64,000 bases of DNA from NCBI RefSeq assembly GCF_000208405.1, contig NC_015437.1, positions 1,171,501-1,235,500 of the forward strand, read 5' to 3'. Below the pieces are notes generated by a model that was not told the DNA's origin, searched no databases, and saw only the letters and a list, made by a program, of their open reading frames with translations. The DNA is from Selenomonas sputigena ATCC 35185. GTDB taxonomy: Bacteria > Bacillota > Negativicutes > Selenomonadales > Selenomonadaceae. Both the position numbers and the translations under genes were made by a program. Position 1 is the stretch's first letter. Each line of letters starts with the position of its first letter. Below are positions 1-64,000 of the stretch, piece after piece.

Positions 1-1062
1 GAGTCCTTTATCGAAGCTTCGGTCACGCTCGTGCAGAAGGAGTTTTTTTCACGCCGCAAGATTTTCCAAGCCTTGCAGCACATCGACCTCGTCGCTCGCT
101 TGCTTGAGTTTCTTCGGCGAGAGGATGTGCAGGAAAAGCTCGTCGCACAGTTCCTGCACTATGTGCGCAGTTTCGCCATGCACATCGATCGCGAGAAGCA
201 GGCGAATGCCTTTGCGGACGAGATGCGCAGCGAACTGAAGCGGTCGCGTCCCGAAGAAATTTTTTCTTTGATCGGACGCTGGATGCGCGACGATGAGCGC
301 GACCATGTGCTCGTCGCGCGGGCGGCGCAGTTTCTTGCCGAGAAAGCTGCTGCCCCTGAGTTTTCCCGAAGGGTCGAGGACCTGCTCTTCAACTATGCGA
401 AGGAAAATGCCAGGAGCACTTGGGACAAGTTCCTGCTCGGCATCGGGCAGATCGCGGACGTCGTAAACTTCGCCGATCTCGCTCACCTCGTGCGCCATCA
501 GGCCTTGACCGTACTGACGGAATTGGCCGAGAAGGATTCGGCGCTGCAGAGGGAATTTCTTGCAGTATGTTATGAGAAGGCGGAGGAGCTTTGTGCCGAC
601 GAGGAGTTTCGTGCCTTCTCGCTGGAGCTGCGCGACGCCATGCTCAGAGGGCTGCCGCTTGAAGAAGCGATCGAGCGAAGTTTGGCGTTTGTGCAGAAGC
701 ATTTCTTCTTGGCGCGGGGCAGGCATAGATTTGACACAGTACTTCCTCTCTTGCGCGAGAAATTCTCTGCTGTCCTCGTCGAAGAGCTGCGGCGTGCGCT
801 TGCGCTCGTCGGAAAGGATGAGAAGATGCAGCGTGCGATCGACCGTCTGCTCTACGATCTCGCGGCGCGTTCGGCGCTCGCGGCGCAGGATCTCGTCGCC
901 GTCATCGTGCGCGACGTGCTCGCGCGTCTGACGGACGAGCAGCTCAACCATCTCGTCTACGACAAGGTGGAGCCTGATCTCCTGTGGATTCGCATGAATG
1001 GATCCATCGTTGGCGCGGGTCTGGGGCTTGTCATCTTCGTTTTATTGCAGCTTGTCCATTGA
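1..1062 (+). CDS. DUF445 family membrane-anchored protein, 5' truncated
   Basis: The frame is open from the first base of the window, so the start lies upstream; the GTG at 31 is only an internal candidate. About 353 residues remain. The protein is mostly long, charged, amphipathic helices and ends in one hydrophobic segment (residues around WIRMNGSIVGAG to the C-terminus), the usual layout of DUF445 (YheB-like) proteins, whose biochemical role is unknown. It is followed 18 bp later by the TPR gene on the same strand, so the two may be co-transcribed. Family assignment is by overall resemblance. Confidence 0.7.
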   Translation, partial: ESFIEASVTLVQKEFFSRRKIFQALQHIDLVARLLEFLRREDVQEKLVAQFLHYVRSFAMHIDREKQANAFADEMRSELKRSRPEEIFSLIGRWMRDDERDHVLVARAAQFLAEKAAAPEFSRRVEDLLFNYAKENARSTWDKFLLGIGQIADVVNFADLAHLVRHQALTVLTELAEKDSALQREFLAVCYEKAEELCADEEFRAFSLELRDAMLRGLPLEEAIERSLAFVQKHFFLARGRHRFDTVLPLLREKFSAVLVEELRRALALVGKDEKMQRAIDRLLYDLAARSALAAQDLVAVIVRDVLARLTDEQLNHLVYDKVEPDLLWIRMNGSIVGAGLGLVIFVLLQLVH

Positions 1063-1080
1063 ATATAATGAGGTGATTTC

Positions 1081-2619
1081 GTGAAAAAAGGGATGAAGAC
1101 GGCAGCTTTGGCTGCTATTCTGGCAGGTTCTGCGGCTTGGTGCGGATGTTTGCCGGTTGCGGCTTCTGCGGTGGATGATGCGCTTGCACGCACGCTGGGA
1201 ACGTTCACGCCGGCCGCGCCTGTCGAACCGCAGAAGCCGAAAGCAGAGCAGCGGGAAGAACAGAAGCAGGTGCAGGAAACGCAGCCGAAGAACCCGCCCG
1301 AGCAAAAGCAAGAACCCGTGCGTGAGGATCGCCGTGAGCAAAAGCCTGCATCCAATGCTGCTGCTTCGCGAGATGCAGCAAAGCCGGCGCAGACGCTGCC
1401 GAAGCCGGATGCGGGCAAGATGGCGCAGGAACTTCCGAAAGAGCAGGGGGAAGTCGCTGGACAATCGCCGGACTTCGCCGCAATTCAGAGCGGAATTGCC
1501 AGCTACCAAAAGCGCGATCTCGATGCTGCCTACAGAGAATTCAGCAGGGCGATTGCAATCAATGGAGAAAATCCGACGGCTTTCGTCAATCGCGGCATCG
1601 TCTTGCGCGATATGAAGCGCTATGAGGAGGCGCAGAAGGATTTTCTCACGGCGCAGTCTTTCGATTCTCAGAATGCGCTTATTGAATTCGAGATGGGGCT
1701 GACCGCGCTTGCCCAAAATGACAGCGGCACGGCGTTCGCGCACATGGATCGAGCCGTTGCCTTACAGCCGAACGATATGGGGGCGCAGATGTATCGCGCT
1801 TCCTTGCTCTATCGTCTGGGGCGCTTCGATGATGCCATAGACGGCTACACGCATGTGCTCGAAAAAGCTGATGACGCTCTCAAACTGCGCGCCTATATCG
1901 AGCGCGGCTTGGCGAAGGAACAGAAGCAGGATTTTGCTTCTGCCGTGGACGATTATACGGCGGCATTGACGCTCGAAAAGGAAAATGCTCCAGCCTTGAG
2001 CCGGCGTGGCGTCTGCCTTGAGCGTCTGGGCAAGCACGAAGAGGCGATTGCAGATTTCACGCATCTTTTGGAAAGGGTGCCCGCCGAACAGACGTCGCTC
2101 ATTTATTTTAATCGTGCGGGAAGTTATCGTGCACTCGGTCGGCTTGATGAAGCCGTCGTTGATTATACGCATGCATTGGAACACGCGTCGGATGTGCTTC
2201 CCATCTACATCGAGCGCTCGATTTCCTATCGTCTGATGGATCGGAACGAAGAGGCGCTCCTCGATATCGAGAGGGCTCTGGAGATCGATCCGAAGAACGC
2301 AGATCTTCTCAACTTGCGCGCGATTGAAAAGATCCAGCTCAATGATGTCCACGGAGCACTCGCCGACCTTGATGCAGCAATCGGCCTTGAGCCGAAGAAT
2401 GCTGCGTTCTTCGCGAATCGCGCGGGTGTATTGGAGAATATGGGCGAGAAGGCGAAGGCCATCGACGACTATACGGCGGCGCTCCGGTTGGAGCCGGGCA
2501 ATGCCAAGTTCTATTATCGCCGCGGTTATCTCTATCGCCTGTCGGGCAAGATGGCGGAGTCCGAGAGCGACTACAAGGCGGCGACGGCGATCGAGCCGGA
2601 TCTTCCCGCCTATAAATGA
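1081..2619 (+). CDS. Secreted tetratricopeptide-repeat protein
   Basis: The GTG start has a GAGGTG ribosome-binding site 6 bp upstream. The N-terminus (MKKGMKTAALAAILAGSAAWCGC) is a signal peptide, with a cysteine that could mark a lipoprotein, though the context is not a clean lipobox. A Pro/Gln/Glu/Lys-rich linker covers roughly residues 45-130. The rest is about ten TPR units with recurrent patterns such as AFVNRG, AYIERG and YYRRGYLYRLSG. TPR arrays are protein-binding scaffolds, so an envelope assembly or adaptor role is likely, but no specific partner can be named. A strong terminator follows and converges with the next gene on the minus strand. Confidence 0.8.
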   Translation: MKKGMKTAALAAILAGSAAWCGCLPVAASAVDDALARTLGTFTPAAPVEPQKPKAEQREEQKQVQETQPKNPPEQKQEPVREDRREQKPASNAAASRDAAKPAQTLPKPDAGKMAQELPKEQGEVAGQSPDFAAIQSGIASYQKRDLDAAYREFSRAIAINGENPTAFVNRGIVLRDMKRYEEAQKDFLTAQSFDSQNALIEFEMGLTALAQNDSGTAFAHMDRAVALQPNDMGAQMYRASLLYRLGRFDDAIDGYTHVLEKADDALKLRAYIERGLAKEQKQDFASAVDDYTAALTLEKENAPALSRRGVCLERLGKHEEAIADFTHLLERVPAEQTSLIYFNRAGSYRALGRLDEAVVDYTHALEHASDVLPIYIERSISYRLMDRNEEALLDIERALEIDPKNADLLNLRAIEKIQLNDVHGALADLDAAIGLEPKNAAFFANRAGVLENMGEKAKAIDDYTAALRLEPGNAKFYYRRGYLYRLSGKMAESESDYKAATAIEPDLPAYK

Positions 2620-2634
2620 AGGCGAAATAAAAGA

Positions 2635-2657
2635 GGCTGCCGGCGGCAGCCTTTTTT
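2635..2657 (+). terminator. Rho-independent terminator after the TPR gene
   Basis: GGCTGCC and GGCAGCC pair as a 7-bp stem around a 3-nt loop and are followed by six T. The T-run reaches the stop codon of the convergent minus-strand gene. Confidence 0.85.
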
Positions 2658-3124
2658 CAAAAGTTCTTCTTGCGGTTGCGGCGCGCGAGAAGTCGGATGA
2701 CCTTGGCGCCCGTGTTGTGGATGCGCCGAAGCGGCGCGACGCGTGACTTGATCTTTGGCTTCATGTCCTTGGCCTTGCCGAAGTCGCCGCGCTTGAGGAA
2801 GGTCGTGCGAATCTTCTCGGGTTTGAAGAAACTCCTAAGACCCTTGAAGAGCGTTTCAGGCTCGGCGTCCGCGTCACAGAGGAAGATGTCGCCTGCCGCG
2901 TAGCGGAGCTCCGTGTAGGTGTGCAGGGCAAGATGGCCTTCCTTGAGTGCGAGGAGGACGACGAAATGACCTTTCTCGATCACCTGCGTGTCGACTTGCA
3001 GAATGTGAAGGCCGGCTTCTTCGGTGAGACGCCTCAAGGAGGCGACGGTCATCTCCATGTCGAGCAGCTTGTTTTCTTTGCAGTTGTATAAGTCGGCAGT
3101 GAGATGCCGTGCGATGATCTTCAA
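2657..3124 (-). CDS. S-adenosylmethionine decarboxylase (SpeD)-like protein lacking the pyruvoyl serine
   Basis: The TTG start has AAAGGAG 10 bp upstream. The 155-aa product resembles bacterial class 1B AdoMet decarboxylase: HLTADLYNC near the N-terminus, then EGHLALHTYTELRYAAGDIFLC. In active SpeD the equivalent motif is ESHLTIHSFPE...DVYTC, where the Ser is the self-cleavage site that becomes the pyruvoyl cofactor. Here that residue is Gly (GGC codon), while the downstream His and Cys are kept. A basic C-terminal tail of about 35 residues is extra. Canonical decarboxylation is therefore unlikely; the protein could be a regulatory or neofunctionalised homologue. It is divergent from an MTA/SAH nucleosidase-like gene, which fits an AdoMet or methylthioadenosine context. 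Confidence 0.65.
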   Translation of the reverse strand: MKIIARHLTADLYNCKENKLLDMEMTVASLRRLTEEAGLHILQVDTQVIEKGHFVVLLALKEGHLALHTYTELRYAAGDIFLCDADAEPETLFKGLRSFFKPEKIRTTFLKRGDFGKAKDMKPKIKSRVAPLRRIHNTGAKVIRLLARRNRKKNF

Positions 3125-3186
3125 GAGGAAATCGCTCCTTTATGGTAAAGTCGAAAAGCTAGTTACTTCCATTATAAAGGATTTAG

Positions 3187-3215
3187 TTGACAATGTAAAG
3201 TTAGAGGCGTATACT
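3187..3215 (+). promoter_or_regulatory. Sigma70 promoter of the nucleosidase-like gene
   Basis: TTGACA (3187-3192), a 17-bp spacer and TATACT (3210-3215), about 45 bp upstream of the ATG at 3261. Confidence 0.75.
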
Positions 3216-3260
3216 ATTTCGCATTTGCAGAAATTGAGAGGATTTTACGGAGGGAAGAAG

Positions 3261-4055
3261 ATGGCAGGAGGATTATCAGATCGGGCGGGCAAGACATACA
3301 AGGGGAAGCCGCCCTTGCTCATTCAAGGTGCGATGAAGGTGGAAACGAGCCATATAGTCGAGCAGCTCGACGCTCTGGAGGAATATCGGCTCGGCGAATG
3401 GTACTTCGCCTCGGGCAATTACCATGGCGTGCCTCTCGCCGTTTCGCGCACGCAGTGGGGCTTGGCGAATGCGGCGGCGACGACGGCGCTCGCCATGGAG
3501 TTCTTTCATCCCTGCGCCGTCATCAATCAGGGAACAGCCGGGGCGCACGATCCGAGTTTGAAGAATTTCGACATCGTCATAGGCCGGGAAACGGTCAACA
3601 TATCGGCGTGGAAATCGCACTTTCGCGCACGCGGCGAGGGTGTCGATGAAGAGGCACTCGACAAGCTTGGCGTCTTTGCCTACGACAAGGAAGCGCGTCG
3701 CTTCACGCAGGAGGTTTGCCACAAGGCGGACGAGGAGCTTTTTCGGACGGCGCTCGCGCTCAGGAACTCCTACAAGAAGGGAAGCGTGACGGAGGGCGTC
3801 ATCGGCACGGCGGACAGCTGGAACTGCCAGGTCGACCGTGTGCTCTTTCTGCACGATTTTTACGGCACTGCGGTCGAGGAGATGGAAGGCGATGCCGTCG
3901 CGCAAATTTGCCAGACGTACGATGTGCCGTTCCTCACGATCCGCGTCGTTTCCAACACGGTCTTTGCGGGCGACGTCGATTGGGATCTCGCTGTCGGCGC
4001 CGCGTTGCAGGAATATGTCCTTGCTGTTGCCGAAGCGTATATGAAGAAGCGTTGA
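3261..4055 (+). CDS. 5'-methylthioadenosine/S-adenosylhomocysteine nucleosidase-like protein
   Basis: I chose the ATG at 3261 because ACGGAGGG lies just upstream and the promoter sits only about 45 bp before it; the frame is open further upstream but non-coding. The 264-aa product has the nucleoside phosphorylase/MTAN fold signature: LLIQGAMKVE at the N-terminus, VINQGTAGAHDP in the ribose site, and VEEMEGDAVAQIC. In canonical MTAN the catalytic Asp follows in RAISD; here the corresponding stretch reads RVVSN, so the acid may be replaced by Asn. Enzymes of this family cleave MTA and SAH to adenine plus a thioribose or ribosyl product. It may serve methylthioadenosine salvage together with its divergent SpeD-like neighbour, but activity is uncertain. 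Confidence 0.75.
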   Translation: MAGGLSDRAGKTYKGKPPLLIQGAMKVETSHIVEQLDALEEYRLGEWYFASGNYHGVPLAVSRTQWGLANAAATTALAMEFFHPCAVINQGTAGAHDPSLKNFDIVIGRETVNISAWKSHFRARGEGVDEEALDKLGVFAYDKEARRFTQEVCHKADEELFRTALALRNSYKKGSVTEGVIGTADSWNCQVDRVLFLHDFYGTAVEEMEGDAVAQICQTYDVPFLTIRVVSNTVFAGDVDWDLAVGAALQEYVLAVAEAYMKKR

Positions 4056-4149
4056 ACTTGCAGCGGATGCGTTCTGAGCATCTGCATGGCGGAGATGCTT
4101 CCCGGGGTATGCGCTCTTCAGACTTGATGTCTTGCATGTTCATAAAAAA

Positions 4150-4199
4150 GAGGCTTTGACAAAACGCTTTCGCATCTTGTCGAAGCCTCTCTCTTTTTT
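4150..4199 (+). terminator. Bidirectional terminator between the nucleosidase gene and tRNA-Pro
   Basis: GAGGCTTTGACAA pairs with TTGTCGAAGCCTC (13-nt arms with one mismatch) around a 14-nt loop. There is a T-run on the plus side and an A-run before the stem, so it can also end the minus-strand tRNA transcript. Confidence 0.85.
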
Positions 4200-4204
4200 C
4201 GAAA

Positions 4205-4281
4205 TGGTCGGGATGACAGGATTCGAACCTGCGACCTCATCGTCCCGAACGATGCGCTCTACCAAGCTGAGCCACATCCCG
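4205..4281 (-). tRNA. tRNA-Pro (anticodon CGG)
   Basis: Read on the minus strand, the acceptor arms CGGGATG and CATCCCG pair perfectly, with discriminator A and an encoded CCA. The D-arm region reads TGGCTCAGCTTGGTAGAGC, the anticodon loop is TTCGGGA within stem CATCG/CGATG, and the T-arm has GGTTCGAATCC. Total length is 77 nt. The anticodon CGG reads CCG proline codons. Confidence 0.95.
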
Positions 4282-4385
4282 ACAACATTAGCTATTATAC
4301 TATGAGATTTCAAAGAATGCAATAGGGAAAAGAAAAATTCTTTTGCAGACAAGTGCAGTATCGTTATCGAGAAAGGCGCATTGGC

Positions 4386-4484
4386 TTGACGGGCATATAT
4401 ATTTATGGATATATATGGAAAAATCTAATTTATTTGAGAAAATTTTTAACAATGTCTAGCGGGGGGGGACTTCTATGCTATAAT
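4386..4484 (+). promoter_or_regulatory. AT-rich leader with candidate promoters for tpsB-tpsA
   Basis: The 300 bp between the tRNA and tpsB is AT-rich and has no gene. One candidate promoter is TTGACG followed after 17 bp by ATATAT near 4386-4414. A second is a perfect TATAAT at 4479-4484, but without a good -35. A run of eight G precedes the second box. Which is used cannot be told from the sequence. Confidence 0.4.
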
Positions 4485-4578
4485 AAAGAACAATAGGGAA
4501 TTTCCTCCATATTGTATGTTGGATGTCCGCGAGGGATTGCCTAGATAGCATGGAAGCATAGAAGGGATGGATGAACGA

Positions 4579-6039
4579 GTGAAAAGAATGTCAGACAAGA
4601 AGCTCGCGGCACTCCTCGTCGCGGGCGGGTTGTGCGTGCTCACGGGCACGGCGGGCGCAGCGCCGATGGATTCGCGCACGAGCGCGGAGAAGGAGCTTGC
4701 CGCATCGACGGCAGCTGCGCGTGACGGCGCGGAGAAGCGTGATGCGGGCGTCTCGACGGGAAAGATGGTCGTCTCGGTCAGCCGCATCACCGTCAACGGC
4801 ACGAAGCGTATGACAGAAGATGATGTCAAGGCGCTTTTGCCCGAGCTCAAGAAGGAGCGCGTCAACATCCGCAAACTCTCGATGCAGATCCAGGCGGTGA
4901 ATGACACGGGGGCGCTCGTGCTCGCTACGGAGTTCCGCCCGGCAGGTGCGGGAGCCTATGATGTCACGATCAACGTCGAGGAGAAAAAGAGCGATCACTT
5001 CCGCGTCAGTGTCAGCAACACGGGAACGGAGTATACCGGACAATGGCGCACAGGACTCAGCTATGTGAATACGAACCTCTCCCATGCCGCAGACACCTTC
5101 GGCGTGTCCTTCGTGACCTCGCCGAGCAAGATGTCTGATGTCAAGGTCGGTGCGATCTCCTATCGCCGCCTTCTGCCCTCTCAGCAGGGAGCTGTCCTTC
5201 TCAACGCAGGCTACGGTGATGTCCATCTTGACGGCTTCAGGAGCGTCAGCGGCCTCTATGACCTCAACATGGGCGGCAAGAGTACGAGTGTTGACCTGCA
5301 CTACCAGCAGAATATCGCCTACACCTCGCGTGAGAAAGACATCTTCGACTTTGGCCTGTCCTACAAGAGGAACAAGGCCGACTACAATCTTCGCTTCGGA
5401 GGTATGCCCGTCGGTTACGACACCGAATACAGCGTACTTCTCGCATCGGCGAACTTCATCCACAGCGAGCGGCAGCCGAACAGCGTCTTCCGCTACAACA
5501 TCGGCATTGCCCACAACCTCATGGGCGACAGCAAGGATTACAAGCGCGTCATGCCCGGCAGTGACACGCATTTCACGCTTTTCAGGGCGGGTGCGAACTA
5601 CCAGGTGCGCTCGACAAGCGACTGGATCGGTGTGCTTCGTCTGCAGGCGCAGTATACGAACAACCACGTCGTCGCCATTGAGCAGATCGGCGCGGGCGGA
5701 CAGATGAGCGTGCGCGGCTTCGACGAGCGAGCTATCGGCGCGGACAAGGGCATCGTCGGCAGCCTTGAGATCTACAGTCCCGAGATCGCCAAGAATACGC
5801 GTCTCATCGCCTTCACGGACTTCGCGAGCCTTGCGAACAACACCGATCGTCATACCGGCACGGCTTTTTCCAGCGATCGCATTGCCTCGGCAGGTCTCGG
5901 CGTACGTTATAACGATGTGAAGGGAGGCTTCTCGCTCTCCTTGGACTACGCGAAGATTCTGCGCGACGCGGACTATGACCTCGCATCGGCGAAGCAGAAC
6001 GGTCGTCGTTGGAACTTGATGGCAAGCATGGACTTCTAA
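4579..6039 (+). CDS. TpsB: FhaC/ShlB-type outer-membrane transporter
   Basis: This is the beta-barrel partner of a two-partner secretion system, which exports the adjacent TpsA across the outer membrane. GTG 4579 follows GAAGGGATGG; ATG 4567 and ATG 4588 are alternatives. The roughly 486-aa product has a signal peptide (AALLVAGGLCVLTG...AGAAP). A POTRA-like region (SRITVNGTKRMTEDDVKALL to YDVTINVEEKKSD) covers roughly residues 60-145, and a barrel of alternating strands follows. It carries the family VRGF motif (MSVRGFDERAIGADKG) and ends in Phe, the usual barrel C-terminus. A FhaC-type transporter needs an outer membrane, which fits a Negativicute. It is 16 bp upstream of tpsA, in one operon. 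Confidence 0.85.
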   Translation: MKRMSDKKLAALLVAGGLCVLTGTAGAAPMDSRTSAEKELAASTAAARDGAEKRDAGVSTGKMVVSVSRITVNGTKRMTEDDVKALLPELKKERVNIRKLSMQIQAVNDTGALVLATEFRPAGAGAYDVTINVEEKKSDHFRVSVSNTGTEYTGQWRTGLSYVNTNLSHAADTFGVSFVTSPSKMSDVKVGAISYRRLLPSQQGAVLLNAGYGDVHLDGFRSVSGLYDLNMGGKSTSVDLHYQQNIAYTSREKDIFDFGLSYKRNKADYNLRFGGMPVGYDTEYSVLLASANFIHSERQPNSVFRYNIGIAHNLMGDSKDYKRVMPGSDTHFTLFRAGANYQVRSTSDWIGVLRLQAQYTNNHVVAIEQIGAGGQMSVRGFDERAIGADKGIVGSLEIYSPEIAKNTRLIAFTDFASLANNTDRHTGTAFSSDRIASAGLGVRYNDVKGGFSLSLDYAKILRDADYDLASAKQNGRRWNLMASMDF

Positions 6040-6055
6040 GAGGAGGAACACTTCG

Positions 6056-9000
6056 ATGAAATGGAAAAACAGCTTCAAGAAAGGATCTCTCGCCGCATTT
6101 GTCACGCTCGCCCTCACAGGATCGGCTCTGGCGATGCCGACGGGAGGCACGGTCGAGAACGGCTCCGTCAATGTTGATGCCGCGAACTTCGGCGCGAACG
6201 ATGCGATCGCCAACGTGGCGAACGGCGCGACCATCACGCCGCAGACGAACAGCATCATCAACTGGGAAGCATTCAATATCGCGCAGGGAGAAGCCTTGCA
6301 CTTCAATACGACGAACGCCGCGCTCTTGAACCGTGTGACGGGCGCACAGATGTCGGAACTGCTTGGACAGATGACGCAGGTGGGCGCAAAGCCGCTCTTC
6401 CTCGTCAATCCGAACGGCATCCACATCGGCGGTACGGCAAACTTCGACGTGACGAATCTGACGCTCTCGACGCTCAATATGGACACGGCAGAATTCAACC
6501 GCCCCAAGGGGCAGGGCGAATGGACGCTGAAGCAGGGCGCACAGGGCGCGAAAGAACTACGCGTGGATACGGGCGCACAGTTCAACATCCATAATGGTGG
6601 CTCTCTCGCGCTCACGGCGGGTAAGGTCACCGTTGCCGACGGCGTCACCTTCGTCGCGGACAGTGCCGAGCATGGCGGACTTTACATCTATGCCTATAAG
6701 GAAAATACTGAAGGCGGTACGAAGCGAAGCCTTGAAACGGAAGCCGGCAATACGATCGACTTCCGCGGCAAGGTTTCCGGCGTAGAATATCTTGAGATGA
6801 ACGCTTCAAGCGTCCATCTCGAAGGGGCAGAGCTGGCGGGGAAAGACATCTTCATATGCAGCATTGCAAAGGGACAGGTAGAAAAAACGGCAACGGATGA
6901 GATCACGACGATGACGGCTGCGTCGACAAATACCTTGACAGTCAAAAATACGAAGGTCACAGGCGATCAGATCAAGATGCTCGGCGGCAAGGTGGATGTA
7001 GCCAAGGATGTGAACTTCAAGTTTGCAGCAGGTGCAGACGAAGCGCATCTGAATGTCTTTGCCTTCTCGAAGGTCGTCAATGAGGGCAAGAGTGCTTCTA
7101 CGGTGCAGGGCAACGATGTAGCATTCCACGGTATGGTGACCTCCGATGCAGATCGTGATGCAGAAGTGAACATCGGCGGCGCAACAGTCAATATGGACGG
7201 TGCGAAATTCCGTATGCCGAAGGGGAATCTTTCCGTCGTTGCCATTGCAAGCTCGGAAGATTCTTATGCGGAAGATGCCGGCGTAGAAAAGGAAACCTCC
7301 TTGACGAAGGCGACGGCCGCGAATGTCGTGCAGGCAGACGGCTTGGACGTTGAAGGCAATCTGCACGGCACCCAGATTTATGGCGGCAAGGTGGAGCTTA
7401 AGAATACGACGATTAAAACGCCAGGCAAGATCGAAATCGAAGCCTATACTTCCCGCGATTGGAAGCACGAAGAAAGAACCACAGCACACGCGAATGAATT
7501 AAAATCTGAAAAGACGCTGTATGCGGGAAAAGATAATGCTGTTCGTTTGGAAAATACCAGACTGCTGAATGAAAACTCAGATCCTTCTTGGTTTAGCCGC
7601 CTGTGGATTCGCGGTGGCAAAATTGAAATGAATAACTCTGAACTTGCTTCGGAATCCGAGGTAAATGCGTTGGCGTTCCATTCGCTTCATGAAAGGCGCG
7701 AGAAGCCGATGGCAGAGAGTTATGTTCATACGAAAGAGTTTCAAATGCAGGCGAACGCCGAGAATACCGTCGGTATCAGCAGTACAAAAATTCATGCCAA
7801 TCGTGCTTCATGGGATACTCATGAAAAGCCGGACGTCTACGCTGATGTCGCAGGCGGCAAGGTTTCCTTGACGAACGTCGAAATCAAAGCGACTAGAGAC
7901 GTTTCCGTCTCTGCGCTGAGAGAAATGAATTCAGAGGAAACGGCCGATGGATATACGGGTGAAATCAAGAGTGATACGAGCAATGCCTTGGATATGCGTG
8001 GCGCGACGATTGAGACCGGAGGCGTGGTAGAAATCTGGGGTGGCAAGACGCAGATGAAAGCTTCCTCGGTGCAGGCGGGCAAGATCGATATAGCGGCGGC
8101 AAACGAGACGCGTACCGCCTATCCGTTCAGAGAGATATATCCGACGGCTGAGACAAGCAATACGCTTTATCTTGAGGACGTAAAGCTCAAGAGTCAAGCG
8201 AATGCGATGGACTACTCTGATTACGCTGGTGATGCTGATCTTCAAGGTGGACAGGTCGCCTTGAAGAAGACGGAGATCGACGCTGCGCGTGCGAGCATCC
8301 ATTCGGGGCAGATGAAACAGGGGGATGACGGCAAGTTCTACCTGACGAAGGGTACGACGCTTCACATGGACAGCACGAAGATCGAAACGCCTTCCTATAT
8401 GAGCAGGAGCGGTGCAGTGAACCTCGTCAACGGCAGTGAGATCAAGGCGAAGGAGGCCTTCTTTGTCGCCGCCGAGAGTTACGACGACAGCACGGGCAAG
8501 GCGATGGTCACGAAGGACACGAACTTGTCGCTGTGGCGCTCGAAGGTGGAAGCCGACGATCTCGGCCTTATGACGGGAGGACTGAACGCTTGGAAGACGA
8601 CCGAGGTCAAGTCGCAGAAGCCCATGAACGAATATGCAGCCGATCTCGTCCGCAAGGACGGTTCTTCCTTCACGATGCAGCGTGACGAGGGTTCGCATAT
8701 CATCGAGGGGGGTGTAGAGATTGCAGCGCCGCGCGTGAGTGTTGTGACATCGCCCAAGGAGCCTTCCTCGCCCCTGTTCCCGCTGACGCCGGACAACGCG
8801 CAGCTTTTCGAGCAGGACAAGGAGAATATCGCGGCGGGCAAGTCCGAGGCGCAGGATATCATCGCCTCGGCGGCGGATACAGAGGCACAGGGCAAGGCAC
8901 TCACTGAAGCCGTCGGGAAGATCAACAATGTTCCGAACGCATCGAGCCGCCAGAAAGCGGGCGTCGTCACGGGCATGATCCAGGCGATCAACGAGATGAA

Positions 9001-9202
9001 CACGCTGACGACAGAGGAGAAGCACGCGCTTCAGGTCGCCGTCCTCGATGCCTACGGCGCTGTGCAGGAAGCGAAGACGGAAGGAAGCAACCGCACGCAG
9101 CAGGCGAACAGCGACGCCATGCGTCTGACGACGACGGAAAGCGCCTCCGCCAATATGCCGACGGCAGAAGAGCCGCAGGATGCAGTGCATTTCGCAGGGT
9201 AA
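6056..9202 (+). CDS. TpsA: filamentous-haemagglutinin-like secreted exoprotein
   Basis: The start has AAGAGGAGGA upstream. The 1048-aa product has a signal peptide ending SALA-MPTGG. An N-terminal TPS (haemagglutination activity) domain covers roughly residues 25-155 with INWEAFNIAQGEALHF and the hallmark NPNGI followed by HIGG. The body is a predicted beta-helix in which a GGKV/GGKI/GGQV motif recurs about every 60-110 residues (LGGKVDVAKD, YGGKVELKN, RGGKIEMNN, AGGKVSLTN, WGGKTQMKA, QGGQVALKK). The last 150 residues are Ala/Glu-rich and helical. There is no anchor motif, so release or association through TpsB is likely. Adhesion is the usual role of such proteins; the ligand is unknown. Confidence 0.85.
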   Translation: MKWKNSFKKGSLAAFVTLALTGSALAMPTGGTVENGSVNVDAANFGANDAIANVANGATITPQTNSIINWEAFNIAQGEALHFNTTNAALLNRVTGAQMSELLGQMTQVGAKPLFLVNPNGIHIGGTANFDVTNLTLSTLNMDTAEFNRPKGQGEWTLKQGAQGAKELRVDTGAQFNIHNGGSLALTAGKVTVADGVTFVADSAEHGGLYIYAYKENTEGGTKRSLETEAGNTIDFRGKVSGVEYLEMNASSVHLEGAELAGKDIFICSIAKGQVEKTATDEITTMTAASTNTLTVKNTKVTGDQIKMLGGKVDVAKDVNFKFAAGADEAHLNVFAFSKVVNEGKSASTVQGNDVAFHGMVTSDADRDAEVNIGGATVNMDGAKFRMPKGNLSVVAIASSEDSYAEDAGVEKETSLTKATAANVVQADGLDVEGNLHGTQIYGGKVELKNTTIKTPGKIEIEAYTSRDWKHEERTTAHANELKSEKTLYAGKDNAVRLENTRLLNENSDPSWFSRLWIRGGKIEMNNSELASESEVNALAFHSLHERREKPMAESYVHTKEFQMQANAENTVGISSTKIHANRASWDTHEKPDVYADVAGGKVSLTNVEIKATRDVSVSALREMNSEETADGYTGEIKSDTSNALDMRGATIETGGVVEIWGGKTQMKASSVQAGKIDIAAANETRTAYPFREIYPTAETSNTLYLEDVKLKSQANAMDYSDYAGDADLQGGQVALKKTEIDAARASIHSGQMKQGDDGKFYLTKGTTLHMDSTKIETPSYMSRSGAVNLVNGSEIKAKEAFFVAAESYDDSTGKAMVTKDTNLSLWRSKVEADDLGLMTGGLNAWKTTEVKSQKPMNEYAADLVRKDGSSFTMQRDEGSHIIEGGVEIAAPRVSVVTSPKEPSSPLFPLTPDNAQLFEQDKENIAAGKSEAQDIIASAADTEAQGKALTEAVGKINNVPNASSRQKAGVVTGMIQAINEMNTLTTEEKHALQVAVLDAYGAVQEAKTEGSNRTQQANSDAMRLTTTESASANMPTAEEPQDAVHFAG

Positions 9203-9230
9203 GTTTCTGCTTGACGCAGTATAAATCATG

Positions 9231-9386
9231 ACCACCCGTCAAACGGGTGGTTTGCTCGCCCCTATAAGGGGCAGTTACCAGCCAGCGTCTAAAGACGCTG
9301 GCTTTCACTACGTTCAAGCCAGATTGCTCTTGACTCGTCACCGCCCTTAAAAGGGCGTTTGTACTACTTGCTACCCTTAAAAGGGT
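9231..9386. repeat. Run of five short hairpins 3' of tnpA
   Basis: Successive perfect or near-perfect palindromes lie at 9231-9251, 9258-9272 (GCCCCTATAAGGGGC), 9280-9303 (10-bp stem, loop TAAA), 9342-9357 (CGCCCTTAAAAGGGCG) and 9373-9386 (ACCCTTAAAAGGGT, inside the tnpA 3' end). All have A/T-rich loops. They may act as terminators or as single-strand structures read by the transposase. Confidence 0.75.
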
Positions 9387-9825
9387 CTTCGTATTCCTTC
9401 ACACTCAACTTATCCATCGCAACATCATGCCTTTCTTGCTCTTGGATATACTTGCGAATGGTTGCTTCATTTAAGCCAACCGTACTCACATAGTATCCTT
9501 CTGCCCAAAAGTGCCGATTGCCAAATTTGTATTTCAAATTGGCGTGTTTGTCAAATATCATTAACGCACTTTTCCCTTTGAGATATCCCATAAATTGTGA
9601 TACACTAAGTTTCGGCGGAATGCTTACCAACATATGCACATGATCGGGCATCAAGTGTCCTTCCAAAATCTCTACACCTTTATATGCACAAAGTTGCCTT
9701 AAAATGTCACGGATGCTCGCTTTATACTGATTGTAGATGATTTTCCTACGGTATTTAGGCGTAAACACGATGTGATACTTGCACAGCCACTTTGTATGCG
9801 ATAAACTATTAGCTTTCTGTGCCAT
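9364..9825 (-). CDS. tnpA: IS200/IS605-family Y1 (HUH) transposase TnpA
   Basis: The 153-aa product acts on single-stranded DNA. It has the HUH motif in MPDHVHMLV and the catalytic tyrosine in ATIRKYIQEQE, with the typical start SHTKWLCKYHIVFTPKYRRK. I chose the ATG at 9825, preceded by GGAAAGGTG; a second ATG lies two codons upstream. Length is normal for the family and the frame is intact, so it may be active. No tnpB gene accompanies it. Confidence 0.92.
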   Translation of the reverse strand: MAQKANSLSHTKWLCKYHIVFTPKYRRKIIYNQYKASIRDILRQLCAYKGVEILEGHLMPDHVHMLVSIPPKLSVSQFMGYLKGKSALMIFDKHANLKYKFGNRHFWAEGYYVSTVGLNEATIRKYIQEQERHDVAMDKLSVKEYEDPFKGSK

Positions 9826-9933
9826 AAGCACCTTTCCTTTCTGTATACTGGCTTGAACAACCTTAGTATACTACCCGGAAAGGTGTTTTTGGTATAACCA
9901 TTTGTCTTCCACCCGCATAGCGGGTGGTTTACT

Positions 9934-9972
9934 GTGTCGCATGCTTTGCATGCGACACTGGGTCACGACCCA
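9934..9972. repeat. Two hairpins beyond the IS200 right end
   Basis: GTGTCGCATGC and GCATGCGACAC form an 11-bp perfect stem with a TTT loop (9934-9958). It is followed directly by TGGGTC-AC-GACCCA (9959-9972). They continue the hairpin cluster of the IS200 element. Confidence 0.75.
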
Positions 9973-9974
9973 TA

Positions 9975-10080
9975 ACTACACGCACAAACGTCCACCTTGT
10001 GGACATTGTGCGCCGCCCTTACAGAAGCCTAGCCAATCGGTCTGCACCTTCGGCTTGACCTCTTGGGGCTTCATGGTAAA
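9975..10080 (+). repeat. Interspersed structured repeat, copy A (full)
   Basis: The first half is a two-step hairpin, CGCACAA...TTGTGCG (9981-10012) enclosing GTCCAC-CTT-GTGGAC. The second half (10033-10066) folds as CCAA, GGTC, GC, loop, GC, GACC, TTGG with symmetric internal loops. A full copy lies at 51723-51828 and partial copies at 51966-52025 and 62742-62779. No convincing reading frame is shared by all copies. Confidence 0.75.
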
Positions 10081-10088
10081 AAGAACAA

Positions 10089-10124
10089 AAGAACGGCTTT
10101 CGAATCTTCGCGGAAGCCGTTCTT
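10089..10124 (+). terminator. Strong hairpin terminator upstream of dapB
   Basis: AAGAACGGCTT pairs with AAGCCGTTCTT (11 bp) around a 14-nt loop, followed by TTCT. It insulates the dapB operon from the mobile element. Confidence 0.75.
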
Positions 10125-10171
10125 TCTATGCGTTTGTTACATGGACAGGCATACGACAATAAGAAAATACA

Positions 10172-10201
10172 TTGACTTTTTCCATCTGCTTCATATACAA
10201 T
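10172..10201 (+). promoter_or_regulatory. Promoter of the dapB-asd operon
   Basis: TTGACT (10172-10177), an 18-bp spacer and TACAAT (10196-10201), 57 bp before the chosen dapB start. Confidence 0.65.
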
Positions 10202-10258
10202 AGATGCACATTGGTCTTGCACGTTTTTCGCAAGGCTTGCTTGAAGGGGGCGCATATC

Positions 10259-11050
10259 TTGGTAAATGTGTTGGTCAGCGGAGCTTGCGGCCGCATGGGA
10301 CAGGCTGTCGTCAAGGCAGTGCTCGCGGATGCGGAGCTTTCCCTCGTCGCTGCTGTCGACGTGCATGGCGGCGGGGATGCGGGAGAGATCGCGGGCTGCG
10401 GCAAATGCGGCGTGACGGTGGCGACGGATCTCGCGCAGGCGCTCTTAGAGGCAAAGCCGGATGTCATGGTGGATTTCACGCGGCCGGACGTCGTGTTTTC
10501 CAACGCGACGCTCGCCGTGCAGCAAGGGGTCTCGCCCGTCATCGGCACGACGGGCATGACGGCGGACGAAAAGGCGCAGCTCGAAGCGCTGTCGTTGGAG
10601 AAGAAGACGCCGGTCTTTCTTGCACCGAACTTCGCCATCGGCGCAGTCCTCATGATGCTCATGAGCCAGCAGGCGGCGAAGTATATGCCGCACGTCGAGA
10701 TCATCGAGCTGCACCATGACAACAAGCTTGATGCGCCGTCGGGCACGGCCTTGCAGACGGCGGAACTGATCAAGGAGGCGCGTGCGTCCGTGCGGCAGGG
10801 GCATCCCGATGAGAAGGAGAAGCTTCCGGGCGCACGCGGCGCTGAGGTCGACGGCATGAGGATTCACAGCGTGCGTCTGCCCGGCTTCGTTGCGCATCAG
10901 GAGGTCATCTTCGGCGGTCTCGGTCAGACACTGACGATCCGCCATGACTCCATCAACCGCGAGTCGTTCATGCCGGGCGTTGTGCTCGCTTGCAAGAAGG
11001 TCAGGGATCTTGCGGGTCTCGTCGTCGGCTTGGAGAAGCTGCTCGATTGA
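10259..11050 (+). CDS. dapB: 4-hydroxy-tetrahydrodipicolinate reductase
   Basis: This NAD(P)H-dependent reductase forms tetrahydrodipicolinate in lysine and diaminopimelate synthesis. I chose TTG 10259 because AAGGGGG lies 8 bp upstream; the frame is open further 5' but that stretch covers the promoter. The 264-aa product is of normal length. It has the nucleotide-binding VLVSGACGRMGQAVV at the N-terminus, the catalytic HHDNKLDAPSGTA motif with the conserved Lys, and IGTTGM. The asd gene follows 33 bp downstream, and both act in the aspartate family pathway. Confidence 0.95.
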   Translation: MVNVLVSGACGRMGQAVVKAVLADAELSLVAAVDVHGGGDAGEIAGCGKCGVTVATDLAQALLEAKPDVMVDFTRPDVVFSNATLAVQQGVSPVIGTTGMTADEKAQLEALSLEKKTPVFLAPNFAIGAVLMMLMSQQAAKYMPHVEIIELHHDNKLDAPSGTALQTAELIKEARASVRQGHPDEKEKLPGARGAEVDGMRIHSVRLPGFVAHQEVIFGGLGQTLTIRHDSINRESFMPGVVLACKKVRDLAGLVVGLEKLLD

Positions 11051-11083
11051 TGTCGGCAGGGAAAAATTACAGGAGATGGCAGC

Positions 11084-12118
11084 ATGAAGAAATATAATGT
11101 GGCAATCATGGGCGCGACGGGCGCCGTGGGGCAGGAATTTCTGAACCTCATCGAAGAGCGCAAGTTCCCTTTTGCAGAGCTTCGCTTGCTTGCGTCCTCG
11201 CGCTCGGCGGGCAAGAAGATCGCGTTTATGGGCAAGGAATACACGGTGGCAGAGACGCGCGAGGATTCCTTCGAGGGCATTGACATCGCGCTCTTTGCGG
11301 GCGGCGGCGCGAGCAAGACATTTGCACCTGCCGCTGTGAAGGCGGGTGCTGTTGTCATTGACAATTCGAGCACGTTCCGCATGGACAAGGATGTGCCGCT
11401 CGTCGTGCCCGAGGTCAATCCCGAGGCTTTGAAGGAGCACAAGGGCATCATCGCGAATCCGAACTGCTCGACGATCATCATGGTCATGGCGCTGAAGCCG
11501 CTTCGCAATCTCGCGCCCATCAAGCGCGTCGTCGTCTCGACGTATCAGGCCGTTTCGGGCGGCGGCAAGGAGGCGATGGCGGAGCTTGAGGAGCAGGTCG
11601 AGGCCATCGTAGCGAAGAAGCCCGTGAAGGCGGAGATTCTGCCGGGCGCATCGCTCAAGAAGCACTATCAAATAGCCTTCAACCTGATTCCGCAGATCGA
11701 TATCTTCAAGGAAAATCTCTATACGAAGGAAGAAATGAAGATGATCGACGAGACGCGCAAGATTCTTTCTGAGCCTGACTTGCGCGTGACGGCGACGACG
11801 GTTCGTGTGCCCGTCTACCGCAGCCATGCGGAGTCGGTCAACATCGAATTTGTGGAAGCGGTCAGCGTCGAGGCAGCGCGAAAGGCGATCACCGCCTTCC
11901 CCGGCGCTGCCCTAAACGACGATCCCGACGAGCAGGCTTACCCGATGCCGCTCTTCACCTCGGGCAAGGACGACGTCGAGGTCGGGCGCATCCGTTTCGA
12001 TGAATCGGTAGAGCACGGTCTGAACCTTTGGGTCTGCGGCGACCAGATCCGCAAGGGCGCGGCGCTCAATGCGCTGCAGATCGCCGAGTACATGATCGAG
12101 CATGAGATGATCGGCTGA
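11084..12118 (+). CDS. asd: Aspartate-semialdehyde dehydrogenase
   Basis: This enzyme reduces aspartyl phosphate to aspartate semialdehyde, the branch point to lysine/DAP, threonine and methionine. The start is preceded by AGGAGATGGCAGC. The 344-aa product has the NADP-binding AIMGATGAVGQEF, the active-site Cys in NPNCSTI, and the substrate-binding QAVSGGGKEA. It lies in an operon with dapB; ireB follows 42 bp later, so the transcript may run on. Confidence 0.96.
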   Translation: MKKYNVAIMGATGAVGQEFLNLIEERKFPFAELRLLASSRSAGKKIAFMGKEYTVAETREDSFEGIDIALFAGGGASKTFAPAAVKAGAVVIDNSSTFRMDKDVPLVVPEVNPEALKEHKGIIANPNCSTIIMVMALKPLRNLAPIKRVVVSTYQAVSGGGKEAMAELEEQVEAIVAKKPVKAEILPGASLKKHYQIAFNLIPQIDIFKENLYTKEEMKMIDETRKILSEPDLRVTATTVRVPVYRSHAESVNIEFVEAVSVEAARKAITAFPGAALNDDPDEQAYPMPLFTSGKDDVEVGRIRFDESVEHGLNLWVCGDQIRKGAALNALQIAEYMIEHEMIG

Positions 12119-12160
12119 AGATGCAGATGCGAGCATTTCCGATGGGAGGGACAGCAAGAG

Positions 12161-12424
12161 ATGGTCAGCGATGAAACGATGATGTTCCGCTTTGGCGCGG
12201 AAGAAAACAAGGCTGAGGTCATCATTCGCGAAGCCTGCGAAGCGATGGAAGAAAAGGGCTACAATCCGATCAACCAGCTTGTCGGATACCTTCTTTCCGG
12301 CGATCCTGCCTATGTGACGAGCTACAAGGAAGCGCGCAGCAAGGTACGAAAGCTGGAGCGCGACGAGCTTTTGGAAGAGCTCGTGCATTTCTATATCGAG
12401 GCGCATCGGGAGAAGAAGGCGTGA
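12161..12424 (+). CDS. IreB-family regulatory phosphoprotein (UPF0297/YrzL)
   Basis: The small 87-aa protein matches the IreB family from end to end ([34 protein letters not shown]). In Enterococcus, IreB is a substrate of a PASTA Ser/Thr kinase and affects cephalosporin resistance; that link is family knowledge and is not shown here. The gene overlaps ruvX by 4 bp (GTGA) and heads the conserved ireB-ruvX-DUF1292 cluster of Firmicutes. Confidence 0.92.
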
Positions 12425-12870
12425 GGAAGCGAGTTCTTGCGCTCGACGTCGGCGACCGTACGATCGGCGTCGCCGCAAGCGATGGGCTCGGTCTCACGGC
12501 GCAAGGCGTCGAGACGATTCGGCGCAAGTCGTGGGACAAGGATTTTGCGCGTCTCAAAGAACTGATGGAGCTTTACGAGACGGACACCTTCATCGTCGGC
12601 TTGCCGAAGAACATGAACGGCACGCAGGGCGAGCGCTGCGATGTTGTGCGCGACTTCGCGCAGAGGCTGCAGAAAAAGTTCAAAGGCAGCCAGGTCGTCT
12701 TTTGGGACGAGCGACTTTCGACCGTGGCAGCGGAACGCTCGCTGATCGCGGCCGACGTGAGCCGCGCCAAGCGGCGCAAGGTCATAGACAAGATGGCGGC
12801 CGTGTTCATCTTGCAGGGATATTTGGACAATCTGGGGATGCGCGTCGGCGCAGTCCCAGAAGAGAAATGA
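12421..12870 (+). CDS. ruvX: RuvX/YqgF-family putative pre-16S rRNA nuclease
   Basis: The GTG start overlaps the ireB stop. The 149-aa product has the RNase H-like motifs [27 protein letters not shown] and [12 protein letters not shown] of YqgF proteins, and the C-terminal Asp region [12 protein letters not shown]. The family matures 16S rRNA 5' ends and has been proposed as a Holliday junction resolvase. Length and order match other Firmicutes. Confidence 0.92.
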
Positions 12871-12880
12871 GGAAAAAGAT

Positions 12881-13219
12881 ATGTCGGACAAGGAAAAAGA
12901 AATTCTGGATGAGGATGCGGACGTTATTGTCGAGATGACGGACGAAGAGGGAAATAGCTACTATTACCGCGAGGAAATGATCATTCCTGTCGGTGATGAC
13001 AAATTCGCGCTGCTCATCGGCATCCATGATGAGGAAGAGGAAGAGGAGCATGCGCACAGCTGCGGTTGCGGCTGCGGCGAGCACGATGAGGACGTCCTCA
13101 TCGCCAAGGTCATCATGGGCGATGATGGCGAAGAGGAATACGTCGAGCCTACGGACGAGGAATTTGACGCCGTGCAGCGTGCTTATGATGCGCTGATGGA
13201 TGACGAAGAGGAAGACTGA
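12881..13219 (+). CDS. DUF1292 protein with a His/Cys-rich insert
   Basis: The 112-aa acidic protein starts with a DUF1292 (YrzB-like) core: ADVIVEMTDEEGNSYYY, then DKFALLIGI, and ends with DAVQRAYDALMDDEEED. Between the second and third strands sits an insert around residues 54-65, HAHSCGCGCGEH, flanked by runs of Glu. Nothing like it is in the Bacillus protein as I remember it. Three Cys and three His in 12 residues look like a metal-binding loop. It is the third gene of the ireB-ruvX-DUF1292 cluster and a terminator follows. The function of DUF1292 is unknown. Confidence 0.85.
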   Translation: MSDKEKEILDEDADVIVEMTDEEGNSYYYREEMIIPVGDDKFALLIGIHDEEEEEEHAHSCGCGCGEHDEDVLIAKVIMGDDGEEEYVEPTDEEFDAVQRAYDALMDDEEED

Positions 13220-13237
13220 CGATCCATGCGAGGAAGT

Positions 13238-13265
13238 GCCGACGCTCATGAGGCGTCGGCTTTTC
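13238..13265 (+). terminator. Terminator of the dapB-to-DUF1292 gene run
   Basis: GCCGACGC pairs with GCGTCGGC (8 bp) around a 7-nt loop, followed by TTTTCT. Confidence 0.85.
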
Positions 13266-13278
13266 TGGTTCTATTCTA

Positions 13279-13372
13279 TATGTTACGGGGATACATTTTG
13301 TGTCTAAGTAACATAAGCTAAAAAAAGATGTTACGAAGATACATTTTGTATCAACGTAACATCTTTTTTAGC
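13279..13372. repeat. Two tandem palindromes, 48 bp apart
   Basis: Copy 1 (13279-13315) and copy 2 (13328-13362) share ATGTTACG, then GATACATTTTGTATC or a variant, then GTAACAT. Copy 2 is nested in a longer hairpin: GCTAAAAAA at 13317 pairs with TTTTTTAGC ending at 13372. They look like twin operators or the relic of a small mobile element, just upstream of a short ORF remnant at 13394. Confidence 0.7.
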
Positions 13373-13393
13373 TTGACGGAAAGAAGGTATTTT

Positions 13394-13510
13394 ATGATGC
13401 CGGAGGAGTTTATTGTGTATGTCGACAATCTTCCTGATGCCTGCATTGAGAAGCGCACGGCGGAGGAAGTGATCTTTCATTCGCCCAAGAAGAAGTACGC
13501 TTGTCCAGCG
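13394..13510 (+). pseudogene. Unrecognised ORF remnant
   Basis: ATG 13394 is preceded by AAGAAGG and encodes about 35 plausible residues (MMPEEFIVYVDNLPDA...). It then runs antisense through the AbiEii fragment until a stop at 13570. I do not recognise it. It may be the 5' end of a gene whose body was lost when the neighbouring toxin gene was truncated. Confidence 0.3.
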
Positions 13511-13661
13511 CCTCGGAAAAACGATCCAGTCCATAAGCAAGAAGAAGGCTCGTTCCGCCTTTCAAGATGAACGTATCGGTTTCCTTGTTGAGTTCTGTCA
13601 AGAAATTACGCATGATTTCTATATGACGCATTTGTGCGGTATTCATTCGCCTCTTGCTCAT
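13410..13661 (-). pseudogene. Truncated AbiEii/AbiGii-type nucleotidyltransferase toxin
   Basis: The minus-strand reading MRNFLTELNKETDTF, then LKGGTSLLLAYGLDRFSE, is the start of an AbiEii-type nucleotidyltransferase, which normally continues with a DxD motif and more than 200 residues. Here the similarity stops after FSEALD and about 30 unrelated residues follow before a stop at 13410. The catalytic Asp pair is incomplete, so the gene is dead. It overlaps the end of the upstream partner gene, the usual arrangement of such toxin pairs. Confidence 0.6.
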
Positions 13662-14052
13662 TTCTGAAAAGAATCCACTTCATTCGATACTCCTTTTCCA
13701 TGAATCGGTCGATGTCTGTCCAGTGTGCTGTTTCGCGCAGTTTCCAAACTGCGGCAAAAATATCTGCGTCATAAATATCCGTGCAGATATAATCGCGGCG
13801 CATGCCTTGTAAATTGGAGAAATCTCCTGTCAAGAGCAGATCGAGGCAGGCTCGGATGTGGTTCGCAATGTAGAAAATCCCTTTTTTGCCCATAAGGCTG
13901 TGATGCTGTTCGATCCCTTCCGTGCCAAACGGCGATTTCTCCGTATTCCATAAAGGAATGTTTTCCCATGACAAAGACAGCGTATGCCAATCGCCGCCCG
14001 TTTCCAAACGGCACGGAATGTTGAGCGCATGAAGCCCCGATATGTATTTCAT
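13606..14052 (-). CDS. Putative antitoxin partner of the AbiEii-type toxin
   Basis: I chose ATG 14052 because AAAGGAG lies 7 bp upstream; an ATG seven codons further 5' has none. The 148-aa product (MKYISGLHALNIPCRLETGGDWH...) is not a family I can name with certainty. Its position directly upstream of and overlapping the AbiEii remnant suggests the antitoxin gene of that pair. With the toxin broken it may be a relic, though its own frame is intact. Confidence 0.45.
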   Translation of the reverse strand: MKYISGLHALNIPCRLETGGDWHTLSLSWENIPLWNTEKSPFGTEGIEQHHSLMGKKGIFYIANHIRACLDLLLTGDFSNLQGMRRDYICTDIYDADIFAAVWKLRETAHWTDIDRFMEKEYRMKWILFRNEQEANEYRTNASYRNHA

Positions 14053-14227
14053 GACAATGCTCCTTTCCGTCATAGCACCTGGTTCACTCCCAGTATACAG
14101 GAAAATTCGCCCTTTAACAAAGTCTCGTGAAAAAATTCATGTTCGTCGGAAAGTGTGCAGTATTTAAATACTGCAAGCATTTACAATAGAGGAAGAGAGA
14201 AAGGGAGGACAGCAGATGACCGAGGAA

Positions 14228-14301
14228 CTGAAAGAGCATGATCCCGCGTCGATGCCCACCCTTACAAGGTTAGTATAAACACGCAGTAGCACGCTCCCAC
14301 T
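14228..14301 (-). ncRNA. Small-RNA array unit 1 (degenerate)
   Basis: Minus-strand promoter TTAATG (14331-14336), 17 bp, TATATT (14308-14313). The predicted RNA has a closing stem GAGCGUG/CAUGCUC, then CUGCGU/ACGCGG, and a weak UUU end. It is the least canonical -35 in the array. Confidence 0.45.
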
Positions 14302-14381
14302 ACCGTCAATATACGCGAAATACTCGTCAGCATTAAGAATATCGACGGGAAATCTTGCTATCAACAGGCAGCACGGTGCAG

Positions 14382-14451
14382 AAAAAAAGAAAGACCTCTC
14401 GCCCCCTAGCAGGAATCTCACCTGTGATAGGGACGGCGGGAAGACTTTCTA
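14382..14451 (-). ncRNA. Small-RNA array unit 2
   Basis: Promoter TTGACA (14480-14485), 17 bp, TACACT (14457-14462). The RNA closes with AGAAAG/CTTTCT plus an inner stem. It has an apical hairpin CAGG-UGAGAUU-CCUG enclosed by CCCUA/UAGGG, and ends in a seven-U tract. Confidence 0.65.
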
Positions 14452-14535
14452 CGAGTAGTGTACGAGAAATATTCATCCGTGTCAAGGCTGCCGACGGGAA
14501 GTCTTGCTATCAGCAGACATGACATAATCAGAGAC

Positions 14536-14600
14536 AAAAAAGAAGAGCTAACGCCCCAGCGGGGAGTTTACCCCTTGTGGAGCCAGATAACTCTTCTACT
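14536..14600 (-). ncRNA. Small-RNA array unit 3
   Basis: Promoter TTGACA (14630-14635), 17 bp, TATAGT (14607-14612). The closing stem is AGAAGAG/CUCUUCU, the apical hairpin is GGGG-UAAACU-CCCC, and a six-U end follows. Confidence 0.7.
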
Positions 14601-15027
14601 GCCACCACTATACGCGAGATCTTCGCCAGTGTCAAGGAAGCCTCAGAAAATTTCTACTATAAGAATGATACAGAGAGAAAAGGAGGGATAGCAGATGGCG
14701 GAAGAACTGAAAGAACTGCTCGGCAAAGACGGCAGCCGCGTCTACAAAGAAGTCGAGAAGACGCTGCAAGGCGGCAATGCGAGGGCGAAGAGCGCCGCAA
14801 GCGTCCTCGCCGCTCACGCCGCGACATGGGCAGAGCGCGTATCACGCGCGACAGGGAAGCCTTTCACGGCACAGTACTGGTCGCGCATATCCATAGATTT
14901 TATGTACCCGTGCGCATAGGAACAGAACTGAAGACAATCCGAATCGTTGCGGAAGAACAGGAAGGCGTCATCACTTTGATGCCAGCAGATGTAAACGTGT
15001 ATGATGTGTTTCTTGAAGATGTACATA

Positions 15028-15101
15028 CAAACAAAGGAGGAAGCGCTGCCACCTCAACAGGGATTTCACCTGCTGGGAGGCCAGACAACGCTTCCTCTGA
15101 T
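15028..15101 (-). ncRNA. Small-RNA array unit 4, antisense inside an open prophage frame
   Basis: Promoter TTGACA (15131-15136), 17 bp, TATAGT (15108-15113). The closing stem GAGGAAGCG/CGCUUCCUC is a perfect 9 bp, and the apex is CAGG-UGAAAUC-CCUG. The end is CUUUGUUUG, a weaker U-tract. The plus strand reads through this unit as an open frame of the prophage fragment. Confidence 0.6.
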
Positions 15102-15469
15102 GCCATTACTATACGCGAAATGCTCGCCGGTGTCAAGGACGCCGACGGGAAAACTTACTATCAGCAACATCAAGAATCCCGAGGTCAGATTCAAGGACCG
15201 TTCTCCGTGCTGCAAGAAGGCAGCCGTTTCGTCAGCTTCTTTGAAGCAGCCGACGAAAGCACCTTTCTGCATGAGACAGCGCATATCTTTTACGACGATC
15301 TCGCGCGTCTCGCGCCTTTCGATGAAGAGACTGCCGAAGACCTTGCCAAGGTCGACGCATGGGCGAGCTGGTACGAGGGCGCGGCAAAAGAATACGAAGA
15401 TACGCCGTGGGCGATGGAATTTGCCGCACGCGAACGCGCGATCGAAGATGCAGGACGCGGCAGATAAAG

Positions 15470-15539
15470 AAAAAGCTGCCCGTTTCTCTCGATCCGCCGG
15501 AGTGCAATTCTCCCTGGGGAAAGAAACGAGCTGCCTCAT
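15470..15539 (-). ncRNA. Small-RNA array unit 5
   Basis: Promoter TTGACA (15569-15574), 17 bp, TATACT (15546-15551). The closing stem is GCAGCUCGUUUCU with AGAAACGGGCAGC (13 bp with one mismatch and one G-U). The apex is CCAGG-GAG-AAUUGCA-CUC-CGGCGG, then UUUUU. Confidence 0.75.
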
Positions 15540-15585
15540 AAGCAAAGTATAAAGACACAAGCGGCTTTTGTCAATATCGACCAAT

Positions 15586-15655
15586 AAAAAGCTGCCGTTT
15601 TCAGCTCCCGCCGGGGTCCAATTCCCCCTGGCAGCCGAAAACAGCAGACTTCTTG
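15586..15655 (-). ncRNA. Small-RNA array unit 6
   Basis: Promoter TTGACA (15685-15690), 17 bp, TATACT (15662-15667). The closing stem is CUGCUGUUUUC/GAAAACGGCAG (11 bp, one G-U). The apical stem is GGGG/CCCC around GAAUUGGA, flanked by CCAG and GGCGG, then UUUUU. Confidence 0.75.
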
Positions 15656-15707
15656 ATACAAAGTATAAGGACAGAAAGGGATTTTGTCAATGGAACATCC
15701 GACATAT

Positions 15708-15778
15708 AAAAAGCATCCAAGGAGTGCGATCGGAAAGGGGCGATTCCCCTGACGGAGGCAATTCTTAGATGCTTTGAC
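15708..15778 (-). ncRNA. Small-RNA array unit 7 (no clear own promoter)
   Basis: The closing stem AAAGCAUC/GAUGCUUU is followed by a U-tract. The apex is GGGG-AAUCG-CCCC. No good promoter precedes it; it may be processed from a transcript started at unit 8. Confidence 0.5.
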
Positions 15779-15849
15779 GAAAGAGGCGTTCCCTTCTATC
15801 CCAGCCCCCCGGATAACGCTATCCGCAACTGAGAGGAACACCCCTTTAC
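15779..15849 (-). ncRNA. Small-RNA array unit 8
   Basis: Promoter TTGACT (15879-15884), 17 bp, TATCGT (15856-15861). The closing stem GGUGUUCC/GGAACGCC has one G-U. The apex is CGGAUA-GCGU-UAUCCG, unlike the other units, and the end is a weak CCUCUUU. Confidence 0.5.
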
Positions 15850-15900
15850 AGGGCTACGATAGCAAAGTTTATAGGAAAAGTCAACAAGAAGGTCATAAAG

Positions 15901-15971
15901 AAAAAGCTGTCCTGTTTCTCACATCCGACGGAGTCCAATTCTCCCTGGAAGAGCAAACGAACAGCTTCCTT
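15901..15971 (-). ncRNA. Small-RNA array unit 9
   Basis: Promoter TTGACA (16001-16006), 17 bp, TATCTT (15978-15983). The closing stem is AGCUGU...ACAGCU plus GUUU/AAAC. The apical stem is GGAG/CUCC around AAUUGGA with flanks CCAG and CGUCGG, then UUUUU. Confidence 0.7.
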
Positions 15972-16010
15972 AGCTATAAGATAGCCGAAGAAGAGGAGTT
16001 TGTCAACACG

Positions 16011-16084
16011 AAAAAGCACCGATCAAGCCAAGCGCACTACCTCCGTGCGAGGTGTGGGGCTTGTGCTCGTCGATGCTTTAACTA
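16011..16084 (-). ncRNA. Small-RNA array unit 10
   Basis: Promoter TTGCTC (16114-16119), 17 bp, TATAAT (16091-16096). The closing stem is AAGCAUCGA/UCGGUGCUU (one G-U) followed by CAAGCC/GGCUUG, with apex CCUC-GCAC-GGAGG, then UUUUU. Confidence 0.6.
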
Positions 16085-16147
16085 CCTCGCATTATATCAA
16101 AAATTATTTCTCGGAGCAATAATTTCGTGCAAGGTGAGGTAAATGAA

Positions 16148-16543
16148 ATGAATCATGAAGAACAACAGCTACAGAAGGATGAACAATATTTTGCCAAGCA
16201 GCTTTCTCGTTTTTTAGCGGCAAAGAGAGAAGATCAAAACCTATTCGCGTTATGGAAAGTCTATTGGTCAATTATCACATCGATCTATGGGCGCGGTTAT
16301 GGAAGCGGGAGGACAAGAAGTACAGATCATGTATGGTATATCAATAACGTAATGGGAGGGAGCACGCTGTATGTAAATAAAAGAAAGGCCAAGACCTTTT
16401 ACCAGTCCGCCGGGCTTCAATTGCCCCTGGAGGGTAAAAGGTTCTTTGACCTCTTTGCTTCTAGTATAAAGACCGAAGAAGATCTTGTCAAGTTCAAACT
16501 GCAAAAAGAAGAAGGATACAAGGCGGGTAAATTTCCAAAGTAA
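16148..16543 (+). CDS. Hypothetical protein, probably a remnant
   Basis: ATG 16148 has GAGGT 7 bp upstream. The first 80 or so residues (MNHEEQQLQKDEQYFAKQL...) look like a soluble helical protein with a Trp/Tyr-rich middle. The C-terminal third is the antisense reading of RNA unit 11, so the original gene probably ended or was interrupted near 16370. I do not recognise the family. Confidence 0.3.
   Translation: MNHEEQQLQKDEQYFAKQLSRFLAAKREDQNLFALWKVYWSIITSIYGRGYGSGRTRSTDHVWYINNVMGGSTLYVNKRKAKTFYQSAGLQLPLEGKRFFDLFASSIKTEEDLVKFKLQKEEGYKAGKFPK
16377..16456 (-). ncRNA. Small-RNA array unit 11
   Basis: Promoter TTGACA (16486-16491), 17 bp, TATACT (16463-16468). The closing stem is the longest of the array: AGGUCAAAGA...CCUUUUACC with GGUAAAAGG...CUUGGCCU. 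The apical stem is GGGC/GCCC around AAUUGAA with flanks CCAG and GGCGG; the end is UUUCUUUU. Confidence 0.7.
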
Positions 16544-16565
16544 ATCCCACATAATAGGTCACTAA

Positions 16566-17871
16566 CGGGATTTACTCTGAGAAGAATTTATGGCTGAATT
16601 TAGTGTGAGAAATCTCTCTACACAAAGGAGGCTGTCATCATGAAGCAAGCAGACAACAACAAGAAGAACAAGCACCTTACTGCACAAGACCGCCAGGAAA
16701 TCATGAACGGGCTCGACAGGGGATTGTCCTTCAAGGCGATCGCCCTGCTCGTTCAGAAAGATCCTACCACCATATCTTACGAAGTGAAGCGACATCGCAA
16801 AGAGCACCGCAATGCGTTCGTGCAAACAGACGAACTCTGCCCCTTGCTCGAAAAGGCACCCTTCGTCTGCAACGCCTGCCCCAAGCGCCGTTCTGCTAAC
16901 TGCCGCTTCCTCCGCCTTCTCTATGTCGCTCCGCAGGCACATGCCGAATACGAAGCGCTCCTGCACGATGCACGCGAAGGCATTCCGTTGAACCGTGCGT
17001 CTTTTTACAAGCAGGATCGCATCATTTCCTCTTGCATTGAGAAGGGGCAGCACATTTATCATATCGTCGCTTCTCACCCAGAGCTCAATGTGTCTCTCAG
17101 CACAGTTTATCGGCATTTTTCCAAGGGATATTATTCGGCTTCCAAGATTCACCTTCCACGCGCCGTAAAGTTCAAGCCTCGCAAAAAGAAGCGGGCGGAT
17201 GTCGTTCCTTCTGCCATAAAGAAGGAACGCACCTATGCGGATTTCCTCGCTCATATGGAACGGGAAGGGCTTAGCGCACATACGCAGCTTGATACCGTTA
17301 TCGGAGTTTCAGGCGGCAAAGTCATCCTCACCGTCCACTTCACTGCGTTCAATTTCATGTTCGGGCTTCTGCTCGAAAACAAGACGGCTGTGCAGGCTGC
17401 CTTGAAGTTCCAAGAGGTCAAACGAACTTTGACTGCAGGCGGTTTTGCTTTTCCTGCCCTTATGCCCGTGATGCTTACGGACAACGGTGGAGAGTTCTCC
17501 GATGTTTTCGCCTTTGAGAACAATCTTGAGGGGGAAAAGGAGGCCTGCCTTTTTTTCTGCGATCCCATGCAGTCTTACCAGAAGGCGCAAATTGAGAAGA
17601 ATCACACGCTTTTTCGCGATATTGTGCCGAAGGGGTCTTCTTTCGACCATTTCACACAGGATACCGTCAATTTGATTTTTTCGCACATCAATGGCGTCCG
17701 TCGCAACATTTACAGCGGCAAGTCTCCCTATGAGATGTTTACGTTCGCTTTTTCCGAGGAACTGGCTGCTCTTTTGGGCATCTCGTATGTTGCGCCGGAA
17801 GATGTCGTGCAGTCTCCTAGACTTCTAAAGGGCTGATCTTGCGCTGCACATCTTTCTCATAGTAAATCCCG
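16566..17871 (+). mobile_element. IS30-family insertion sequence
   Basis: Terminal inverted repeats CGGGATTTACTCTGAGAA (from 16566) and, on the other strand, CGGGATTTACTATGAGAA (ending at 17871) flank one transposase gene. No clear target duplication is seen. A further outward-facing copy of the end motif (AGTAAATCCC) lies just left at about 16540-16549, hinting at nested or earlier insertions. Confidence 0.8.
16640..17836 (+). CDS. IS30-family DDE transposase
   Basis: The 398-aa product has an N-terminal helix-turn-helix (LTAQDRQEIMNGLDRGLSFK, then PTTISYEVKRHR). The integrase-like core has DDE acids in QLDTVIG, MLTDNGGEF and IEKNHTLFRDI. A Cys-rich stretch (CNACPKRRSANC) sits between. The start has AAAGGAGG upstream. 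The frame is intact and of normal length, so the element may be mobile. Confidence 0.93.
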   Translation: MKQADNNKKNKHLTAQDRQEIMNGLDRGLSFKAIALLVQKDPTTISYEVKRHRKEHRNAFVQTDELCPLLEKAPFVCNACPKRRSANCRFLRLLYVAPQAHAEYEALLHDAREGIPLNRASFYKQDRIISSCIEKGQHIYHIVASHPELNVSLSTVYRHFSKGYYSASKIHLPRAVKFKPRKKKRADVVPSAIKKERTYADFLAHMEREGLSAHTQLDTVIGVSGGKVILTVHFTAFNFMFGLLLENKTAVQAALKFQEVKRTLTAGGFAFPALMPVMLTDNGGEFSDVFAFENNLEGEKEACLFFCDPMQSYQKAQIEKNHTLFRDIVPKGSSFDHFTQDTVNLIFSHINGVRRNIYSGKSPYEMFTFAFSEELAALLGISYVAPEDVVQSPRLLKG

Positions 17872-18330
17872 CCAGGGTGGAACTTACTCTGAAAAGCCTC
17901 GCTTTTCGGAGTGCGAAGCATGTCCTTCTTTCTAGCTTATCCCTTATGGTTCGGTCGCTTTTAAGACGATATTGTGCTCAGGTCATCCATTGCATACAAA
18001 TTCTGATGCTTCTCGCACTTACTCCTATCGGCTTTCTTAGACTAAATCCCATAGACTTACATCAGCGGAAGTTACTTTGCGAATTTACGGGATACAAGGC
18101 CGCAGCGGCTCGTGAAGCCGCCAATGAAAAAGACAGTTCCCTTCAAACCCAGCCTGCTGCCAAAAGCCACCTACAGCCGAGAGGAACTGCCTCTTATGAA
18201 CCTATGGTAACGGATTCCATCAAAGCAGTCAACAAGGAGGAAGCTAAAATGACCGCAGGAAATCGAGTCGCCGCATCATATTCCTGCTGAACAACAAAGC
18301 CCGCCAAGCTCGCCGATCCAAAACCGCATA
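17872..18330. other. Gene-free repeat-rich stretch beyond the IS30 element
   Basis: No convincing CDS. It holds a hairpin GAAAAGC-CTC-GCTTTTC (about 17890-17906), a TAAATCCC motif at about 18045 followed by a segment (18052-18090) that recurs near 52060-52110, a GC-rich hairpin around 18100-18120, and RNA unit 12. Confidence 0.5.
18127..18197 (-). ncRNA. Small-RNA array unit 12, separated from the array by IS30
   Basis: Promoter TTGACT (18227-18232), 17 bp, TACCAT (18204-18209). The closing stem GGCAGUUCC/GGAACUGUC has one G-U and is followed by UUUUU. The architecture matches units 1-11; the apex is less clear. Confidence 0.55.
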
Positions 18331-18389
18331 AACTATTTTGAAAAAAATTTCACCGTACCTCTTGACAAAGAGCCCTTTTTCTATGCCTG

Positions 18390-18418
18390 TTGTAATTTTC
18401 ACGGGTATTGCGTATAAT
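18390..18418 (+). promoter_or_regulatory. Promoter of mltG
   Basis: TTGTAA (18390-18395), 17 bp, TATAAT (18413-18418). It places the transcript start just before the chosen mltG start. Confidence 0.65.
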
Positions 18419-18451
18419 GGGATTGGAAATAGAATGGAAGGGGATGTTTTT

Positions 18452-19681
18452 TTGCGGCTGCCGGATTTTCTTGCGCCATGGGTCGAGCGTTTCAAGGGGA
18501 TGCTTTCTGATTCACCTGAGAAAGATCAAGCGGGAAAGAGTCTCGGAACTGCGGCTTTGGCATATCTTGGCAAGGCTCTGGCGCTTTTCCTCATCTGTGT
18601 GGTGTGGGTGCAGGAAATATTCCTCTCGTGGGCAAAGAGCCTTTCCTTCGAGGAATTGCGCCGCTTTCCGCCGGAAGATTGGACGGGATATATGAAAAAG
18701 TACATTTTGCCGCCTGCGCTTCTTTTTTTCTTGCTGCTCGGGCTCTTTTCTTACGCTCTTTCGCCGGCGACGCCTGTCTCAGAGGAGCAGAAAGACGTCT
18801 ATGTCACGGTTCGCACAGGCATGAGCGCTGATGATGTGGCAGGAATGCTCGAAAAGCGCGGCGTCATACGCAGCCGCTTCAAGTTCTGGCTGGCGGCGAA
18901 GATGAACGGCGCGGACGGCGCTTTCAAGGTCGGCACGTATGCGCTCCATACGAACATGGAGCCGCGCGATGTGCTGCAGGCCTTGGTCGAAGGACAGACG
19001 GTGCAGGTGCGCTTCACGATTCCCGAGGGCTTCACCGTCGAGGACATCGCCAAGCGCCTCGATGCGAAGGGCGTCGTGAAAAAGGAGGAGTTCCTGAAGG
19101 CGGCGAAGCATTATGCGCCCTACGATTATATAGAAAAGAACGATAAGGCGCGCTACTATGCCGAGGGTTTTCTCTTCCCTGATACGTATGAGGTCGACGG
19201 CGACATCACGGTCGACGGCATCCTCTCGATGATGTCGCGCGATTTTGACCAACGGCTCACGCGAAAGATGCGCGAGCGTGCAAAGGAGGAAAATCTGAGC
19301 ATCTATGAGCTGATCATTCTTGCTTCGCTCGTGGAGAAGGAAGCGCGCTACGAGGAAGACCGCGCAATCATCGCGCAGGTTCTCTTGAAGCGGCTCGCCA
19401 TCGGCATGCCGCTGCAGTCAGATGCGACACTGCAGTACCTGCTCGATGCGCCGAAGGAGGATGTGACGCTCAAGGACACGGAGATGGATTCGCCGTACAA
19501 CACCTACCAGCACCGAGGCCTCCCGCCCGGCCCCGTCGCCAATCCCGGCACGGCGTCCATCGAGGCCGTGCTCTGGCCGGCGAAGACAGACTACCTCTAT
19601 TTCGTCGCGGACAGGGAGGGGCATAACTATTATTCCCATACATACGAGGAGCACGACGCCATCGTGCATAAGGTGCGCTAG
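18452..19681 (+). CDS. mltG: Endolytic murein transglycosylase MltG
   Basis: MltG cleaves nascent glycan strands at the membrane and sets their length. I chose TTG 18452 because GGAAGGGG lies 8 bp upstream and the promoter excludes the far-upstream start; ATG 18434 is the alternative. The roughly 409-aa product has two N-terminal hydrophobic segments, ALALFLICVVWVQEIFLSW and YILPPALLFFLLLGLF. A LysM-like region and the YceG catalytic domain follow, with the active Glu in LASLVEKEA and YNTYQHRGLPPGPVANPG. The first hydrophobic segment is additional to the usual single anchor. The U32 peptidase gene follows without a gap. Confidence 0.9.
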   Translation: MRLPDFLAPWVERFKGMLSDSPEKDQAGKSLGTAALAYLGKALALFLICVVWVQEIFLSWAKSLSFEELRRFPPEDWTGYMKKYILPPALLFFLLLGLFSYALSPATPVSEEQKDVYVTVRTGMSADDVAGMLEKRGVIRSRFKFWLAAKMNGADGAFKVGTYALHTNMEPRDVLQALVEGQTVQVRFTIPEGFTVEDIAKRLDAKGVVKKEEFLKAAKHYAPYDYIEKNDKARYYAEGFLFPDTYEVDGDITVDGILSMMSRDFDQRLTRKMRERAKEENLSIYELIILASLVEKEARYEEDRAIIAQVLLKRLAIGMPLQSDATLQYLLDAPKEDVTLKDTEMDSPYNTYQHRGLPPGPVANPGTASIEAVLWPAKTDYLYFVADREGHNYYSHTYEEHDAIVHKVR

Positions 19682-20959
19682 ATGAATTTGACGGAAAATC
19701 GTGCCCCGTCTTGCCGCGCAGGCGATGGGGGCATGAAAAAGCCGGAGCTTCTTTCCCCCGCGGGCAACTTGGAGAAGCTCAAGATGGCGCTTATCTATGG
19801 TGCGGATGCCGTATATCTGGGAGGCAAGAGCTTCGGACTGCGCGCTTTCGGCGGCAACTTCAGCGAGGCGGAGATGGAAGAAGGCGTGCGTTTTGCACAT
19901 GCGCTTGGCAGAAAGGTCTATGTGACGCTCAATATCTTCGCACACAATGCGGATTTGGATAGGCTTCCGGCGTACCTTTCCTTCCTCGCTGAGATTCATG
20001 TCGACGGACTGCTTGTCTCCGACCTTGGCGTCTTCTCGCTTGCGCGTGAGTTTGCTCCCTCTGTGCCGCTTCATATCAGCACGCAGGCGAACAATACGAA
20101 TTGGGCAACGGTTGACGCTTGGCAGAAACTCGGCGCTGAGCGCGTCGTGCTTGCACGCGAGCTTTCGTGTGCCGAGATCGCCGCGATCCGTGCGCATTCT
20201 ACGGTTGAGTTGGAGATGTTCGTGCACGGCGCGATGTGCATATCGTATTCGGGGCGCTGCCTTTTGAGCAGCTACCTCACGGGGCGCGATGCGAATCGCG
20301 GCGCGTGTGCGCAGGCGTGCCGCTGGCGCTACGGGCTTGTGGAGGAGAGTCGCCCCGGCGAGGTCTTTCCCATTGAGGAGGACGAGCGCGGCACCTACAT
20401 CATGAATTCCAAGGACTTGTGCCTCTTGCCTTTTTTGCCCGAGCTTTGCGCCATGGGACTCGACAGCTTGAAGATCGAGGGGCGCATGAAGAGCGTCCAC
20501 TATGCGGCGAGCGTCACGAAGGTCTACCGCGAGGCGATCGACGCCGCCTATGATGAGGGGCGGGCGTTCCATCTGCGCGATTCTTGGCTCGAAGAGCTGC
20601 AGAAGGTATCGCACCGCATCTACACGAGCGGCTTCTTCGATCATGTGCCCGATGGGGGCGACCAGATCTATGCGAGCGCTTCGTACGAGCAGACGGCGGA
20701 TTTCATCGGACTCGTGCGCCATTACGATGAAAGGACGCGCATGGCGACGGTCGAGCAGCGCAATAATATGAAGGTCGGACAGGAGATCGAAGTGTTCCAG
20801 CCGACGCGCGAGACGTTCTGCCAGCGCTTGACGGAGATGAGGGACGATGCGGGCGAGCCTATTTCGACGGCAGCTCACGCGCAGCAGATCGTGCATCTGC
20901 GCATGGAGCAGCCCGTTGAGGAATACGCCATCCTGCGCCGCCGCAGGGAGAAAGGATGA
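19682..20959 (+). CDS. U32 family peptidase, TrhP/YrrO-like tRNA hydroxylation protein
   Basis: The ATG follows the mltG stop directly; ATG 19733 (MKKPELLSPAGN) is a plausible alternative giving a more standard N-terminus. The product has LSPAGNLEKLKMAL and the U32 signature EMFVHGAMCISYSGRC with the conserved Cys cluster continued by GACAQACRWRY. Homologues next to mltG in Bacillus (YrrO/TrhP2) are needed for 5-hydroxyuridine at tRNA position 34, so the same job is likely here. The partner YrrN and methyltransferase YrrM genes are absent from this cluster. It overlaps acyP by 4 bp. Confidence 0.85.
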   Translation: MNLTENRAPSCRAGDGGMKKPELLSPAGNLEKLKMALIYGADAVYLGGKSFGLRAFGGNFSEAEMEEGVRFAHALGRKVYVTLNIFAHNADLDRLPAYLSFLAEIHVDGLLVSDLGVFSLAREFAPSVPLHISTQANNTNWATVDAWQKLGAERVVLARELSCAEIAAIRAHSTVELEMFVHGAMCISYSGRCLLSSYLTGRDANRGACAQACRWRYGLVEESRPGEVFPIEEDERGTYIMNSKDLCLLPFLPELCAMGLDSLKIEGRMKSVHYAASVTKVYREAIDAAYDEGRAFHLRDSWLEELQKVSHRIYTSGFFDHVPDGGDQIYASASYEQTADFIGLVRHYDERTRMATVEQRNNMKVGQEIEVFQPTRETFCQRLTEMRDDAGEPISTAAHAQQIVHLRMEQPVEEYAILRRRREKG

Positions 20960-21246
20960 ATGTGATGGAAAAGGAAAATGTGCGCTTCTTTGCCAGAGCC
21001 GAGGGGCGCGTGCAGGGCGTCGGCTTTCGCTTCTTCGTGCAGCAGAATGCGCTGGAGCTTGGCCTTTGCGGCTGGGTGCGCAACATGGAGGACGGCTCCG
21101 TCACGATGGAGGTGCAGGGTCAAGCCGAGGCTGTCGAGGCGCTTTGGAACAGGATTTGGCAGGGCAACGGCTACATCCGTGTCAGCGGTCTTGTCACAGA
21201 GGAGCGGGAAGCGGCGGATGAGCAGAATTTTGTGATTCGCTATTAA
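20956..21246 (+). CDS. acyP: Acylphosphatase
   Basis: The 96-aa protein hydrolyses acyl phosphates. It has the two signature blocks [13 protein letters not shown] with the catalytic Arg, and [17 protein letters not shown] with the catalytic Asn. The start overlaps the previous stop. Confidence 0.93.
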
Positions 21247-21274
21247 AAAGATGGAAACGACGGGGGGAGAAATC

Positions 21275-21733
21275 TTGTCGAAAATTTTAGTGCTGAACGG
21301 TCCGAATCTTAATCTTCTCGGAAAGCGTGAGCCGGAAATCTACGGGGCTGCGACGCTTGCAGACATCAACGAGGCACTGCGGGAGCGTGCGGCAAAAGCG
21401 GGCGCGGCAATCGAGTTCTTTCAGTCGAATCATGAGGGGGCGCTCGTCGATGCCGTGCAGAATGCCGAGGGCAGTGCGGACTTCATCCTGCTGAACGCCG
21501 CCGCTTTCACGCACTATAGCATCGCTCTGCGCGATGCGATCGCCGCCGTTTCCGTGCCCGTCATCGAGATTCATCTGTCGAACATCCATCGGCGCGAGGA
21601 GTTCCGCCATACGTCGGTGATCGCGCCCGTCGTCATGGGACAGGTTGCGGGCTTCGGTGCGGAGAGCTATCTGGGGGCGCTCGAAATCGCTTTGATGAAG
21701 CTTGACGCGAAGGAGAAGGGGGCGAGGCGATGA
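21275..21733 (+). CDS. aroQ: Type II 3-dehydroquinate dehydratase
   Basis: This enzyme dehydrates 3-dehydroquinate in the shikimate pathway. I chose TTG 21275 since GGGGGAG lies 5 bp upstream and it yields the normal 152-aa length; ATG 21251 lacks a binding site. Motifs are [19 protein letters not shown] with the catalytic Tyr, [10 protein letters not shown], and [15 protein letters not shown] with the catalytic His. It overlaps pepP by 4 bp. Confidence 0.95.
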
Positions 21734-22815
21734 GCACGGAAAAGCGCGTAGAGCGTCTGCGCACCCTCATGAAAGAGAAGGGCGTCGAGGCGATGCTCGT
21801 GAGCAAGGTCGTGAACCTGCGCTACTTCAGCGGCTTTACGGGCGACGACTCGCTTCTCCTCATCACGGCGGAGCGCGAATTGCTGCTCACGGATTTCCGC
21901 TATATGGAGCAGGCGAAGGCAGAAACCGCTTTCGAGGTCGTCGAGCAGAAGGCGGGGCTTTGGCAGCAGGCGGCGAAGGCGGTGCAGGAGCTTGGCTGCC
22001 GCTCGCTGGGCTTCGAGGGAAGAGCCGTCTCCTTTGATACGTTCCAAGCGTTTCGGAAGCTCTTGCCCGCCTGGCAGGAAGAGAATTTTATCAGCCTTGC
22101 GCTTGAGCCGCTGCGCGAGGTCAAGGATGCCGAGGAGATTGCCTGCCTGAGAAAAGCCGTGGAGATCAGCGACCGCGCGTTCGACGACGTGCTGCAGTTC
22201 CTGCGTCCCGGCATCTCGGAGCGTGCGGTTGCCGCGCATCTGGAGGCATTCATGCGCGAGCATGGATCGGAACGTCCCGCCTTCACGACGATCGTGGCAT
22301 CGGGCGTGCGCGGCAGCCTGCCGCATGGAACTGCATCAGAAAAGTTGCTTGTTGCGGGCGAATTTGTTACAATGGACTATGGTGCTGTTTACCAAGGGTA
22401 TCATTCCGATATCACGCGCACCGTCGTCTTGGGCGAAGCGTCCGAAAAGCACAGGGAACTTTACCACACGGTGCTTGAGGCGCAGATCCTCGGTGTAAAG
22501 AGTCTCTATGTTGGCATCCCAGGCAAGGAGGCTGACCGAATCGTGCGCGATTTCCTCACGCAGGAAGGCTATGGCGAGAACTTCGGTCATGGACTCGGTC
22601 ACAGCGTCGGTCTGGAGATTCACGAGGAGCCTCGCCTGTCGCCGAAGAGCAGGGCGGAGCATCTCGCGGAAGGCACGGTCGTCACGGTGGAGCCGGGCGT
22701 CTATCTGCCGGGCTGGGGAGGACTGCGCATCGAGGATACGGTGCTCCTGGAGAAGCGGGGCGGCGTGCCGCTGACGAAGGCGGCAAAGCACCTGATTGAG
22801 ATAACGCAAGGATAG
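21730..22815 (+). CDS. M24-family Xaa-Pro aminopeptidase
   Basis: The 361-aa protein is a dinuclear-metal peptidase with a creatinase N-terminal domain and an M24 C-terminal domain. Metal ligands are visible in [18 protein letters not shown] (two Asp), [14 protein letters not shown] (His), [12 protein letters not shown] (Glu) and RIEDTVLL (Glu). It lies directly upstream of efp, the usual Firmicute order. Confidence 0.92.
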
Positions 22816-22833
22816 GTTACTGGAGGGCTACAA

Positions 22834-23391
22834 ATGATTTCAAGCACAGATTTTCGTACAGGTCTCACGATCGAGATTGACGGCGGCGTTTGGCAGGTTG
22901 TCGAGTTTCAGCATGTGAAGCCGGGCAAGGGTGCGGCGTTCGTGCGCACGAAGATCAAGAACGTCGAGACGGGAGCCGTCGTCGAGCGTACGTTCAACCC
23001 GAACGAAAAGATGCCTGCGGCGCGCCTCGATACGCGCAAGATGCAGTACCTCTATGAAGCCGACGGCATGTATACGTTCATGGATACGGAGAACTATGAG
23101 CAGACGGAACTGAGTAAGGATCAGCTCGGCGACGCCCTGAACTACCTGCAGGAAAATATGGAAGTCAATTTGCAGACATTCAAGGATCGCATCATTGGCA
23201 TCACGCTGCCGACATCTGTCAATCTCAAGGTCACGGAGTGTGAGCCGAGCGTCAAGGGCAATACGGCGACGGGCGCGACAAAGATGGCGACAGTCGAGAC
23301 GGGCTACGTCGTGCGCGTGCCTCTCTTCGTCAATGAAGGTGACGTCCTGCGCATCGATACGCGTACGGGCAATTATATCGAACGTGCCTGA
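22834..23391 (+). CDS. efp: Elongation factor P
   Basis: EF-P relieves ribosome stalling at polyproline motifs. The 185-aa product has the three beta-barrel domains of the family. The tip loop is HVKPGKGAAFVRTK, with Lys at the usual modification site, and the C-terminal part holds GDVLRIDTRTGNYIERA. A GGAGGG site precedes the ATG. Confidence 0.96.
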   Translation: MISSTDFRTGLTIEIDGGVWQVVEFQHVKPGKGAAFVRTKIKNVETGAVVERTFNPNEKMPAARLDTRKMQYLYEADGMYTFMDTENYEQTELSKDQLGDALNYLQENMEVNLQTFKDRIIGITLPTSVNLKVTECEPSVKGNTATGATKMATVETGYVVRVPLFVNEGDVLRIDTRTGNYIERA

Positions 23392-23400
23392 TTTTCTTTT

Positions 23401-23479
23401 GCATCTGCTGCTGATAAGGCGGCATACGATGTGTTTTCTGCATCTGCCGCCCGACCGGGCGGTGTGCAATGTGTTTTGA
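23401..23479 (+). repeat. Two 39-bp tandem hairpin repeats between efp and asp23
   Basis: GCATCTGCTGCTGATAAGGC... at 23401 and GCATCTGCCGCCCGACCGGG... at 23440 are diverged copies, both ending ATGTGTTTT. Each folds (GCUGCU/GGCGGC and GCCGCCC/GGGCGGU); the first uses two G-U pairs where the second uses Watson-Crick pairs. They may be a processing or attenuation signal before asp23. Confidence 0.6.
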
Positions 23480-23493
23480 AGGAGGAATTTTCC

Positions 23494-23889
23494 ATGGCAG
23501 AGGAAGTCAGCATGAGCAAGAAGGGTGCGATCGGTTCGATCCGCATCGCCGACGAGGTCGTGGGCATCATCGCGGGACTCGCCGCGACGGAGATTGACGG
23601 CGTCGCGGGCATGAGCGGCGGCATCGCCGGCGGCATCGCCGAAATGCTCGGCAAGAAGAGCTTCACGAAGGGTGTGAAGGTCGAGGTCGGCGAGAAGGAG
23701 ACGGCGGTCGATCTCTACATGATCGTGAAGTACGGCGCGCGCGTTCCCGATGTAGCCATCGCTGTGCAGGAAAACGTCAAGAAGGCGATCGAGAACATGA
23801 CGGGGCTGACCGTCGTCGAAGTCAATGTCCATGTGCAGGGCGTGAGCTTCGCTGAGGAAACAGAGGAAGAGGACGCGCGCGTCCACTGA
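23494..23889 (+). CDS. Asp23/Gls24 family envelope stress protein
   Basis: ATG 23494 has AAGGAGGA upstream. The 131-aa product has the Asp23 core (GSIRIADEVVGIIAGLAATEIDGVAGM, here given in part; YMIVKYGARVPDVA; MTGLTVVEVNVHVQGV). Asp23 is tethered to the membrane by AmaP, and the amaP and DUF2273 genes follow immediately, giving the classical three-gene cluster. Confidence 0.93.
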   Translation: MAEEVSMSKKGAIGSIRIADEVVGIIAGLAATEIDGVAGMSGGIAGGIAEMLGKKSFTKGVKVEVGEKETAVDLYMIVKYGARVPDVAIAVQENVKKAIENMTGLTVVEVNVHVQGVSFAEETEEEDARVH

Positions 23890-23906
23890 GGAGGAGAGGA
23901 AAGTTC

Positions 23907-24485
23907 ATGGGGATCATCAACCGCTTTCTTTTGTTCCTTTACGCGCTCGCCGTCGCGTGCCTTTCGCTGGGCGTCGTGGCGCTTGCTCTGCAGATCGTGC
24001 CCGAACCGATCCTGCTCAACGAGTACCGCTACCTGATGGGAGCGCAGCAATGGCAGCTGGTTGCGGGAGGCGTCCTTGTATTTCTTCTAAGCATACATCT
24101 GATCGGCTGCAGCTTTTCGGGTGGCTCAGATAAACGGGAGGGCGGCGAATTCCTCGTGCTCCATGGCAAGGTGGGCGATGTCGGCGTCTCGCTCGGCGCC
24201 GTCCACAATCTCGTGGAGCAGACAGTGCAGACCGTTCCGGGCGTCCGGAGTCTCCATGTGAAGGTTTCCGTCGTGAAGAAGGCCGCGAAGGACGGGGCAC
24301 AGATCTCCCTTCGCCTCGCTATCGTCATAGGCAAGGAGGCGAATGCCGCCGCTGTTTCCGACGATATTCGCACGGAGGTTCGCCGCGCTATGCAGGAAAC
24401 GATGGGCGTCGATGAGTTTTCGCTGGACATTGTCGTTGAAGATATTTCCAATGCGCCGCTGACGAAGAAGAAGCGCGTCGTTTGA
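23907..24485 (+). CDS. amaP: Alkaline shock response membrane anchor protein AmaP
   Basis: The 192-aa product has two N-terminal transmembrane helices (FLLFLYALAVACLSLGVVAL and WQLVAGGVLVFLLSIHLI) and a cytoplasmic Asp23-like tail. It anchors Asp23 to the membrane. A GGAGAGG site precedes the start. Confidence 0.88.
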   Translation: MGIINRFLLFLYALAVACLSLGVVALALQIVPEPILLNEYRYLMGAQQWQLVAGGVLVFLLSIHLIGCSFSGGSDKREGGEFLVLHGKVGDVGVSLGAVHNLVEQTVQTVPGVRSLHVKVSVVKKAAKDGAQISLRLAIVIGKEANAAAVSDDIRTEVRRAMQETMGVDEFSLDIVVEDISNAPLTKKKRVV

Positions 24486-24499
24486 CAGGAGGAAGGCAG

Positions 24500-24787
24500 A
24501 TGGGTGAGGAAAAGACATGCCCGTTCAAGGCTTTTTTTGAAGCGCACGCGCCCGTGCTCCTGCCGCATCGCGGCAAGATCGGCGGCGTGTTTTTCGGGGC
24601 GCTTTTTGGTCTCGCTGTACTTATCTTCGGCTTCTGGCAGACGTTCTTCGTGCTCTTCTGCTGCCTTGTCGGGCTGCTCGTTGGCATTCGCATCGATCAT
24701 GATATTCGTCTGCGCGATGTGGAAGATTTTTTTGATGAGATGTTTCCCTATCGGCAGCGTTATCGGCAGCATCGCTTCAGGGAATGA
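24500..24787 (+). CDS. DUF2273 small membrane protein
   Basis: I chose ATG 24500, preceded by AGGAGGAAGG, over an upstream ATG six codons earlier. The 95-aa product has two hydrophobic segments (GKIGGVFFGALFGLAVLIFG and TFFVLFCCLVGLLVGI). It then has the conserved DVEDFFDEMFP tail of DUF2273 proteins that accompany Asp23 and AmaP. Function unknown. Confidence 0.85.
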   Translation: MGEEKTCPFKAFFEAHAPVLLPHRGKIGGVFFGALFGLAVLIFGFWQTFFVLFCCLVGLLVGIRIDHDIRLRDVEDFFDEMFPYRQRYRQHRFRE

Positions 24788-24853
24788 GACTGGATGCGGA
24801 AGCAGCTCGTTGCTTTGTCTTTTGAGCGACAGGAAAGGAAAAGGTTTTGTTTT

Positions 24854-25276
24854 ATGAGTCGTAGACAGGCGCGCGAGGCGGCGCTTCAGACGTTGTTCCA
24901 ACTGGAGCTCAATCCGCCGTCGGAGGCGGCTTCCGAAGAGGCGTGCCAGATGTGGGCGCTCGATGCGGCGGTTGAGGAAATGCCCGTTGAGACGAAGCGG
25001 GATTATAGCTATGCAGCTTCCCTCGTGCGCGGTACGCGCGAGCATCTCGCCGCCATCGATGAGGAGATCGCCGCGTCCACGCATGATTGGAAGCTCGACC
25101 GCATGACAGGCGTCGATCGCAACATCGTCCGCATCGCGCTCTACGAGATGAAGTACGGCGCGGAAAAGGTGGATGTCGGCATCGCCATCAACGAAGCGGT
25201 CGAGCTGGCGAAGAAATTTGGCACGGATGATTCCAGCCGCTACGTCAACGGGATCTTGGGCGGACTGGCAAGGTGA
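24854..25276 (+). CDS. nusB: Transcription antitermination factor NusB
   Basis: I chose ATG 24854 (MSRRQAREAALQTLFQ), the family-typical start, with AAAAGG upstream. The 140-aa all-helical product binds boxA RNA with NusE in rRNA antitermination. The C-terminal signature INEAVELAKKFGTDDSSRYVNG (given in part) is intact. Confidence 0.94.
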   Translation: MSRRQAREAALQTLFQLELNPPSEAASEEACQMWALDAAVEEMPVETKRDYSYAASLVRGTREHLAAIDEEIAASTHDWKLDRMTGVDRNIVRIALYEMKYGAEKVDVGIAINEAVELAKKFGTDDSSRYVNGILGGLAR

Positions 25277-25343
25277 TTCTCGGGCTGTTGCCTTTTGCGC
25301 GACAGCCCCTTTCCTTATGACGACTTCGGAAGGAGGCGGCGGT

Positions 25344-26546
25344 TTGACGGTTCACAGCGTATCCGCGCTCACGCAGTACATCAAGAGCATGTTCCAGGTG
25401 GAAGGATTGCTGCGCAATGTTTCCGTCGAGGGCGAACTGTCCAATTACAAGATGTACGCTTCGGGACATTGCTATTTCACGCTGAAGGATGAGACGGCGT
25501 CTCTGAAGGGCGTGATGTTCAAGAGCCGTGCGCGGCTTCTGCGTTTTCAGCCGGAAAACGGCATGAAGGTCGTAGCCACGGGCGAGGTTTCCGTCTACGA
25601 GCGCGACGGCGTCTATCAGCTCTATGTCGAGCGCCTTCTGCCCGTGGGGGCGGGAGAACTGAGCGTCGCCTTCGAGCAGCTGAAGGCTCGCCTTGCCGCC
25701 GAGGGGCTTTTCAATGAGGACCACAAGAAGCCTCTGCCGCCGTTTCCTCGCACGATCGGTATCGTGACGTCCCTTTCGGGCGCAGTGCTGCGCGACATTT
25801 ACCGCGTTTCCAAGCGGCGCGATGCGAATATTCGCTTGGTTCTTTATCCGACGCTCGTGCAGGGCGAGGGCGCGGCGGCTGAGATCGCTGCCGCCATCCG
25901 CTTCTTCAATGAGAAGTACCCCGTCGACCTTTTGATCGTCGGCAGAGGCGGCGGATCGGCGGAAGATTTGTGGGCGTTCAATGAGGAGCCTGTCGTGCGT
26001 GCGATCTATGACTCCGTGATTCCCGTCATTTCTGCCGTCGGTCATGAGACGGATACGACTCTTTCCGACTATGCGAGTGATGTGCGTGCGGCGACGCCCT
26101 CGCAGGCGGCGGAACTCGCCGTACCCGAGACGGCGGCGCTCTTCCGCCGCATTGGCGAATGTGAGATGCGTCTCCAAAAGGCGGTGAAGAGCCGTCTTTA
26201 CTACGAGCGTGAGCGCGTGGAGCGTCTGGGCGGCTTCTTCCTGAAGCGTCCGCCGCAGGCGCTCCTAGCCGATCGTCGTCAAAGGCTCGACATGGCGGCA
26301 GAAGCACTCGACCGCGGGATGCGCCGCGCCCTGCTGGAAAAGCAGCACGCCTTTCGGGTCGCAGCGGAAAAGCTTGAGATGCTCAATCCGCTGCATGTCA
26401 TACGGCGCGGCTACAGCGTTGTGGAGAAAGATGGTGCGGCCGTGCGCAGTGTAAAGGAGCTTGCCGCTGGAGATGGGATCCTCGTGCGCCTTGCCGACGG
26501 CAGCTTCGACGCCGTCGTCGGAGGTTTGCGAGAAGGAGGTTTATGA
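25344..26546 (+). CDS. xseA: Exodeoxyribonuclease VII large subunit
   Basis: I chose TTG 25344, placed 8 bp after GGAAGGAGG, giving 400 aa; ATG 25317 precedes that site. The product has an N-terminal OB fold (VSVEGELSNYKMYASGHCYF) and the catalytic core LLIVGRGGGSAEDLWAFNEE with SAVGHETDTTLSDYASDVRA. A coiled-coil C-terminus binds XseB, whose gene overlaps by 4 bp. Confidence 0.95.
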   Translation: MTVHSVSALTQYIKSMFQVEGLLRNVSVEGELSNYKMYASGHCYFTLKDETASLKGVMFKSRARLLRFQPENGMKVVATGEVSVYERDGVYQLYVERLLPVGAGELSVAFEQLKARLAAEGLFNEDHKKPLPPFPRTIGIVTSLSGAVLRDIYRVSKRRDANIRLVLYPTLVQGEGAAAEIAAAIRFFNEKYPVDLLIVGRGGGSAEDLWAFNEEPVVRAIYDSVIPVISAVGHETDTTLSDYASDVRAATPSQAAELAVPETAALFRRIGECEMRLQKAVKSRLYYERERVERLGGFFLKRPPQALLADRRQRLDMAAEALDRGMRRALLEKQHAFRVAAEKLEMLNPLHVIRRGYSVVEKDGAAVRSVKELAAGDGILVRLADGSFDAVVGGLREGGL

Positions 26547-26797
26547 TGCCGAGAAAGAAGACGCCGTCCTTTGAGCAAGCACTCGCGGAGCTGGAAGAAC
26601 TCGTGCAGGCGATGGAAAGCGGCGATTTGAGCTTGGAACAGCTCATGGAGAATTATGCGAAGGGCGTGGAGCTTGCAAAGTTCTGCATGACTTCGCTCGA
26701 TCGTGCGGAAAAGGCGATGGATGTCGTGCTCAAGGAAAAGGGCGGCGCGGTCGAGGAGTTTCGCTTGGAGATTGAGGGGGATGCACGTGAATTTTAA
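26543..26797 (+). CDS. xseB: Exodeoxyribonuclease VII small subunit
   Basis: The 84-aa helical protein has the family pattern SFEQALAELEELVQAMESGD and SLEQLMENYAKGVEL. It overlaps xseA at its start and ispA at its end, so translation is probably coupled. Confidence 0.94.
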   Translation: MMPRKKTPSFEQALAELEELVQAMESGDLSLEQLMENYAKGVELAKFCMTSLDRAEKAMDVVLKEKGGAVEEFRLEIEGDAREF

Positions 26798-27668
26798 GGC
26801 GGAATGGAAAAAGCGTGCCGACTTGGTGGAAGAGGGACTTCTGCGCGAGCTGAAGAAAGTGCCCGCGTATGATGAGACGCTGGAAAAGGCGATGGAATAC
26901 AGCCTCATGGCGGGCGGCAAACGCCTGCGCCCCGTGCTCCTGATGGCGGCGGCCGATGCCGTCGGCAAGGATGGCGCGGCCTTCTTGACGACGGGATGCG
27001 CCATCGAGATGATTCATACGTATTCCTTGATTCACGATGATCTGCCCGCGATGGATAACGACGATTATCGACGCGGCAAGCCCACGAACCACAAGGTCTT
27101 TGGCGATGGAATCGCGGTGCTCGCGGGCGACGCTCTGTTGACGCTCGCCTTCGAGGTCATGCTGCGCCAAGAGGGCGCTGCCCCTGAAACCCTCGTCACC
27201 GTCGTCTCCGAGATGAGCCGCGCGGCCGGCCCTTACGGCATGGTCGGCGGGCAGGTTCTCGACTTGGAGGGCGAGGGCAGGCGTCTCGATCTGGCAGCCC
27301 TTCGAAAGATTCACATGGGCAAGACGGGCGCACTGTTTTGCGCCGCCATACGCTCGGGCGCGATTCTGGCGGGCGCGAAGGAGGAGGAACTCGCCGCGCT
27401 GACGCTTTATGCTGAGCGCTTCGGGCTGGCCTTTCAGATCACGGATGACATCCTCGACGTCACGGGAGACGAGGCGGCGATCGGCAAGCCCGTGGGCAGT
27501 GACGTGCGCAACGAGAAGGCGACGTATGTGACGCTGACCTCCCTGGAAGAGGCGAAAAAATTGGCTGAGGATGCAGTAGATGAGGCCGTGGTGGCGCTCG
27601 ACATCTTTGGCGAACGCGCTGCCTTCCTGCGGGATTTGGCGCTGTTTCTGCTCGGACGGAAAAAGTGA
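26787..27668 (+). CDS. ispA: Farnesyl (polyprenyl) diphosphate synthase
   Basis: The enzyme joins IPP units to allylic diphosphates. I chose GTG 26787, placed after GAGGGGG with 6-bp spacing; ATG 26781 has no spacing. The 293-aa product has the first Asp-rich motif LIHDDLPAMDNDD, preceded by GGKRLRP, and the second, DDILDVTGD. It lies upstream of dxs, so MEP-pathway and prenyl genes are grouped. Confidence 0.93.
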   Translation: MNFKAEWKKRADLVEEGLLRELKKVPAYDETLEKAMEYSLMAGGKRLRPVLLMAAADAVGKDGAAFLTTGCAIEMIHTYSLIHDDLPAMDNDDYRRGKPTNHKVFGDGIAVLAGDALLTLAFEVMLRQEGAAPETLVTVVSEMSRAAGPYGMVGGQVLDLEGEGRRLDLAALRKIHMGKTGALFCAAIRSGAILAGAKEEELAALTLYAERFGLAFQITDDILDVTGDEAAIGKPVGSDVRNEKATYVTLTSLEEAKKLAEDAVDEAVVALDIFGERAAFLRDLALFLLGRKK

Positions 27669-27679
27669 GGCGGATGGAT

Positions 27680-29578
27680 ATGGGACAGCTGTTGGAACGC
27701 ATAAACGAACCGCACGCACTGAAAAGCTGCACGCTCGATGAGCTTTCGCAGCTGGCGAGAGAACTGCGCCGCTATATCATCGAAACGGTTTCTCAAACGG
27801 GCGGTCATCTCGCCCCGAGCCTTGGCACGGTGGAGCTTACGCTCGCCCTGCACAGGGCGTTCGACTGTCCGGAGGACAAGATCGTCTGGGATGTCGGTCA
27901 TCAGGCGTATGCGCACAAGATTCTGACGGGCAGGCGCGAGGCATTCGTCGGTCTTCGCCAGAAAGGCGGCATCACGGGCTTCCCCAAGCGCGAGGAGTCC
28001 GTCTACGACGCTTTCGGCACAGGTCATTCGAGCACGTCGATCTCGGCCGCCCTCGGCATGGCGGCGGCGCGTGACATCGCGGGCGAGCAGTACCGCATTG
28101 CCGCCGTCATTGGCGACGGCGCACTGACGGGAGGCGAAGCGTTCGAGGGACTGAACAATGCGGGGACACTGGGCAAGGACATCATCGTGATTCTGAACGA
28201 CAACGGCATGTCCATCGCGCCGAACGTCGGCGCGATGTCCGAGTATCTGTCGCGCTTCCGCGTCGCACCGGGCTACCACCGTGCGAAACAGGATATCAAG
28301 AACTTTCTTAAGAGCATCCCGCACATCGGCGAGCGCGTCTACCGGACGGCCGAGCACATCAAGGACGGCGTGCGCTCGGCGCTCGTGCCGGGCGGCCTCT
28401 TCACCGATATGGGCTTTCACTACATCGGCCCCTTGGACGGGCACAACATCGCCCTTCTGCTCGATGTGTTCGAGCAGGCGAAACAGCTAAAGGGTCCCCT
28501 GCTCATCCATGTGGAGACGTGCAAGGGAAAGGGCTATGCGCCGGCGGAAAAGGCGCCGGACAAGTTCCACGGCATCGGCAGATTCGACGTTGCCGACGGC
28601 ACGACGCTGAAGAAGGCGGGCGCGAAGCCGACGTACACGAGTGTCTTCGGCAAGGCTTTGCTGGAAGCCGCCGAAGAGGATGCGGATGTCGTCGCCATCA
28701 CGGCGGCGATGCCCGACGGCACGGGTCTGCGCACGTTCGGCGAGAAGTATCCGACGCGCTTCTTCGATGTGGGCATCGCTGAGCAGCATGCGACGACGTT
28801 TGCCGCAGGCCTTGCGGCGGCGGGCAGGAAGCCTGTGCTCGCGCTCTATTCGACGTTTGCCCAGCGTGCCTACGACCAGATCTTGCACGACGTCTGTCTG
28901 CAGAACCTGCACGTCGTCTTCGCGCTCGACCGCGCAGGCTTCGTCGGAGAGGACGGCGCGACGCATCACGGCGTCTTCGACTACTCGTATCTGCGCCACC
29001 TGCCGAACATGAAGGTGCTCGCGCCCAAGGATGAGAACGAGCTTGGACGCATGCTCAAGACGGCGCTTTCCTTAGAAGGTCCGGTAGCTCTGCGCTACCC
29101 GCGCGGCGAGGGTATTGGCGCGGCGTTGGAAGAACCGTTCACTCCGTTGGAGAGTCTTGCGGCGGAAGTCTTGGAGGAGGAGGGAGAAATCGCACTCCTC
29201 GCTGTCGGCAGCATGGTCGATGCGGCGCAAAAGACGGCGAAGCTTCTGAAGGAAGATGGGCTTTCTGCCGCCGTCGTCAACATGCGCACCGTAAAGCCCC
29301 TGGACGAAGAATTGCTGCATCGCATGGCGCATGAGAAGAAAATGCTCGTGACGATGGAAGAGAATGCGCTCGCCGGCGGCTTCGGCAGCGCCGTGCTCGA
29401 AGCCTTGGCAGACGCAGGTCTTCTCATTCCCGTCGTGCGCTTTGGCATCGGCGATGCATTCATCGAGCAGGGCAAGCCGCAGGAGCTTCTGGAAATGGCA
29501 GGGCTCCAGCCTGAGCAGATGGCAAGAAGCATCCTCACGGCATGGAAGGGAGCACGCGATGGCGAAGGAGCGGCTTGA
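27680..29578 (+). CDS. dxs: 1-deoxy-D-xylulose-5-phosphate synthase
   Basis: Dxs condenses pyruvate and glyceraldehyde 3-phosphate using thiamine diphosphate, the first step of the MEP isoprenoid pathway. ATG 27680 has GAGGCGG 7 bp upstream; GTG 27665 is an alternative overlapping ispA. The product has QTGGHLAPSLGTVELT, the thiamine-binding GDGALTGGEAFEGLNNAG, and the transketolase motif VGIAEQHATTFAAGLA. The length of about 632 aa is normal. It overlaps tlyA by 20 bp. Confidence 0.96.
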   Translation: MGQLLERINEPHALKSCTLDELSQLARELRRYIIETVSQTGGHLAPSLGTVELTLALHRAFDCPEDKIVWDVGHQAYAHKILTGRREAFVGLRQKGGITGFPKREESVYDAFGTGHSSTSISAALGMAAARDIAGEQYRIAAVIGDGALTGGEAFEGLNNAGTLGKDIIVILNDNGMSIAPNVGAMSEYLSRFRVAPGYHRAKQDIKNFLKSIPHIGERVYRTAEHIKDGVRSALVPGGLFTDMGFHYIGPLDGHNIALLLDVFEQAKQLKGPLLIHVETCKGKGYAPAEKAPDKFHGIGRFDVADGTTLKKAGAKPTYTSVFGKALLEAAEEDADVVAITAAMPDGTGLRTFGEKYPTRFFDVGIAEQHATTFAAGLAAAGRKPVLALYSTFAQRAYDQILHDVCLQNLHVVFALDRAGFVGEDGATHHGVFDYSYLRHLPNMKVLAPKDENELGRMLKTALSLEGPVALRYPRGEGIGAALEEPFTPLESLAAEVLEEEGEIALLAVGSMVDAAQKTAKLLKEDGLSAAVVNMRTVKPLDEELLHRMAHEKKMLVTMEENALAGGFGSAVLEALADAGLLIPVVRFGIGDAFIEQGKPQELLEMAGLQPEQMARSILTAWKGARDGEGAA

Positions 29579-30374
29579 CGTTCTGCTCGTCGAGCGCGGC
29601 CTTGCCGCGAGCCGCGAGCGCGCGCGCACGATGATCATGGAAGGCAGGGTGCTCGTCGACGGCAAGAAGGTCGAAAAGGCGGGGACGGGCGTGAAACCTG
29701 AGGCTGAGCTTCGCCTTTTAGGCGAGGAGATGCCCTATGTGAGCCGCGGCGGGTTGAAGCTGGAAAAGGCTCTCAGAGCCTTTTCCATTTCACTTGCGGG
29801 AAAGACGATGGCGGACATCGGCGCATCGACGGGCGGCTTTACGGACTGCGCCCTGCAGAACGGCGCGGCGAAGGTCTACGCCATCGACGTCGGATACGGT
29901 CAGCTCGCGTGGAAACTTCGCACGGACGCACGCGTGAAGAACATGGAGCGCACGAACATCCGCCATGTGACGCCCGAGGCGCTCGGTGAGCTCGTCGACT
30001 TCGCATCCATCGATGTCGCCTTCATATCGCTCGCGAAGGTGCTGCCGGCGGTGCGCTCCCTGCTGAAACCGCAGGGGGAAGTCGCGGCTCTGATCAAGCC
30101 GCAGTTCGAGGCAGGGCGCGAAAACGTCGGCAAAAAGGGCGTCGTGCGCGATCCGCATGTGCATGAGACCGTGATCCGGGACGTCTTTCGTGCCGCGCAG
30201 GAAGCGGGATTTTACATTCGAGAGCTCTCTTATTCTCCTGTCAAGGGGCCGGAGGGCAATATCGAGTACCTTATGCACCTCGTTGGCACAGGAGAAGAGT
30301 CTGCCGCGCCGGGCGTTTCACAAGAGGAAATCGTCGCCGTCGTAGCAGAGGCGCATACGGAATTGGACAAGTAG
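29559..30374 (+). CDS. TlyA-family rRNA 2'-O-methyltransferase
   Basis: ATG 29559 lies inside the dxs 3' end. The 271-aa product has an N-terminal S4 RNA-binding domain (ERLDVLLVERGLAASRERAR) and an FtsJ-like methyltransferase domain with the SAM site ADIGASTGGFTDCAL. Family members methylate rRNA; the exact site here is unknown. The order dxs-tlyA-nadK-argR-recN is the conserved Firmicute cluster. Confidence 0.9.
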   Translation: MAKERLDVLLVERGLAASRERARTMIMEGRVLVDGKKVEKAGTGVKPEAELRLLGEEMPYVSRGGLKLEKALRAFSISLAGKTMADIGASTGGFTDCALQNGAAKVYAIDVGYGQLAWKLRTDARVKNMERTNIRHVTPEALGELVDFASIDVAFISLAKVLPAVRSLLKPQGEVAALIKPQFEAGRENVGKKGVVRDPHVHETVIRDVFRAAQEAGFYIRELSYSPVKGPEGNIEYLMHLVGTGEESAAPGVSQEEIVAVVAEAHTELDK

Positions 30375-30385
30375 GCAGGGATTTG

Positions 30386-31237
30386 ATGTTTACCATAGCG
30401 GTTTTTCCCAATGTGACGAAGGCGAATATTCGTGCGATCCTCGATCGCGTCCTCGCTTTCTTTGCCGATAAGAGGGTGTGCGTGCTGCTTCCAGCGAAGG
30501 AGGCGAGGCTCTTAGGGCACGAGGCGTACGGCATCGAGAACATCAACCGTCATCCGATCGACATGGCGCTGAGCATCGGCGGCGACGGCACGCTTCTGAA
30601 TGTCTGCCGCCGCGTTTACGAGCAGACCGTTCCCGTCTGCGGCATCAACTTCGGCACGGTCGGCTTCCTCATCGACATCGAACTGGATGAGATAGAGACG
30701 AAGCTGCAGAAGATCCTCGACAAGGAGTACCACATCGAGGAAAGGCTCATGCTCTCGGGCTACGTCGTCCATCATGGCAAGAAGAGCTACAAGGGAAGTG
30801 CGGTCAACGACATCGTGGTGGCGAAGGGCGGGCTTGCGCGTATGCTGCGTTTCGGACTTTCCATCAACGATACGCGCATCGCGAACTACAAGGCGGACGG
30901 CCTGATCGTCTCTACAGCGACAGGATCGACGGCGTACTCCCTTTCGGCGGGCGGGCCGATCGTCAATCCACACGTCAAGGCGCTTGTCCTCACGCCTATC
31001 TGCCCGCATACCTTTGACATCCGTTCTATGGTGATTTCCGAGGACGATACGGTGCGCATGCGCATCAAGGCCGGACATTCCGATATTTTTGTTACCTTCG
31101 ACGGACAGAAGTCGTTTCAGATTGCTGATGAGGATGAGGTGATCGTGCGCAAGGCGAAAAATCCCGCGCGCATTGTGAAATTCGGCGACAAGGATTATTA
31201 CCGCACGATGAAGGAAAAACTTCTGGACAATGCCTGA
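30386..31237 (+). CDS. nadK: NAD kinase
   Basis: NAD kinase phosphorylates NAD to NADP. I chose ATG 30386 over a TTG one codon upstream. The 283-aa product has the GGDGT motif (LSIGGDGTLLNVCR), GINFGTVGFL and the second conserved block ADGLIVSTATGSTAYSLSAG. Confidence 0.95.
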   Translation: MFTIAVFPNVTKANIRAILDRVLAFFADKRVCVLLPAKEARLLGHEAYGIENINRHPIDMALSIGGDGTLLNVCRRVYEQTVPVCGINFGTVGFLIDIELDEIETKLQKILDKEYHIEERLMLSGYVVHHGKKSYKGSAVNDIVVAKGGLARMLRFGLSINDTRIANYKADGLIVSTATGSTAYSLSAGGPIVNPHVKALVLTPICPHTFDIRSMVISEDDTVRMRIKAGHSDIFVTFDGQKSFQIADEDEVIVRKAKNPARIVKFGDKDYYRTMKEKLLDNA

Positions 31238-31272
31238 GGGAAAGCGCGCTTTCGAGAGAACGGGGGAAGAGC

Positions 31273-31728
31273 ATGAAGGTCAAGCGTCACGCGATCATTC
31301 GTGAAATTATCGAAAACACTGCCATCGAAACGCAGGAGGAATTGGCAGCGGCGCTGCGTGCGCGTCAGATCGACGTGACGCAGGCGACCGTGTCGCGTGA
31401 CATCAAGACGATGATGCTCGTCAAGGTGCCGGCGGGGAATGGCCGCTATCGCTATGCGCTGCCGAAAGAAAAGGGGGCCGTGCTCTCCAAGGAGCGCATG
31501 GCACGCCTCTTTTACGATTCCGTCGTTTCTCTCGATTACAGTGAGAACATCATCGTCGTCAAGACTCTGCCCGGCGCTGCCAATGCCGTCGCCGCCGTCC
31601 TCGATCATACGCCTTGGCAGGAGATCGTCGGCACGGTGGCGGGCGACGACAGCATCCTCGTCGTCGTCAAGCCTCGGGAGGCGGCGCCCGAGGTCGTGCG
31701 GCGCATGGAGAAATTCTTCGCTCAGTGA
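31273..31728 (+). CDS. argR: Arginine repressor ArgR
   Basis: The 151-aa regulator has an N-terminal winged helix (IDVTQATVSRDIKTMMLVKVP) and a C-terminal arginine-binding oligomerisation domain with the GTVAGDDSILVV motif. A GGGGGAAG site precedes the ATG. It sits before recN as in other Firmicutes. Confidence 0.95.
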   Translation: MKVKRHAIIREIIENTAIETQEELAAALRARQIDVTQATVSRDIKTMMLVKVPAGNGRYRYALPKEKGAVLSKERMARLFYDSVVSLDYSENIIVVKTLPGAANAVAAVLDHTPWQEIVGTVAGDDSILVVVKPREAAPEVVRRMEKFFAQ

Positions 31729-31738
31729 GAGGAACATC

Positions 31739-33454
31739 ATGTTAAAGACATTGACGGTTTGGAATTTTGCCCTTTTGGAGCATGTGAAAATCGAATTTGG
31801 TGCGGGGCTGAACATCCTGACGGGTGAGACGGGCGCGGGCAAGTCCATCCTCATCGACGCCTTGGGCGCGGTGCTGGGAAAGCGTCTCGCGGCGACCGCC
31901 ATACGAAGCGGCTGCGAATGGCTGCGTGTCGAGGCGGTTTTCGATCTGGAAGCGCAGACTGCATTGAAGAGTCTCCTTGAGGAGCAGGCGATTCCTGTGG
32001 AAGATGACGAGCTCATCATTACGCGCCAAGTCTCGCACAAGGGGAAAAGTTCCGTCCTCCTGAACGGTTGCCGTGTGACGCTCGCGCTGCTAAAAGAGCT
32101 TGGCGCCTATCTCGTCGACATCCACGGGCAGCACGACAATCTCGCGCTGCTGCGCCCCGAAAACCAACTGCTCCTCCTCGACACTTCGGATGCCGCCATT
32201 GAAAAGCAGCGCGATGTCTATCAGAAAAGTTTCGCCGCTTGGAACGACTGCAAGAAGCAGCTCAGGGCGAAGGAGGAGGAAGCGAAGAACACGACGGAAC
32301 GCCTCGATCTCCTGCATTGGCAGGAAAAGGAAATCGAGGAGGCCGATTTGAAGGAGGCCGAGGACGAGCGCATCGAGGCAGAGATCAAGAAGCTCTCGAA
32401 TGCCGAGAAGATTTCCGGCTTCGTCGAGGAATCCTATGCTCTTTTGAACGGCGATGTGGGAGGCAAGGCGCTGAACGTCCTCGCGGCTCTGAGCAAGGTC
32501 AAGAAGAACCTCGAATCGCTCTCGCGCTTCGGCAATGAGTTGGACAATGCCTGCAAGATGGTGGAAAACGCCTATTGCGACTTGCAGGAAGCGTCGTATG
32601 AGATTCGCGACTACGGCTCCGACATGGAGTTTGATCCGCATCGGCTCGACTCGTTGGAAAGCCGCATGAGCGTCATCGACAAATTGTGCCGCAAGTATGG
32701 TGCGACGACGGCGGACGTGCTCGCCCATCTGGCGAAGGTCAAGGCGGAACTGCAGCGCATCGAGACCTACGATGTCGACTTGGAAGACCTGAAGGCTGCA
32801 CTGAGGAAAGCGGCGGATACGCTGAAAGAGGAGGCGCAGAAGCTCACGAAACTGCGCTCTGCCGCTGCCAAGGCGCTCTCCGCGCACGTCGGCGAGCAGA
32901 TCAAGGCTCTCGGCATGGAGAAGGCGCACTTTTCCATCGCGCTCCGTGCAGCAGACTACAGTGCAACGGGAGCGGACGACATCGTCATGCTCTTCTCGGC
33001 GAATGCGGGCGAGAAGGAGCAGCCGCTGCAGGACGTCGCCTCGGGTGGCGAGCTTTCGCGCGTGGCTCTCGCCGTCAAGGCTGTTTCGGCCGCGAATGAT
33101 GATTCGCCGCCGAGCATGGTCTTCGACGAGATCGACACGGGCATCGGCGGCAAGACGGCGCGCATGGTCGCCGAACGCATCGCCATGGTCGCTTTGCACA
33201 GACAAGTCCTCTGCATCACGCATCTGCCGCAGATTGCCTGCATGGCGGACGCGCATCTTTACATCCACAAGGAGACGCAGGAGGGGCGCACGCTGACGGA
33301 AGTGCAGCTCCTCGCCGAGGGCGAGCGCATCAACGAGATCGCACGCATGGCGTCGGGCAGCGACATCACGGCGGCCGCGCTTGACAATGCGCGGGAAATG
33401 GTGGATAATGCTAGAATTAAACGCGCTGAAATCAGCCGCAGTTTCTCGAAATAA
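31739..33454 (+). CDS. recN: DNA repair ATPase RecN
   Basis: RecN is an SMC-like protein that acts on double-strand breaks. I chose ATG 31739 (MLKTLTVWNFALLEHV), just after argR. The 571-aa product has Walker A LTGETGAGKSILIDALG, a central coiled coil (about residues 150-370), the ABC signature ASGGELSRVALAVKA and Walker B VFDEIDTGIGG. Confidence 0.96.
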   Translation: MLKTLTVWNFALLEHVKIEFGAGLNILTGETGAGKSILIDALGAVLGKRLAATAIRSGCEWLRVEAVFDLEAQTALKSLLEEQAIPVEDDELIITRQVSHKGKSSVLLNGCRVTLALLKELGAYLVDIHGQHDNLALLRPENQLLLLDTSDAAIEKQRDVYQKSFAAWNDCKKQLRAKEEEAKNTTERLDLLHWQEKEIEEADLKEAEDERIEAEIKKLSNAEKISGFVEESYALLNGDVGGKALNVLAALSKVKKNLESLSRFGNELDNACKMVENAYCDLQEASYEIRDYGSDMEFDPHRLDSLESRMSVIDKLCRKYGATTADVLAHLAKVKAELQRIETYDVDLEDLKAALRKAADTLKEEAQKLTKLRSAAAKALSAHVGEQIKALGMEKAHFSIALRAADYSATGADDIVMLFSANAGEKEQPLQDVASGGELSRVALAVKAVSAANDDSPPSMVFDEIDTGIGGKTARMVAERIAMVALHRQVLCITHLPQIACMADAHLYIHKETQEGRTLTEVQLLAEGERINEIARMASGSDITAAALDNAREMVDNARIKRAEISRSFSK

Positions 33455-33464
33455 AGGGGAAAAT

Positions 33465-34013
33465 ATGTACGAAGATTTGTTGGAGAAAAAGCTCAGGAGT
33501 GAAAACATCTACGACGGCGTCCTGCTCCATGTTCGACGCGATACGGTGGCGCTGCCGAACGGCAGGGAAGCTGTGCGCGAGTGGGTCAGGCATCCCGGCG
33601 CTTCCGCCGTCCTGCCCGTGTTCGAGGACGGTACGGTGCTGCTCGTGCGCCAGTACCGCTATCCCGTCGACCGCGTCACGCTTGAGATTCCGGCGGGCAA
33701 GCTCGATTCTCCGAAGGAAGATCCGCTCGTGTGTGCCGTGCGCGAACTTTCCGAGGAGACGGGATACACGGCAAAGCATTGGGAAAAGCTCACGACGATC
33801 GGCACGACCGTCGGGTTTTCCAATGAGTACATCCATATCTACGCCGCGCACGATTTGCAGGAAGGCGAGCAGCATACGGACGACGATGAGTTCATCCACG
33901 TCGTCAAGATGCCGCTCGAAGAGGCCGTAGAGCGCGTCAAATCCGGCGAGATCTTCGATGCGAAGTCCGTGACAGCGATTCTCATGACGGCGTTCGGCAA
34001 AGCGAAACACTGA
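33465..34013 (+). CDS. NUDIX hydrolase, probable ADP-ribose pyrophosphatase
   Basis: I chose ATG 33465, after AAAGGGG; the frame extends upstream inside recN. The 182-aa product has a complete Nudix box: GKLDSPKEDP...AVRELSEETGY. The sequence after it and the length fit the ADP-ribose diphosphatase (NudF) subgroup, which removes ADP-ribose. Confidence 0.88.
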   Translation: MYEDLLEKKLRSENIYDGVLLHVRRDTVALPNGREAVREWVRHPGASAVLPVFEDGTVLLVRQYRYPVDRVTLEIPAGKLDSPKEDPLVCAVRELSEETGYTAKHWEKLTTIGTTVGFSNEYIHIYAAHDLQEGEQHTDDDEFIHVVKMPLEEAVERVKSGEIFDAKSVTAILMTAFGKAKH

Positions 34014-34026
34014 CGGGAGGCGGAAT

Positions 34027-34653
34027 ATGTTTGGTTCTGATTTGATGTGGTTCATCGCGGGTATCCCGGGAATTTTAATTGCCATGGTCGTGCACGAGTA
34101 TTCCCACGCACGCGTCGCCGTAGCCATGGGCGACATGACGCCGCGCCTCATGGGCAGGCTCACGCTCAATCCCAAGGCGCACATCGATCCCATCGGGCTT
34201 TTGACGCTGTTCCTCGTTCATTTCGGCTGGGCGAAGCCCGTGATGATAAATCCGAGGAATTTTCGCGACATGCGCAAGGGCGAAGTCCTCGTGGCTCTGG
34301 CAGGGCCGGCATCCAACCTTGTCATAGCATTTCTGGCCATGCTTTTTTTTGCTGTCTACGCGCGCCTCGGTCTGCCTGTATCGCAGGGCTTTTATACGGT
34401 CATGCAGCTTCTCGCGCTGATCAACGTCAACTTCGCTGTGTTCAATATGATACCGCTGCCGCCCCTTGACGGTTCGCGCGTACTCATGGCATTCTTGCCG
34501 GGACGCTGGGCGTATGAACTCATGCGTCTGGAACGCTACACGTTCATTATTCTCATCCTGCTGATCATGGTCGGGCCGTTCGCGCGCCTCTTGGGCGCAG
34601 TCTCCTGGGCGCTCTACTCCACGCTCGCGGCGGTCGTCGGTCTGCTCATCTGA
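34027..34653 (+). CDS. Site-2 protease family (M50) membrane metalloprotease
   Basis: The 208-aa product has about five transmembrane segments, the zinc-binding HEYSH motif near residue 25 and the third ligand in NMIPLPPLDGSR. There is no PDZ domain, so it belongs to the short M50 group whose substrates are mostly unknown. The start has GGAGGCGG upstream. It precedes scpA, a common Firmicute order. Confidence 0.88.
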   Translation: MFGSDLMWFIAGIPGILIAMVVHEYSHARVAVAMGDMTPRLMGRLTLNPKAHIDPIGLLTLFLVHFGWAKPVMINPRNFRDMRKGEVLVALAGPASNLVIAFLAMLFFAVYARLGLPVSQGFYTVMQLLALINVNFAVFNMIPLPPLDGSRVLMAFLPGRWAYELMRLERYTFIILILLIMVGPFARLLGAVSWALYSTLAAVVGLLI

Positions 34654-34662
34654 TTTGCTCTC

Positions 34663-35385
34663 ATGGACAAGTATACGGTACGGCTCAATGCTTTTGAAGG
34701 GCCCATGGATCTCCTCATGCACCTCATCGAGAAGAACAAGATCGACATCTACGATATCCCGATGGCGGTTCTGACCGAGCAGTACATGAACTACCTTGAA
34801 GAGATGCAGGAGTTCGATATCGAGGTTGCGAGCGAATTCATCGTCATGGCGGCGACGCTCCTGCAGATCAAGTCGCGCATGATGCTGCCGAAGCCGCCGA
34901 AAGAAAAGGCGGAGGAAGAGGAGGAAGATCCGCGCAGGGAACTTGTGGAGCGCATCTTGGAGTACCGACGTTTCCGCCGCGTCAGCGTGGAACTCGACGG
35001 CCTTGCCGCGCTGCAGGAGAGGGTGTTTGCGCGAAAGCCGCTGCCGCTTCCCGTGCGCCGCCTGCCACCGGAGGAAATGTCCGTCGCCCTGCTCGTCGAC
35101 GCCTTTCGCATCGCCATGGAGGTGCGCGAGGAGATCACGATCCCGAAGGCACTCGTAGCGCCCGACGCCTACAGCATACAGGGAAAGATGGAGGACATCC
35201 TCGTGCTCCTCGACCGCGAGGGAGGGCAGATGCCGTTTGCCGCCGCATTCCCGTCGGGCACGCGTGCGGAGCTGATCGTTTCCTTTCTTGCGCTGTTGGA
35301 GCTGATCAAGCTCCATTCCGTCGTGATTCGCCAGGGTGATCTTTTTGGCGATATTCTTGTTTGCCTAAGGACGAGTGATCACTGA
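34663..35385 (+). CDS. scpA: Segregation and condensation protein A
   Basis: ScpA is the kleisin of the SMC-ScpAB condensin. The 240-aa product has the N-terminal SMC-binding part (FEGPMDLLMHLIEKNKIDIY), an acidic linker (KEKAEEEEED) and a winged-helix C-terminus. It overlaps scpB by one base. Confidence 0.93.
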   Translation: MDKYTVRLNAFEGPMDLLMHLIEKNKIDIYDIPMAVLTEQYMNYLEEMQEFDIEVASEFIVMAATLLQIKSRMMLPKPPKEKAEEEEEDPRRELVERILEYRRFRRVSVELDGLAALQERVFARKPLPLPVRRLPPEEMSVALLVDAFRIAMEVREEITIPKALVAPDAYSIQGKMEDILVLLDREGGQMPFAAAFPSGTRAELIVSFLALLELIKLHSVVIRQGDLFGDILVCLRTSDH

Positions 35386-36053
35386 TGTTTATGGAAGAAA
35401 TGCAGGCGCCTTTGGAGGCGCTGCTTTTTGTGCGCGGCGAGCCGGTGACGGCAGTGCAGCTCAGAGAAATCCTGCAGGTTGACGAGGAGAGCCTGGCTGA
35501 GCTTTTGGCGCTTTACGCGAAGACGTTGGAGGAGCGTGGGAGCGGCCTCATGCTGCATCGCGTCGCGGGAGGCTTTCAGCTCGTCACGCGCCCCGAGTGT
35601 CATGCCTATGTGCAGAAGCTTGCAGAGGTGCAGGACAGGAAACTCACGACGCCGACCTTGGAGACGCTCTCGATCGTCGCCTTCAAGCAGCCGATCACGA
35701 AGCAGGAAATTGAGCACATCCGCGGTGTGCGCGTTGAGCGAGCACTGCAGAAACTCCTGGAGATGGAGCTTATCGAAGAAGTGGGCAGGAAGCCTGTTCT
35801 AGGGCGGCCGATCCTCTACGGTACGACGGACGTCTTTCTCAAGTGCTTCGGACTCAATGCACTGAGCGACCTGCCTGCTTTGCCGGCCTTGGAAGAGGTT
35901 GCGGAAGAAGGCGACGTGCAGCTTGAGCTGCTCGCCGCCGATGGGGAGGCTCAGATCGAGGAGGAAGAATCGCCGGAAGCGTTGACGGAAGATGGCGCAG
36001 AACGTGCGGAGGAGATTGACGACGCCTTGCATACGGAGGAAAACATTGATTGA
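35385..36053 (+). CDS. scpB: Segregation and condensation protein B
   Basis: ScpB dimers bind ScpA. The 222-aa product has two winged helices (APLEALLFVRGEPVTAVQL; LSIVAFKQPITKQEIEHIRG) and an acidic tail of about 40 residues. The stop overlaps the start of the next gene. Confidence 0.93.
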   Translation: MFMEEMQAPLEALLFVRGEPVTAVQLREILQVDEESLAELLALYAKTLEERGSGLMLHRVAGGFQLVTRPECHAYVQKLAEVQDRKLTTPTLETLSIVAFKQPITKQEIEHIRGVRVERALQKLLEMELIEEVGRKPVLGRPILYGTTDVFLKCFGLNALSDLPALPALEEVAEEGDVQLELLAADGEAQIEEEESPEALTEDGAERAEEIDDALHTEENID

Positions 36054-38532
36054 ATTATTGGCTCCGGCAGGGAGCAGGGAGGCGTTGACGGCCGCTGTGG
36101 AAAGCGGCGCTGACGCCGTCTATCTGGCAGGCAATATGTTCGGCGCACGCGCCTATGCGGACAACTTCGACGAAGAGGGAATGCGCGAGGCGATCGCCTT
36201 CGCCCACAGCCGTGATGTGCGCGTGCATGTGACGGTCAACACCATCGTGCGCGACGAGGAGATGGCGGCACTTTCCCGCTACCTGCGCTTCCTCTACGAG
36301 GTTGGCGCGGACGCCGTGCTCGTGCAGGACCTCGGCGTTTATCGGCTCGCGCGTCAGGCGGCTCCTGGTCTGCCGCTGCATGCGAGCACGCAGATGACCG
36401 TGCACAATCTGGAAGGCGTGCTCCTTCTTCAGGAGATGGGCTTTGAGCGAGTCGTGCTCTCGCGCGAGCTTTCGCTGGAGGATATCCGCTATATCACGGC
36501 GCACTGTCAGGTGGAGATTGAGACCTTCGTGCACGGGGCGCTTTGCGTCTGCTACTCGGGGCAGTGTCTGATGAGCAGCATGATCGGCGGCAGGAGCGGC
36601 AATCGCGGTCGCTGTGCACAGCCGTGCCGTCTGCCCTATACGCTTGTCGATGAGACGGGCGCGGATGTTCTCGGCAAGGATGCGGGGCAGTTCCTGCTCT
36701 CGCCCAAGGATTTGAAAACCATTGAGCTTTTGCCGGAACTCTTGGAGAGCGGCATCGCTTCGCTGAAGATCGAAGGGCGCATGAAGCGTCCCGAGTACGT
36801 CGCTGTCGTCGTCGACGCCTATCGCCGCGCCATCGACGCCGTCGAGGCAGGCAGGGGACTGCCGAGCGCGGCAGAGGATGAAAAGGCGCTCGCGCAGATC
36901 TTCAACCGCGATTTCACGACGGCCTACCTAAAGGAACGTCCGGGGCGCACGATGATGAGCGATTCCCGGCCGAACAATCGCGGCCTTCTCGTCGGACGCG
37001 TCTTGGAAAATGACAGGACGGCGGGGCGCGTGAAGCTGAAGCTCTCGGGTGATCTGGCCGAGGGAGATCAGCTGGATTTCTGGGTCAAGGTCGGTGGAAG
37101 GAAGACGGCGACGGTGACGGATCTCCGCGACAAGAAGGGTCGCTCCTGTCTCTCGGCGAAGACGGGCGAGGAGGTCACATTGCCTCTCGATGCGCCCGTG
37201 AAGCCGCACGACCGCGTGTTCAAGGTGTTCGATGCACATCTCATGGAGAAGGCGCGCGGCTTTTTCCGCACAGGTGCTCCCGTGCGGCGCGTGCCCGTGG
37301 CGGCGCATGTCCGTGTACGCCTAGGTGAGTCCCTTTCCATCGCCTTGCATGATCGGGACGGTTTTGCAGCGCAGGCAAAGACGGGGTTTCGTGCAGAATC
37401 TGCAAAGAAGCGACCGTTGGATGCAGCGACCGTTGAAAAGCAGCTGCGCCGCATCGGTACGACGATCTTTTCCCTGGGGGAAGTCTCCCTCGATATGGAG
37501 GATGGCGTGATGGTTCCCGTCAGCGAGATCAACGAGGCGCGGCGCAAAGCGTTCGCTGCCTTGCAGGAAGAGCGCATGGCGCACTATCGCCGCGCCGCCC
37601 TGCCTGCGTTCCGCTATGAAGAAGTGCCTGCCCGCGCCGGACGCAGGGGAGAGGCGCGTATCGCGGCGGCGACGGACACGCTCGCCGGCGTGCGCGAGGC
37701 GCTGCGCTCAGGCGCTGACGAGATCGTCTTCGGCGGCGATTCCTACCATCATCGTGCGATTCCCCTGCGCGACTACGCGGAGGCGGCGCAGCTCGCACGC
37801 GGCGCAGGATGCGCCATCGTGTTCAACACACCGCGCCTCGTGCTGCGCCGCGACATGACGGCATGGAGAAAACTCGTCGAGGGTTTCGTGCGCCTTTCGC
37901 CCGACGCCGTCAGCGTCCACAACTTCGGCACGCTCCGCGTCGTGCGCGAGGCGGGGCTGAAGTTTTATGCCGATGCGTCGCTTCCCGTCATCAACTGCCG
38001 GGCTCTTGCGGAGCTTGCAGAAATGGGAGCGAGCCGCGCCGTTCTTTCGCCCGAGCTTACGCTGGAGCAGGCGGGGGCGCTTGCCGTGCGTGCACCTTTT
38101 CCCGTCGAGTGCATCGTCGAGGGAAATCTTGAACTCATGGTATCTGAATACTGCGCCTTGGGCAGTTTCCTCGGCAATGCAGCGTCAGGCTCGTGTTCGA
38201 TGCCGTGCTGCAAGGGAAAGACGCGCTACGCCTTGTTGGACAGGAAGGACATGAAATTTCCGCTCGTATTCGACCAGTCATGCCACATGCACGTCCTCAA
38301 CGGCAAGCGCCTTTCGATGCTGCTTCATGCGATGGAGTTTGCGCCGCGCGGCATCTCTTTTTTACGCATCGACGGGCGCTTCATGGAAGCGGCGGAGCTG
38401 GGAAGACGCGTGCGCCTCTACAAGGAATGGAGCCGCTTTTCAGGCACGCTCATCAAGGAGCAGGAGGAATATCTGAAGGAGCTTGAGGGCAAGGATGTGA
38501 CGCGCGGCCATTATTTCCGCGGCGTGCAGTAA
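36046..38532 (+). CDS. U32 family peptidase with DUF3656, RlhA-like
   Basis: TTG 36046 lies 5 bp after GGAGGA and overlaps scpB. The roughly 828-aa product starts LIELLAPAGSREALTAA. It has the U32 signature ETFVHGALCVCYSGQC, a DUF3656-like middle domain (about residues 370-500) and a second U32-like half (TLEQAGALAV, VECIVEGNLELMVSEYCALGSF with Cys motifs). In E. coli the protein of this architecture, RlhA, is needed for hydroxylation of 23S rRNA C2501, so an RNA-hydroxylation role is likely. It differs from the shorter U32 protein at 19682. Confidence 0.87.
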   Translation: MIELLAPAGSREALTAAVESGADAVYLAGNMFGARAYADNFDEEGMREAIAFAHSRDVRVHVTVNTIVRDEEMAALSRYLRFLYEVGADAVLVQDLGVYRLARQAAPGLPLHASTQMTVHNLEGVLLLQEMGFERVVLSRELSLEDIRYITAHCQVEIETFVHGALCVCYSGQCLMSSMIGGRSGNRGRCAQPCRLPYTLVDETGADVLGKDAGQFLLSPKDLKTIELLPELLESGIASLKIEGRMKRPEYVAVVVDAYRRAIDAVEAGRGLPSAAEDEKALAQIFNRDFTTAYLKERPGRTMMSDSRPNNRGLLVGRVLENDRTAGRVKLKLSGDLAEGDQLDFWVKVGGRKTATVTDLRDKKGRSCLSAKTGEEVTLPLDAPVKPHDRVFKVFDAHLMEKARGFFRTGAPVRRVPVAAHVRVRLGESLSIALHDRDGFAAQAKTGFRAESAKKRPLDAATVEKQLRRIGTTIFSLGEVSLDMEDGVMVPVSEINEARRKAFAALQEERMAHYRRAALPAFRYEEVPARAGRRGEARIAAATDTLAGVREALRSGADEIVFGGDSYHHRAIPLRDYAEAAQLARGAGCAIVFNTPRLVLRRDMTAWRKLVEGFVRLSPDAVSVHNFGTLRVVREAGLKFYADASLPVINCRALAELAEMGASRAVLSPELTLEQAGALAVRAPFPVECIVEGNLELMVSEYCALGSFLGNAASGSCSMPCCKGKTRYALLDRKDMKFPLVFDQSCHMHVLNGKRLSMLLHAMEFAPRGISFLRIDGRFMEAAELGRRVRLYKEWSRFSGTLIKEQEEYLKELEGKDVTRGHYFRGVQ

Positions 38533-38548
38533 AAGAGAAAGGTAATGT

Positions 38549-40924
38549 ATGGAAAAGGAAACACTCGACACGCTTGAGTACGACAAGATTCGCGCGATGC
38601 TGGAAGCGAAGGCAGGCTCCGTCCTCGGCAAGGAAAAGGCGCGAGCCGTCCTTCCGTCGGGCGATTTTGCTGAGGTGGAGGAGCTTCTGCGCGAGACGGA
38701 GGAGGCGGTTCGCCTCTCGGCTTTTTCCTCGCCGCCCATGGGCGGTGTCTTCGACATCCGCGAGTCTCTGGCAAAGGCCGAGCGCGGTGCCGTGCTCGAT
38801 CTCGGCGATTTTACCGATCTTTTGAGCACGATGCGCGCGATGCGAGCCGTCAAGCGCTTCTTCAAAGAAGTGGAGATGGACTTGCCGCTCATCAAGGAGC
38901 AGGCAAAGGGCATCGAGATTCTCGGGCAGTTGGAGCGCAGGCTGGAAAACAGCGTCGACGAACACGGCAATTTGCTCGACGACGCGAGTGTCGAGCTTTC
39001 GCGCATACGGCGCGAACTGCGTTCAGGCAGACGCAGGGCGAAGGAGCAGATGGAAGCCATCCTGCACCGCACGGAGTATCAGAAATTCTTTCAGGACGCC
39101 ATCATCACACAGCGTGCGGAGCGAAACGTCATACCGATCAAGCAGGAGTATCGCCAGAGCTTTCCAGGCATCGTCCACGACCAGTCGGCGAGCGGCGCGA
39201 CGCTTTTCATCGAGCCGATGGCTCTCGTCGATCTCAACAACGATCTCAAGCAGCTTGCGCTCGCAGAAAAGACCGAGGTGCAGCGCATCCTGCGCCTTCT
39301 CTCGCAGGAGGTCGGCAAGAATGGCAGTGTTCTCGAAGGGAATTGTGCCATACTCGCCTCTCTTGACTTCATCTTCGCGCGGGCGAAGCTTGCAGCCGAT
39401 ATGCAGGCGAAGCGCCCTGCAATCAATCGCGAGGGAAGGACGAAGCTCGTCGCCGCGCGTCATCCGCTGATCGATGCGGCAAAGGTCGTGCCCATTGACA
39501 TCGCGCTTGGAGAAGCGTATCGCATGTTGCTCATCACGGGACCGAATACGGGCGGCAAGACGGTCAGCCTGAAGACTATCGGACTTTTTGCGCTCATGGT
39601 GCAGTCAGGATGCTATATCCCCGCCGCCGCAGGATCTGAGATTTCTGTATATACGAATGTCTATACGGTCATCGGCGACGAGCAGAGCATAGAGCAGAGC
39701 CTCAGTACATTTTCCGCGCACATGTCGCATCTGGTCAAACTCTTGGAATGCGTCGAGGGCACGGATCTCCTGCTGCTCGATGAGATCGGCGCGGGAACCG
39801 ACCCCGAGGAAGGGGCGGCTCTCGCCATGGCGATCCTTGAGCAGTTCCTCGCACGCGGCTCCTCAACGATCGTGACGACGCATTACTCGGAGCTGAAGAC
39901 GTTCGCTTTTACGCGCGAGGGCATAGAGAATGCCTGTGTGGAATTCGACGTCGAGACGCTGCGCCCGACGTACCGTCTGCTGACGGGGATGCCGGGCGCA
40001 AGCAACGCCTTTGCCATCAGCCGCCGCCTCGGCCTTTCGGAAGCGGCGATCCTGCGTGCACAGCAATTCATCAAGGCTGATCATGCGCAGTTCGAGAAGG
40101 TCGTGAACCAGCTCGAAAGCGAAAAGCTCATGTACGAGCAGAGGAACGCCGACATCATGGAAAGGCAGCAGCGCGTGGCGAAGCTTGAGGAAAAGACGCA
40201 GGCGCTGAAGGATGAGATTCGCGAGAAGAAGGAGCAGATGCTCAAGAAGGCGAGGCAGGAGAGCGCAAATCTCGTGCGGCGCACGCGGCGTGAGGCGGAG
40301 GAGATCATCAAGAGCCTCAAGGCGCAGTTCGACGACCTCGGCATAGAGAGCCGCCGCCGTGCCATGCAGGAGGCGCGGGAGAAACTGCAGGAAGCGGCGG
40401 AGCGCTCGCGCACGGGACTTCTCCCCGGCAAGGCGTACAAAGAGAAGATCGACATGCAGAAGCTCGCTGTCGGCGATGTCGTCTATGTGCGAAAGCTCGA
40501 CCAAAAGGCGACGGTGCTCAAGATCCAAGGCGCAAATATCGAAGTGCAGCTAGGCAGCCTCAAGACGTATGTCAAGGCGGGAGACTGCCGCTTTGTCGAA
40601 CGTGCGAGGAAGGAGCAGCCCGCCGCGAAAGGAAGCGGCGGCACGAAGGGTGCGGGTGCGCTTCTGCAGAAGACGGCGAACCTGCATCGCGAGATTGATG
40701 TGCGCGGGCTCATGGTCGACGAGGCGGAGCAAGTGCTCGGCAAGTTCCTCGACGATGCCGTCATCGGCGGACTCGGTCAGGTTCTCATCATCCATGGCAA
40801 GGGGACGGGAGCACTCAGAAAGGGCATTCACGATTATCTCAAGCATCACAAGAGCGTCGCTCGCTTCAACTTCGCCGACATCAGCGAGGGCGGCACGGGC
40901 GCGACGCTCGTCGATTTGCAGTGA
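38549..40924 (+). CDS. mutS2: MutS2 family ATPase/endonuclease
   Basis: The 791-aa product lacks the MutS mismatch-recognition domain. It has the MutS core with Walker A LITGPNTGGKTVSLKTIG and Walker B LLLDEIGAGTDPEEGAAL, a long coiled coil (about residues 510-620) and a C-terminal Smr nuclease domain (IDVRGLMVDEAEQVLGKF; LIIHGKGTGALR). Family members act on stalled or collided ribosomes and on recombination intermediates. Confidence 0.95.
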   Translation: MEKETLDTLEYDKIRAMLEAKAGSVLGKEKARAVLPSGDFAEVEELLRETEEAVRLSAFSSPPMGGVFDIRESLAKAERGAVLDLGDFTDLLSTMRAMRAVKRFFKEVEMDLPLIKEQAKGIEILGQLERRLENSVDEHGNLLDDASVELSRIRRELRSGRRRAKEQMEAILHRTEYQKFFQDAIITQRAERNVIPIKQEYRQSFPGIVHDQSASGATLFIEPMALVDLNNDLKQLALAEKTEVQRILRLLSQEVGKNGSVLEGNCAILASLDFIFARAKLAADMQAKRPAINREGRTKLVAARHPLIDAAKVVPIDIALGEAYRMLLITGPNTGGKTVSLKTIGLFALMVQSGCYIPAAAGSEISVYTNVYTVIGDEQSIEQSLSTFSAHMSHLVKLLECVEGTDLLLLDEIGAGTDPEEGAALAMAILEQFLARGSSTIVTTHYSELKTFAFTREGIENACVEFDVETLRPTYRLLTGMPGASNAFAISRRLGLSEAAILRAQQFIKADHAQFEKVVNQLESEKLMYEQRNADIMERQQRVAKLEEKTQALKDEIREKKEQMLKKARQESANLVRRTRREAEEIIKSLKAQFDDLGIESRRRAMQEAREKLQEAAERSRTGLLPGKAYKEKIDMQKLAVGDVVYVRKLDQKATVLKIQGANIEVQLGSLKTYVKAGDCRFVERARKEQPAAKGSGGTKGAGALLQKTANLHREIDVRGLMVDEAEQVLGKFLDDAVIGGLGQVLIIHGKGTGALRKGIHDYLKHHKSVARFNFADISEGGTGATLVDLQ

Positions 40925-40946
40925 TGGAAGAGCGGGCAATAATGTC

Positions 40947-40975
40947 TTGCTCTGCCACTTTCGTTGCAGTATAAT
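40947..40975 (+). promoter_or_regulatory. Promoter of the PBP1A gene
   Basis: TTGCTC (40947-40952), 17 bp, TATAAT (40970-40975), 40 bp before the start codon. Confidence 0.65.
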
Positions 40976-41014
40976 GAAAAGCATATCGTTGAATAGAGCA
41001 GGAGGAGCTTCTTC

Positions 41015-43195
41015 ATGGAAAAACGTACCGATGCGACGCGCGCCTCGCGGCAGCAGCTGCAGAGACGCCTGGCACCGAAGTCGAATCCGAAGCCGCCGCC
41101 GAAGAAGAAAAGCCGCGGCGGCAATGTTGTGCGCGCTCTCGTGGGTTTCCTCATCATCCTTTTTGTCATGCTTGTCGGCATTGGCTGCGGCTTCTTGACG
41201 GCGAGCATGAATACGAAAGAAAATCTCGTTGAGGATATCCGTCCGCCGGCGTCGTCCCATATCTATGACATCAACGGCAACGAGATCGCCAATGTTCATG
41301 CGACGGAGAATCGTGAGCCGGTAAAGCTCGCGCAGATTCCGAAAAATCTGCAGAACGCATTCGTCGCGGTCGAGGACAACCGCTTCTATGAACATACAGG
41401 CGTTGATCTGCGCGGCATTCTGCGCGCCGTCTATGCTAACGTCACGGGCAGGACGATCTCCGAGGGCGGCTCAACGATCACGCAACAGCTCGCAAAAAAT
41501 GCTTACCTGACGCAGGATCGGACGTTCAAGCGCAAGGTACAGGAAGTGTTCCTTGCCCTGCAGATCGAGCGCCAGTATACGAAGCAGGAGATCTTGGAGC
41601 TTTATCTGAACCAAATCTACTTCGGACAGGGCGCTTATGGCGTGCAGGCGGCGGCGAAGACGTACTTCGGCAAGAACGTCGAGGATCTTGATCTCAACGA
41701 ATGTGCGATGCTTGCGGGCATACCGAAGAGCCCCAACTACTATTCGCCGTTCAACAACTTCAACGCCGCACAGGAACGCAAGGAAGTCGTGCTCGATCAG
41801 ATGGAAAAGTACGGCTACATCAATCATGCGACGGCGCGCAAGACGACGGAAGAGAAGCCGACGCTTGCCAATAAGACACAGGCGAAGGATACGACGGGCG
41901 CGTACTTCATCGACTATATCACGCAGAAGGTCATCGACCGATACGGCGCCGATGCCATCTATAAGGAAGGCTTGAAGATCTACACGACGATCGACATGAC
42001 GATGCAGAAAGCGGCGGAAGAGGCCGCGCATACCGTGGCCGTACAGCGCACGGACGGCAATGGAGTGCAGCAGCCGCAGATGGCACTCGTTGCCATCGAT
42101 CCGCACACGGGCTACATCAAGGCGATGGTCGGCGGCCGAGGCACGGATCAGTTCAATCGCGCGACGATGGCGGAGCGTCAGCCTGGCTCGTCGTTCAAGC
42201 CCTTCGTCTTTGCAGCGGCGCTTGAGGCGAATTATTCCCCCGATACCATCATTGACGACAGCCCGATCAAGATCGGTGGCTGGTCGCCGAAGAATTACAG
42301 CGGCAATTACAGCGGCAAGGTGACACTGCGCACGGTGGCGCGCTACTCGCTCAACGTGCCTACGGTCAAGATTGCACAGAAGCTCGGCATAGAAAAGCCG
42401 ATTTACTATGCGCAAGAAATGGGCATAACGACTCTTGTGCTTGACGGTGAGCGCAACGACAAGAACTTCTCGACAGCGCTCGGCGGACTCACGAAGGGCG
42501 TGACGCCTCTGGAACTGACGAGCGCTTACGGGACGTTTGCGAACAAGGGCATACACGTCGAGCCTGTCGCCATCATTAAGATTCTCGACCGCAACGGCAA
42601 GGTTCTTGAACAGGCGGAGCTTAAGCAAAAGAGCGTCATCAAGGAAAGCAGCGCAGCAGCCTTGACGAGCATGTTACAGGACGTCGTGCAGCACGGTACG
42701 GGAACGCGTGCGAACATCGGACGTCCTGCCGCGGGCAAGACAGGTACGACGGACAACTATCACGATGCGTGGTTCGTCGGCTACACGCCCGATCTCGTGG
42801 CGGGCGTGTGGATCGGCAACGACGACAACACGTCGATGGGCGTGATGTCGGGCGGCATGGCGCCAGCAGAAATGTGGAAGGCGTTCATGCAGAAGGTTCT
42901 CGCGGGCACACCTGCAAAGAACTTTGACGGTGTTTCATATACCGCAGGAAGTGTCAGCGAGATCAAGGACGAAAAATCTGTGAAGGACGAGAAGCATACA
43001 GATAAGAAGGAAAAGAATGCCAAGGATGCGAAGAATGGCAAGGATGCCAAGGATGTGCCAAGGCCCGAGGCAGGCGGCAGAACTATGGGAGACGGTGCAC
43101 CGCAATCCGATTCTCCGCCCGCGCAGCAGCCTTCGCTCCCTGAGCCGGGTGCAGGACCTGAGCCGGGCGCAGGCGTTTCTAAGGGCAGAGATTGA
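41015..43195 (+). CDS. Class A penicillin-binding protein 1A
   Basis: This bifunctional peptidoglycan synthase has 726 aa. It has a basic Pro/Lys-rich cytoplasmic head, one transmembrane helix (VRALVGFLIILFVMLVGIGC) and a GT51 domain with AVEDNRFYEHTGVDLRG and EGGSTITQQLAKNAYL. The transpeptidase domain has PGSSFKPF (active Ser), YSLNVPT and KTGTTD. The C-terminal 90 residues are low complexity, first Lys/Asp-rich and then Pro/Gly-rich, and may bind the envelope. An AGGAGG site precedes the ATG. tyrS follows closely. Confidence 0.95.
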   Translation: MEKRTDATRASRQQLQRRLAPKSNPKPPPKKKSRGGNVVRALVGFLIILFVMLVGIGCGFLTASMNTKENLVEDIRPPASSHIYDINGNEIANVHATENREPVKLAQIPKNLQNAFVAVEDNRFYEHTGVDLRGILRAVYANVTGRTISEGGSTITQQLAKNAYLTQDRTFKRKVQEVFLALQIERQYTKQEILELYLNQIYFGQGAYGVQAAAKTYFGKNVEDLDLNECAMLAGIPKSPNYYSPFNNFNAAQERKEVVLDQMEKYGYINHATARKTTEEKPTLANKTQAKDTTGAYFIDYITQKVIDRYGADAIYKEGLKIYTTIDMTMQKAAEEAAHTVAVQRTDGNGVQQPQMALVAIDPHTGYIKAMVGGRGTDQFNRATMAERQPGSSFKPFVFAAALEANYSPDTIIDDSPIKIGGWSPKNYSGNYSGKVTLRTVARYSLNVPTVKIAQKLGIEKPIYYAQEMGITTLVLDGERNDKNFSTALGGLTKGVTPLELTSAYGTFANKGIHVEPVAIIKILDRNGKVLEQAELKQKSVIKESSAAALTSMLQDVVQHGTGTRANIGRPAAGKTGTTDNYHDAWFVGYTPDLVAGVWIGNDDNTSMGVMSGGMAPAEMWKAFMQKVLAGTPAKNFDGVSYTAGSVSEIKDEKSVKDEKHTDKKEKNAKDAKNGKDAKDVPRPEAGGRTMGDGAPQSDSPPAQQPSLPEPGAGPEPGAGVSKGRD

Positions 43196-43232
43196 TGTGC
43201 TTTGAAGGATGAGAAAAGAAGGGAAGAGTTCG

Positions 43233-44453
43233 TTGGCAAATGTTTTTGATGTTTTGAAAGAGCGCGGTTTCATCGCTCAATGCACAGATGAAGAAGGCGT
43301 GCGCGAACTGCTCGGCAAAGAGAGCGTGACCTTCTACACGGGGTTCGACCCGACGGCGGACAGTCTTCATGTTGGACATTTCCTCGGACTCATGGCGATG
43401 TCGCACATGCAGCGTGCCGGGCATCGTCCCGTGTGCCTCGTGGGCGGCGGCACGGGAACGGTCGGCGATCCTTCGGGGCGCACGGACATGCGCAGGATGT
43501 TGACGGATGAGGATATCGAGCATAACTGCGACTGCTTCAAGAAGCAGATCGCGCGTTTCATCGACTTTTCTGAGGGCAAGGCGCTGATGGTCAACAACGG
43601 CGATTGGCTGAGGAAGCTCAACTACATCGAACTTCTGCGCGAGGTTGGGGCACATTTCACCGTGAACCGCATGTTGTCTGCTGAAGCCTACAAAACGCGT
43701 TGGGAGAAGGGGCTGACCTTCCTCGAATTCAACTACATGGTCATGCAGGCCTACGACTTTCTGGAACTCAGTCACCGCTGCGGCTGCAAACTGCAGATGG
43801 GCGGCGACGATCAGTGGTCGAACATCATCGCGGGCGTCGAGCTGATCCGCAGGAAGGAAGCGAAACCCGCCTACGGACTGACCTTCACGCTTCTCACGAA
43901 GAGCGACGGTCAGAAGATGGGCAAGACGGCGGGCGGCGCCCTCTGGCTCGACGCCGAGAAGACATCGCCGTACGATTTCTACCAGTACTGGCGCAACATT
44001 GATGACGCCGACGTTGAAAAATGCCTCGCGCTCTTGACCTTCCTGCCGATGGAAGAGGTGCGCCGCTTGGGCGCGCTCAGGGATGCGGCGATCAACGAGG
44101 CCAAGACGGTGCTCGCCTATGAGGTCACGAAGCTTGTGCATGGAGAGGCGGAAGCGAAGAAGGCGAAGGAGGGGGCCGAGGCGATGTTCGGCCGCGGCGC
44201 GGCATCCGCGGAGTTGCCGACGTTCACACTGACCGCCGAGGAGATGGGCGCGAAGCTTCTTGACATCCTCGCAAAGAACGGCGTTTTCTCCTCGAAGAGC
44301 GAGGGCAGGCGTCTCATCTCGCAAGGCGGCGTCACGCTCAACGATGCGCGGGTCACGGATGCCGACTATCGCCTGCAGGAGGAAGATTTCTCCGATGGCA
44401 CGGCGCTCGTCAAGAAGGGCAAGAAGAAGCATTATCGGCTTGTAAAGGCTTGA
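43233..44453 (+). CDS. tyrS: Tyrosyl-tRNA synthetase
   Basis: I chose TTG 43233, which gives the standard N-terminus (M)[15 protein letters not shown] 43209 is an alternative. The 406-aa product has the class I motifs HVGHFLGL and KMGKT ([11 protein letters not shown]) and a C-terminal S4 domain ([15 protein letters not shown]). No T-box leader is visible: only 37 bp separate it from the preceding gene. Confidence 0.95.
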
Positions 44454-44496
44454 AGAAAAGGGCTACGCTATTCAAAATAAGGAGTTGCAAGGTTTT

Positions 44497-45228
44497 ATGT
44501 CAGGACATTCCAAATGGGCGAACATCAAGAGGAAAAAGGGCGCGAATGATGCGATTCGCGGCAAGATTACGACGAAGATCGGCCGGGAGATAACCATCGC
44601 TGTGCGCATGGGCGGCGGCGATCCGACGGGAAATATGCGGCTGAAGCTCGCGCTTTCCAAGGCGAAGGCGAACAACATTCCCAAGGACAACATCCAGCGC
44701 GCCATACAGAAGGGGCTTGGCGCTGCCGAGGGAAGCAACTATGAGGAACTGACCTATGAAGGCTACGGGCCGGCGGGTTCCGCCATCATGCTCGACATCC
44801 TGACGGACAATCGCAACCGCAGCGCCGCTGATGTGCGCCACATCTTCTCGAAGTATGGCGGCAATCTCGGCGAAACGGGCTGCGTTGGCTGGATGTTCAA
44901 GCAGAAGGCCGTGTTCATTGTGGAGAAGGAGACCTTCGAGGACGAGGACGAACTCATGGGCATCGTGCTCGATGCGGGCGCGGAGGACTTCAAGGCGGAG
45001 GACGATGTCTTCGAAATCACGGCGGATCCCGCTGACTATGACGCAATCGAGGCAGCACTCGGCGAGAAGGGAATCGAGACGGCATCGGCGGAGATCACGA
45101 TGGTTCCCGATACGACCGTCAAGCTTGAGGGCAAGGATGCGGAAAAGATGCAGAATCTCATCGATGCCCTTGAGGAAAACGATGACGTGCAGAATGTCTA
45201 CAGCAACTATGAGTTTGATGAAGAGTAA
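44497..45228 (+). CDS. YebC/PmpR family protein
   Basis: ATG 44497 begins MSGHSKWANIKRKKGAND, the family-typical start. The 243-aa product has all three YebC domains (GGDPTGNMRLKLALSKAKAN; YEGYGPAGSAIMLD; MVPDTTVKLEGKDAEKM). Members were described as transcription regulators and more recently linked to translation of proline stretches. It precedes ruvCAB, a conserved order. Confidence 0.93.
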   Translation: MSGHSKWANIKRKKGANDAIRGKITTKIGREITIAVRMGGGDPTGNMRLKLALSKAKANNIPKDNIQRAIQKGLGAAEGSNYEELTYEGYGPAGSAIMLDILTDNRNRSAADVRHIFSKYGGNLGETGCVGWMFKQKAVFIVEKETFEDEDELMGIVLDAGAEDFKAEDDVFEITADPADYDAIEAALGEKGIETASAEITMVPDTTVKLEGKDAEKMQNLIDALEENDDVQNVYSNYEFDEE

Positions 45229-45272
45229 GTCCGCAGAAGGCGCGGTCGTGCAGTTTTCATCAAGGAGAAGAC

Positions 45273-45767
45273 ATGCTTGCGCTGGGCATTGATCCGGGCA
45301 CGGCGATCTGCGGCTTTGGCTTCGTGTCCTCGGAGGGAAGCCGCCTCGTGCCGCACGCATACGGCGCTCTGACGACGAGTCCAAAGGCTCGCATGGAAGA
45401 TAGGCTCATGAAGCTCTACGATGGACTTGACGCCTTGATCAAGGAGTACAAGCCCGATGTCATGGGCATTGAGCAGCTGTTCTTCAACCGCAATGTCACG
45501 ACGGCGATCCCCGTCGGACAGGCGCGCGGCGTCGTGCTTCTGGCTGCGGCCAAGAACGGCTTGGAGATCGCGGAGCATACGCCGCTGCAGGTCAAGCAGG
45601 CGGTGACGGGCTACGGCAAGGCGCGGAAGGAACAGGTCATCTACATGGTCTCAAAGCTTCTGCACCTCGCGAAACCGCCGAAACCCGATGATGTGGCGGA
45701 TGCGCTTGCCGTAGCCATCTGCACGACGCACTGCATGGCGAGCGCCGCTTGGCGCAATCGCCTGTAG
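45273..45767 (+). CDS. ruvC: Holliday junction resolvase RuvC
   Basis: The 164-aa endonuclease has catalytic acids in LALGIDPGT, MGIEQLFFN and KPDDVADALAVA. An AAGGAGAAG site precedes the ATG. It starts the ruvC-ruvA-ruvB series. Confidence 0.95.
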   Translation: MLALGIDPGTAICGFGFVSSEGSRLVPHAYGALTTSPKARMEDRLMKLYDGLDALIKEYKPDVMGIEQLFFNRNVTTAIPVGQARGVVLLAAAKNGLEIAEHTPLQVKQAVTGYGKARKEQVIYMVSKLLHLAKPPKPDDVADALAVAICTTHCMASAAWRNRL

Positions 45768-45822
45768 GGAGCATGGATGAACTTAGCGATTGTTGCGGTT
45801 TAATAATTTTTAGGAGATTTTC

Positions 45823-46428
45823 ATGATCGGTTTCCTGCGGGGAAAGGTCGCGCGCCTTTCCCTTGATTTTTGCTTTCTTGATGTTGCAGGCGTCGGCTAC
45901 CGCGTCTTCATTTCGGGCGCGACGCATGGTCGCCTGCACATGGGCGAAGAAGTGACGCTCTTCACGCATCTCGCCGTGCGTGAGGACGCCATGACGCTCT
46001 ACGGCTTCTTTTCCGAGGAGGAGTACGAGCTTTTTCAAATGCTCATCTCCGTTACGGGAATCGGTCCCAAGGCGGCGCTTGGCATCTTATCGAACATCAC
46101 GCCCGAGAACCTTTGCCTTGCCGTAAGGAACAAGAAGGCGGACATTTTGACGAAGGCGCCGGGCATCGGCAAGAAGTCGGCGGAACGCATCATCTTAGAA
46201 CTCAAGGACAAGATGAAGGGATTTATGACGGAGCACGAAGCGATTGTCGAGGAAGGCTTGCTCGAAGAGCCTGTCGAAGATACGATGCTTGCCGAGGCGG
46301 GCGCCGCGCTCCTCTCGCTCGGCTACACGCAGGCGGAGTTCACGCCGATCCTGCGGCGTGCCAAAGACTGCAAGGACGCTGAGGCGCTGATTCGTTTTGC
46401 GCTGAAGGAGTTTGCCCAACATCGCTGA
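45823..46428 (+). CDS. ruvA: Holliday junction branch migration protein RuvA
   Basis: The 201-aa product has an N-terminal OB fold (MIGFLRGKVARLSLDF), helix-hairpin-helix motifs (VTGIGPKAALGIL; APGIGKKSAERIILEL) and the C-terminal RuvB-binding domain. Confidence 0.95.
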   Translation: MIGFLRGKVARLSLDFCFLDVAGVGYRVFISGATHGRLHMGEEVTLFTHLAVREDAMTLYGFFSEEEYELFQMLISVTGIGPKAALGILSNITPENLCLAVRNKKADILTKAPGIGKKSAERIILELKDKMKGFMTEHEAIVEEGLLEEPVEDTMLAEAGAALLSLGYTQAEFTPILRRAKDCKDAEALIRFALKEFAQHR

Positions 46429-46443
46429 GAAAGGAGGGGCGGC

Positions 46444-47457
46444 ATGGAGGAAATGGAAGGGCGCATCATTGCGCAGGACGAACGGACAGAGGACACGTGG
46501 CAGTACAGCCTGCGCCCGCGAAAGCTCGCTGAGTACATCGGGCAGAAGAAGGCAAAGGAAAATCTCAAGGTCTTCGTGCAGGCGGCATTGAATCGCGGTG
46601 AGGCGCTCGACCATGTGCTGCTCTATGGACCGCCCGGCCTCGGCAAGACGACGCTCGCGGGTATCATCGCCAACGAGCTGGGCGTGAACTTCCGCATCAC
46701 ATCGGGACCTGCCATCGAGCGCTCAGGCGATCTCGCGGCGCTCCTGACGAATCTCGGCGAGCGCGATGTGCTCTTCATTGATGAGATACACAGGCTTTCC
46801 AGAAGTGTCGAGGAGGTGCTGTACTCGGCGATGGAGGACTTCGCGCTCGATATCATCATCGGCAAGGGGCCGAGTGCACGCTCCATCCGCCTTGACATCG
46901 CGCCATTCACACTGGTCGGCGCGACGACGAAGGCAGGGGCGCTTGCCGCTCCTCTGCGCGATCGCTTCGGCGTGATCTCACGTCTGGAGTATTACGAGCC
47001 GTCCGAACTCATGCATATCATCGAGCGCGCGGCTGAGATCCTGCAGATTTCCATCGAAAGGAGCGGGGCGGAGAAGATCGCACGCCGTTCGCGCGGCACG
47101 CCGCGCGTCGCGAACCGCTTGCTGAAGCGCGTGCGCGATTTCGCACAGGTCGAAGGAGCCGCGGCGATCACCGCTGCAATCGCCGATGCGGCTCTCGATC
47201 GACTGGAAGTCGACCGTATCGGTCTCGACCATACGGATCGCCGCATGCTTTTGACGATGATTCAAAAGTTCGCGGGAGGCCCTGTGGGACTCGAAACCCT
47301 GGCAGCCGCCATCAGCGAGGAGAGCGACACGATCGAGGGCGTCTACGAACCTTATCTCCTGCAGCTCGGCTTCATCAACCGCACGCCGCGCGGCCGTATC
47401 GTAACGCGCGCCGCCTATGAGCATCTCGGCGTGCCCTATGTGGGGGAAGGAAAATGA
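46444..47457 (+). CDS. ruvB: Holliday junction branch migration helicase RuvB
   Basis: The 337-aa AAA+ motor has Walker [14 protein letters not shown], Walker [13 protein letters not shown], sensor [18 protein letters not shown] and a C-terminal winged helix. It overlaps queH by 4 bp. Confidence 0.96.
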
Positions 47458-48089
47458 GCTTAAAACTTTTGCTCCATATGTGCTGCGGGCCATGCTCGTG
47501 CTATCCTGTCAAGAAACTTCGGCAGGACGGCATTGAGCCTGTCGGCTACTTCTTCAATCCCAATATCCACCCGTACAAGGAGTGGGATATGCGTCTGAAG
47601 ACAGCGAAGGAATTTGCCGCCAAGGTGGAGCTGGAAATACGGACGGACGAAAATTACATGCTGCGCGACTTCTTGCAGCGTGCGCTCTTAGCCGAGCGTC
47701 TGCCCAACGGCCGCTGCCGCATGTGCTATACATGGCGTTTGGGAGAGGCGGCGCGCTATGCGAGCGAGAATGGCTTTGAGGCATTTACGAGCACGCTTTT
47801 CTACAGCATTCATCAGCAGCATGATCTCATGCGCGAAACAGCGGAGTTCTTCGCTCGCAAATACGACATCGAATTTTATTACGAAGACTTCCGCCCGGGC
47901 TGGCAGGAAGGAATCGACATCAGTCACGAGTTGGAACTCTACCGTCAGCCGTACTGCGGCTGCATCTTCAGCGAAGAGGAGCGCTACAGCAAAGCGATCC
48001 GCAAGGAAAGGAAGAAGCAGGCAAAAGCGAGGAAGCTGGCGCTGCAGATGCAGGAGCAGGAGATAGAGGCAGCTCAAGCCGCAGAATGA
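47454..48089 (+). CDS. queH: Epoxyqueuosine reductase QueH
   Basis: QueH reduces epoxyqueuosine to queuosine in tRNA, replacing the cobalamin-dependent QueG. The 211-aa product has the conserved Cys motifs [22 protein letters not shown] and [14 protein letters not shown] that bind an iron-sulfur cluster and a second metal. The C-terminus is a Lys/Gln-rich helix. It follows ruvB, as in other Firmicutes. Confidence 0.93.
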
Positions 48090-48090
48090 A

Positions 48091-48157
48091 GGAAGCGCTG
48101 ATAAATTCAGCCCCCCATCTTCACACATCGGGATGACTTCATTTTATCAGCGCTTCC
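48091..48157. repeat. 67-bp element with 15-bp perfect terminal inverted repeats
   Basis: GGAAGCGCTGATAAA at 48091-48105 is matched by TTTATCAGCGCTTCC at 48143-48157. The interior contains CATC...GATG and a C-run. There is no T-run after it, so a simple terminator is less likely than a small mobile (MITE-like) or RNA element. Confidence 0.75.
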
Positions 48158-48162
48158 TAAAA

Positions 48163-48201
48163 ACTTCCGCCAAAAGCCGAAAGGTTTGGCGGAAGTTTTT
48201 T
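48163..48201. terminator. Bidirectional terminator between queH and mupG
   Basis: AACTTCCGCCAAA pairs with TTTGGCGGAAGTT across a 10-nt loop, with A-runs to the left and T-runs to the right. It serves both converging transcripts. Confidence 0.85.
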
Positions 48202-48235
48202 TGATGCAAATATGTACTGGTTTTTGTTCAGCGGG

Positions 48236-49321
48236 CTATTCATCATCGAGATGAAAGGAGAACTTCTTGCCGGGAATGATGTAGTTGATGAGGAACTGCT
48301 CCTCCTCGGGAATGAGCGCCGCGACGTTGACGCGGGCATCGGCGGGCTGCGGGTGCTTGATGATCTGCAGTTCGCCCATGTACCTGCCGTAGTCCTTGTT
48401 ATCAAGCGTAATGGCGCCATAGGGGCGCATCTTTTGGTTTTGCGGCAGGATGTCTTTCCCCATCTCCTTGAGCAGGGCGCGGCTCTCTTGAGCACGCACG
48501 GCATCACGCGCCTCGTCGAGCCTTGCGGTGAAGACGTGAGCGAGAAGATCCTCCTGCACGGGCTCGTGCAGCGAAAGCTCGGCGCGCATGGTCACGCAGT
48601 TCTCCTTGATGACGGCGAGCGTTTCAAGCTCCCCTTGCGACGGCAGGGAGTCGCCGATGAAGATCGAATCCATGCCGATGGCGGCGAGATGCCGCGCGGC
48701 GAGGGAAAGCGGGAAGTCACGGTGCATTTCGAGCGTCGGCAGGCCGCAGCGAAGCGGCGAGCGCCGGCGGAAATGACACGGCACGAAAGCGCCGACTGAG
48801 ATGCCCGCCTTGTGCAGCATCGCCGTCTTGCGCACGAGCGTCGCCTCGGCAAGCCCCGTTCCTTCGCGTGGGTAGAAATTGTGCAGCGCGTCGATGTTGT
48901 CGAAGTTCGCATTCTCCTGCAGGAGATCCGTGAGGAACTTGCCCGTGATCGTCGAAGCGTTGAGCTGGATGCGCATGTTCTGGGTGTTGCGGCTCAGCTC
49001 AGCGACGCGGGCAGCACCGTAACCGTAGTCGATGCGCAGGGTATGGATGCCCATGAATTGGAATGCTGAGAGAGAGAAGTGGCGCATGCCGAGAAGTTCG
49101 AGCGTCTCAGGCGAGATGTCGGAGATGATCTCCATGTCGTGACTGCGGGCCGCCTGCACAATGGTGCTGAATTCCTCCTTGAGAGCGCTGTGATCCGTCT
49201 CTGGGATATGCAAGGAGGTGAATATGCGCGTGATGCCAAGTTTGGCGGCAGACTCAATGAGTTGAAGATTTTCTTTCGGGGTGTTGTCAAGGCCGGGATA
49301 AATGGAGATTCCTGTCTGCAT
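48236..49321 (-). CDS. mupG: MupG-type 6-phospho-N-acetylmuramidase (DUF871)
   Basis: I chose the ATG at 49321, which follows AAAGGAGGCATTGCC; the longer frame upstream is spurious. The 361-aa product has a TIM-barrel N-terminal part (GISIYPGLDN; ITRIFTSLHIPE; MEIISDISPETLELLG) and the DUF871 C-terminal domain. MupG in Staphylococcus cleaves MurNAc6P-GlcNAc brought in by the PTS, and its place beside murP and murQ supports the same role. Confidence 0.88.
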   Translation of the reverse strand: MQTGISIYPGLDNTPKENLQLIESAAKLGITRIFTSLHIPETDHSALKEEFSTIVQAARSHDMEIISDISPETLELLGMRHFSLSAFQFMGIHTLRIDYGYGAARVAELSRNTQNMRIQLNASTITGKFLTDLLQENANFDNIDALHNFYPREGTGLAEATLVRKTAMLHKAGISVGAFVPCHFRRRSPLRCGLPTLEMHRDFPLSLAARHLAAIGMDSIFIGDSLPSQGELETLAVIKENCVTMRAELSLHEPVQEDLLAHVFTARLDEARDAVRAQESRALLKEMGKDILPQNQKMRPYGAITLDNKDYGRYMGELQIIKHPQPADARVNVAALIPEEEQFLINYIIPGKKFSFHLDDE

Positions 49322-49338
49322 GGCAATGCCTCCTTTCA

Positions 49339-50772
49339 TTAGTTTGATGGCTCTTCGGGGTCTTGGAAGCCGAGCAGCCAAGTAGCGAGAAAGCCTGCGG
49401 CATAAGCGGTCAGAAGACCGATGAGGTAAATGGCGACTTTGTCCGTGACGGCGGCGAGCGGCAATCCGGAGATGCCCATGGCGGCGGCGCCGACCATGAA
49501 GGCCGCCTGCACGGCACCGCCAAACGCGCCGCCGATGCAGGCCCCAAGGAAGGGGCGTCCGAGCGGCAGTGTAACACCGTAGATCAACGGCTCGCCGATG
49601 CCGAGAACGCCGACGGGAAGAGCCGTCGCCACAGTCTTCCTGAGGAAGGCGCTTCTTGTTCGGCAATAGACGCAGAGCGCTGCGCCGACCTGACCTGCGC
49701 CCGCCATGGCGAGCACGGGGAGCAGGATGGTCACGCCGTAGCGTGAGAGAAGCTCCGCATGAATGGGCGTCAATGCCTGATGTACGCCGAGCATGACCAT
49801 CGGCAGCCACGCCGCGCCAAGCACGAAGCCCGTCAAGGCGCCGCCCTTGTCGATGGCTGCAGTCGCAGCTTGGCCGACCCACTCGGAGAGGACGCCGCCC
49901 AAGGGCTGCAGGATGAAGAGGGCGGCAAGACCTGCGATGAGAAGCACGAGCAGCGGCGTGAGGAAGAGGTCGAGCATCTCTGGCACATGGCGGTGCAGCT
50001 TCTTTTCGAGCCATGCCGCGAGGGCCGTGACGAGGAGGACGGCGATGATGCCGCCGCGCCCCGGTACGAAGGAGAAACCATCTAAGGAAATGGCAGCGAG
50101 TCCCGGATGCGAGAGGATGACGGCGAGCGTGCCGCCAAGCATGGGCGATCCTCCGAATTCCTTCGCGGCGTTGACGCCGACGAGGATGTTCATGCCGAAG
50201 AAGACGGCATTTCCCATGAGCCCGAGAAGTGCGGCATAAGGCGTCGCGGCAAGCGCAGGAAAAGTCTTGAGCGCGACGTTCAAAAGCCCCGTGATGATGC
50301 CGCAGGCAATGAAGGCAGGAATCAGCGGGATGAAGATGTTGGCGATGCGCTTCAAGAAAAGCTTGGCGGGCGTTGCATTCTTCTTCCGTATGGCTTCATG
50401 CAGTGCTTTGCCGTCGCCGACAGCAGAGTTTTGTGCGGCCTGACGTACGGACGGCGCATCTGCAGCATCGCTTCCGGCAGCGGTGTCCGCAGACGGCATT
50501 TCTGTCGTCGCGGCTGCAGCTTCTTGTTCAAGCAATTCCTTGAAGCACGCTGTCACGGAGGCGGCGCGGCCGGGACCGAGGATGATCTGCAGCTCTCTCC
50601 CGCTCGTATGCGTGCCCAATACGCCGTCGAGCGCTTGGAGCTTTTGCGTGAGATCGGGCATTTGCTCTTTGAGCTCAAGGCGCAGGCGCGTCATGCAGTT
50701 CGCCGCCTTGCAGATATTGGCGGCAGGTCCGACGAGTCGGAGGATTTCCTTTGCAAGCGCTTCGGCTTTCAT
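49339..50772 (-). CDS. murP: PTS N-acetylmuramic acid transporter subunit IIBC
   Basis: The 477-aa product has an N-terminal EIIB domain with the phosphocysteine in AANCMTRLRLEL, an Ala/Asp-rich linker, and an EIIC domain with about ten membrane segments (PLIPAFIACGIITGLLN; GEPLIYGVTLPLGRPFLGAC). No EIIA domain is fused, as usual for MurP, so a shared EIIA is needed. It overlaps murQ by 4 bp and lies 17 bp upstream of mupG. Confidence 0.9.
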   Translation of the reverse strand: MKAEALAKEILRLVGPAANICKAANCMTRLRLELKEQMPDLTQKLQALDGVLGTHTSGRELQIILGPGRAASVTACFKELLEQEAAAATTEMPSADTAAGSDAADAPSVRQAAQNSAVGDGKALHEAIRKKNATPAKLFLKRIANIFIPLIPAFIACGIITGLLNVALKTFPALAATPYAALLGLMGNAVFFGMNILVGVNAAKEFGGSPMLGGTLAVILSHPGLAAISLDGFSFVPGRGGIIAVLLVTALAAWLEKKLHRHVPEMLDLFLTPLLVLLIAGLAALFILQPLGGVLSEWVGQAATAAIDKGGALTGFVLGAAWLPMVMLGVHQALTPIHAELLSRYGVTILLPVLAMAGAGQVGAALCVYCRTRSAFLRKTVATALPVGVLGIGEPLIYGVTLPLGRPFLGACIGGAFGGAVQAAFMVGAAAMGISGLPLAAVTDKVAIYLIGLLTAYAAGFLATWLLGFQDPEEPSN

Positions 50773-51674
50773 GAAGATTCCCCCTTCAGAGCGCGTCTGA
50801 TATAGCCGTCGGCGGCGGCAAGCTGCCGCTGCGCCTCCTCGGCAGGAAGATTAGCGAGGAGCATGAGGATGGCGAGTTTTGCACTGCCCGAAGCCTTCGC
50901 CAGCGCTTCTTCCGCCTCAGCGCGGCTTTTTCCCGTCGCTTCGATGACGATGCGCCGCGCCCGTTCATCAAGCTTGGCGTTGGAACTTTTGACATCGACC
51001 ATGAGGTTGCCGTAGACTTTGCCAAGACGAATCATCGCGCCCGTGGAGAGCATGTTGAGGATGATTTTCTGCGCCGTACCTGCCTTGAGCCGCGTCGAGC
51101 CTGTGATGACCTCGGGGCCGGTGACCGCCGTGATCGCGACATCAGCGAGTGCGGCGATGGGGGAGCCGGGCGTGCAGGCGACGGCGATGGTCGCCGCACC
51201 GAGCGAGCGCGCGTAGTCGAGGCCGCCGACGACGTAGGGCGTGCGACCCGAAGCTGCGATGCCGCAGAGCACGTCTGAAGAGCTAAGGCCTCGTTCTCTG
51301 AGAGCCTCCTGTGCGAGCGTGAGGGAATCTTCCGCTCCCTCCTGTGCACGGAAGACAGCATTCATACCGCCCGCGATGACGCCCTGTACGAGTTCGGGAT
51401 TTGTGCCGAAGGTCGGCGGGCATTCGACGGCATCGAGAATGCCGAGCCTGCCTGACGTGCCTGCGCCTAGATAAAAAAGGCGGCCGCCTTTCTTTAGACG
51501 AACCGCAATGATTTCCACCGCCCGGGCAATCATGGGCAGGGCGTTTTCCACAGCCTCGAAGACTTTCCTGTCCTCATCATGGATGGTGCGCAGCATGTCG
51601 GAAACAGAAAGCTCGTCGATGTGAAGCGTCGCCGCATTGCGTTGCTCCGTCGTGAGCCTGTCAAGATCGATCAT
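50769..51674 (-). CDS. murQ: N-acetylmuramic acid 6-phosphate etherase
   Basis: MurQ removes the lactyl ether from MurNAc6P to give GlcNAc6P. The 301-aa product has the SIS-domain signature FYLGAGTSGRLGILDAVECPP with the catalytic Glu, and the N-terminal motif LTTEQRN. It is the first gene of a murQ-murP-mupG operon. No MurR-type regulator is present nearby. GAGGTG precedes the ATG. Confidence 0.95.
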   Translation of the reverse strand: MIDLDRLTTEQRNAATLHIDELSVSDMLRTIHDEDRKVFEAVENALPMIARAVEIIAVRLKKGGRLFYLGAGTSGRLGILDAVECPPTFGTNPELVQGVIAGGMNAVFRAQEGAEDSLTLAQEALRERGLSSSDVLCGIAASGRTPYVVGGLDYARSLGAATIAVACTPGSPIAALADVAITAVTGPEVITGSTRLKAGTAQKIILNMLSTGAMIRLGKVYGNLMVDVKSSNAKLDERARRIVIEATGKSRAEAEEALAKASGSAKLAILMLLANLPAEEAQRQLAAADGYIRRALKGESS

Positions 51675-51722
51675 GAAGGCAAAGCACCTCGAATTCTTTT
51701 TTATCGTTGAGAAGGAATTTAG

Positions 51723-51828
51723 ACTACACGCACAAACGTCCGCTTTGCAGATATTGTGCGCTGTCTTTCATGAAAGTTACCCAATCGGTTTGCGCCTTCG
51801 GTTTGACTTCTTGGGATTCATGGTTAAA
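51723..51828 (+). repeat. Interspersed structured repeat, copy B (full)
   Basis: It matches copy A (9975-10080) along its length. CGCACAA/TTGTGCG is kept. In the second hairpin GGTC/GACC has become GGTT/GACT, which still pairs as RNA through G-U, and the outer pair is extended to CCCAA/TTGGG. Confidence 0.75.
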
Positions 51829-51965
51829 GAACCAACCTTCTTCAACTTCTTTATTTTGACATAAAAGACGGAAATCCTCTTTTCCTCACAAAGAATTATC
51901 AAAAAAGTTCAATAAATTTTTGATAAGAACGTAATGTAAAATTTTTCTGAGAAAATCCTCAGGAA

Positions 51966-52025
51966 CCTAGTCAATCGGTCTGCGCCTTTTGGGCTTGACC
52001 TCTTGGGGGTTCACGCTATGGTAAA
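51966..52025 (+). repeat. Interspersed structured repeat, copy C (3' half)
   Basis: Only the second hairpin and tail are present (TCAATCGGTCTGCGCC...GGGCTTGACCTCTTGG). The loop is enlarged to TTTT and the pairing is kept. Confidence 0.65.
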
Positions 52026-52049
52026 GAAAGTAGAATAAATCCGGCAATT

Positions 52050-52112
52050 CCTAAAACCGCAAAGCAACTCCCGCAAGTTTTCGATAGCAGAAGTCGCTTT
52101 GCAATCTTATGA
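52050..52112 (-). repeat. Hairpin element related to 18052-18090
   Basis: On the minus strand GCAAAGCGACU pairs with AGUUGCUUUGC, eleven pairs including one G-U. The segment GCAAAG..ACUUC.GCU recurs at 18052-18090. No clear promoter is seen. Confidence 0.45.
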
Positions 52113-52162
52113 AGCTAGAACCATCTTTATATGGAAAAGCAGGCGTTATTCGAAAGTCTGCT

Positions 52163-52759
52163 TCACCTTGCAACGAAGCGATAAGTGTGTTCGTCTTCCG
52201 TCACGACGCGCTTGTCGGATTTTGAAAGGAAGCCCGCAACGACTTCATTGCGCAGTGCGAAGTAATTGGCCGGGTCGCCGCCGGCTTCCCGCCAGAAAGC
52301 GCGGTGCACGTCGAGACGCAGTTCCCATGCGAAGCTTTCGTCGGACGAATCTATGACCATGCAGGCGCCGTCGCACGGCATGCCGTCGAGCATGAGGCTG
52401 TCCATGGCATTGAACAAGGCGCTCGGCCGCGACTCTTCCACAGCGGTTTCAGCCCCGAAGGCGAAGGCGGCTCGCTTCATGTCCTCCAAGCGTTCTGCAT
52501 CCTGCTTCAGAAGCTTCGTCACAAGAGCGGCATAGCGGGATTCGGCATCCTCGATTTTGCCCAGCAGCCAGCCATGGATGTTCGCCAGATCGATGATCGT
52601 TTCGAGCGGCCGCGACTCTTCCTTTACATAAGCGGCCGACTCTTCTGCGCTCATCCAACCTTTTTCAATGGCAAGATTGGCAATCGTCTTCGTCAGCTTT
52701 TCCTGTGACTGGATTTTCTCATACATGCGAAAATGAATCGGCCCTAAAAATGCACTCAT
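52163..52759 (-). CDS. Conserved-looking hypothetical protein
   Basis: The 198-aa product starts MSAFLGPIHFRMYEKIQSQE. It is mainly helical, with no signal peptide or membrane segment. A Cys/Met-rich patch lies in the middle (MDSLMLDGMPCDGACMVID), and the C-terminal half is Trp/Phe/Tyr-rich. I do not recognise a named domain. It stands alone between repeat-rich DNA and a divergent L,D-transpeptidase gene. Confidence 0.65.
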   Translation of the reverse strand: MSAFLGPIHFRMYEKIQSQEKLTKTIANLAIEKGWMSAEESAAYVKEESRPLETIIDLANIHGWLLGKIEDAESRYAALVTKLLKQDAERLEDMKRAAFAFGAETAVEESRPSALFNAMDSLMLDGMPCDGACMVIDSSDESFAWELRLDVHRAFWREAGGDPANYFALRNEVVAGFLSKSDKRVVTEDEHTYRFVAR

Positions 52760-52901
52760 TGCTCATACCTCCGTAAAAATTAAAGCTACTGTTATATTAC
52801 ACTATTTACGGGGGAAATGTTGTATCATTTCTTACCGAGGATAAATTTATTGGCTATTGTGCAAAGCTTTTTCCAGTGGCAGTGAAAATAGGGCGCGGTT
52901 G

Positions 52902-52910
52902 TGCTATAAT
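52902..52910 (+). promoter_or_regulatory. Extended -10 promoter of the L,D-transpeptidase gene
   Basis: TGCTATAAT at 52902-52910 is an extended -10 box; the -35 region (GTGAAA, 17 bp upstream) is poor, as is common for such promoters. Confidence 0.55.
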
Positions 52911-52955
52911 GAAAGCATCTTTTATGAAAGCTATTTTGAAGAAAAGGACGATGCA

Positions 52956-54188
52956 ATGATGTTTAAGCAAATCGCGGCTTTTTTTGTCTGTCTTTCGATG
53001 TTTTCCGGCGTGTCCGGATGGGCAGGGGCGACGGAGAAGGAGCAAGGTTCCTCCTACGGCGCATGGGTCAAGGATATTTCGGCGGAGAGTCCCGAGCCTG
53101 AGAAAGTGCATGCGTCGGAAGTCAAATCTGCCGCTGCCGAAAAGACGGGAGACCCCTACAAGATCATCATCAATGTGGCCGCGCGCTCCCTGGGCGTTTA
53201 CAAGAACAATGAAAAGATCCGCCTCTATCCTGTGGGATTGGGAAAACTTTCTACGCCGACGCCCGTCGGTTATTTTTCCGTCTTGACAAAGGAGGAAAAT
53301 CCTACATGGGTCGATCCCGGCGATTCCAAGAACACGATTCCTTCAGGGGAAGGCAATCCTTTGGGCTATCGTTGGATGCAGGTCTGGGGAAACTACGGCA
53401 TCCACGGCACGAATCATCCCGAATCCATCGGCAGCTACGTCTCCAATGGCTGCATCCGCATGAAGGAGGCCGACGTCGAGGAGGTCTATGATTATGCGAG
53501 CGTCGGTACGCCCGTGGAAATCATGTATCAGCGCATCGTCATCGATAAGATCAAGGACAACATGATCGTTTACTATATCTATCCCGATGGTTATGGATAT
53601 CAGCCGCTTGATGTCGAGACAGTAGCGAAGTGGCTTGCAGGCTACGGCGTGGATAAATTTGAATCCGACGAGGAAATCGAGCGGAAGATCGAACTGTCTG
53701 ACGGTCAGCCCACATACGTCGCCAGGGTATATAATCTGTCCGTCAACGGAAAATCGATGAGCGACAAAGCTCTGATCAAGGATGACATCGTATATCTTCC
53801 GGCAGACAAGATTGCCGAACAGCTCAAGGTGCTTGTGACATGGGATTCCAAGTCTGCCACGTTGGGGACGAAGTACGGCAAGGCGATCGGCTACGAAAAG
53901 AAGGGGTCGCTCTTCTTCAACGCGGAAGATGCAGGCGTATTGTTTCACCTGCAGGGCGGTTTGAGCAAGCGCGGCGTCTACGAGCTGACATCTATAAAGG
54001 AGACGCCCGCCGCTTCGACGAAGGAGGAAGTCGTCGAGACGAAGGACAGCGTTGAGAGCGAGCCAATGAAGAGCGGCGAGGAAACGGCGGAAAGCGCCAA
54101 GACGCAGGAGCGCCGTCCTGTCGCGGCGAGAACGACGCGAATCTATCGCGAAGGACAGGCGGATGCGATGGATTCTGCAAAAAAATGA
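52956..54188 (+). CDS. L,D-transpeptidase (YkuD) with copper-amine-oxidase-like domain
   Basis: ATG 52956 (or the next codon) follows AAAAGGA. The 410-aa product has a signal peptide (MMFKQIAAFFVCLSMFSGVSG...). The YkuD catalytic domain covers roughly residues 70-190, with HGTNHPESIG and the active Cys in SNGCIRMKEADVEEV. A domain resembling the copper amine oxidase N-terminal (stalk) fold covers about residues 245-340 (SVNGKSMSDKALIKDDIVYLP), and an acidic disordered tail ends it. It forms 3-3 cross-links or attaches proteins to peptidoglycan. Confidence 0.88.
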   Translation: MMFKQIAAFFVCLSMFSGVSGWAGATEKEQGSSYGAWVKDISAESPEPEKVHASEVKSAAAEKTGDPYKIIINVAARSLGVYKNNEKIRLYPVGLGKLSTPTPVGYFSVLTKEENPTWVDPGDSKNTIPSGEGNPLGYRWMQVWGNYGIHGTNHPESIGSYVSNGCIRMKEADVEEVYDYASVGTPVEIMYQRIVIDKIKDNMIVYYIYPDGYGYQPLDVETVAKWLAGYGVDKFESDEEIERKIELSDGQPTYVARVYNLSVNGKSMSDKALIKDDIVYLPADKIAEQLKVLVTWDSKSATLGTKYGKAIGYEKKGSLFFNAEDAGVLFHLQGGLSKRGVYELTSIKETPAASTKEEVVETKDSVESEPMKSGEETAESAKTQERRPVAARTTRIYREGQADAMDSAKK

Positions 54189-54244
54189 CTCCATATTCGG
54201 GAAGCCATCGAAAAAATCCGCCGCGATTTGCAATGAGGTGAGCA

Positions 54245-56848
54245 TTGTTGAGCAAACGATTTATCCTTGTCGACGGCAGCAGTCTTCTTTACCGCGCATT
54301 TTATGCGCTGCCGCTTTTGCAGACGGCGGACGGCGCGTACACGAATGCGGTATACGGCTTTGCGAATATGCTGCAGAAGCTGCTGAACGAATATGCGCCT
54401 GACTATCTTGCCGTAGCTTTTGACAAGGGGAAGAAGACCTTTCGCAATGAGATGTTTGCGGCGTACAAAGGGACGCGCAAGCCTACGCCGCCCGAGCTTT
54501 CGAGCCAGATTCCCATGCTGCACGAGTTTCTTGCCGCGTTGGGTGTGCCATTAATTGAAGAGGCGGGATATGAAGCTGACGACATCTTGGGGACGCTCGC
54601 CGTGAAAGCAGCGCGGGAGGACGTGGACGTCCTCGTCGTGACGGGCGACCGCGATGCCTTGCAGCTCGTGCGGGAAAATATCCGTGTGCTATTTACGCGC
54701 AAGGGTATGACGGATCTTTTGCTTTACGATGAGAAGCTGTTCTTGGAAGAGTACGGCTTCCCTCCAAAGGGACTCATTGATATGAAGGGCTTGATGGGGG
54801 ACGCTTCTGACAACATCCCAGGCGTTCCGGGCATCGGCCCGAAGACGGCGAAGAAGCTCCTCATCGATTGCGGCTCCTTGGAAGGTGTCTACGAACGCTT
54901 GGCGGAAATCTCGGGTAAGAAGCTCAAAGAAAATCTCGCATCAAATAAGGAAAAGGCCTTTCTGTCCAAAGACTTGGCGACGATTCGCTGCGACATGCCT
55001 TTGGCATTTGCCCCCGATTCGTATGTGATGAAACCTAGGGGCGATGAATTGCAGGCTTTTTTCCAACGGTACGAGATGAAATCTTTGGCGACCGCGTTCG
55101 CCTCCTTTGCAGCGGCAGACGGAGTGCGGGAAGAAACTGCGCCGGAGCTTTCCCTGCATACGATGGATGATGAAGAAGCCAAAAAAGCCTTTGCAGAAAA
55201 AGCGGAAGAACAAGGCTTCTTTTCGATTGCCGCCTGCTTCGAGGGAAAGGTTCCTGACATGGAGGCGCGGCATCTCGTCTTATGCGCGGGGGGCGAGGTT
55301 CTGCTCGCTGAAGCGGCGGAATTGGCCTGTTTCTCTTCGTTATTTGAAAAAGAGGACATTCAGAAGATTGTCCATGAATACAAGCCGTTCCTTCATTGCG
55401 GCATGGGCTTCACTCCTTGTTTCGATGTTTCTCTTGCTGCATATTTGCTGGCTCCTGCCGCCTCGCAATACGATATGGCAAGCCTCGCAGCTACATACCT
55501 TCCTTCTGTGAACGCTGCGGAAGCTGCACGGGAAGGAGCTTTGGGAGCAGCATGGTGTGCGGTGCTGCTAGAAAAGATCTATCCTGTGCTGAAGGAGCGT
55601 TTGGAAGAGCAGCAGCTTCTTTCTCTCTATGAGACGATGGAGTTTCCGCTCGTGGAGGTGCTCGCTGCGATGGAGCAGGCAGGCATCTATGTCGATCGGG
55701 TGGCCTTGCATGAAAAATCCCGAGAGATTTCCGCCCAGATTGCCCACTTGACAGCGGAGATTTATGATTTGGCGAAGGGCGAGTTCAACATCAATTCGCC
55801 CAAGCAGCTGTCTGCCGTGCTGTTTGAGCGTCTTGACCTGCAGCCGCCCATGGGAACGAAGAAGACGAAGACCGGGTACTCGACGAATGCCGAGGTGCTT
55901 GAAGCCATGCGCTTCGACCATCCGATTCTGGAAAAGATCCTTTCGTACCGCTTCTGGACGAAGCTGCAGTCGACGTATCTTGACAGCATGGAAGGCTTGA
56001 TTTCTCCGCGCACGAAGCGCATCCATACGAGTTTCAATCAGACGGTCACGGCGACGGGGCGTCTGAGCAGCTCAGAGCCGAATCTGCAGAACATTCCCGT
56101 GCGTACGGAAGAGGGACGGCAGATCCGTGCGCTCTTTGAACCGAGCGACGGCTATGACGCCCTTATGTCCGCCGATTACTCGCAGATCGAGCTGCGCATC
56201 CTCGCGCATCTTTCTGAGGACAAGAACTTTTTGGAAGCATTCCTGCACGGGCAGGATATTCATGCGCGAACGGCGTCCGAGGTCTTCGGCGTGCCGATGG
56301 AAGCGGTCACGACGGATTTGCGCCGCAAGGCGAAGGCCGTGAACTTCGGCATTGTCTACGGCATCAGCGACTATGGACTTTCCAAGGATCTCCATATCTC
56401 GCGGCAGGAGGCTGCCGACTATATTGCGAGTTACTTTGCAAAGTGCAGCGGTATCAAGCGCTTTATCGATGGGGTTGTGGAAAAGGCGCACAAGGACGGC
56501 TTCGTCACGACGATTTTTGGCAGACGGCGCGACCTGCCCGCCATCAAAAGCTCCAACTACAACCAGCGGACGCTGGCGGAGCGCATGGCGATGAACACGC
56601 CGATTCAAGGCTCGGCTGCCGACATCATCAAGCTCGCGATGATCAAGACGCATCGCGCGCTCCAAGAAGGCGGATTCAAGAGCCGCATCTTGCTACAGGT
56701 GCACGATGAGCTTGTGCTCGAAATCATGCAGAACGAAAAAGAGCAGGTTGCGGAACTTGTGCGCGACGCTATGGAAAATATCGTGCAGCTTTCCGTGCCG
56801 CTTTCGGTCGATATTCATACGGGTGAGAACTGGGCGGCAGCAAAATAA
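54245..56848 (+). CDS. polA: DNA polymerase I
   Basis: TTG 54245 (or the TTG next to it) follows GAGGTGAGC. The 867-aa product has an N-terminal 5'-nuclease (FILVDGSSLLYRAFYALP; VTGDRDALQLV; GIGPKTAKKLL), a central 3'-5' exonuclease-like domain and a family A polymerase (SADYSQIELRILAHLS; RRKAKAVNFGIVYGIS; QVHDELVLE). In the central domain the acidic motif positions are not conserved (SIAACFEG at motif I), so proofreading is probably lost, as in many Firmicutes. Confidence 0.95.
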   Translation: MLSKRFILVDGSSLLYRAFYALPLLQTADGAYTNAVYGFANMLQKLLNEYAPDYLAVAFDKGKKTFRNEMFAAYKGTRKPTPPELSSQIPMLHEFLAALGVPLIEEAGYEADDILGTLAVKAAREDVDVLVVTGDRDALQLVRENIRVLFTRKGMTDLLLYDEKLFLEEYGFPPKGLIDMKGLMGDASDNIPGVPGIGPKTAKKLLIDCGSLEGVYERLAEISGKKLKENLASNKEKAFLSKDLATIRCDMPLAFAPDSYVMKPRGDELQAFFQRYEMKSLATAFASFAAADGVREETAPELSLHTMDDEEAKKAFAEKAEEQGFFSIAACFEGKVPDMEARHLVLCAGGEVLLAEAAELACFSSLFEKEDIQKIVHEYKPFLHCGMGFTPCFDVSLAAYLLAPAASQYDMASLAATYLPSVNAAEAAREGALGAAWCAVLLEKIYPVLKERLEEQQLLSLYETMEFPLVEVLAAMEQAGIYVDRVALHEKSREISAQIAHLTAEIYDLAKGEFNINSPKQLSAVLFERLDLQPPMGTKKTKTGYSTNAEVLEAMRFDHPILEKILSYRFWTKLQSTYLDSMEGLISPRTKRIHTSFNQTVTATGRLSSSEPNLQNIPVRTEEGRQIRALFEPSDGYDALMSADYSQIELRILAHLSEDKNFLEAFLHGQDIHARTASEVFGVPMEAVTTDLRRKAKAVNFGIVYGISDYGLSKDLHISRQEAADYIASYFAKCSGIKRFIDGVVEKAHKDGFVTTIFGRRRDLPAIKSSNYNQRTLAERMAMNTPIQGSAADIIKLAMIKTHRALQEGGFKSRILLQVHDELVLEIMQNEKEQVAELVRDAMENIVQLSVPLSVDIHTGENWAAAK

Positions 56849-56861
56849 GGGGATGAGATGA

Positions 56862-58295
56862 ATGCCGGAACTTCCCGAAGTTGAAACCATACGGCGTTCT
56901 TTGGAAAAAGTTGCGGCGGGACGGCGTATCACGGAGGTCGATGTGCTTCTGCCGCGAACGATAAGATTCCCAGAGGTCGAGGCGTTCCGCTCGCGTGTGC
57001 GCGGGCAGCGCATCCTTTGCTTGGAGCGGCGCGGCAAGTATCTGATGCTGCCTCTGGAGAGCGGGGAAACCTTGCTGCTCCATCTGCGCATGACGGGACG
57101 CTTTTATCGGCGCGATGCCGACACGCCGACCGGCAGACATGTGCGTGCCATCTTTCATCTGGACGATGGAAGTTGTCTCTTTTTTGAAGACGTTCGGACA
57201 TTCGGCGAGATCCATCTGCTGCAGCCGCAGGAAAGGAAGGCGTTTCCTGCATTTTCCTGCATGGGACCGGAGCCTTTGACCGAGGAATTTGATGCATCGT
57301 ATTTATATGACGCCATGCAGAAGAGCAGTCAGCGCATCAAGAGCTTTTTGCTCGATCAGGGCAAGGTGGCGGGACTTGGCAATATCTATGTCGATGAAGC
57401 CTTGTTCTTTGCAGGCGTCCATCCTCTGCGAAGAGCGCATACGCTGAATCACGACGAGGCATTCCGTCTTTGGCAGGCGATCAACAAGGTCATCGCTGAA
57501 GGCATCGAAGACGGCGGCACGACGTTTCGCGACTATGTGGACGGCGAGGGCAAGTCGGGCTTCCATCAGCAAAAGCTGCGCGTCTATCATCGGGAAGGAG
57601 AGCCGTGCCTCGTCTGCGGCACAAAGATCGAGAAGATTCGTGTGGGCGGGCGCGGCACGCACTTCTGCCCGCATTGTCAGCCGCTGCGCGACGGCAAGCT
57701 GAGATTGATCGGCTTGACTGGCGTCATCGCGAGCGGCAAGAGCACGGTCAGCCGCCAGCTCATGAAGCTTGGCGCACACGTCATTGATACCGATAAGATC
57801 GCGCACAATCTGGCGAAGCCGCACAAACCTCTTTGGGACGCCTATCGCGAGCATTTCGGTGAAGAGATCTTGGCCGAGGACGGCAGTCTTTGCCGCGAAA
57901 AGATTGCGGCGCGAGTGTTTTCCGATCCCGAGGAGCGGCGCTGGATCGATGGGGCGGCACATCCGTTGATTGCTTCAAGCGTGAGGAAAAAGATTGCCGC
58001 TCTCGAGAAAAAGGGCGCAAAAATCATCTTTCTCGATGTGCCGCTGCTCTTTGAGGCGGGTTGGAATCGCATGGCAGATTTCATCTGGCTCGTCTCTGTG
58101 TCGAAGGAGACGCAGCTGGCGCGTCTGATGAAGCGCAACGGCTATACTGAGGAGGAAGCGGCGGCAAGGATTCGCTCGCAATTTCCGTTGGAGGAGAAAA
58201 GGCAGCGTGCCGACTGCATCATCGAGAACGATGGCACGCTGCAAGAGACGGCTGCGCAGGCAGCGGCGGCATGGGAAAGGCTGTCGGCGCTTTGA
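56862..58295 (+). CDS. Fusion of formamidopyrimidine-DNA glycosylase (MutM) and dephospho-CoA kinase (CoaE)
   Basis: One uninterrupted 477-aa frame joins two enzymes. Residues 1 to about 275 are MutM: MPELPEVETIRR with catalytic Pro2/Glu3, GNIYVDEALFFAGVHP, and the C-terminal zinc finger CLVCGTK...HFCPHCQ. After PLRDGKL the CoaE part begins at once: IGLTGVIASGKSTVSRQL (P-loop), DTDKIAHNLAKP, and IIFLDVPLLFEAGWN. MutM removes oxidised purines; CoaE makes the last step of coenzyme A. Both genes commonly follow polA in Firmicutes as separate genes; here the stop codon and gap are missing. Confidence 0.92.
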   Translation: MPELPEVETIRRSLEKVAAGRRITEVDVLLPRTIRFPEVEAFRSRVRGQRILCLERRGKYLMLPLESGETLLLHLRMTGRFYRRDADTPTGRHVRAIFHLDDGSCLFFEDVRTFGEIHLLQPQERKAFPAFSCMGPEPLTEEFDASYLYDAMQKSSQRIKSFLLDQGKVAGLGNIYVDEALFFAGVHPLRRAHTLNHDEAFRLWQAINKVIAEGIEDGGTTFRDYVDGEGKSGFHQQKLRVYHREGEPCLVCGTKIEKIRVGGRGTHFCPHCQPLRDGKLRLIGLTGVIASGKSTVSRQLMKLGAHVIDTDKIAHNLAKPHKPLWDAYREHFGEEILAEDGSLCREKIAARVFSDPEERRWIDGAAHPLIASSVRKKIAALEKKGAKIIFLDVPLLFEAGWNRMADFIWLVSVSKETQLARLMKRNGYTEEEAAARIRSQFPLEEKRQRADCIIENDGTLQETAAQAAAAWERLSAL

Positions 58296-58327
58296 TATGC
58301 GCCGCACGGAGGGAAGAGGGAGCTTGC

Positions 58328-58957
58328 ATGGCGGAGGACAACGATTTTTACAGGCGCGTCAGGCAGAGACGGCAGGAGACGAATCGTCGTTTTGCCGCCT
58401 TCTTCCTTGGCGTCGTCATCCTGTGCATGGCGTTTTCCTTTTTTTTCGCCATGCAGTCGGAATCCATGCAGCGTCAGTACATCTACCCCTACCCATATCG
58501 CTCGGTTGTCGAGCATTACGCCGCAAAGTACAAGGTAGACAGTTCTCTCGTAGCGGGCATGATCTTGTCGGAGAGCAAGTTTCAAAGCGGAGCAAAATCG
58601 CATCGCGGCGCCGTCGGCCTGATGCAGCTGATGCCGGAAACGGCGCTGTGGATTTCCGAGCAAATCGACGATCAAGAGTACAATCCGGGCGAACTGCATG
58701 AACCGCAGAAGAATATCGAGTACGGCACATGGTACATCGCTTCGCTGGAAAAGGAGTTCGAGGGCAACGACGTGCTGGCTCTGGCAGCGTACAACGCCGG
58801 ACGCGGCAATGTGCACGATTGGATGGAAGAAAATCATTGGGGCATGGATTTTCGCGAGGTTTCCGCCATACCTTATGAGGAAACGCGCGCCTATGTGATG
58901 AGTGTTCTGAAGAACAGGCAGAAGTATTTGGAGCTTTATGGCGATAGGGAAGATTGA
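58328..58957 (+). CDS. Membrane-anchored lytic transglycosylase (SLT domain)
   Basis: I chose ATG 58328, after GAAGAGGGAG. The 209-aa product has one transmembrane helix (AAFFLGVVILCMAFSFFFAM) and an SLT domain with the catalytic Glu in LSESKFQSGAKSHRGAVGLMQ (given in part) and AYNAGRGNV. It cleaves peptidoglycan glycan strands. Position after coaE matches other Firmicutes. Confidence 0.9.
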   Translation: MAEDNDFYRRVRQRRQETNRRFAAFFLGVVILCMAFSFFFAMQSESMQRQYIYPYPYRSVVEHYAAKYKVDSSLVAGMILSESKFQSGAKSHRGAVGLMQLMPETALWISEQIDDQEYNPGELHEPQKNIEYGTWYIASLEKEFEGNDVLALAAYNAGRGNVHDWMEENHWGMDFREVSAIPYEETRAYVMSVLKNRQKYLELYGDRED

Positions 58958-58966
58958 ACGAGGCGT

Positions 58967-61900
58967 ATGATGCAGAAGAAGCTATGTATTGTTCCGGAAA
59001 AAAGAAATATCCTGCGCGAACTCACGCAGGGCATTGAGCTTACGCAAGCGGAGCAGAAGATTCTCTTTGCTGCCGTCGTCAAGCATGTGGAGATTTCCCT
59101 GAAAGGGAACTCCTGGGAGATTCTGCTGCAGACGCAGGAATTCATCCGCACGAGACTCCTCGACTATGTGGGCGCCTACATCAAGAAGCGGGTGCAGATC
59201 GAGAATCTTGTGTTTTATCAGGACGTTCTCGATATTGAGGCTTCCATTGAGCGCGCATGGAAGGAGCTCTGCCTCGTTGCCGCCAACGGCAATCCGACGG
59301 TGCTCCATCTGCTCAAGAATGCAAAGCGCATCTTCGATAGGAGCAGTCTGCTCCTTGAGGTCAAGGGCGAGCTTTCGGGCGAGATTCTGCGCGCGCACGA
59401 TGTGCCGAATCTCCTGCAGAAGGCCATCGAGAAGATGCTCACGATTCGCTGCACCGTTTCGTACAAAGCGCTTGACGAGGAATACGACATCCTGGAAGAG
59501 GAGGGCGACCTCGTGATGGATCGCGTCTATGAGGAAAACTTGCGGCAGAAGAAAGAAGCGTCTGCCGCGGCGCCTTCTGCGGCGCAGCCGAAAAAAGCGG
59601 CTGCGGCTTCTGCGCATCGGTCAGCGTCCATGACGCGGACGGCGGGGCATGGCGCAGACTTGATTTTTGGCAAGAGGTTTACGGGCGAAGCGATTTCCAT
59701 CGACGACACTGACGGCGAGATGAAGAACGTCATCCTGACAGGTACGATCGGGCGCGTCAGCTCACGGGAGTTCAAGACGAACACGAAGCTGCTGCTCTTC
59801 GATCTCGCCGATGCGACGAATGGTATCAGCTGCAAGAAGTTCTTCAAGGAAAAGGAGCAGGAGGTATACGACAAGGCACTGGCTTCCGTGAAAGAAGGGC
59901 TGCTTGTACGAGTCAAGGGCGCGATTCGCTTTGACACGTTCCAGAACGAGTTCATGCTTTTTGTCGATTCGATGCAGAAAGTGGAAAAGCCGAAGCGCGA
60001 GGACAAGTCCGAGGTCAAGCGCGTCGAGCTTCATGCGCATACGCGCATGAGCAACATGGATGCCGTGGTCTCAGCGGAAACGCTGATCAAGACGGCGGCT
60101 TCCTGGGGCTGGCCTGCCATCGCCATCACCGATCACGGCGTCGTACAGGCGTTTCCCGATGCAGCCAAGGCGGCGTCCAAGCTCGACATCAAGGTCATCT
60201 ACGGCATGGAAGGCTATCTTGTCCAGGAGGATTTTGAGCAGAAACACGCGAATCATATCATTTTTTTGGCAAAGAACTTGAATGGTCTGCGTAATCTCTA
60301 TCAGATGGTGTCGCTGTCGCATCTGAAATATCTGCATCGTCAGCCGCGCCTTCCCAAGCACATCATTGAGGAATACCGCGAGGATGTCATCATCGGCTCT
60401 GCCTGCGAAGCGGGCGAGCTGATCCGCGCCATCGTCGCGCAGAAGCCTGAAGAGGAGCTTTTGGAAATTGCGAGTTTTTACGATTACCTTGAGATCCAGC
60501 CCATCGGCAACAATGAATTCCTCGTGCGAAGCGACAAATTCCCGCATATCAAGGATGACGAGGATTTGCGGCGCATCAATCTCAAGGTGGCGGAGCTGGC
60601 GAAAAAACTCGGGAAAATGCTCATCGCTACATGCGACGTCCATTTTCTCAATCCCGAGGATGCGATCTACCGCGCGATTCTCATGAAGGGCAAGGGCTTC
60701 GAGGATGCGGAACTGCAGCCGCCGCTTTTCTTGCGCACGACGGAGGAGATGCTCGCCGAGTTTGATTATCTGGGCGAAGAGGCCGCCTACGAGGCGGTCG
60801 TGACGAATCCGCGCAAGGTCAGCGACATGATCGAGAAGTTCAAGCCCATTCCCGATGAACTTTATTCGCCGATGATTCCGGGCGCTGCGGAGGAAATCCG
60901 CGATATGTCGTACCGCAAGGCGCGTTCCCTCTACGGCGAGAATCTGCCCGAGGTTGTCGAAGCCCGCTTGAAGCAGGAGCTTACGCCGATCATCGGGCAT
61001 GGTTTCTCGGTGCTCTACCTCATTGCCCAACGTCTCGTCAAGAAGTCGAACGATGACGGCTACCTCGTCGGCTCGCGCGGCTCGGTCGGCTCGTCCTTCG
61101 TGGCGACGATGACCGACATCACGGAGGTCAACCCTTTGCCGCCGCATTGGCGCTGCCCGCACTGCAAATTCAGCGAGTTTGTCGAGGACGGCTCCGTCGG
61201 CTGCGGCTACGATCTGCCGAGCAGGAAATGCCCCGTCTGCGGCACGGAGCTTCTGAAAGACGGACATGACATCCCGTTCGCCGTGTTCCTCGGGTTCGAC
61301 GGCGACAAGGTTCCTGATATTGATTTGAATTTTTCGGGCGAATATCAGCCCGTGGCGCATAAGTATACGGAAGAGCTTTTCGGCAAGGACAATGTCTACC
61401 GTGCGGGCACGATCGCCACGGTCGCCGACAAGACGGCGTTCGGCTATGTGAAGAAGTTCTTTGAGGAGAAGGGCGTCAAGAAGCACAATGCCTACATCGC
61501 GAGTCTCGCCGCCGGCTGCATGGGCGTCAAGCGCACGACGGGACAGCATCCTGCGGGCATCATGGTCGTGCCGCGCAATATGGACGTGCACTTTTTCACG
61601 CCGATCCAGCGTCCCGCCGACGACAAGAACACGACGACGATCACGACGCATTTCGACTATCACTCGATCAGCAGCCGTCTCGTCAAGCTCGACATCCTCG
61701 GACATGATGACCCGACGGTCATCAAGATGCTCGAAGACCTCACGCACCGCGATCCCAAGACGATACCGTTCGACGATCCGGCGACCTTGAGCATCTTTTC
61801 TTCGACGAAGGCGCTGGGGCTCGATCCCAAGGAGCTTGGAGCGAATTCGGGCACGTTCGGCATTCCCGAATTTCGCACAGGCTTCACGCGCCAGATGATC

Positions 61901-62734
61901 GACGATACGCATCCGTCGTGCTTTAGCGACCTCGTGCGCATCTCGGGCTTCTCGCACGGCACGGACGTTTGGCTCGGCAATGCCCAGGATCTTATCCGCA
62001 GCGGTCAATGCACCCTGCGCGAAGCCATATCGGCGCGAGATGACATCATGATGTACTTGATTCACAGCGGCATCGATCCGCTCCTTTCTTTTCAGACGAT
62101 GGAATCGGTCAGAAAGGGCAAGGGCATCAAGGAAGCGACGGTGAAGATCCTGCGCGAGGGGGGTATCCCCGAATGGTACATCGAGGCATGTCAGAAGATC
62201 AAGTACATGTTCCCGCGCGCCCACGCGACCGCCTACGTCATGATGGCTTGGCGCATCGCTTACTGCAAGGTGCATTATCCGCTCGCCTTCTATGCGGCCT
62301 ATTTCTCGATTCGTGCGGCGGAATTTGACGCTGATGTCGTGGCGCGCGGCAAGGACTATGTGAAGAAGCAGCTCGACGCATTGGAGGCGAAGGAAGCACC
62401 CGACATCAAGGAAAAAGCGACGATCATCGTCCTGCAGCTTGCTTGGGAGATGTATCTTCGAGGCTTTTTTATGGAGCGCGTCGATATCTACGCTTCCGAA
62501 GCGGAGCGCTTCGTACTCCACGAGAAGTCCCTCCTACCGCCGCTCGCCTCCTTGGGCGGCGTTGGAGCTTCCGCCGCGCGCAGCATCGTCGAGGCGCGAA
62601 AGGACGGACTTTTCACGTCCATTGAGGACATTAAGAAGCGCACGGGAGTATCGAAGACGTGCATTGATGCGCTGCAGGCGCACGGCTGCCTTGCCGATAT
62701 GGATGCGAGCGATCAGATGGAACTTTTCATGTAG
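58967..62734 (+). CDS. polC: DNA polymerase III alpha subunit PolC without the exonuclease domain
   Basis: The 1255-aa product is the replicative polymerase of Firmicutes. It has the N-terminal domains, an OB fold (about residues 235-340), a PHP domain (VELHAHTRMSNMDAV; AIAITDHGVVQAFP), a zinc finger (CPHCKFSEF...CPVCG), the palm with PDIDLNFSGEYQ, and the C-terminal finger regions. In Bacillus PolC (about 1437 aa) a DnaQ-like exonuclease of about 180 residues is inserted in the PHP domain after the VIYGMEA motif. Here VIYGMEGYLVQEDFEQKHAN passes straight to IIFLAKNLNGLRNLYQ, and no exonuclease acids are present. The loss looks clean. Confidence 0.94.
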   Translation: MMQKKLCIVPEKRNILRELTQGIELTQAEQKILFAAVVKHVEISLKGNSWEILLQTQEFIRTRLLDYVGAYIKKRVQIENLVFYQDVLDIEASIERAWKELCLVAANGNPTVLHLLKNAKRIFDRSSLLLEVKGELSGEILRAHDVPNLLQKAIEKMLTIRCTVSYKALDEEYDILEEEGDLVMDRVYEENLRQKKEASAAAPSAAQPKKAAAASAHRSASMTRTAGHGADLIFGKRFTGEAISIDDTDGEMKNVILTGTIGRVSSREFKTNTKLLLFDLADATNGISCKKFFKEKEQEVYDKALASVKEGLLVRVKGAIRFDTFQNEFMLFVDSMQKVEKPKREDKSEVKRVELHAHTRMSNMDAVVSAETLIKTAASWGWPAIAITDHGVVQAFPDAAKAASKLDIKVIYGMEGYLVQEDFEQKHANHIIFLAKNLNGLRNLYQMVSLSHLKYLHRQPRLPKHIIEEYREDVIIGSACEAGELIRAIVAQKPEEELLEIASFYDYLEIQPIGNNEFLVRSDKFPHIKDDEDLRRINLKVAELAKKLGKMLIATCDVHFLNPEDAIYRAILMKGKGFEDAELQPPLFLRTTEEMLAEFDYLGEEAAYEAVVTNPRKVSDMIEKFKPIPDELYSPMIPGAAEEIRDMSYRKARSLYGENLPEVVEARLKQELTPIIGHGFSVLYLIAQRLVKKSNDDGYLVGSRGSVGSSFVATMTDITEVNPLPPHWRCPHCKFSEFVEDGSVGCGYDLPSRKCPVCGTELLKDGHDIPFAVFLGFDGDKVPDIDLNFSGEYQPVAHKYTEELFGKDNVYRAGTIATVADKTAFGYVKKFFEEKGVKKHNAYIASLAAGCMGVKRTTGQHPAGIMVVPRNMDVHFFTPIQRPADDKNTTTITTHFDYHSISSRLVKLDILGHDDPTVIKMLEDLTHRDPKTIPFDDPATLSIFSSTKALGLDPKELGANSGTFGIPEFRTGFTRQMIDDTHPSCFSDLVRISGFSHGTDVWLGNAQDLIRSGQCTLREAISARDDIMMYLIHSGIDPLLSFQTMESVRKGKGIKEATVKILREGGIPEWYIEACQKIKYMFPRAHATAYVMMAWRIAYCKVHYPLAFYAAYFSIRAAEFDADVVARGKDYVKKQLDALEAKEAPDIKEKATIIVLQLAWEMYLRGFFMERVDIYASEAERFVLHEKSLLPPLASLGGVGASAARSIVEARKDGLFTSIEDIKKRTGVSKTCIDALQAHGCLADMDASDQMELFM

Positions 62735-62741
62735 TTAGGAG

Positions 62742-62779
62742 GCGGCTTCGGCTTGACCTCTTGGAACGTCATGAGAAAA
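62742..62779 (+). repeat. Interspersed structured repeat, copy D (fragment)
   Basis: GGCTTCGGCTTGACCTCTTGG followed by TCATGAGAAA matches the 3' part of copies A-C. It sits between polC and miaB. Confidence 0.55.
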
Positions 62780-62783
62780 TAAT

Positions 62784-62812
62784 ATGACATTTCAAGAAAA
62801 ATACTATATAAT
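62784..62812 (+). promoter_or_regulatory. Promoter of miaB
   Basis: ATGACA (62784-62789), 17 bp, TATAAT (62807-62812), 43 bp before the ATG. Confidence 0.65.
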
Positions 62813-62854
62813 GATACGCAGATTTCAGTTTTGTAAGGAGTACGTCAATTTTTC

Positions 62855-64000
62855 ATGGGAAATGGTATCTTGCAGAAGAAGAGAGCATTTATCGGCGTCT
62901 ATGGCTGCCAGATGAATATTTCCGATGCGGAGCGGATGGAAGGCCAGTTGGCGACGCTTGGCTACGAGCGCACGGAGGATATGGCGCGCGCCGATCTCAT
63001 TCTTCTGAATACATGCTGTGTGCGGGAGACGGCGGAGGACAAGGTCTACGGGAAGATCGGCGAGATCAAGCATATCAAGCGCGCGAATCCCGCGCTCATC
63101 TTTGGTATCACGGGCTGCATGGCGCAGAAGGAAGGCGAAGCCTTGATTCGCCGTGCACCGCACATCGACTTCGTGCTTGGAACGAACAAGGTGCATGAGC
63201 TGAAGGCGACGGTTCGCCAGCTTGAATCCGCAAGGCGCGGTCCTGTCGTCGATGTGCTTTTGGGCGATGCGCCGCTGCCCGAGAACGTGCCGATCGAGCG
63301 CACGGGACGGCTTTCCGCTTGGGTGCCCATCATGTACGGCTGCAATAATTTCTGTACCTATTGCATCGTTCCCTATGTGCGCGGCCGCGAGCATAGCCGC
63401 AGGCCGGAAGACGTCGTGCGCGAGGTGGAAGAGGCGGCAGCGCAGGGCTTCAAGGAAATCACGCTCCTGGGACAGAATGTCAACTCCTACGGCAGGGATC
63501 ACAAGCTTGCGAGCTTTGCGGAGCTTCTGCTCATGGTCGATGCGGTCAAGGGCGTCGAGCGCGTGCGCTACATGACCTCGCATCCCAAGGATCTCAGCGA
63601 TGCTGTCATAGATGCAGTACGTCAAGGCAGGCACATCTGTCCACATTTCCATCTGCCCGTGCAGCATGGTTCTGATCGAATCTTGCGGGCGATGAACCGC
63701 GTCTATCGAAAGGACGCCTATCGTTCTCTCGTCGAGCGGATTCGTGCGGCTGTTCCGGACGCAAGTCTCACGACGGATCTCATCGTCGGCTTTCCGGGCG
63801 AGACAGAGGAGGATTTTGGGGAATTGCTCGACTTCCTGCGGGAAATTCGCTACGACGCCGCCTACACGTTCCTTTACTCGAAGCGCTCGGGCACCCCGGC
63901 TGCGACGATGGAGGCGCAGGTGGAAGATTCCGTCAAGAAGGAACGTCTGCACCGTCTCATGGAGGTGCAGAATGAAATCAGTTTGGAAAAGAATGCGGCG
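62855..64000 (+). CDS. miaB: tRNA-2-methylthio-N6-dimethylallyladenosine synthase, 3' truncated by the window
   Basis: The frame is open to the last base, so the C-terminal TRAM domain is partly missing. The product has the N-terminal UPF0004 domain with cluster-binding Cys in GVYGCQMNISDAERM, NTCCVRETAE and GITGCMAQKEG. The radical-SAM motif is CNNFCTYCIVPYVRGRE, and HPKDLS plus LPVQHGSDRILRAMNR follow. MiaB adds a methylthio group to i6A37 of tRNA. AAGGAG lies 14 bp before the ATG, a long spacing. Confidence 0.95.
   Translation, partial: MGNGILQKKRAFIGVYGCQMNISDAERMEGQLATLGYERTEDMARADLILLNTCCVRETAEDKVYGKIGEIKHIKRANPALIFGITGCMAQKEGEALIRRAPHIDFVLGTNKVHELKATVRQLESARRGPVVDVLLGDAPLPENVPIERTGRLSAWVPIMYGCNNFCTYCIVPYVRGREHSRRPEDVVREVEEAAAQGFKEITLLGQNVNSYGRDHKLASFAELLLMVDAVKGVERVRYMTSHPKDLSDAVIDAVRQGRHICPHFHLPVQHGSDRILRAMNRVYRKDAYRSLVERIRAAVPDASLTTDLIVGFPGETEEDFGELLDFLREIRYDAAYTFLYSKRSGTPAATMEAQVEDSVKKERLHRLMEVQNEISLEKNAA

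What the first reader, a model, noticed from the sequence alone, without database searches (positions are those of the whole stretch)
14228..16491. Tandem array of eleven promoter-driven small-RNA-like units on the minus strand
Reading the minus strand, a unit of about 70 nt recurs eleven times. Ten units have a sigma70-like promoter, and in every one the -35/-10 spacer is exactly 17 bp; most -35 boxes are TTGACA and most -10 boxes TATACT, TATAGT or close. A long closing stem ends each unit, usually running into UUUUU, so each looks like an independent gene with its own terminator. The stems differ in sequence but keep pairing. This is not a CRISPR, a tRNA cluster or an IS. I know of no described system with this layout; it could encode a diversified family of trans-acting, antitoxin or phage-interference RNAs.
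Basis: seen in the sequence. Interest (0 to 1): 0.92.

Follow-up and report, generated by a model that had tools for sequence, protein, structure and literature searches.

The report
Phage-derived antisense hairpin RNA array
The array is a cluster of twelve small hairpin-RNA genes that come from phages, where the same RNA gene is hidden on the opposite strand of giant injected 'effector' proteins in at least two bacterial phyla; nobody seems to have described it, and it may act as RNA-based immunity between phages.

Summary
Eleven minus-strand hairpin units lie at 14,229-16,491, ten with 17-bp promoter spacers, and a twelfth lies beyond an IS30 insertion. The plus strand of each classifiable unit is the 3' end of a phage polyvalent-protein domain: MuF_C for U1, 3, 6, 7 and LPD3 for U8-11. 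In intact giant ORFs of relatives the same antisense promoter + hairpin + T-run sits exactly at the end of these domains. Covariation is overwhelming (91-95% of stem cells paired, 37 of 40 pairs with two-sided changes, none of 500 shuffles). Codon-preserving recoding shows the hairpin is not a by-product of the protein: z is about -2.5 to -2.8 in the discovery sets. In a held-out set, 10 of 10 MuF_C genes from other Negativicutes families show it (mean z -3.9). It also occurs in E. coli, Pasteurella and, less clearly, Pseudomonas phages, with an identical apical loop in the first two. G-U versus A-C asymmetry favours the antisense strand. Rfam has nothing. Best reading: antisense sRNA genes nested in injected effector genes, silencing them in lysogeny and excluding related phages; here freed and amplified into an array. 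Gene and structure are well supported; function is inferred, transcription untested.

The parts
18127..18232 (-). U0: twelfth unit (subfamily C, like U4); -35 TTGACT, 17 bp, -10 TACCAT, hairpin, CUUUUUC tail; cut off from the array by IS30
   Evidence: sister genome copy detected next to U1
16561..17880 (+). IS30-family element splitting the array (transposase 16640-17836; ends approximate; absent at this place in sister genome G001)
16382..16491 (-). U1, MuF_C-type; TTGACA-17-TATACT; antisense to remnant of 'FYQSAGLQLPLEG...SIKTEEDLVK'
16011..16119 (-). U2, subfamily D; TTGCTC-17-TATAAT; hairpin z -5.6
15900..16006 (-). U3, MuF_C-type; TTGACA-17-TATCTT; compensatory A-U to G-C change relative to sister genome
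15778..15884 (-). U4, subfamily C; TTGACT-17-TATCGT
15708..15775 (-). U5, subfamily D; hairpin + U-tail, no recognisable promoter of its own (could be read through from U4)
15584..15690 (-). U6, MuF_C-type; TTGACA-17-TATACT; in G001 two units (117-bp repeat) stand here
15467..15574 (-). U7, MuF_C-type; TTGACA-17-TATACT
15033..15136 (-). U8, LPD3-type; TTGACA-17-TATAGT; antisense to 'TIREMLAGVKDADGKTYYQ' remnant
14535..14635 (-). U9, LPD3-type; TTGACA-17-TATAGT
14384..14485 (-). U10, LPD3-type; TTGACA-17-TACACT
14229..14336 (-). U11, degenerate LPD3-type; TTAATG-17-TATATT; closest relative is the unit at L021:2510
14577..15467 (+). remnant polyvalent-protein coding sequence around U8 (open frame, no Pfam hit; partial LPD3-like stretch)

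Best explanation
Each unit is a sigma70-driven, ~75-nt hairpin RNA gene with its own intrinsic terminator. The gene evolved inside phage genes, on the strand opposite the 3' end of MuF_C (a BECR/RNase-fold domain) and LPD3 domains of giant polyvalent proteins. I infer that the RNA is a cis-antisense silencer. It is made constitutively from the prophage, folds into a stable stem-loop with a conserved apical loop, kisses the complementary loop of the effector mRNA and blocks its expression during lysogeny. In trans it blocks effector expression from an incoming related phage (superinfection exclusion). In this Selenomonas lineage such RNA genes outlived their decayed ORFs and were copied into a tandem array of several subfamilies, which would act as a small library of anti-phage antisense RNAs. 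Shown: gene anatomy, structure, strand preference, linkage to the domains, wide distribution, array turnover. Inferred: transcription, antisense action, exclusion.
For: Plus-strand coding ancestry and intact relatives: MuF_C E 1e-22, LPD3 E 4e-9. CM hits in 18 and 14 of 189 Selenomonadaceae genomes. Covariation with 0/500 shuffles and collapse on sliding. G-U 127 against A-C 26 at stem pairs, so the antisense strand is the one kept. Codon-preserving recoding peak exactly at domain ends: LPD3 n=16 mean z -2.5, MuF_C n=6 mean z -2.8; held-out MuF_C genes of other families 10/10, mean z -3.9. Promoter better than recoded, Fisher P 1e-14 over related loci. Other Bacillota LPD3 genes; E. coli phages PhiR5_2 z -5.4 and phi296 z -3.3, Pasteurella Pmp11 z -5.8. 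Apical-loop codons GGG CTC CAA TTG CCC in E. coli phages, P(codons given amino acids) about 1e-5. Stand-alone unit between ordinary genes in Selenomonas felix. G000 has no MuF_C or LPD3 gene of its own. Precedent: prophage antisense RNA STnc6030, opposite an injection-protein gene, gives superinfection exclusion (PMC7067206).
Against: No transcript data. An antisense RNA needs no fixed position at a domain end, so domain linkage also fits a protein-binding RNA. Array stems drift with compensation, which lowers complementarity to any one target. The array and its sister differ little, so retention could be recent rather than selected. No signal in phage Mu gp30 or in Burkholderia phage LPD3 genes; weak in some loci (L088, L090, P27, phi367).
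Confidence: 0.5

Rival explanations
1. The RNA is a protein-binding partner (type III-like RNA antitoxin, inhibitor or cofactor) of the BECR-fold MuF_C domain and of LPD3. The domain and its RNA gene travel as one module; stand-alone arrays neutralise injected phage effectors by binding the protein.
For: The RNA gene sits at the exact domain end and moves with the domain. Variable basal stem with subfamily-conserved apical part, kept in stand-alone units without an ORF. MuF-C is described as a BECR/RNase-fold domain, with RNA binding suggested for inactive versions (PMC5512222).
Against: LPD3 and MuF_C are not detectably homologous, yet have the same RNA layout. Apical sequences are not conserved across the LPD3 set. 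The units are not repeat-pseudoknots in front of a toxin gene, as type III antitoxins are.
Confidence: 0.27
2. By-product of coding: the promoter-like and hairpin-like sequences are accidents of a conserved peptide and the array is a graveyard of phage gene fragments.
For: The plus strand is homologous to MuF_C/LPD3 coding sequence, and the -35/-10 spacing is fixed by SIKTEEDLVK/TIREMLAGVK. NKKK codons supply the T-run.
Against: Synonymous recoding destroys hairpin and promoter. Covariation with completely different stems. Hairpins persist in units without an ORF.
Confidence: 0.04
3. The hairpin works as DNA or as a sense-strand mRNA structure (recombination hot spot for domain shuffling, or pausing/processing of the giant mRNA) rather than as an antisense RNA.
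For: The sense strand is also more structured than recoded (mean z -3.1). Units recombine: a 117-bp unit was lost in G000; one hairpin is inverted in G088.
Against: G-U bias for the antisense strand; antisense more stable in 20 of 22 loci; promoter and T-run only make sense on the antisense strand.
Confidence: 0.1
4. Real antisense RNA genes in phages, but the chromosomal array is neutral debris with no present role (compatible with the phage part of the best explanation).
For: Only ~2% divergence from the sister array over much of its length; U11 and U5 are degenerate; unit loss and gain by recombination.
Against: Promoters and stems of at least eight units are intact although ORFs are broken; compensatory changes in U3 and U6 between sister species; stand-alone units in other genera keep perfect stems and loops.
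Confidence: 0.3

Closest known systems
STnc6030 antisense RNA of Salmonella prophage BTP1 (Owen et al. 2020, PMC7067206)
   Same: Prophage RNA transcribed opposite late genes including a putative DNA-injection protein; acts in trans to exclude related phage
   Different: 786 nt, single copy, no conserved hairpin reported; not embedded at a protein-domain end, no array
RNA-OUT of IS10 and similar stem-loop antisense RNAs (from general knowledge)
   Same: ~70-nt, constitutive, single imperfect stem-loop with apical loop that starts pairing; encoded opposite its target
   Different: Opposite a transposase start, not a domain end; stems conserved by copy, not diversified
Type III toxin-antitoxin RNAs (ToxI, CptI, TenpI; from general knowledge)
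   Same: RNA linked to an RNase-like protein; repeated units
   Different: Tandem pseudoknot repeats upstream of the toxin on the same strand from one promoter; here one hairpin per promoter, antisense inside the ORF
MuF polymorphic toxins and polyvalent proteins (PMC5576092, PMC5512222)
   Same: The host genes of the RNA
   Different: These papers describe proteins and downstream immunity ORFs; a search of the polymorphic-toxin paper for 'antisense' found none
24B_1 precursor of Stx phage Phi24B (PMC4426718)
   Same: 80-nt hairpin transcript from a phage sigma70-like promoter
   Different: Lies between lom and vb_24B_43, Rho-dependent end suggested, no link to MuF_C shown

Membership tests
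cis-encoded antisense RNA | gene lies opposite its target gene, with its own promoter and end | tested here: met
cis-encoded antisense RNA | transcribed in vivo | not testable with these tools
   no RNA data available
cis-encoded antisense RNA | acts by base pairing to the opposite mRNA | not testable with these tools
   perfect complementarity in cis is given by position; action untested
type III TA antitoxin RNA | short tandem repeats read from one promoter upstream of the toxin, same strand | tested here: not met
   own promoter per unit, antisense and inside the ORF
type I toxin-antitoxin | small hydrophobic toxin ORF paired with antisense RNA | tested here: not met
   opposite genes are 500-9000 aa polyvalent proteins
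any Rfam family | match above the gathering score | tested here: not met
CRISPR array / tRNA cluster | identical direct repeats with spacers, or tRNA fold | tested here: not met
   no identical repeats between units; ARAGORN finds only tRNA-Pro at 4205

The most novel reading that the evidence does not exclude
A new kind of phage RNA-protein module: injected effector domains (MuF_C, LPD3) that each carry, on the opposite strand of their own coding sequence, a diversified hairpin RNA gene that specifically neutralises that effector. Bacteria have harvested these RNA genes into multi-specific RNA immunity arrays, the RNA counterpart of orphan immunity-gene clusters.
Probability: 0.3. Interest if true: 0.97.

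Novelty: new variant of a known kind. Interest (0 to 1): 0.88.

Why it matters
A structured antisense RNA gene nested at the end of defined protein domains, in temperate phages of at least two phyla, would be a large class of phage RNA that appears to have been overlooked because it lies inside annotated ORFs. Because close relatives infect E. coli K-12, its function is directly testable. If the RNAs silence or neutralise injected effectors, this explains how lysogens tolerate polyvalent effector genes and gives a route by which hosts could collect RNA immunity against phages.

Tried and rejected
Rfam, gathering and permissive: no family. Phage and plasmid DNA similarity for the array: none. 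Exact apical motif in IMG/VR: none. Protein patterns from the window fragment in IMG/VR: no relative. LPD3 alignment too diverse for a pattern scan. A loose hairpin+T-run scan of giant ORFs was too permissive and was replaced by the recoding test. Homology of LPD3 and MuF_C: none by hhalign. Phage Mu gp30 and Burkholderia phages: no excess antisense structure. AbiF/Cas13-type or AbiE-linked RNA was considered because an AbiEii fragment lies next door; rejected because most relatives' copies lie inside polyvalent-protein ORFs instead. Literature searches found no description; only open-licence papers were searchable.

Full report
CHECK. Read on the minus strand, 14,229-16,491 contains eleven hairpin units. 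Ten have a sigma70-like promoter with a 17-bp spacer. Single-sequence folds beat dinucleotide shuffles strongly except for U11. A strict promoter+hairpin+T-run scan of the whole 64 kb finds 8 hits, 7 of them here. A twelfth unit, U0 (18,232-18,127), lies beyond an IS30 copy; in the sister genome G001 it is next to U1. The units fall into at least four sequence subfamilies. The genome length of 2,568,361 bp matches my memory of Selenomonas sputigena ATCC 35185; this is recollection, not a test.

ORIGIN. A search of 60 relatives found the sister array (G001), a second G001 locus, and single copies in other genera. On the opposite strand these single copies lie inside long ORFs. The promoter of group A is the antisense of ...SIKTEEDLVK at the end of MuF_C (PF18819; E 1e-22 in L017), and that of group B is the antisense of ...TIREMLAGVKDADG after LPD3 (PF18798; E 4e-9 in L021). 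In the window these ORFs are broken, and G000 has no MuF_C or LPD3 match at E 0.001.

DISTRIBUTION. Covariance models R1 (MuF_C type) and R2 (LPD3 type) hit 18 and 14 of 189 Selenomonadaceae genomes, in 9 and 8 genera. Starting instead from the protein domains, the region just past LPD3 or at the end of MuF_C carries an antisense hairpin with T-run in most loci, often with TTGACA-17-TATAxT, although the hairpin sequences are unrelated. Two prophage contigs from IMG/VR have it; in one, two units stand in tandem inside the intact ORF. Other Bacillota families have it behind LPD3 (e.g. TTGACA-17-TATAAT in L128). Escherichia phages PhiR5_2 and phi296 and Pasteurella phage Pmp11 have it at MuF_C, and a hairpin with a T-run is visible in Pseudomonas phage H66 (z only -2.2), whose protein is annotated as a structural protein verified by mass spectrometry. 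A homologue of part of the PhiR5_2 stretch occurs in 434 of 5,426 complete E. coli genomes, mostly as a partial match that starts at or past the hairpin core. Negative: phage Mu gp30 and Burkholderia phages. Weak: phages P27 and phi367.

IS IT RNA OR PROTEIN? (i) Covariation: for R1, 35 distinct sequences, 91.5% of cells paired, 19 of 22 pairs with two-sided changes; for R2, 21 sequences, 95.3%, 18 of 18; no shuffle of 500 reaches any measure, and sliding the partner by one base drops pairing to 49-62%. These alignments were fitted to the models, so the MAFFT alignment A5 is the fairer one; it gives 91.3%, and no shuffle reaches its percentage paired or covariation score. (ii) Codon-preserving recoding: antisense structure peaks exactly at the domain end, LPD3 mean z -2.5 (n=16) and MuF_C mean z -2.8 (n=6), against about 0 to +0.9 in the 100 codons upstream. 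A held-out set, MuF_C genes of other families of the class found afterwards, is positive in 10 of 10 with mean z -3.9 at the peak. (iii) Promoter: better than recoded versions, Fisher P 1e-14 over 28 loci, which are not all independent. (iv) Apical loop: E. coli and Pasteurella phages use GGG CTC CAA TTG CCC for GLQLP (CTT for CTC in PhiR12_3), with P(codons given amino acids) near 1e-5 in the E. coli phages and 2e-4 in Pasteurella. (v) Strand: G-U 127 versus A-C 26 at stem pairs, with the caveat that covariance-model alignments favour G-U; antisense more stable than sense in 20 of 22 loci. (vi) Stand-alone units exist without an ORF, for example between ordinary genes in Selenomonas felix, with the same loop and a different, almost perfectly paired stem.

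ARRAY DYNAMICS. G000 and G001 differ by one 117-bp unit at U6 and by few substitutions. Several of these are compensatory: U3 GGGAG/CTCC versus GGGGG/CCCC, and U6 CGGCU/AGCUG versus CAUCU/GGAUG in a neighbouring copy. So units are copied and lost by recombination while structure is kept. The short divergence time means that present selection on the array is suggested, not proven.

MECHANISM. Shown: anatomy, structure, strand preference, linkage to effector domains, release into arrays. Inferred: transcription and function. Polyvalent proteins are predicted to be packaged and injected, and MuF-C is described as a BECR/RNase-fold domain (PMC5512222). The nearest functional precedent is STnc6030, a prophage antisense RNA opposite a putative injection-protein gene that excludes related phages and is escaped by point mutations (PMC7067206). 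I therefore favour antisense silencing in lysogeny plus superinfection exclusion in trans, with the array as a multi-target form. The apical loop contains UUGG, which fits the YUNR U-turn of antisense-RNA loops (general knowledge). The main rival is an RNA that binds the domain itself; the exact domain linkage and the stem-variable, loop-constant pattern fit that as well. A stem-restored versus loop-mutant test separates them.

COMPARISON. It works like a cis-antisense RNA, but two defining features (transcription, pairing action) could not be tested. It is not type I TA (no small toxin), not type III TA (wrong layout), not in Rfam, not CRISPR or tRNA. I call it a new variant of a known kind. 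If the protein-binding reading is right it would be categorically new.

Noticed in passing
window 16561-17880: IS30-family element with several further copies in the genome (seven matches to its end sequence); its insertion split the RNA array (U0 from U1).
   Followed up: partly
window 13410-14073 (-): Truncated AbiEii nucleotidyltransferase (83 aa, E 1e-6) downstream of a 155-aa gene with no Pfam or NCBIfam match, directly next to the array; the 155-aa gene is also next to the array in the sister genome.
   Followed up: partly
L021 (G001:C1:2225923-2229041), 1504-2620 (+): Second array of four units in the sister species with broken ORFs around it.
   Followed up: partly
L144 (IMG/VR prophage contig), 3' of the LPD3 domain: Two antisense units in tandem inside one intact SLT-LPD3-helicase polyvalent ORF, both with the leader TATAxTATTAGTAGAAG.
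   Followed up: partly
L030/L044 (G088:C1:1647081-1647222): A MuF_C-type hairpin that lies inverted relative to a TTGACA-18-TATACT promoter, as if the stem-loop had flipped between its arms.
   Followed up: no
L057 (Selenomonas felix) 2845-2957 (+): Single stand-alone unit between ordinary chromosomal genes.
   Followed up: partly
L093, L096, L097, L092, L144 after LPD3: Otherwise unconserved protein linkers share 'SSNEALGTPS'-like peptides, apparently because the antisense RNA apical part is conserved there: a peptide motif that may be imposed by an RNA.
   Followed up: no
window 41106-41232 (-): Weak R1 match (20.6 bits, E 0.04), probably chance.
   Followed up: no
L156, L161, L164 and G156:C2: Single open frames of 4000-9186 codons coding polyvalent proteins in Negativicutes.
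   Followed up: no
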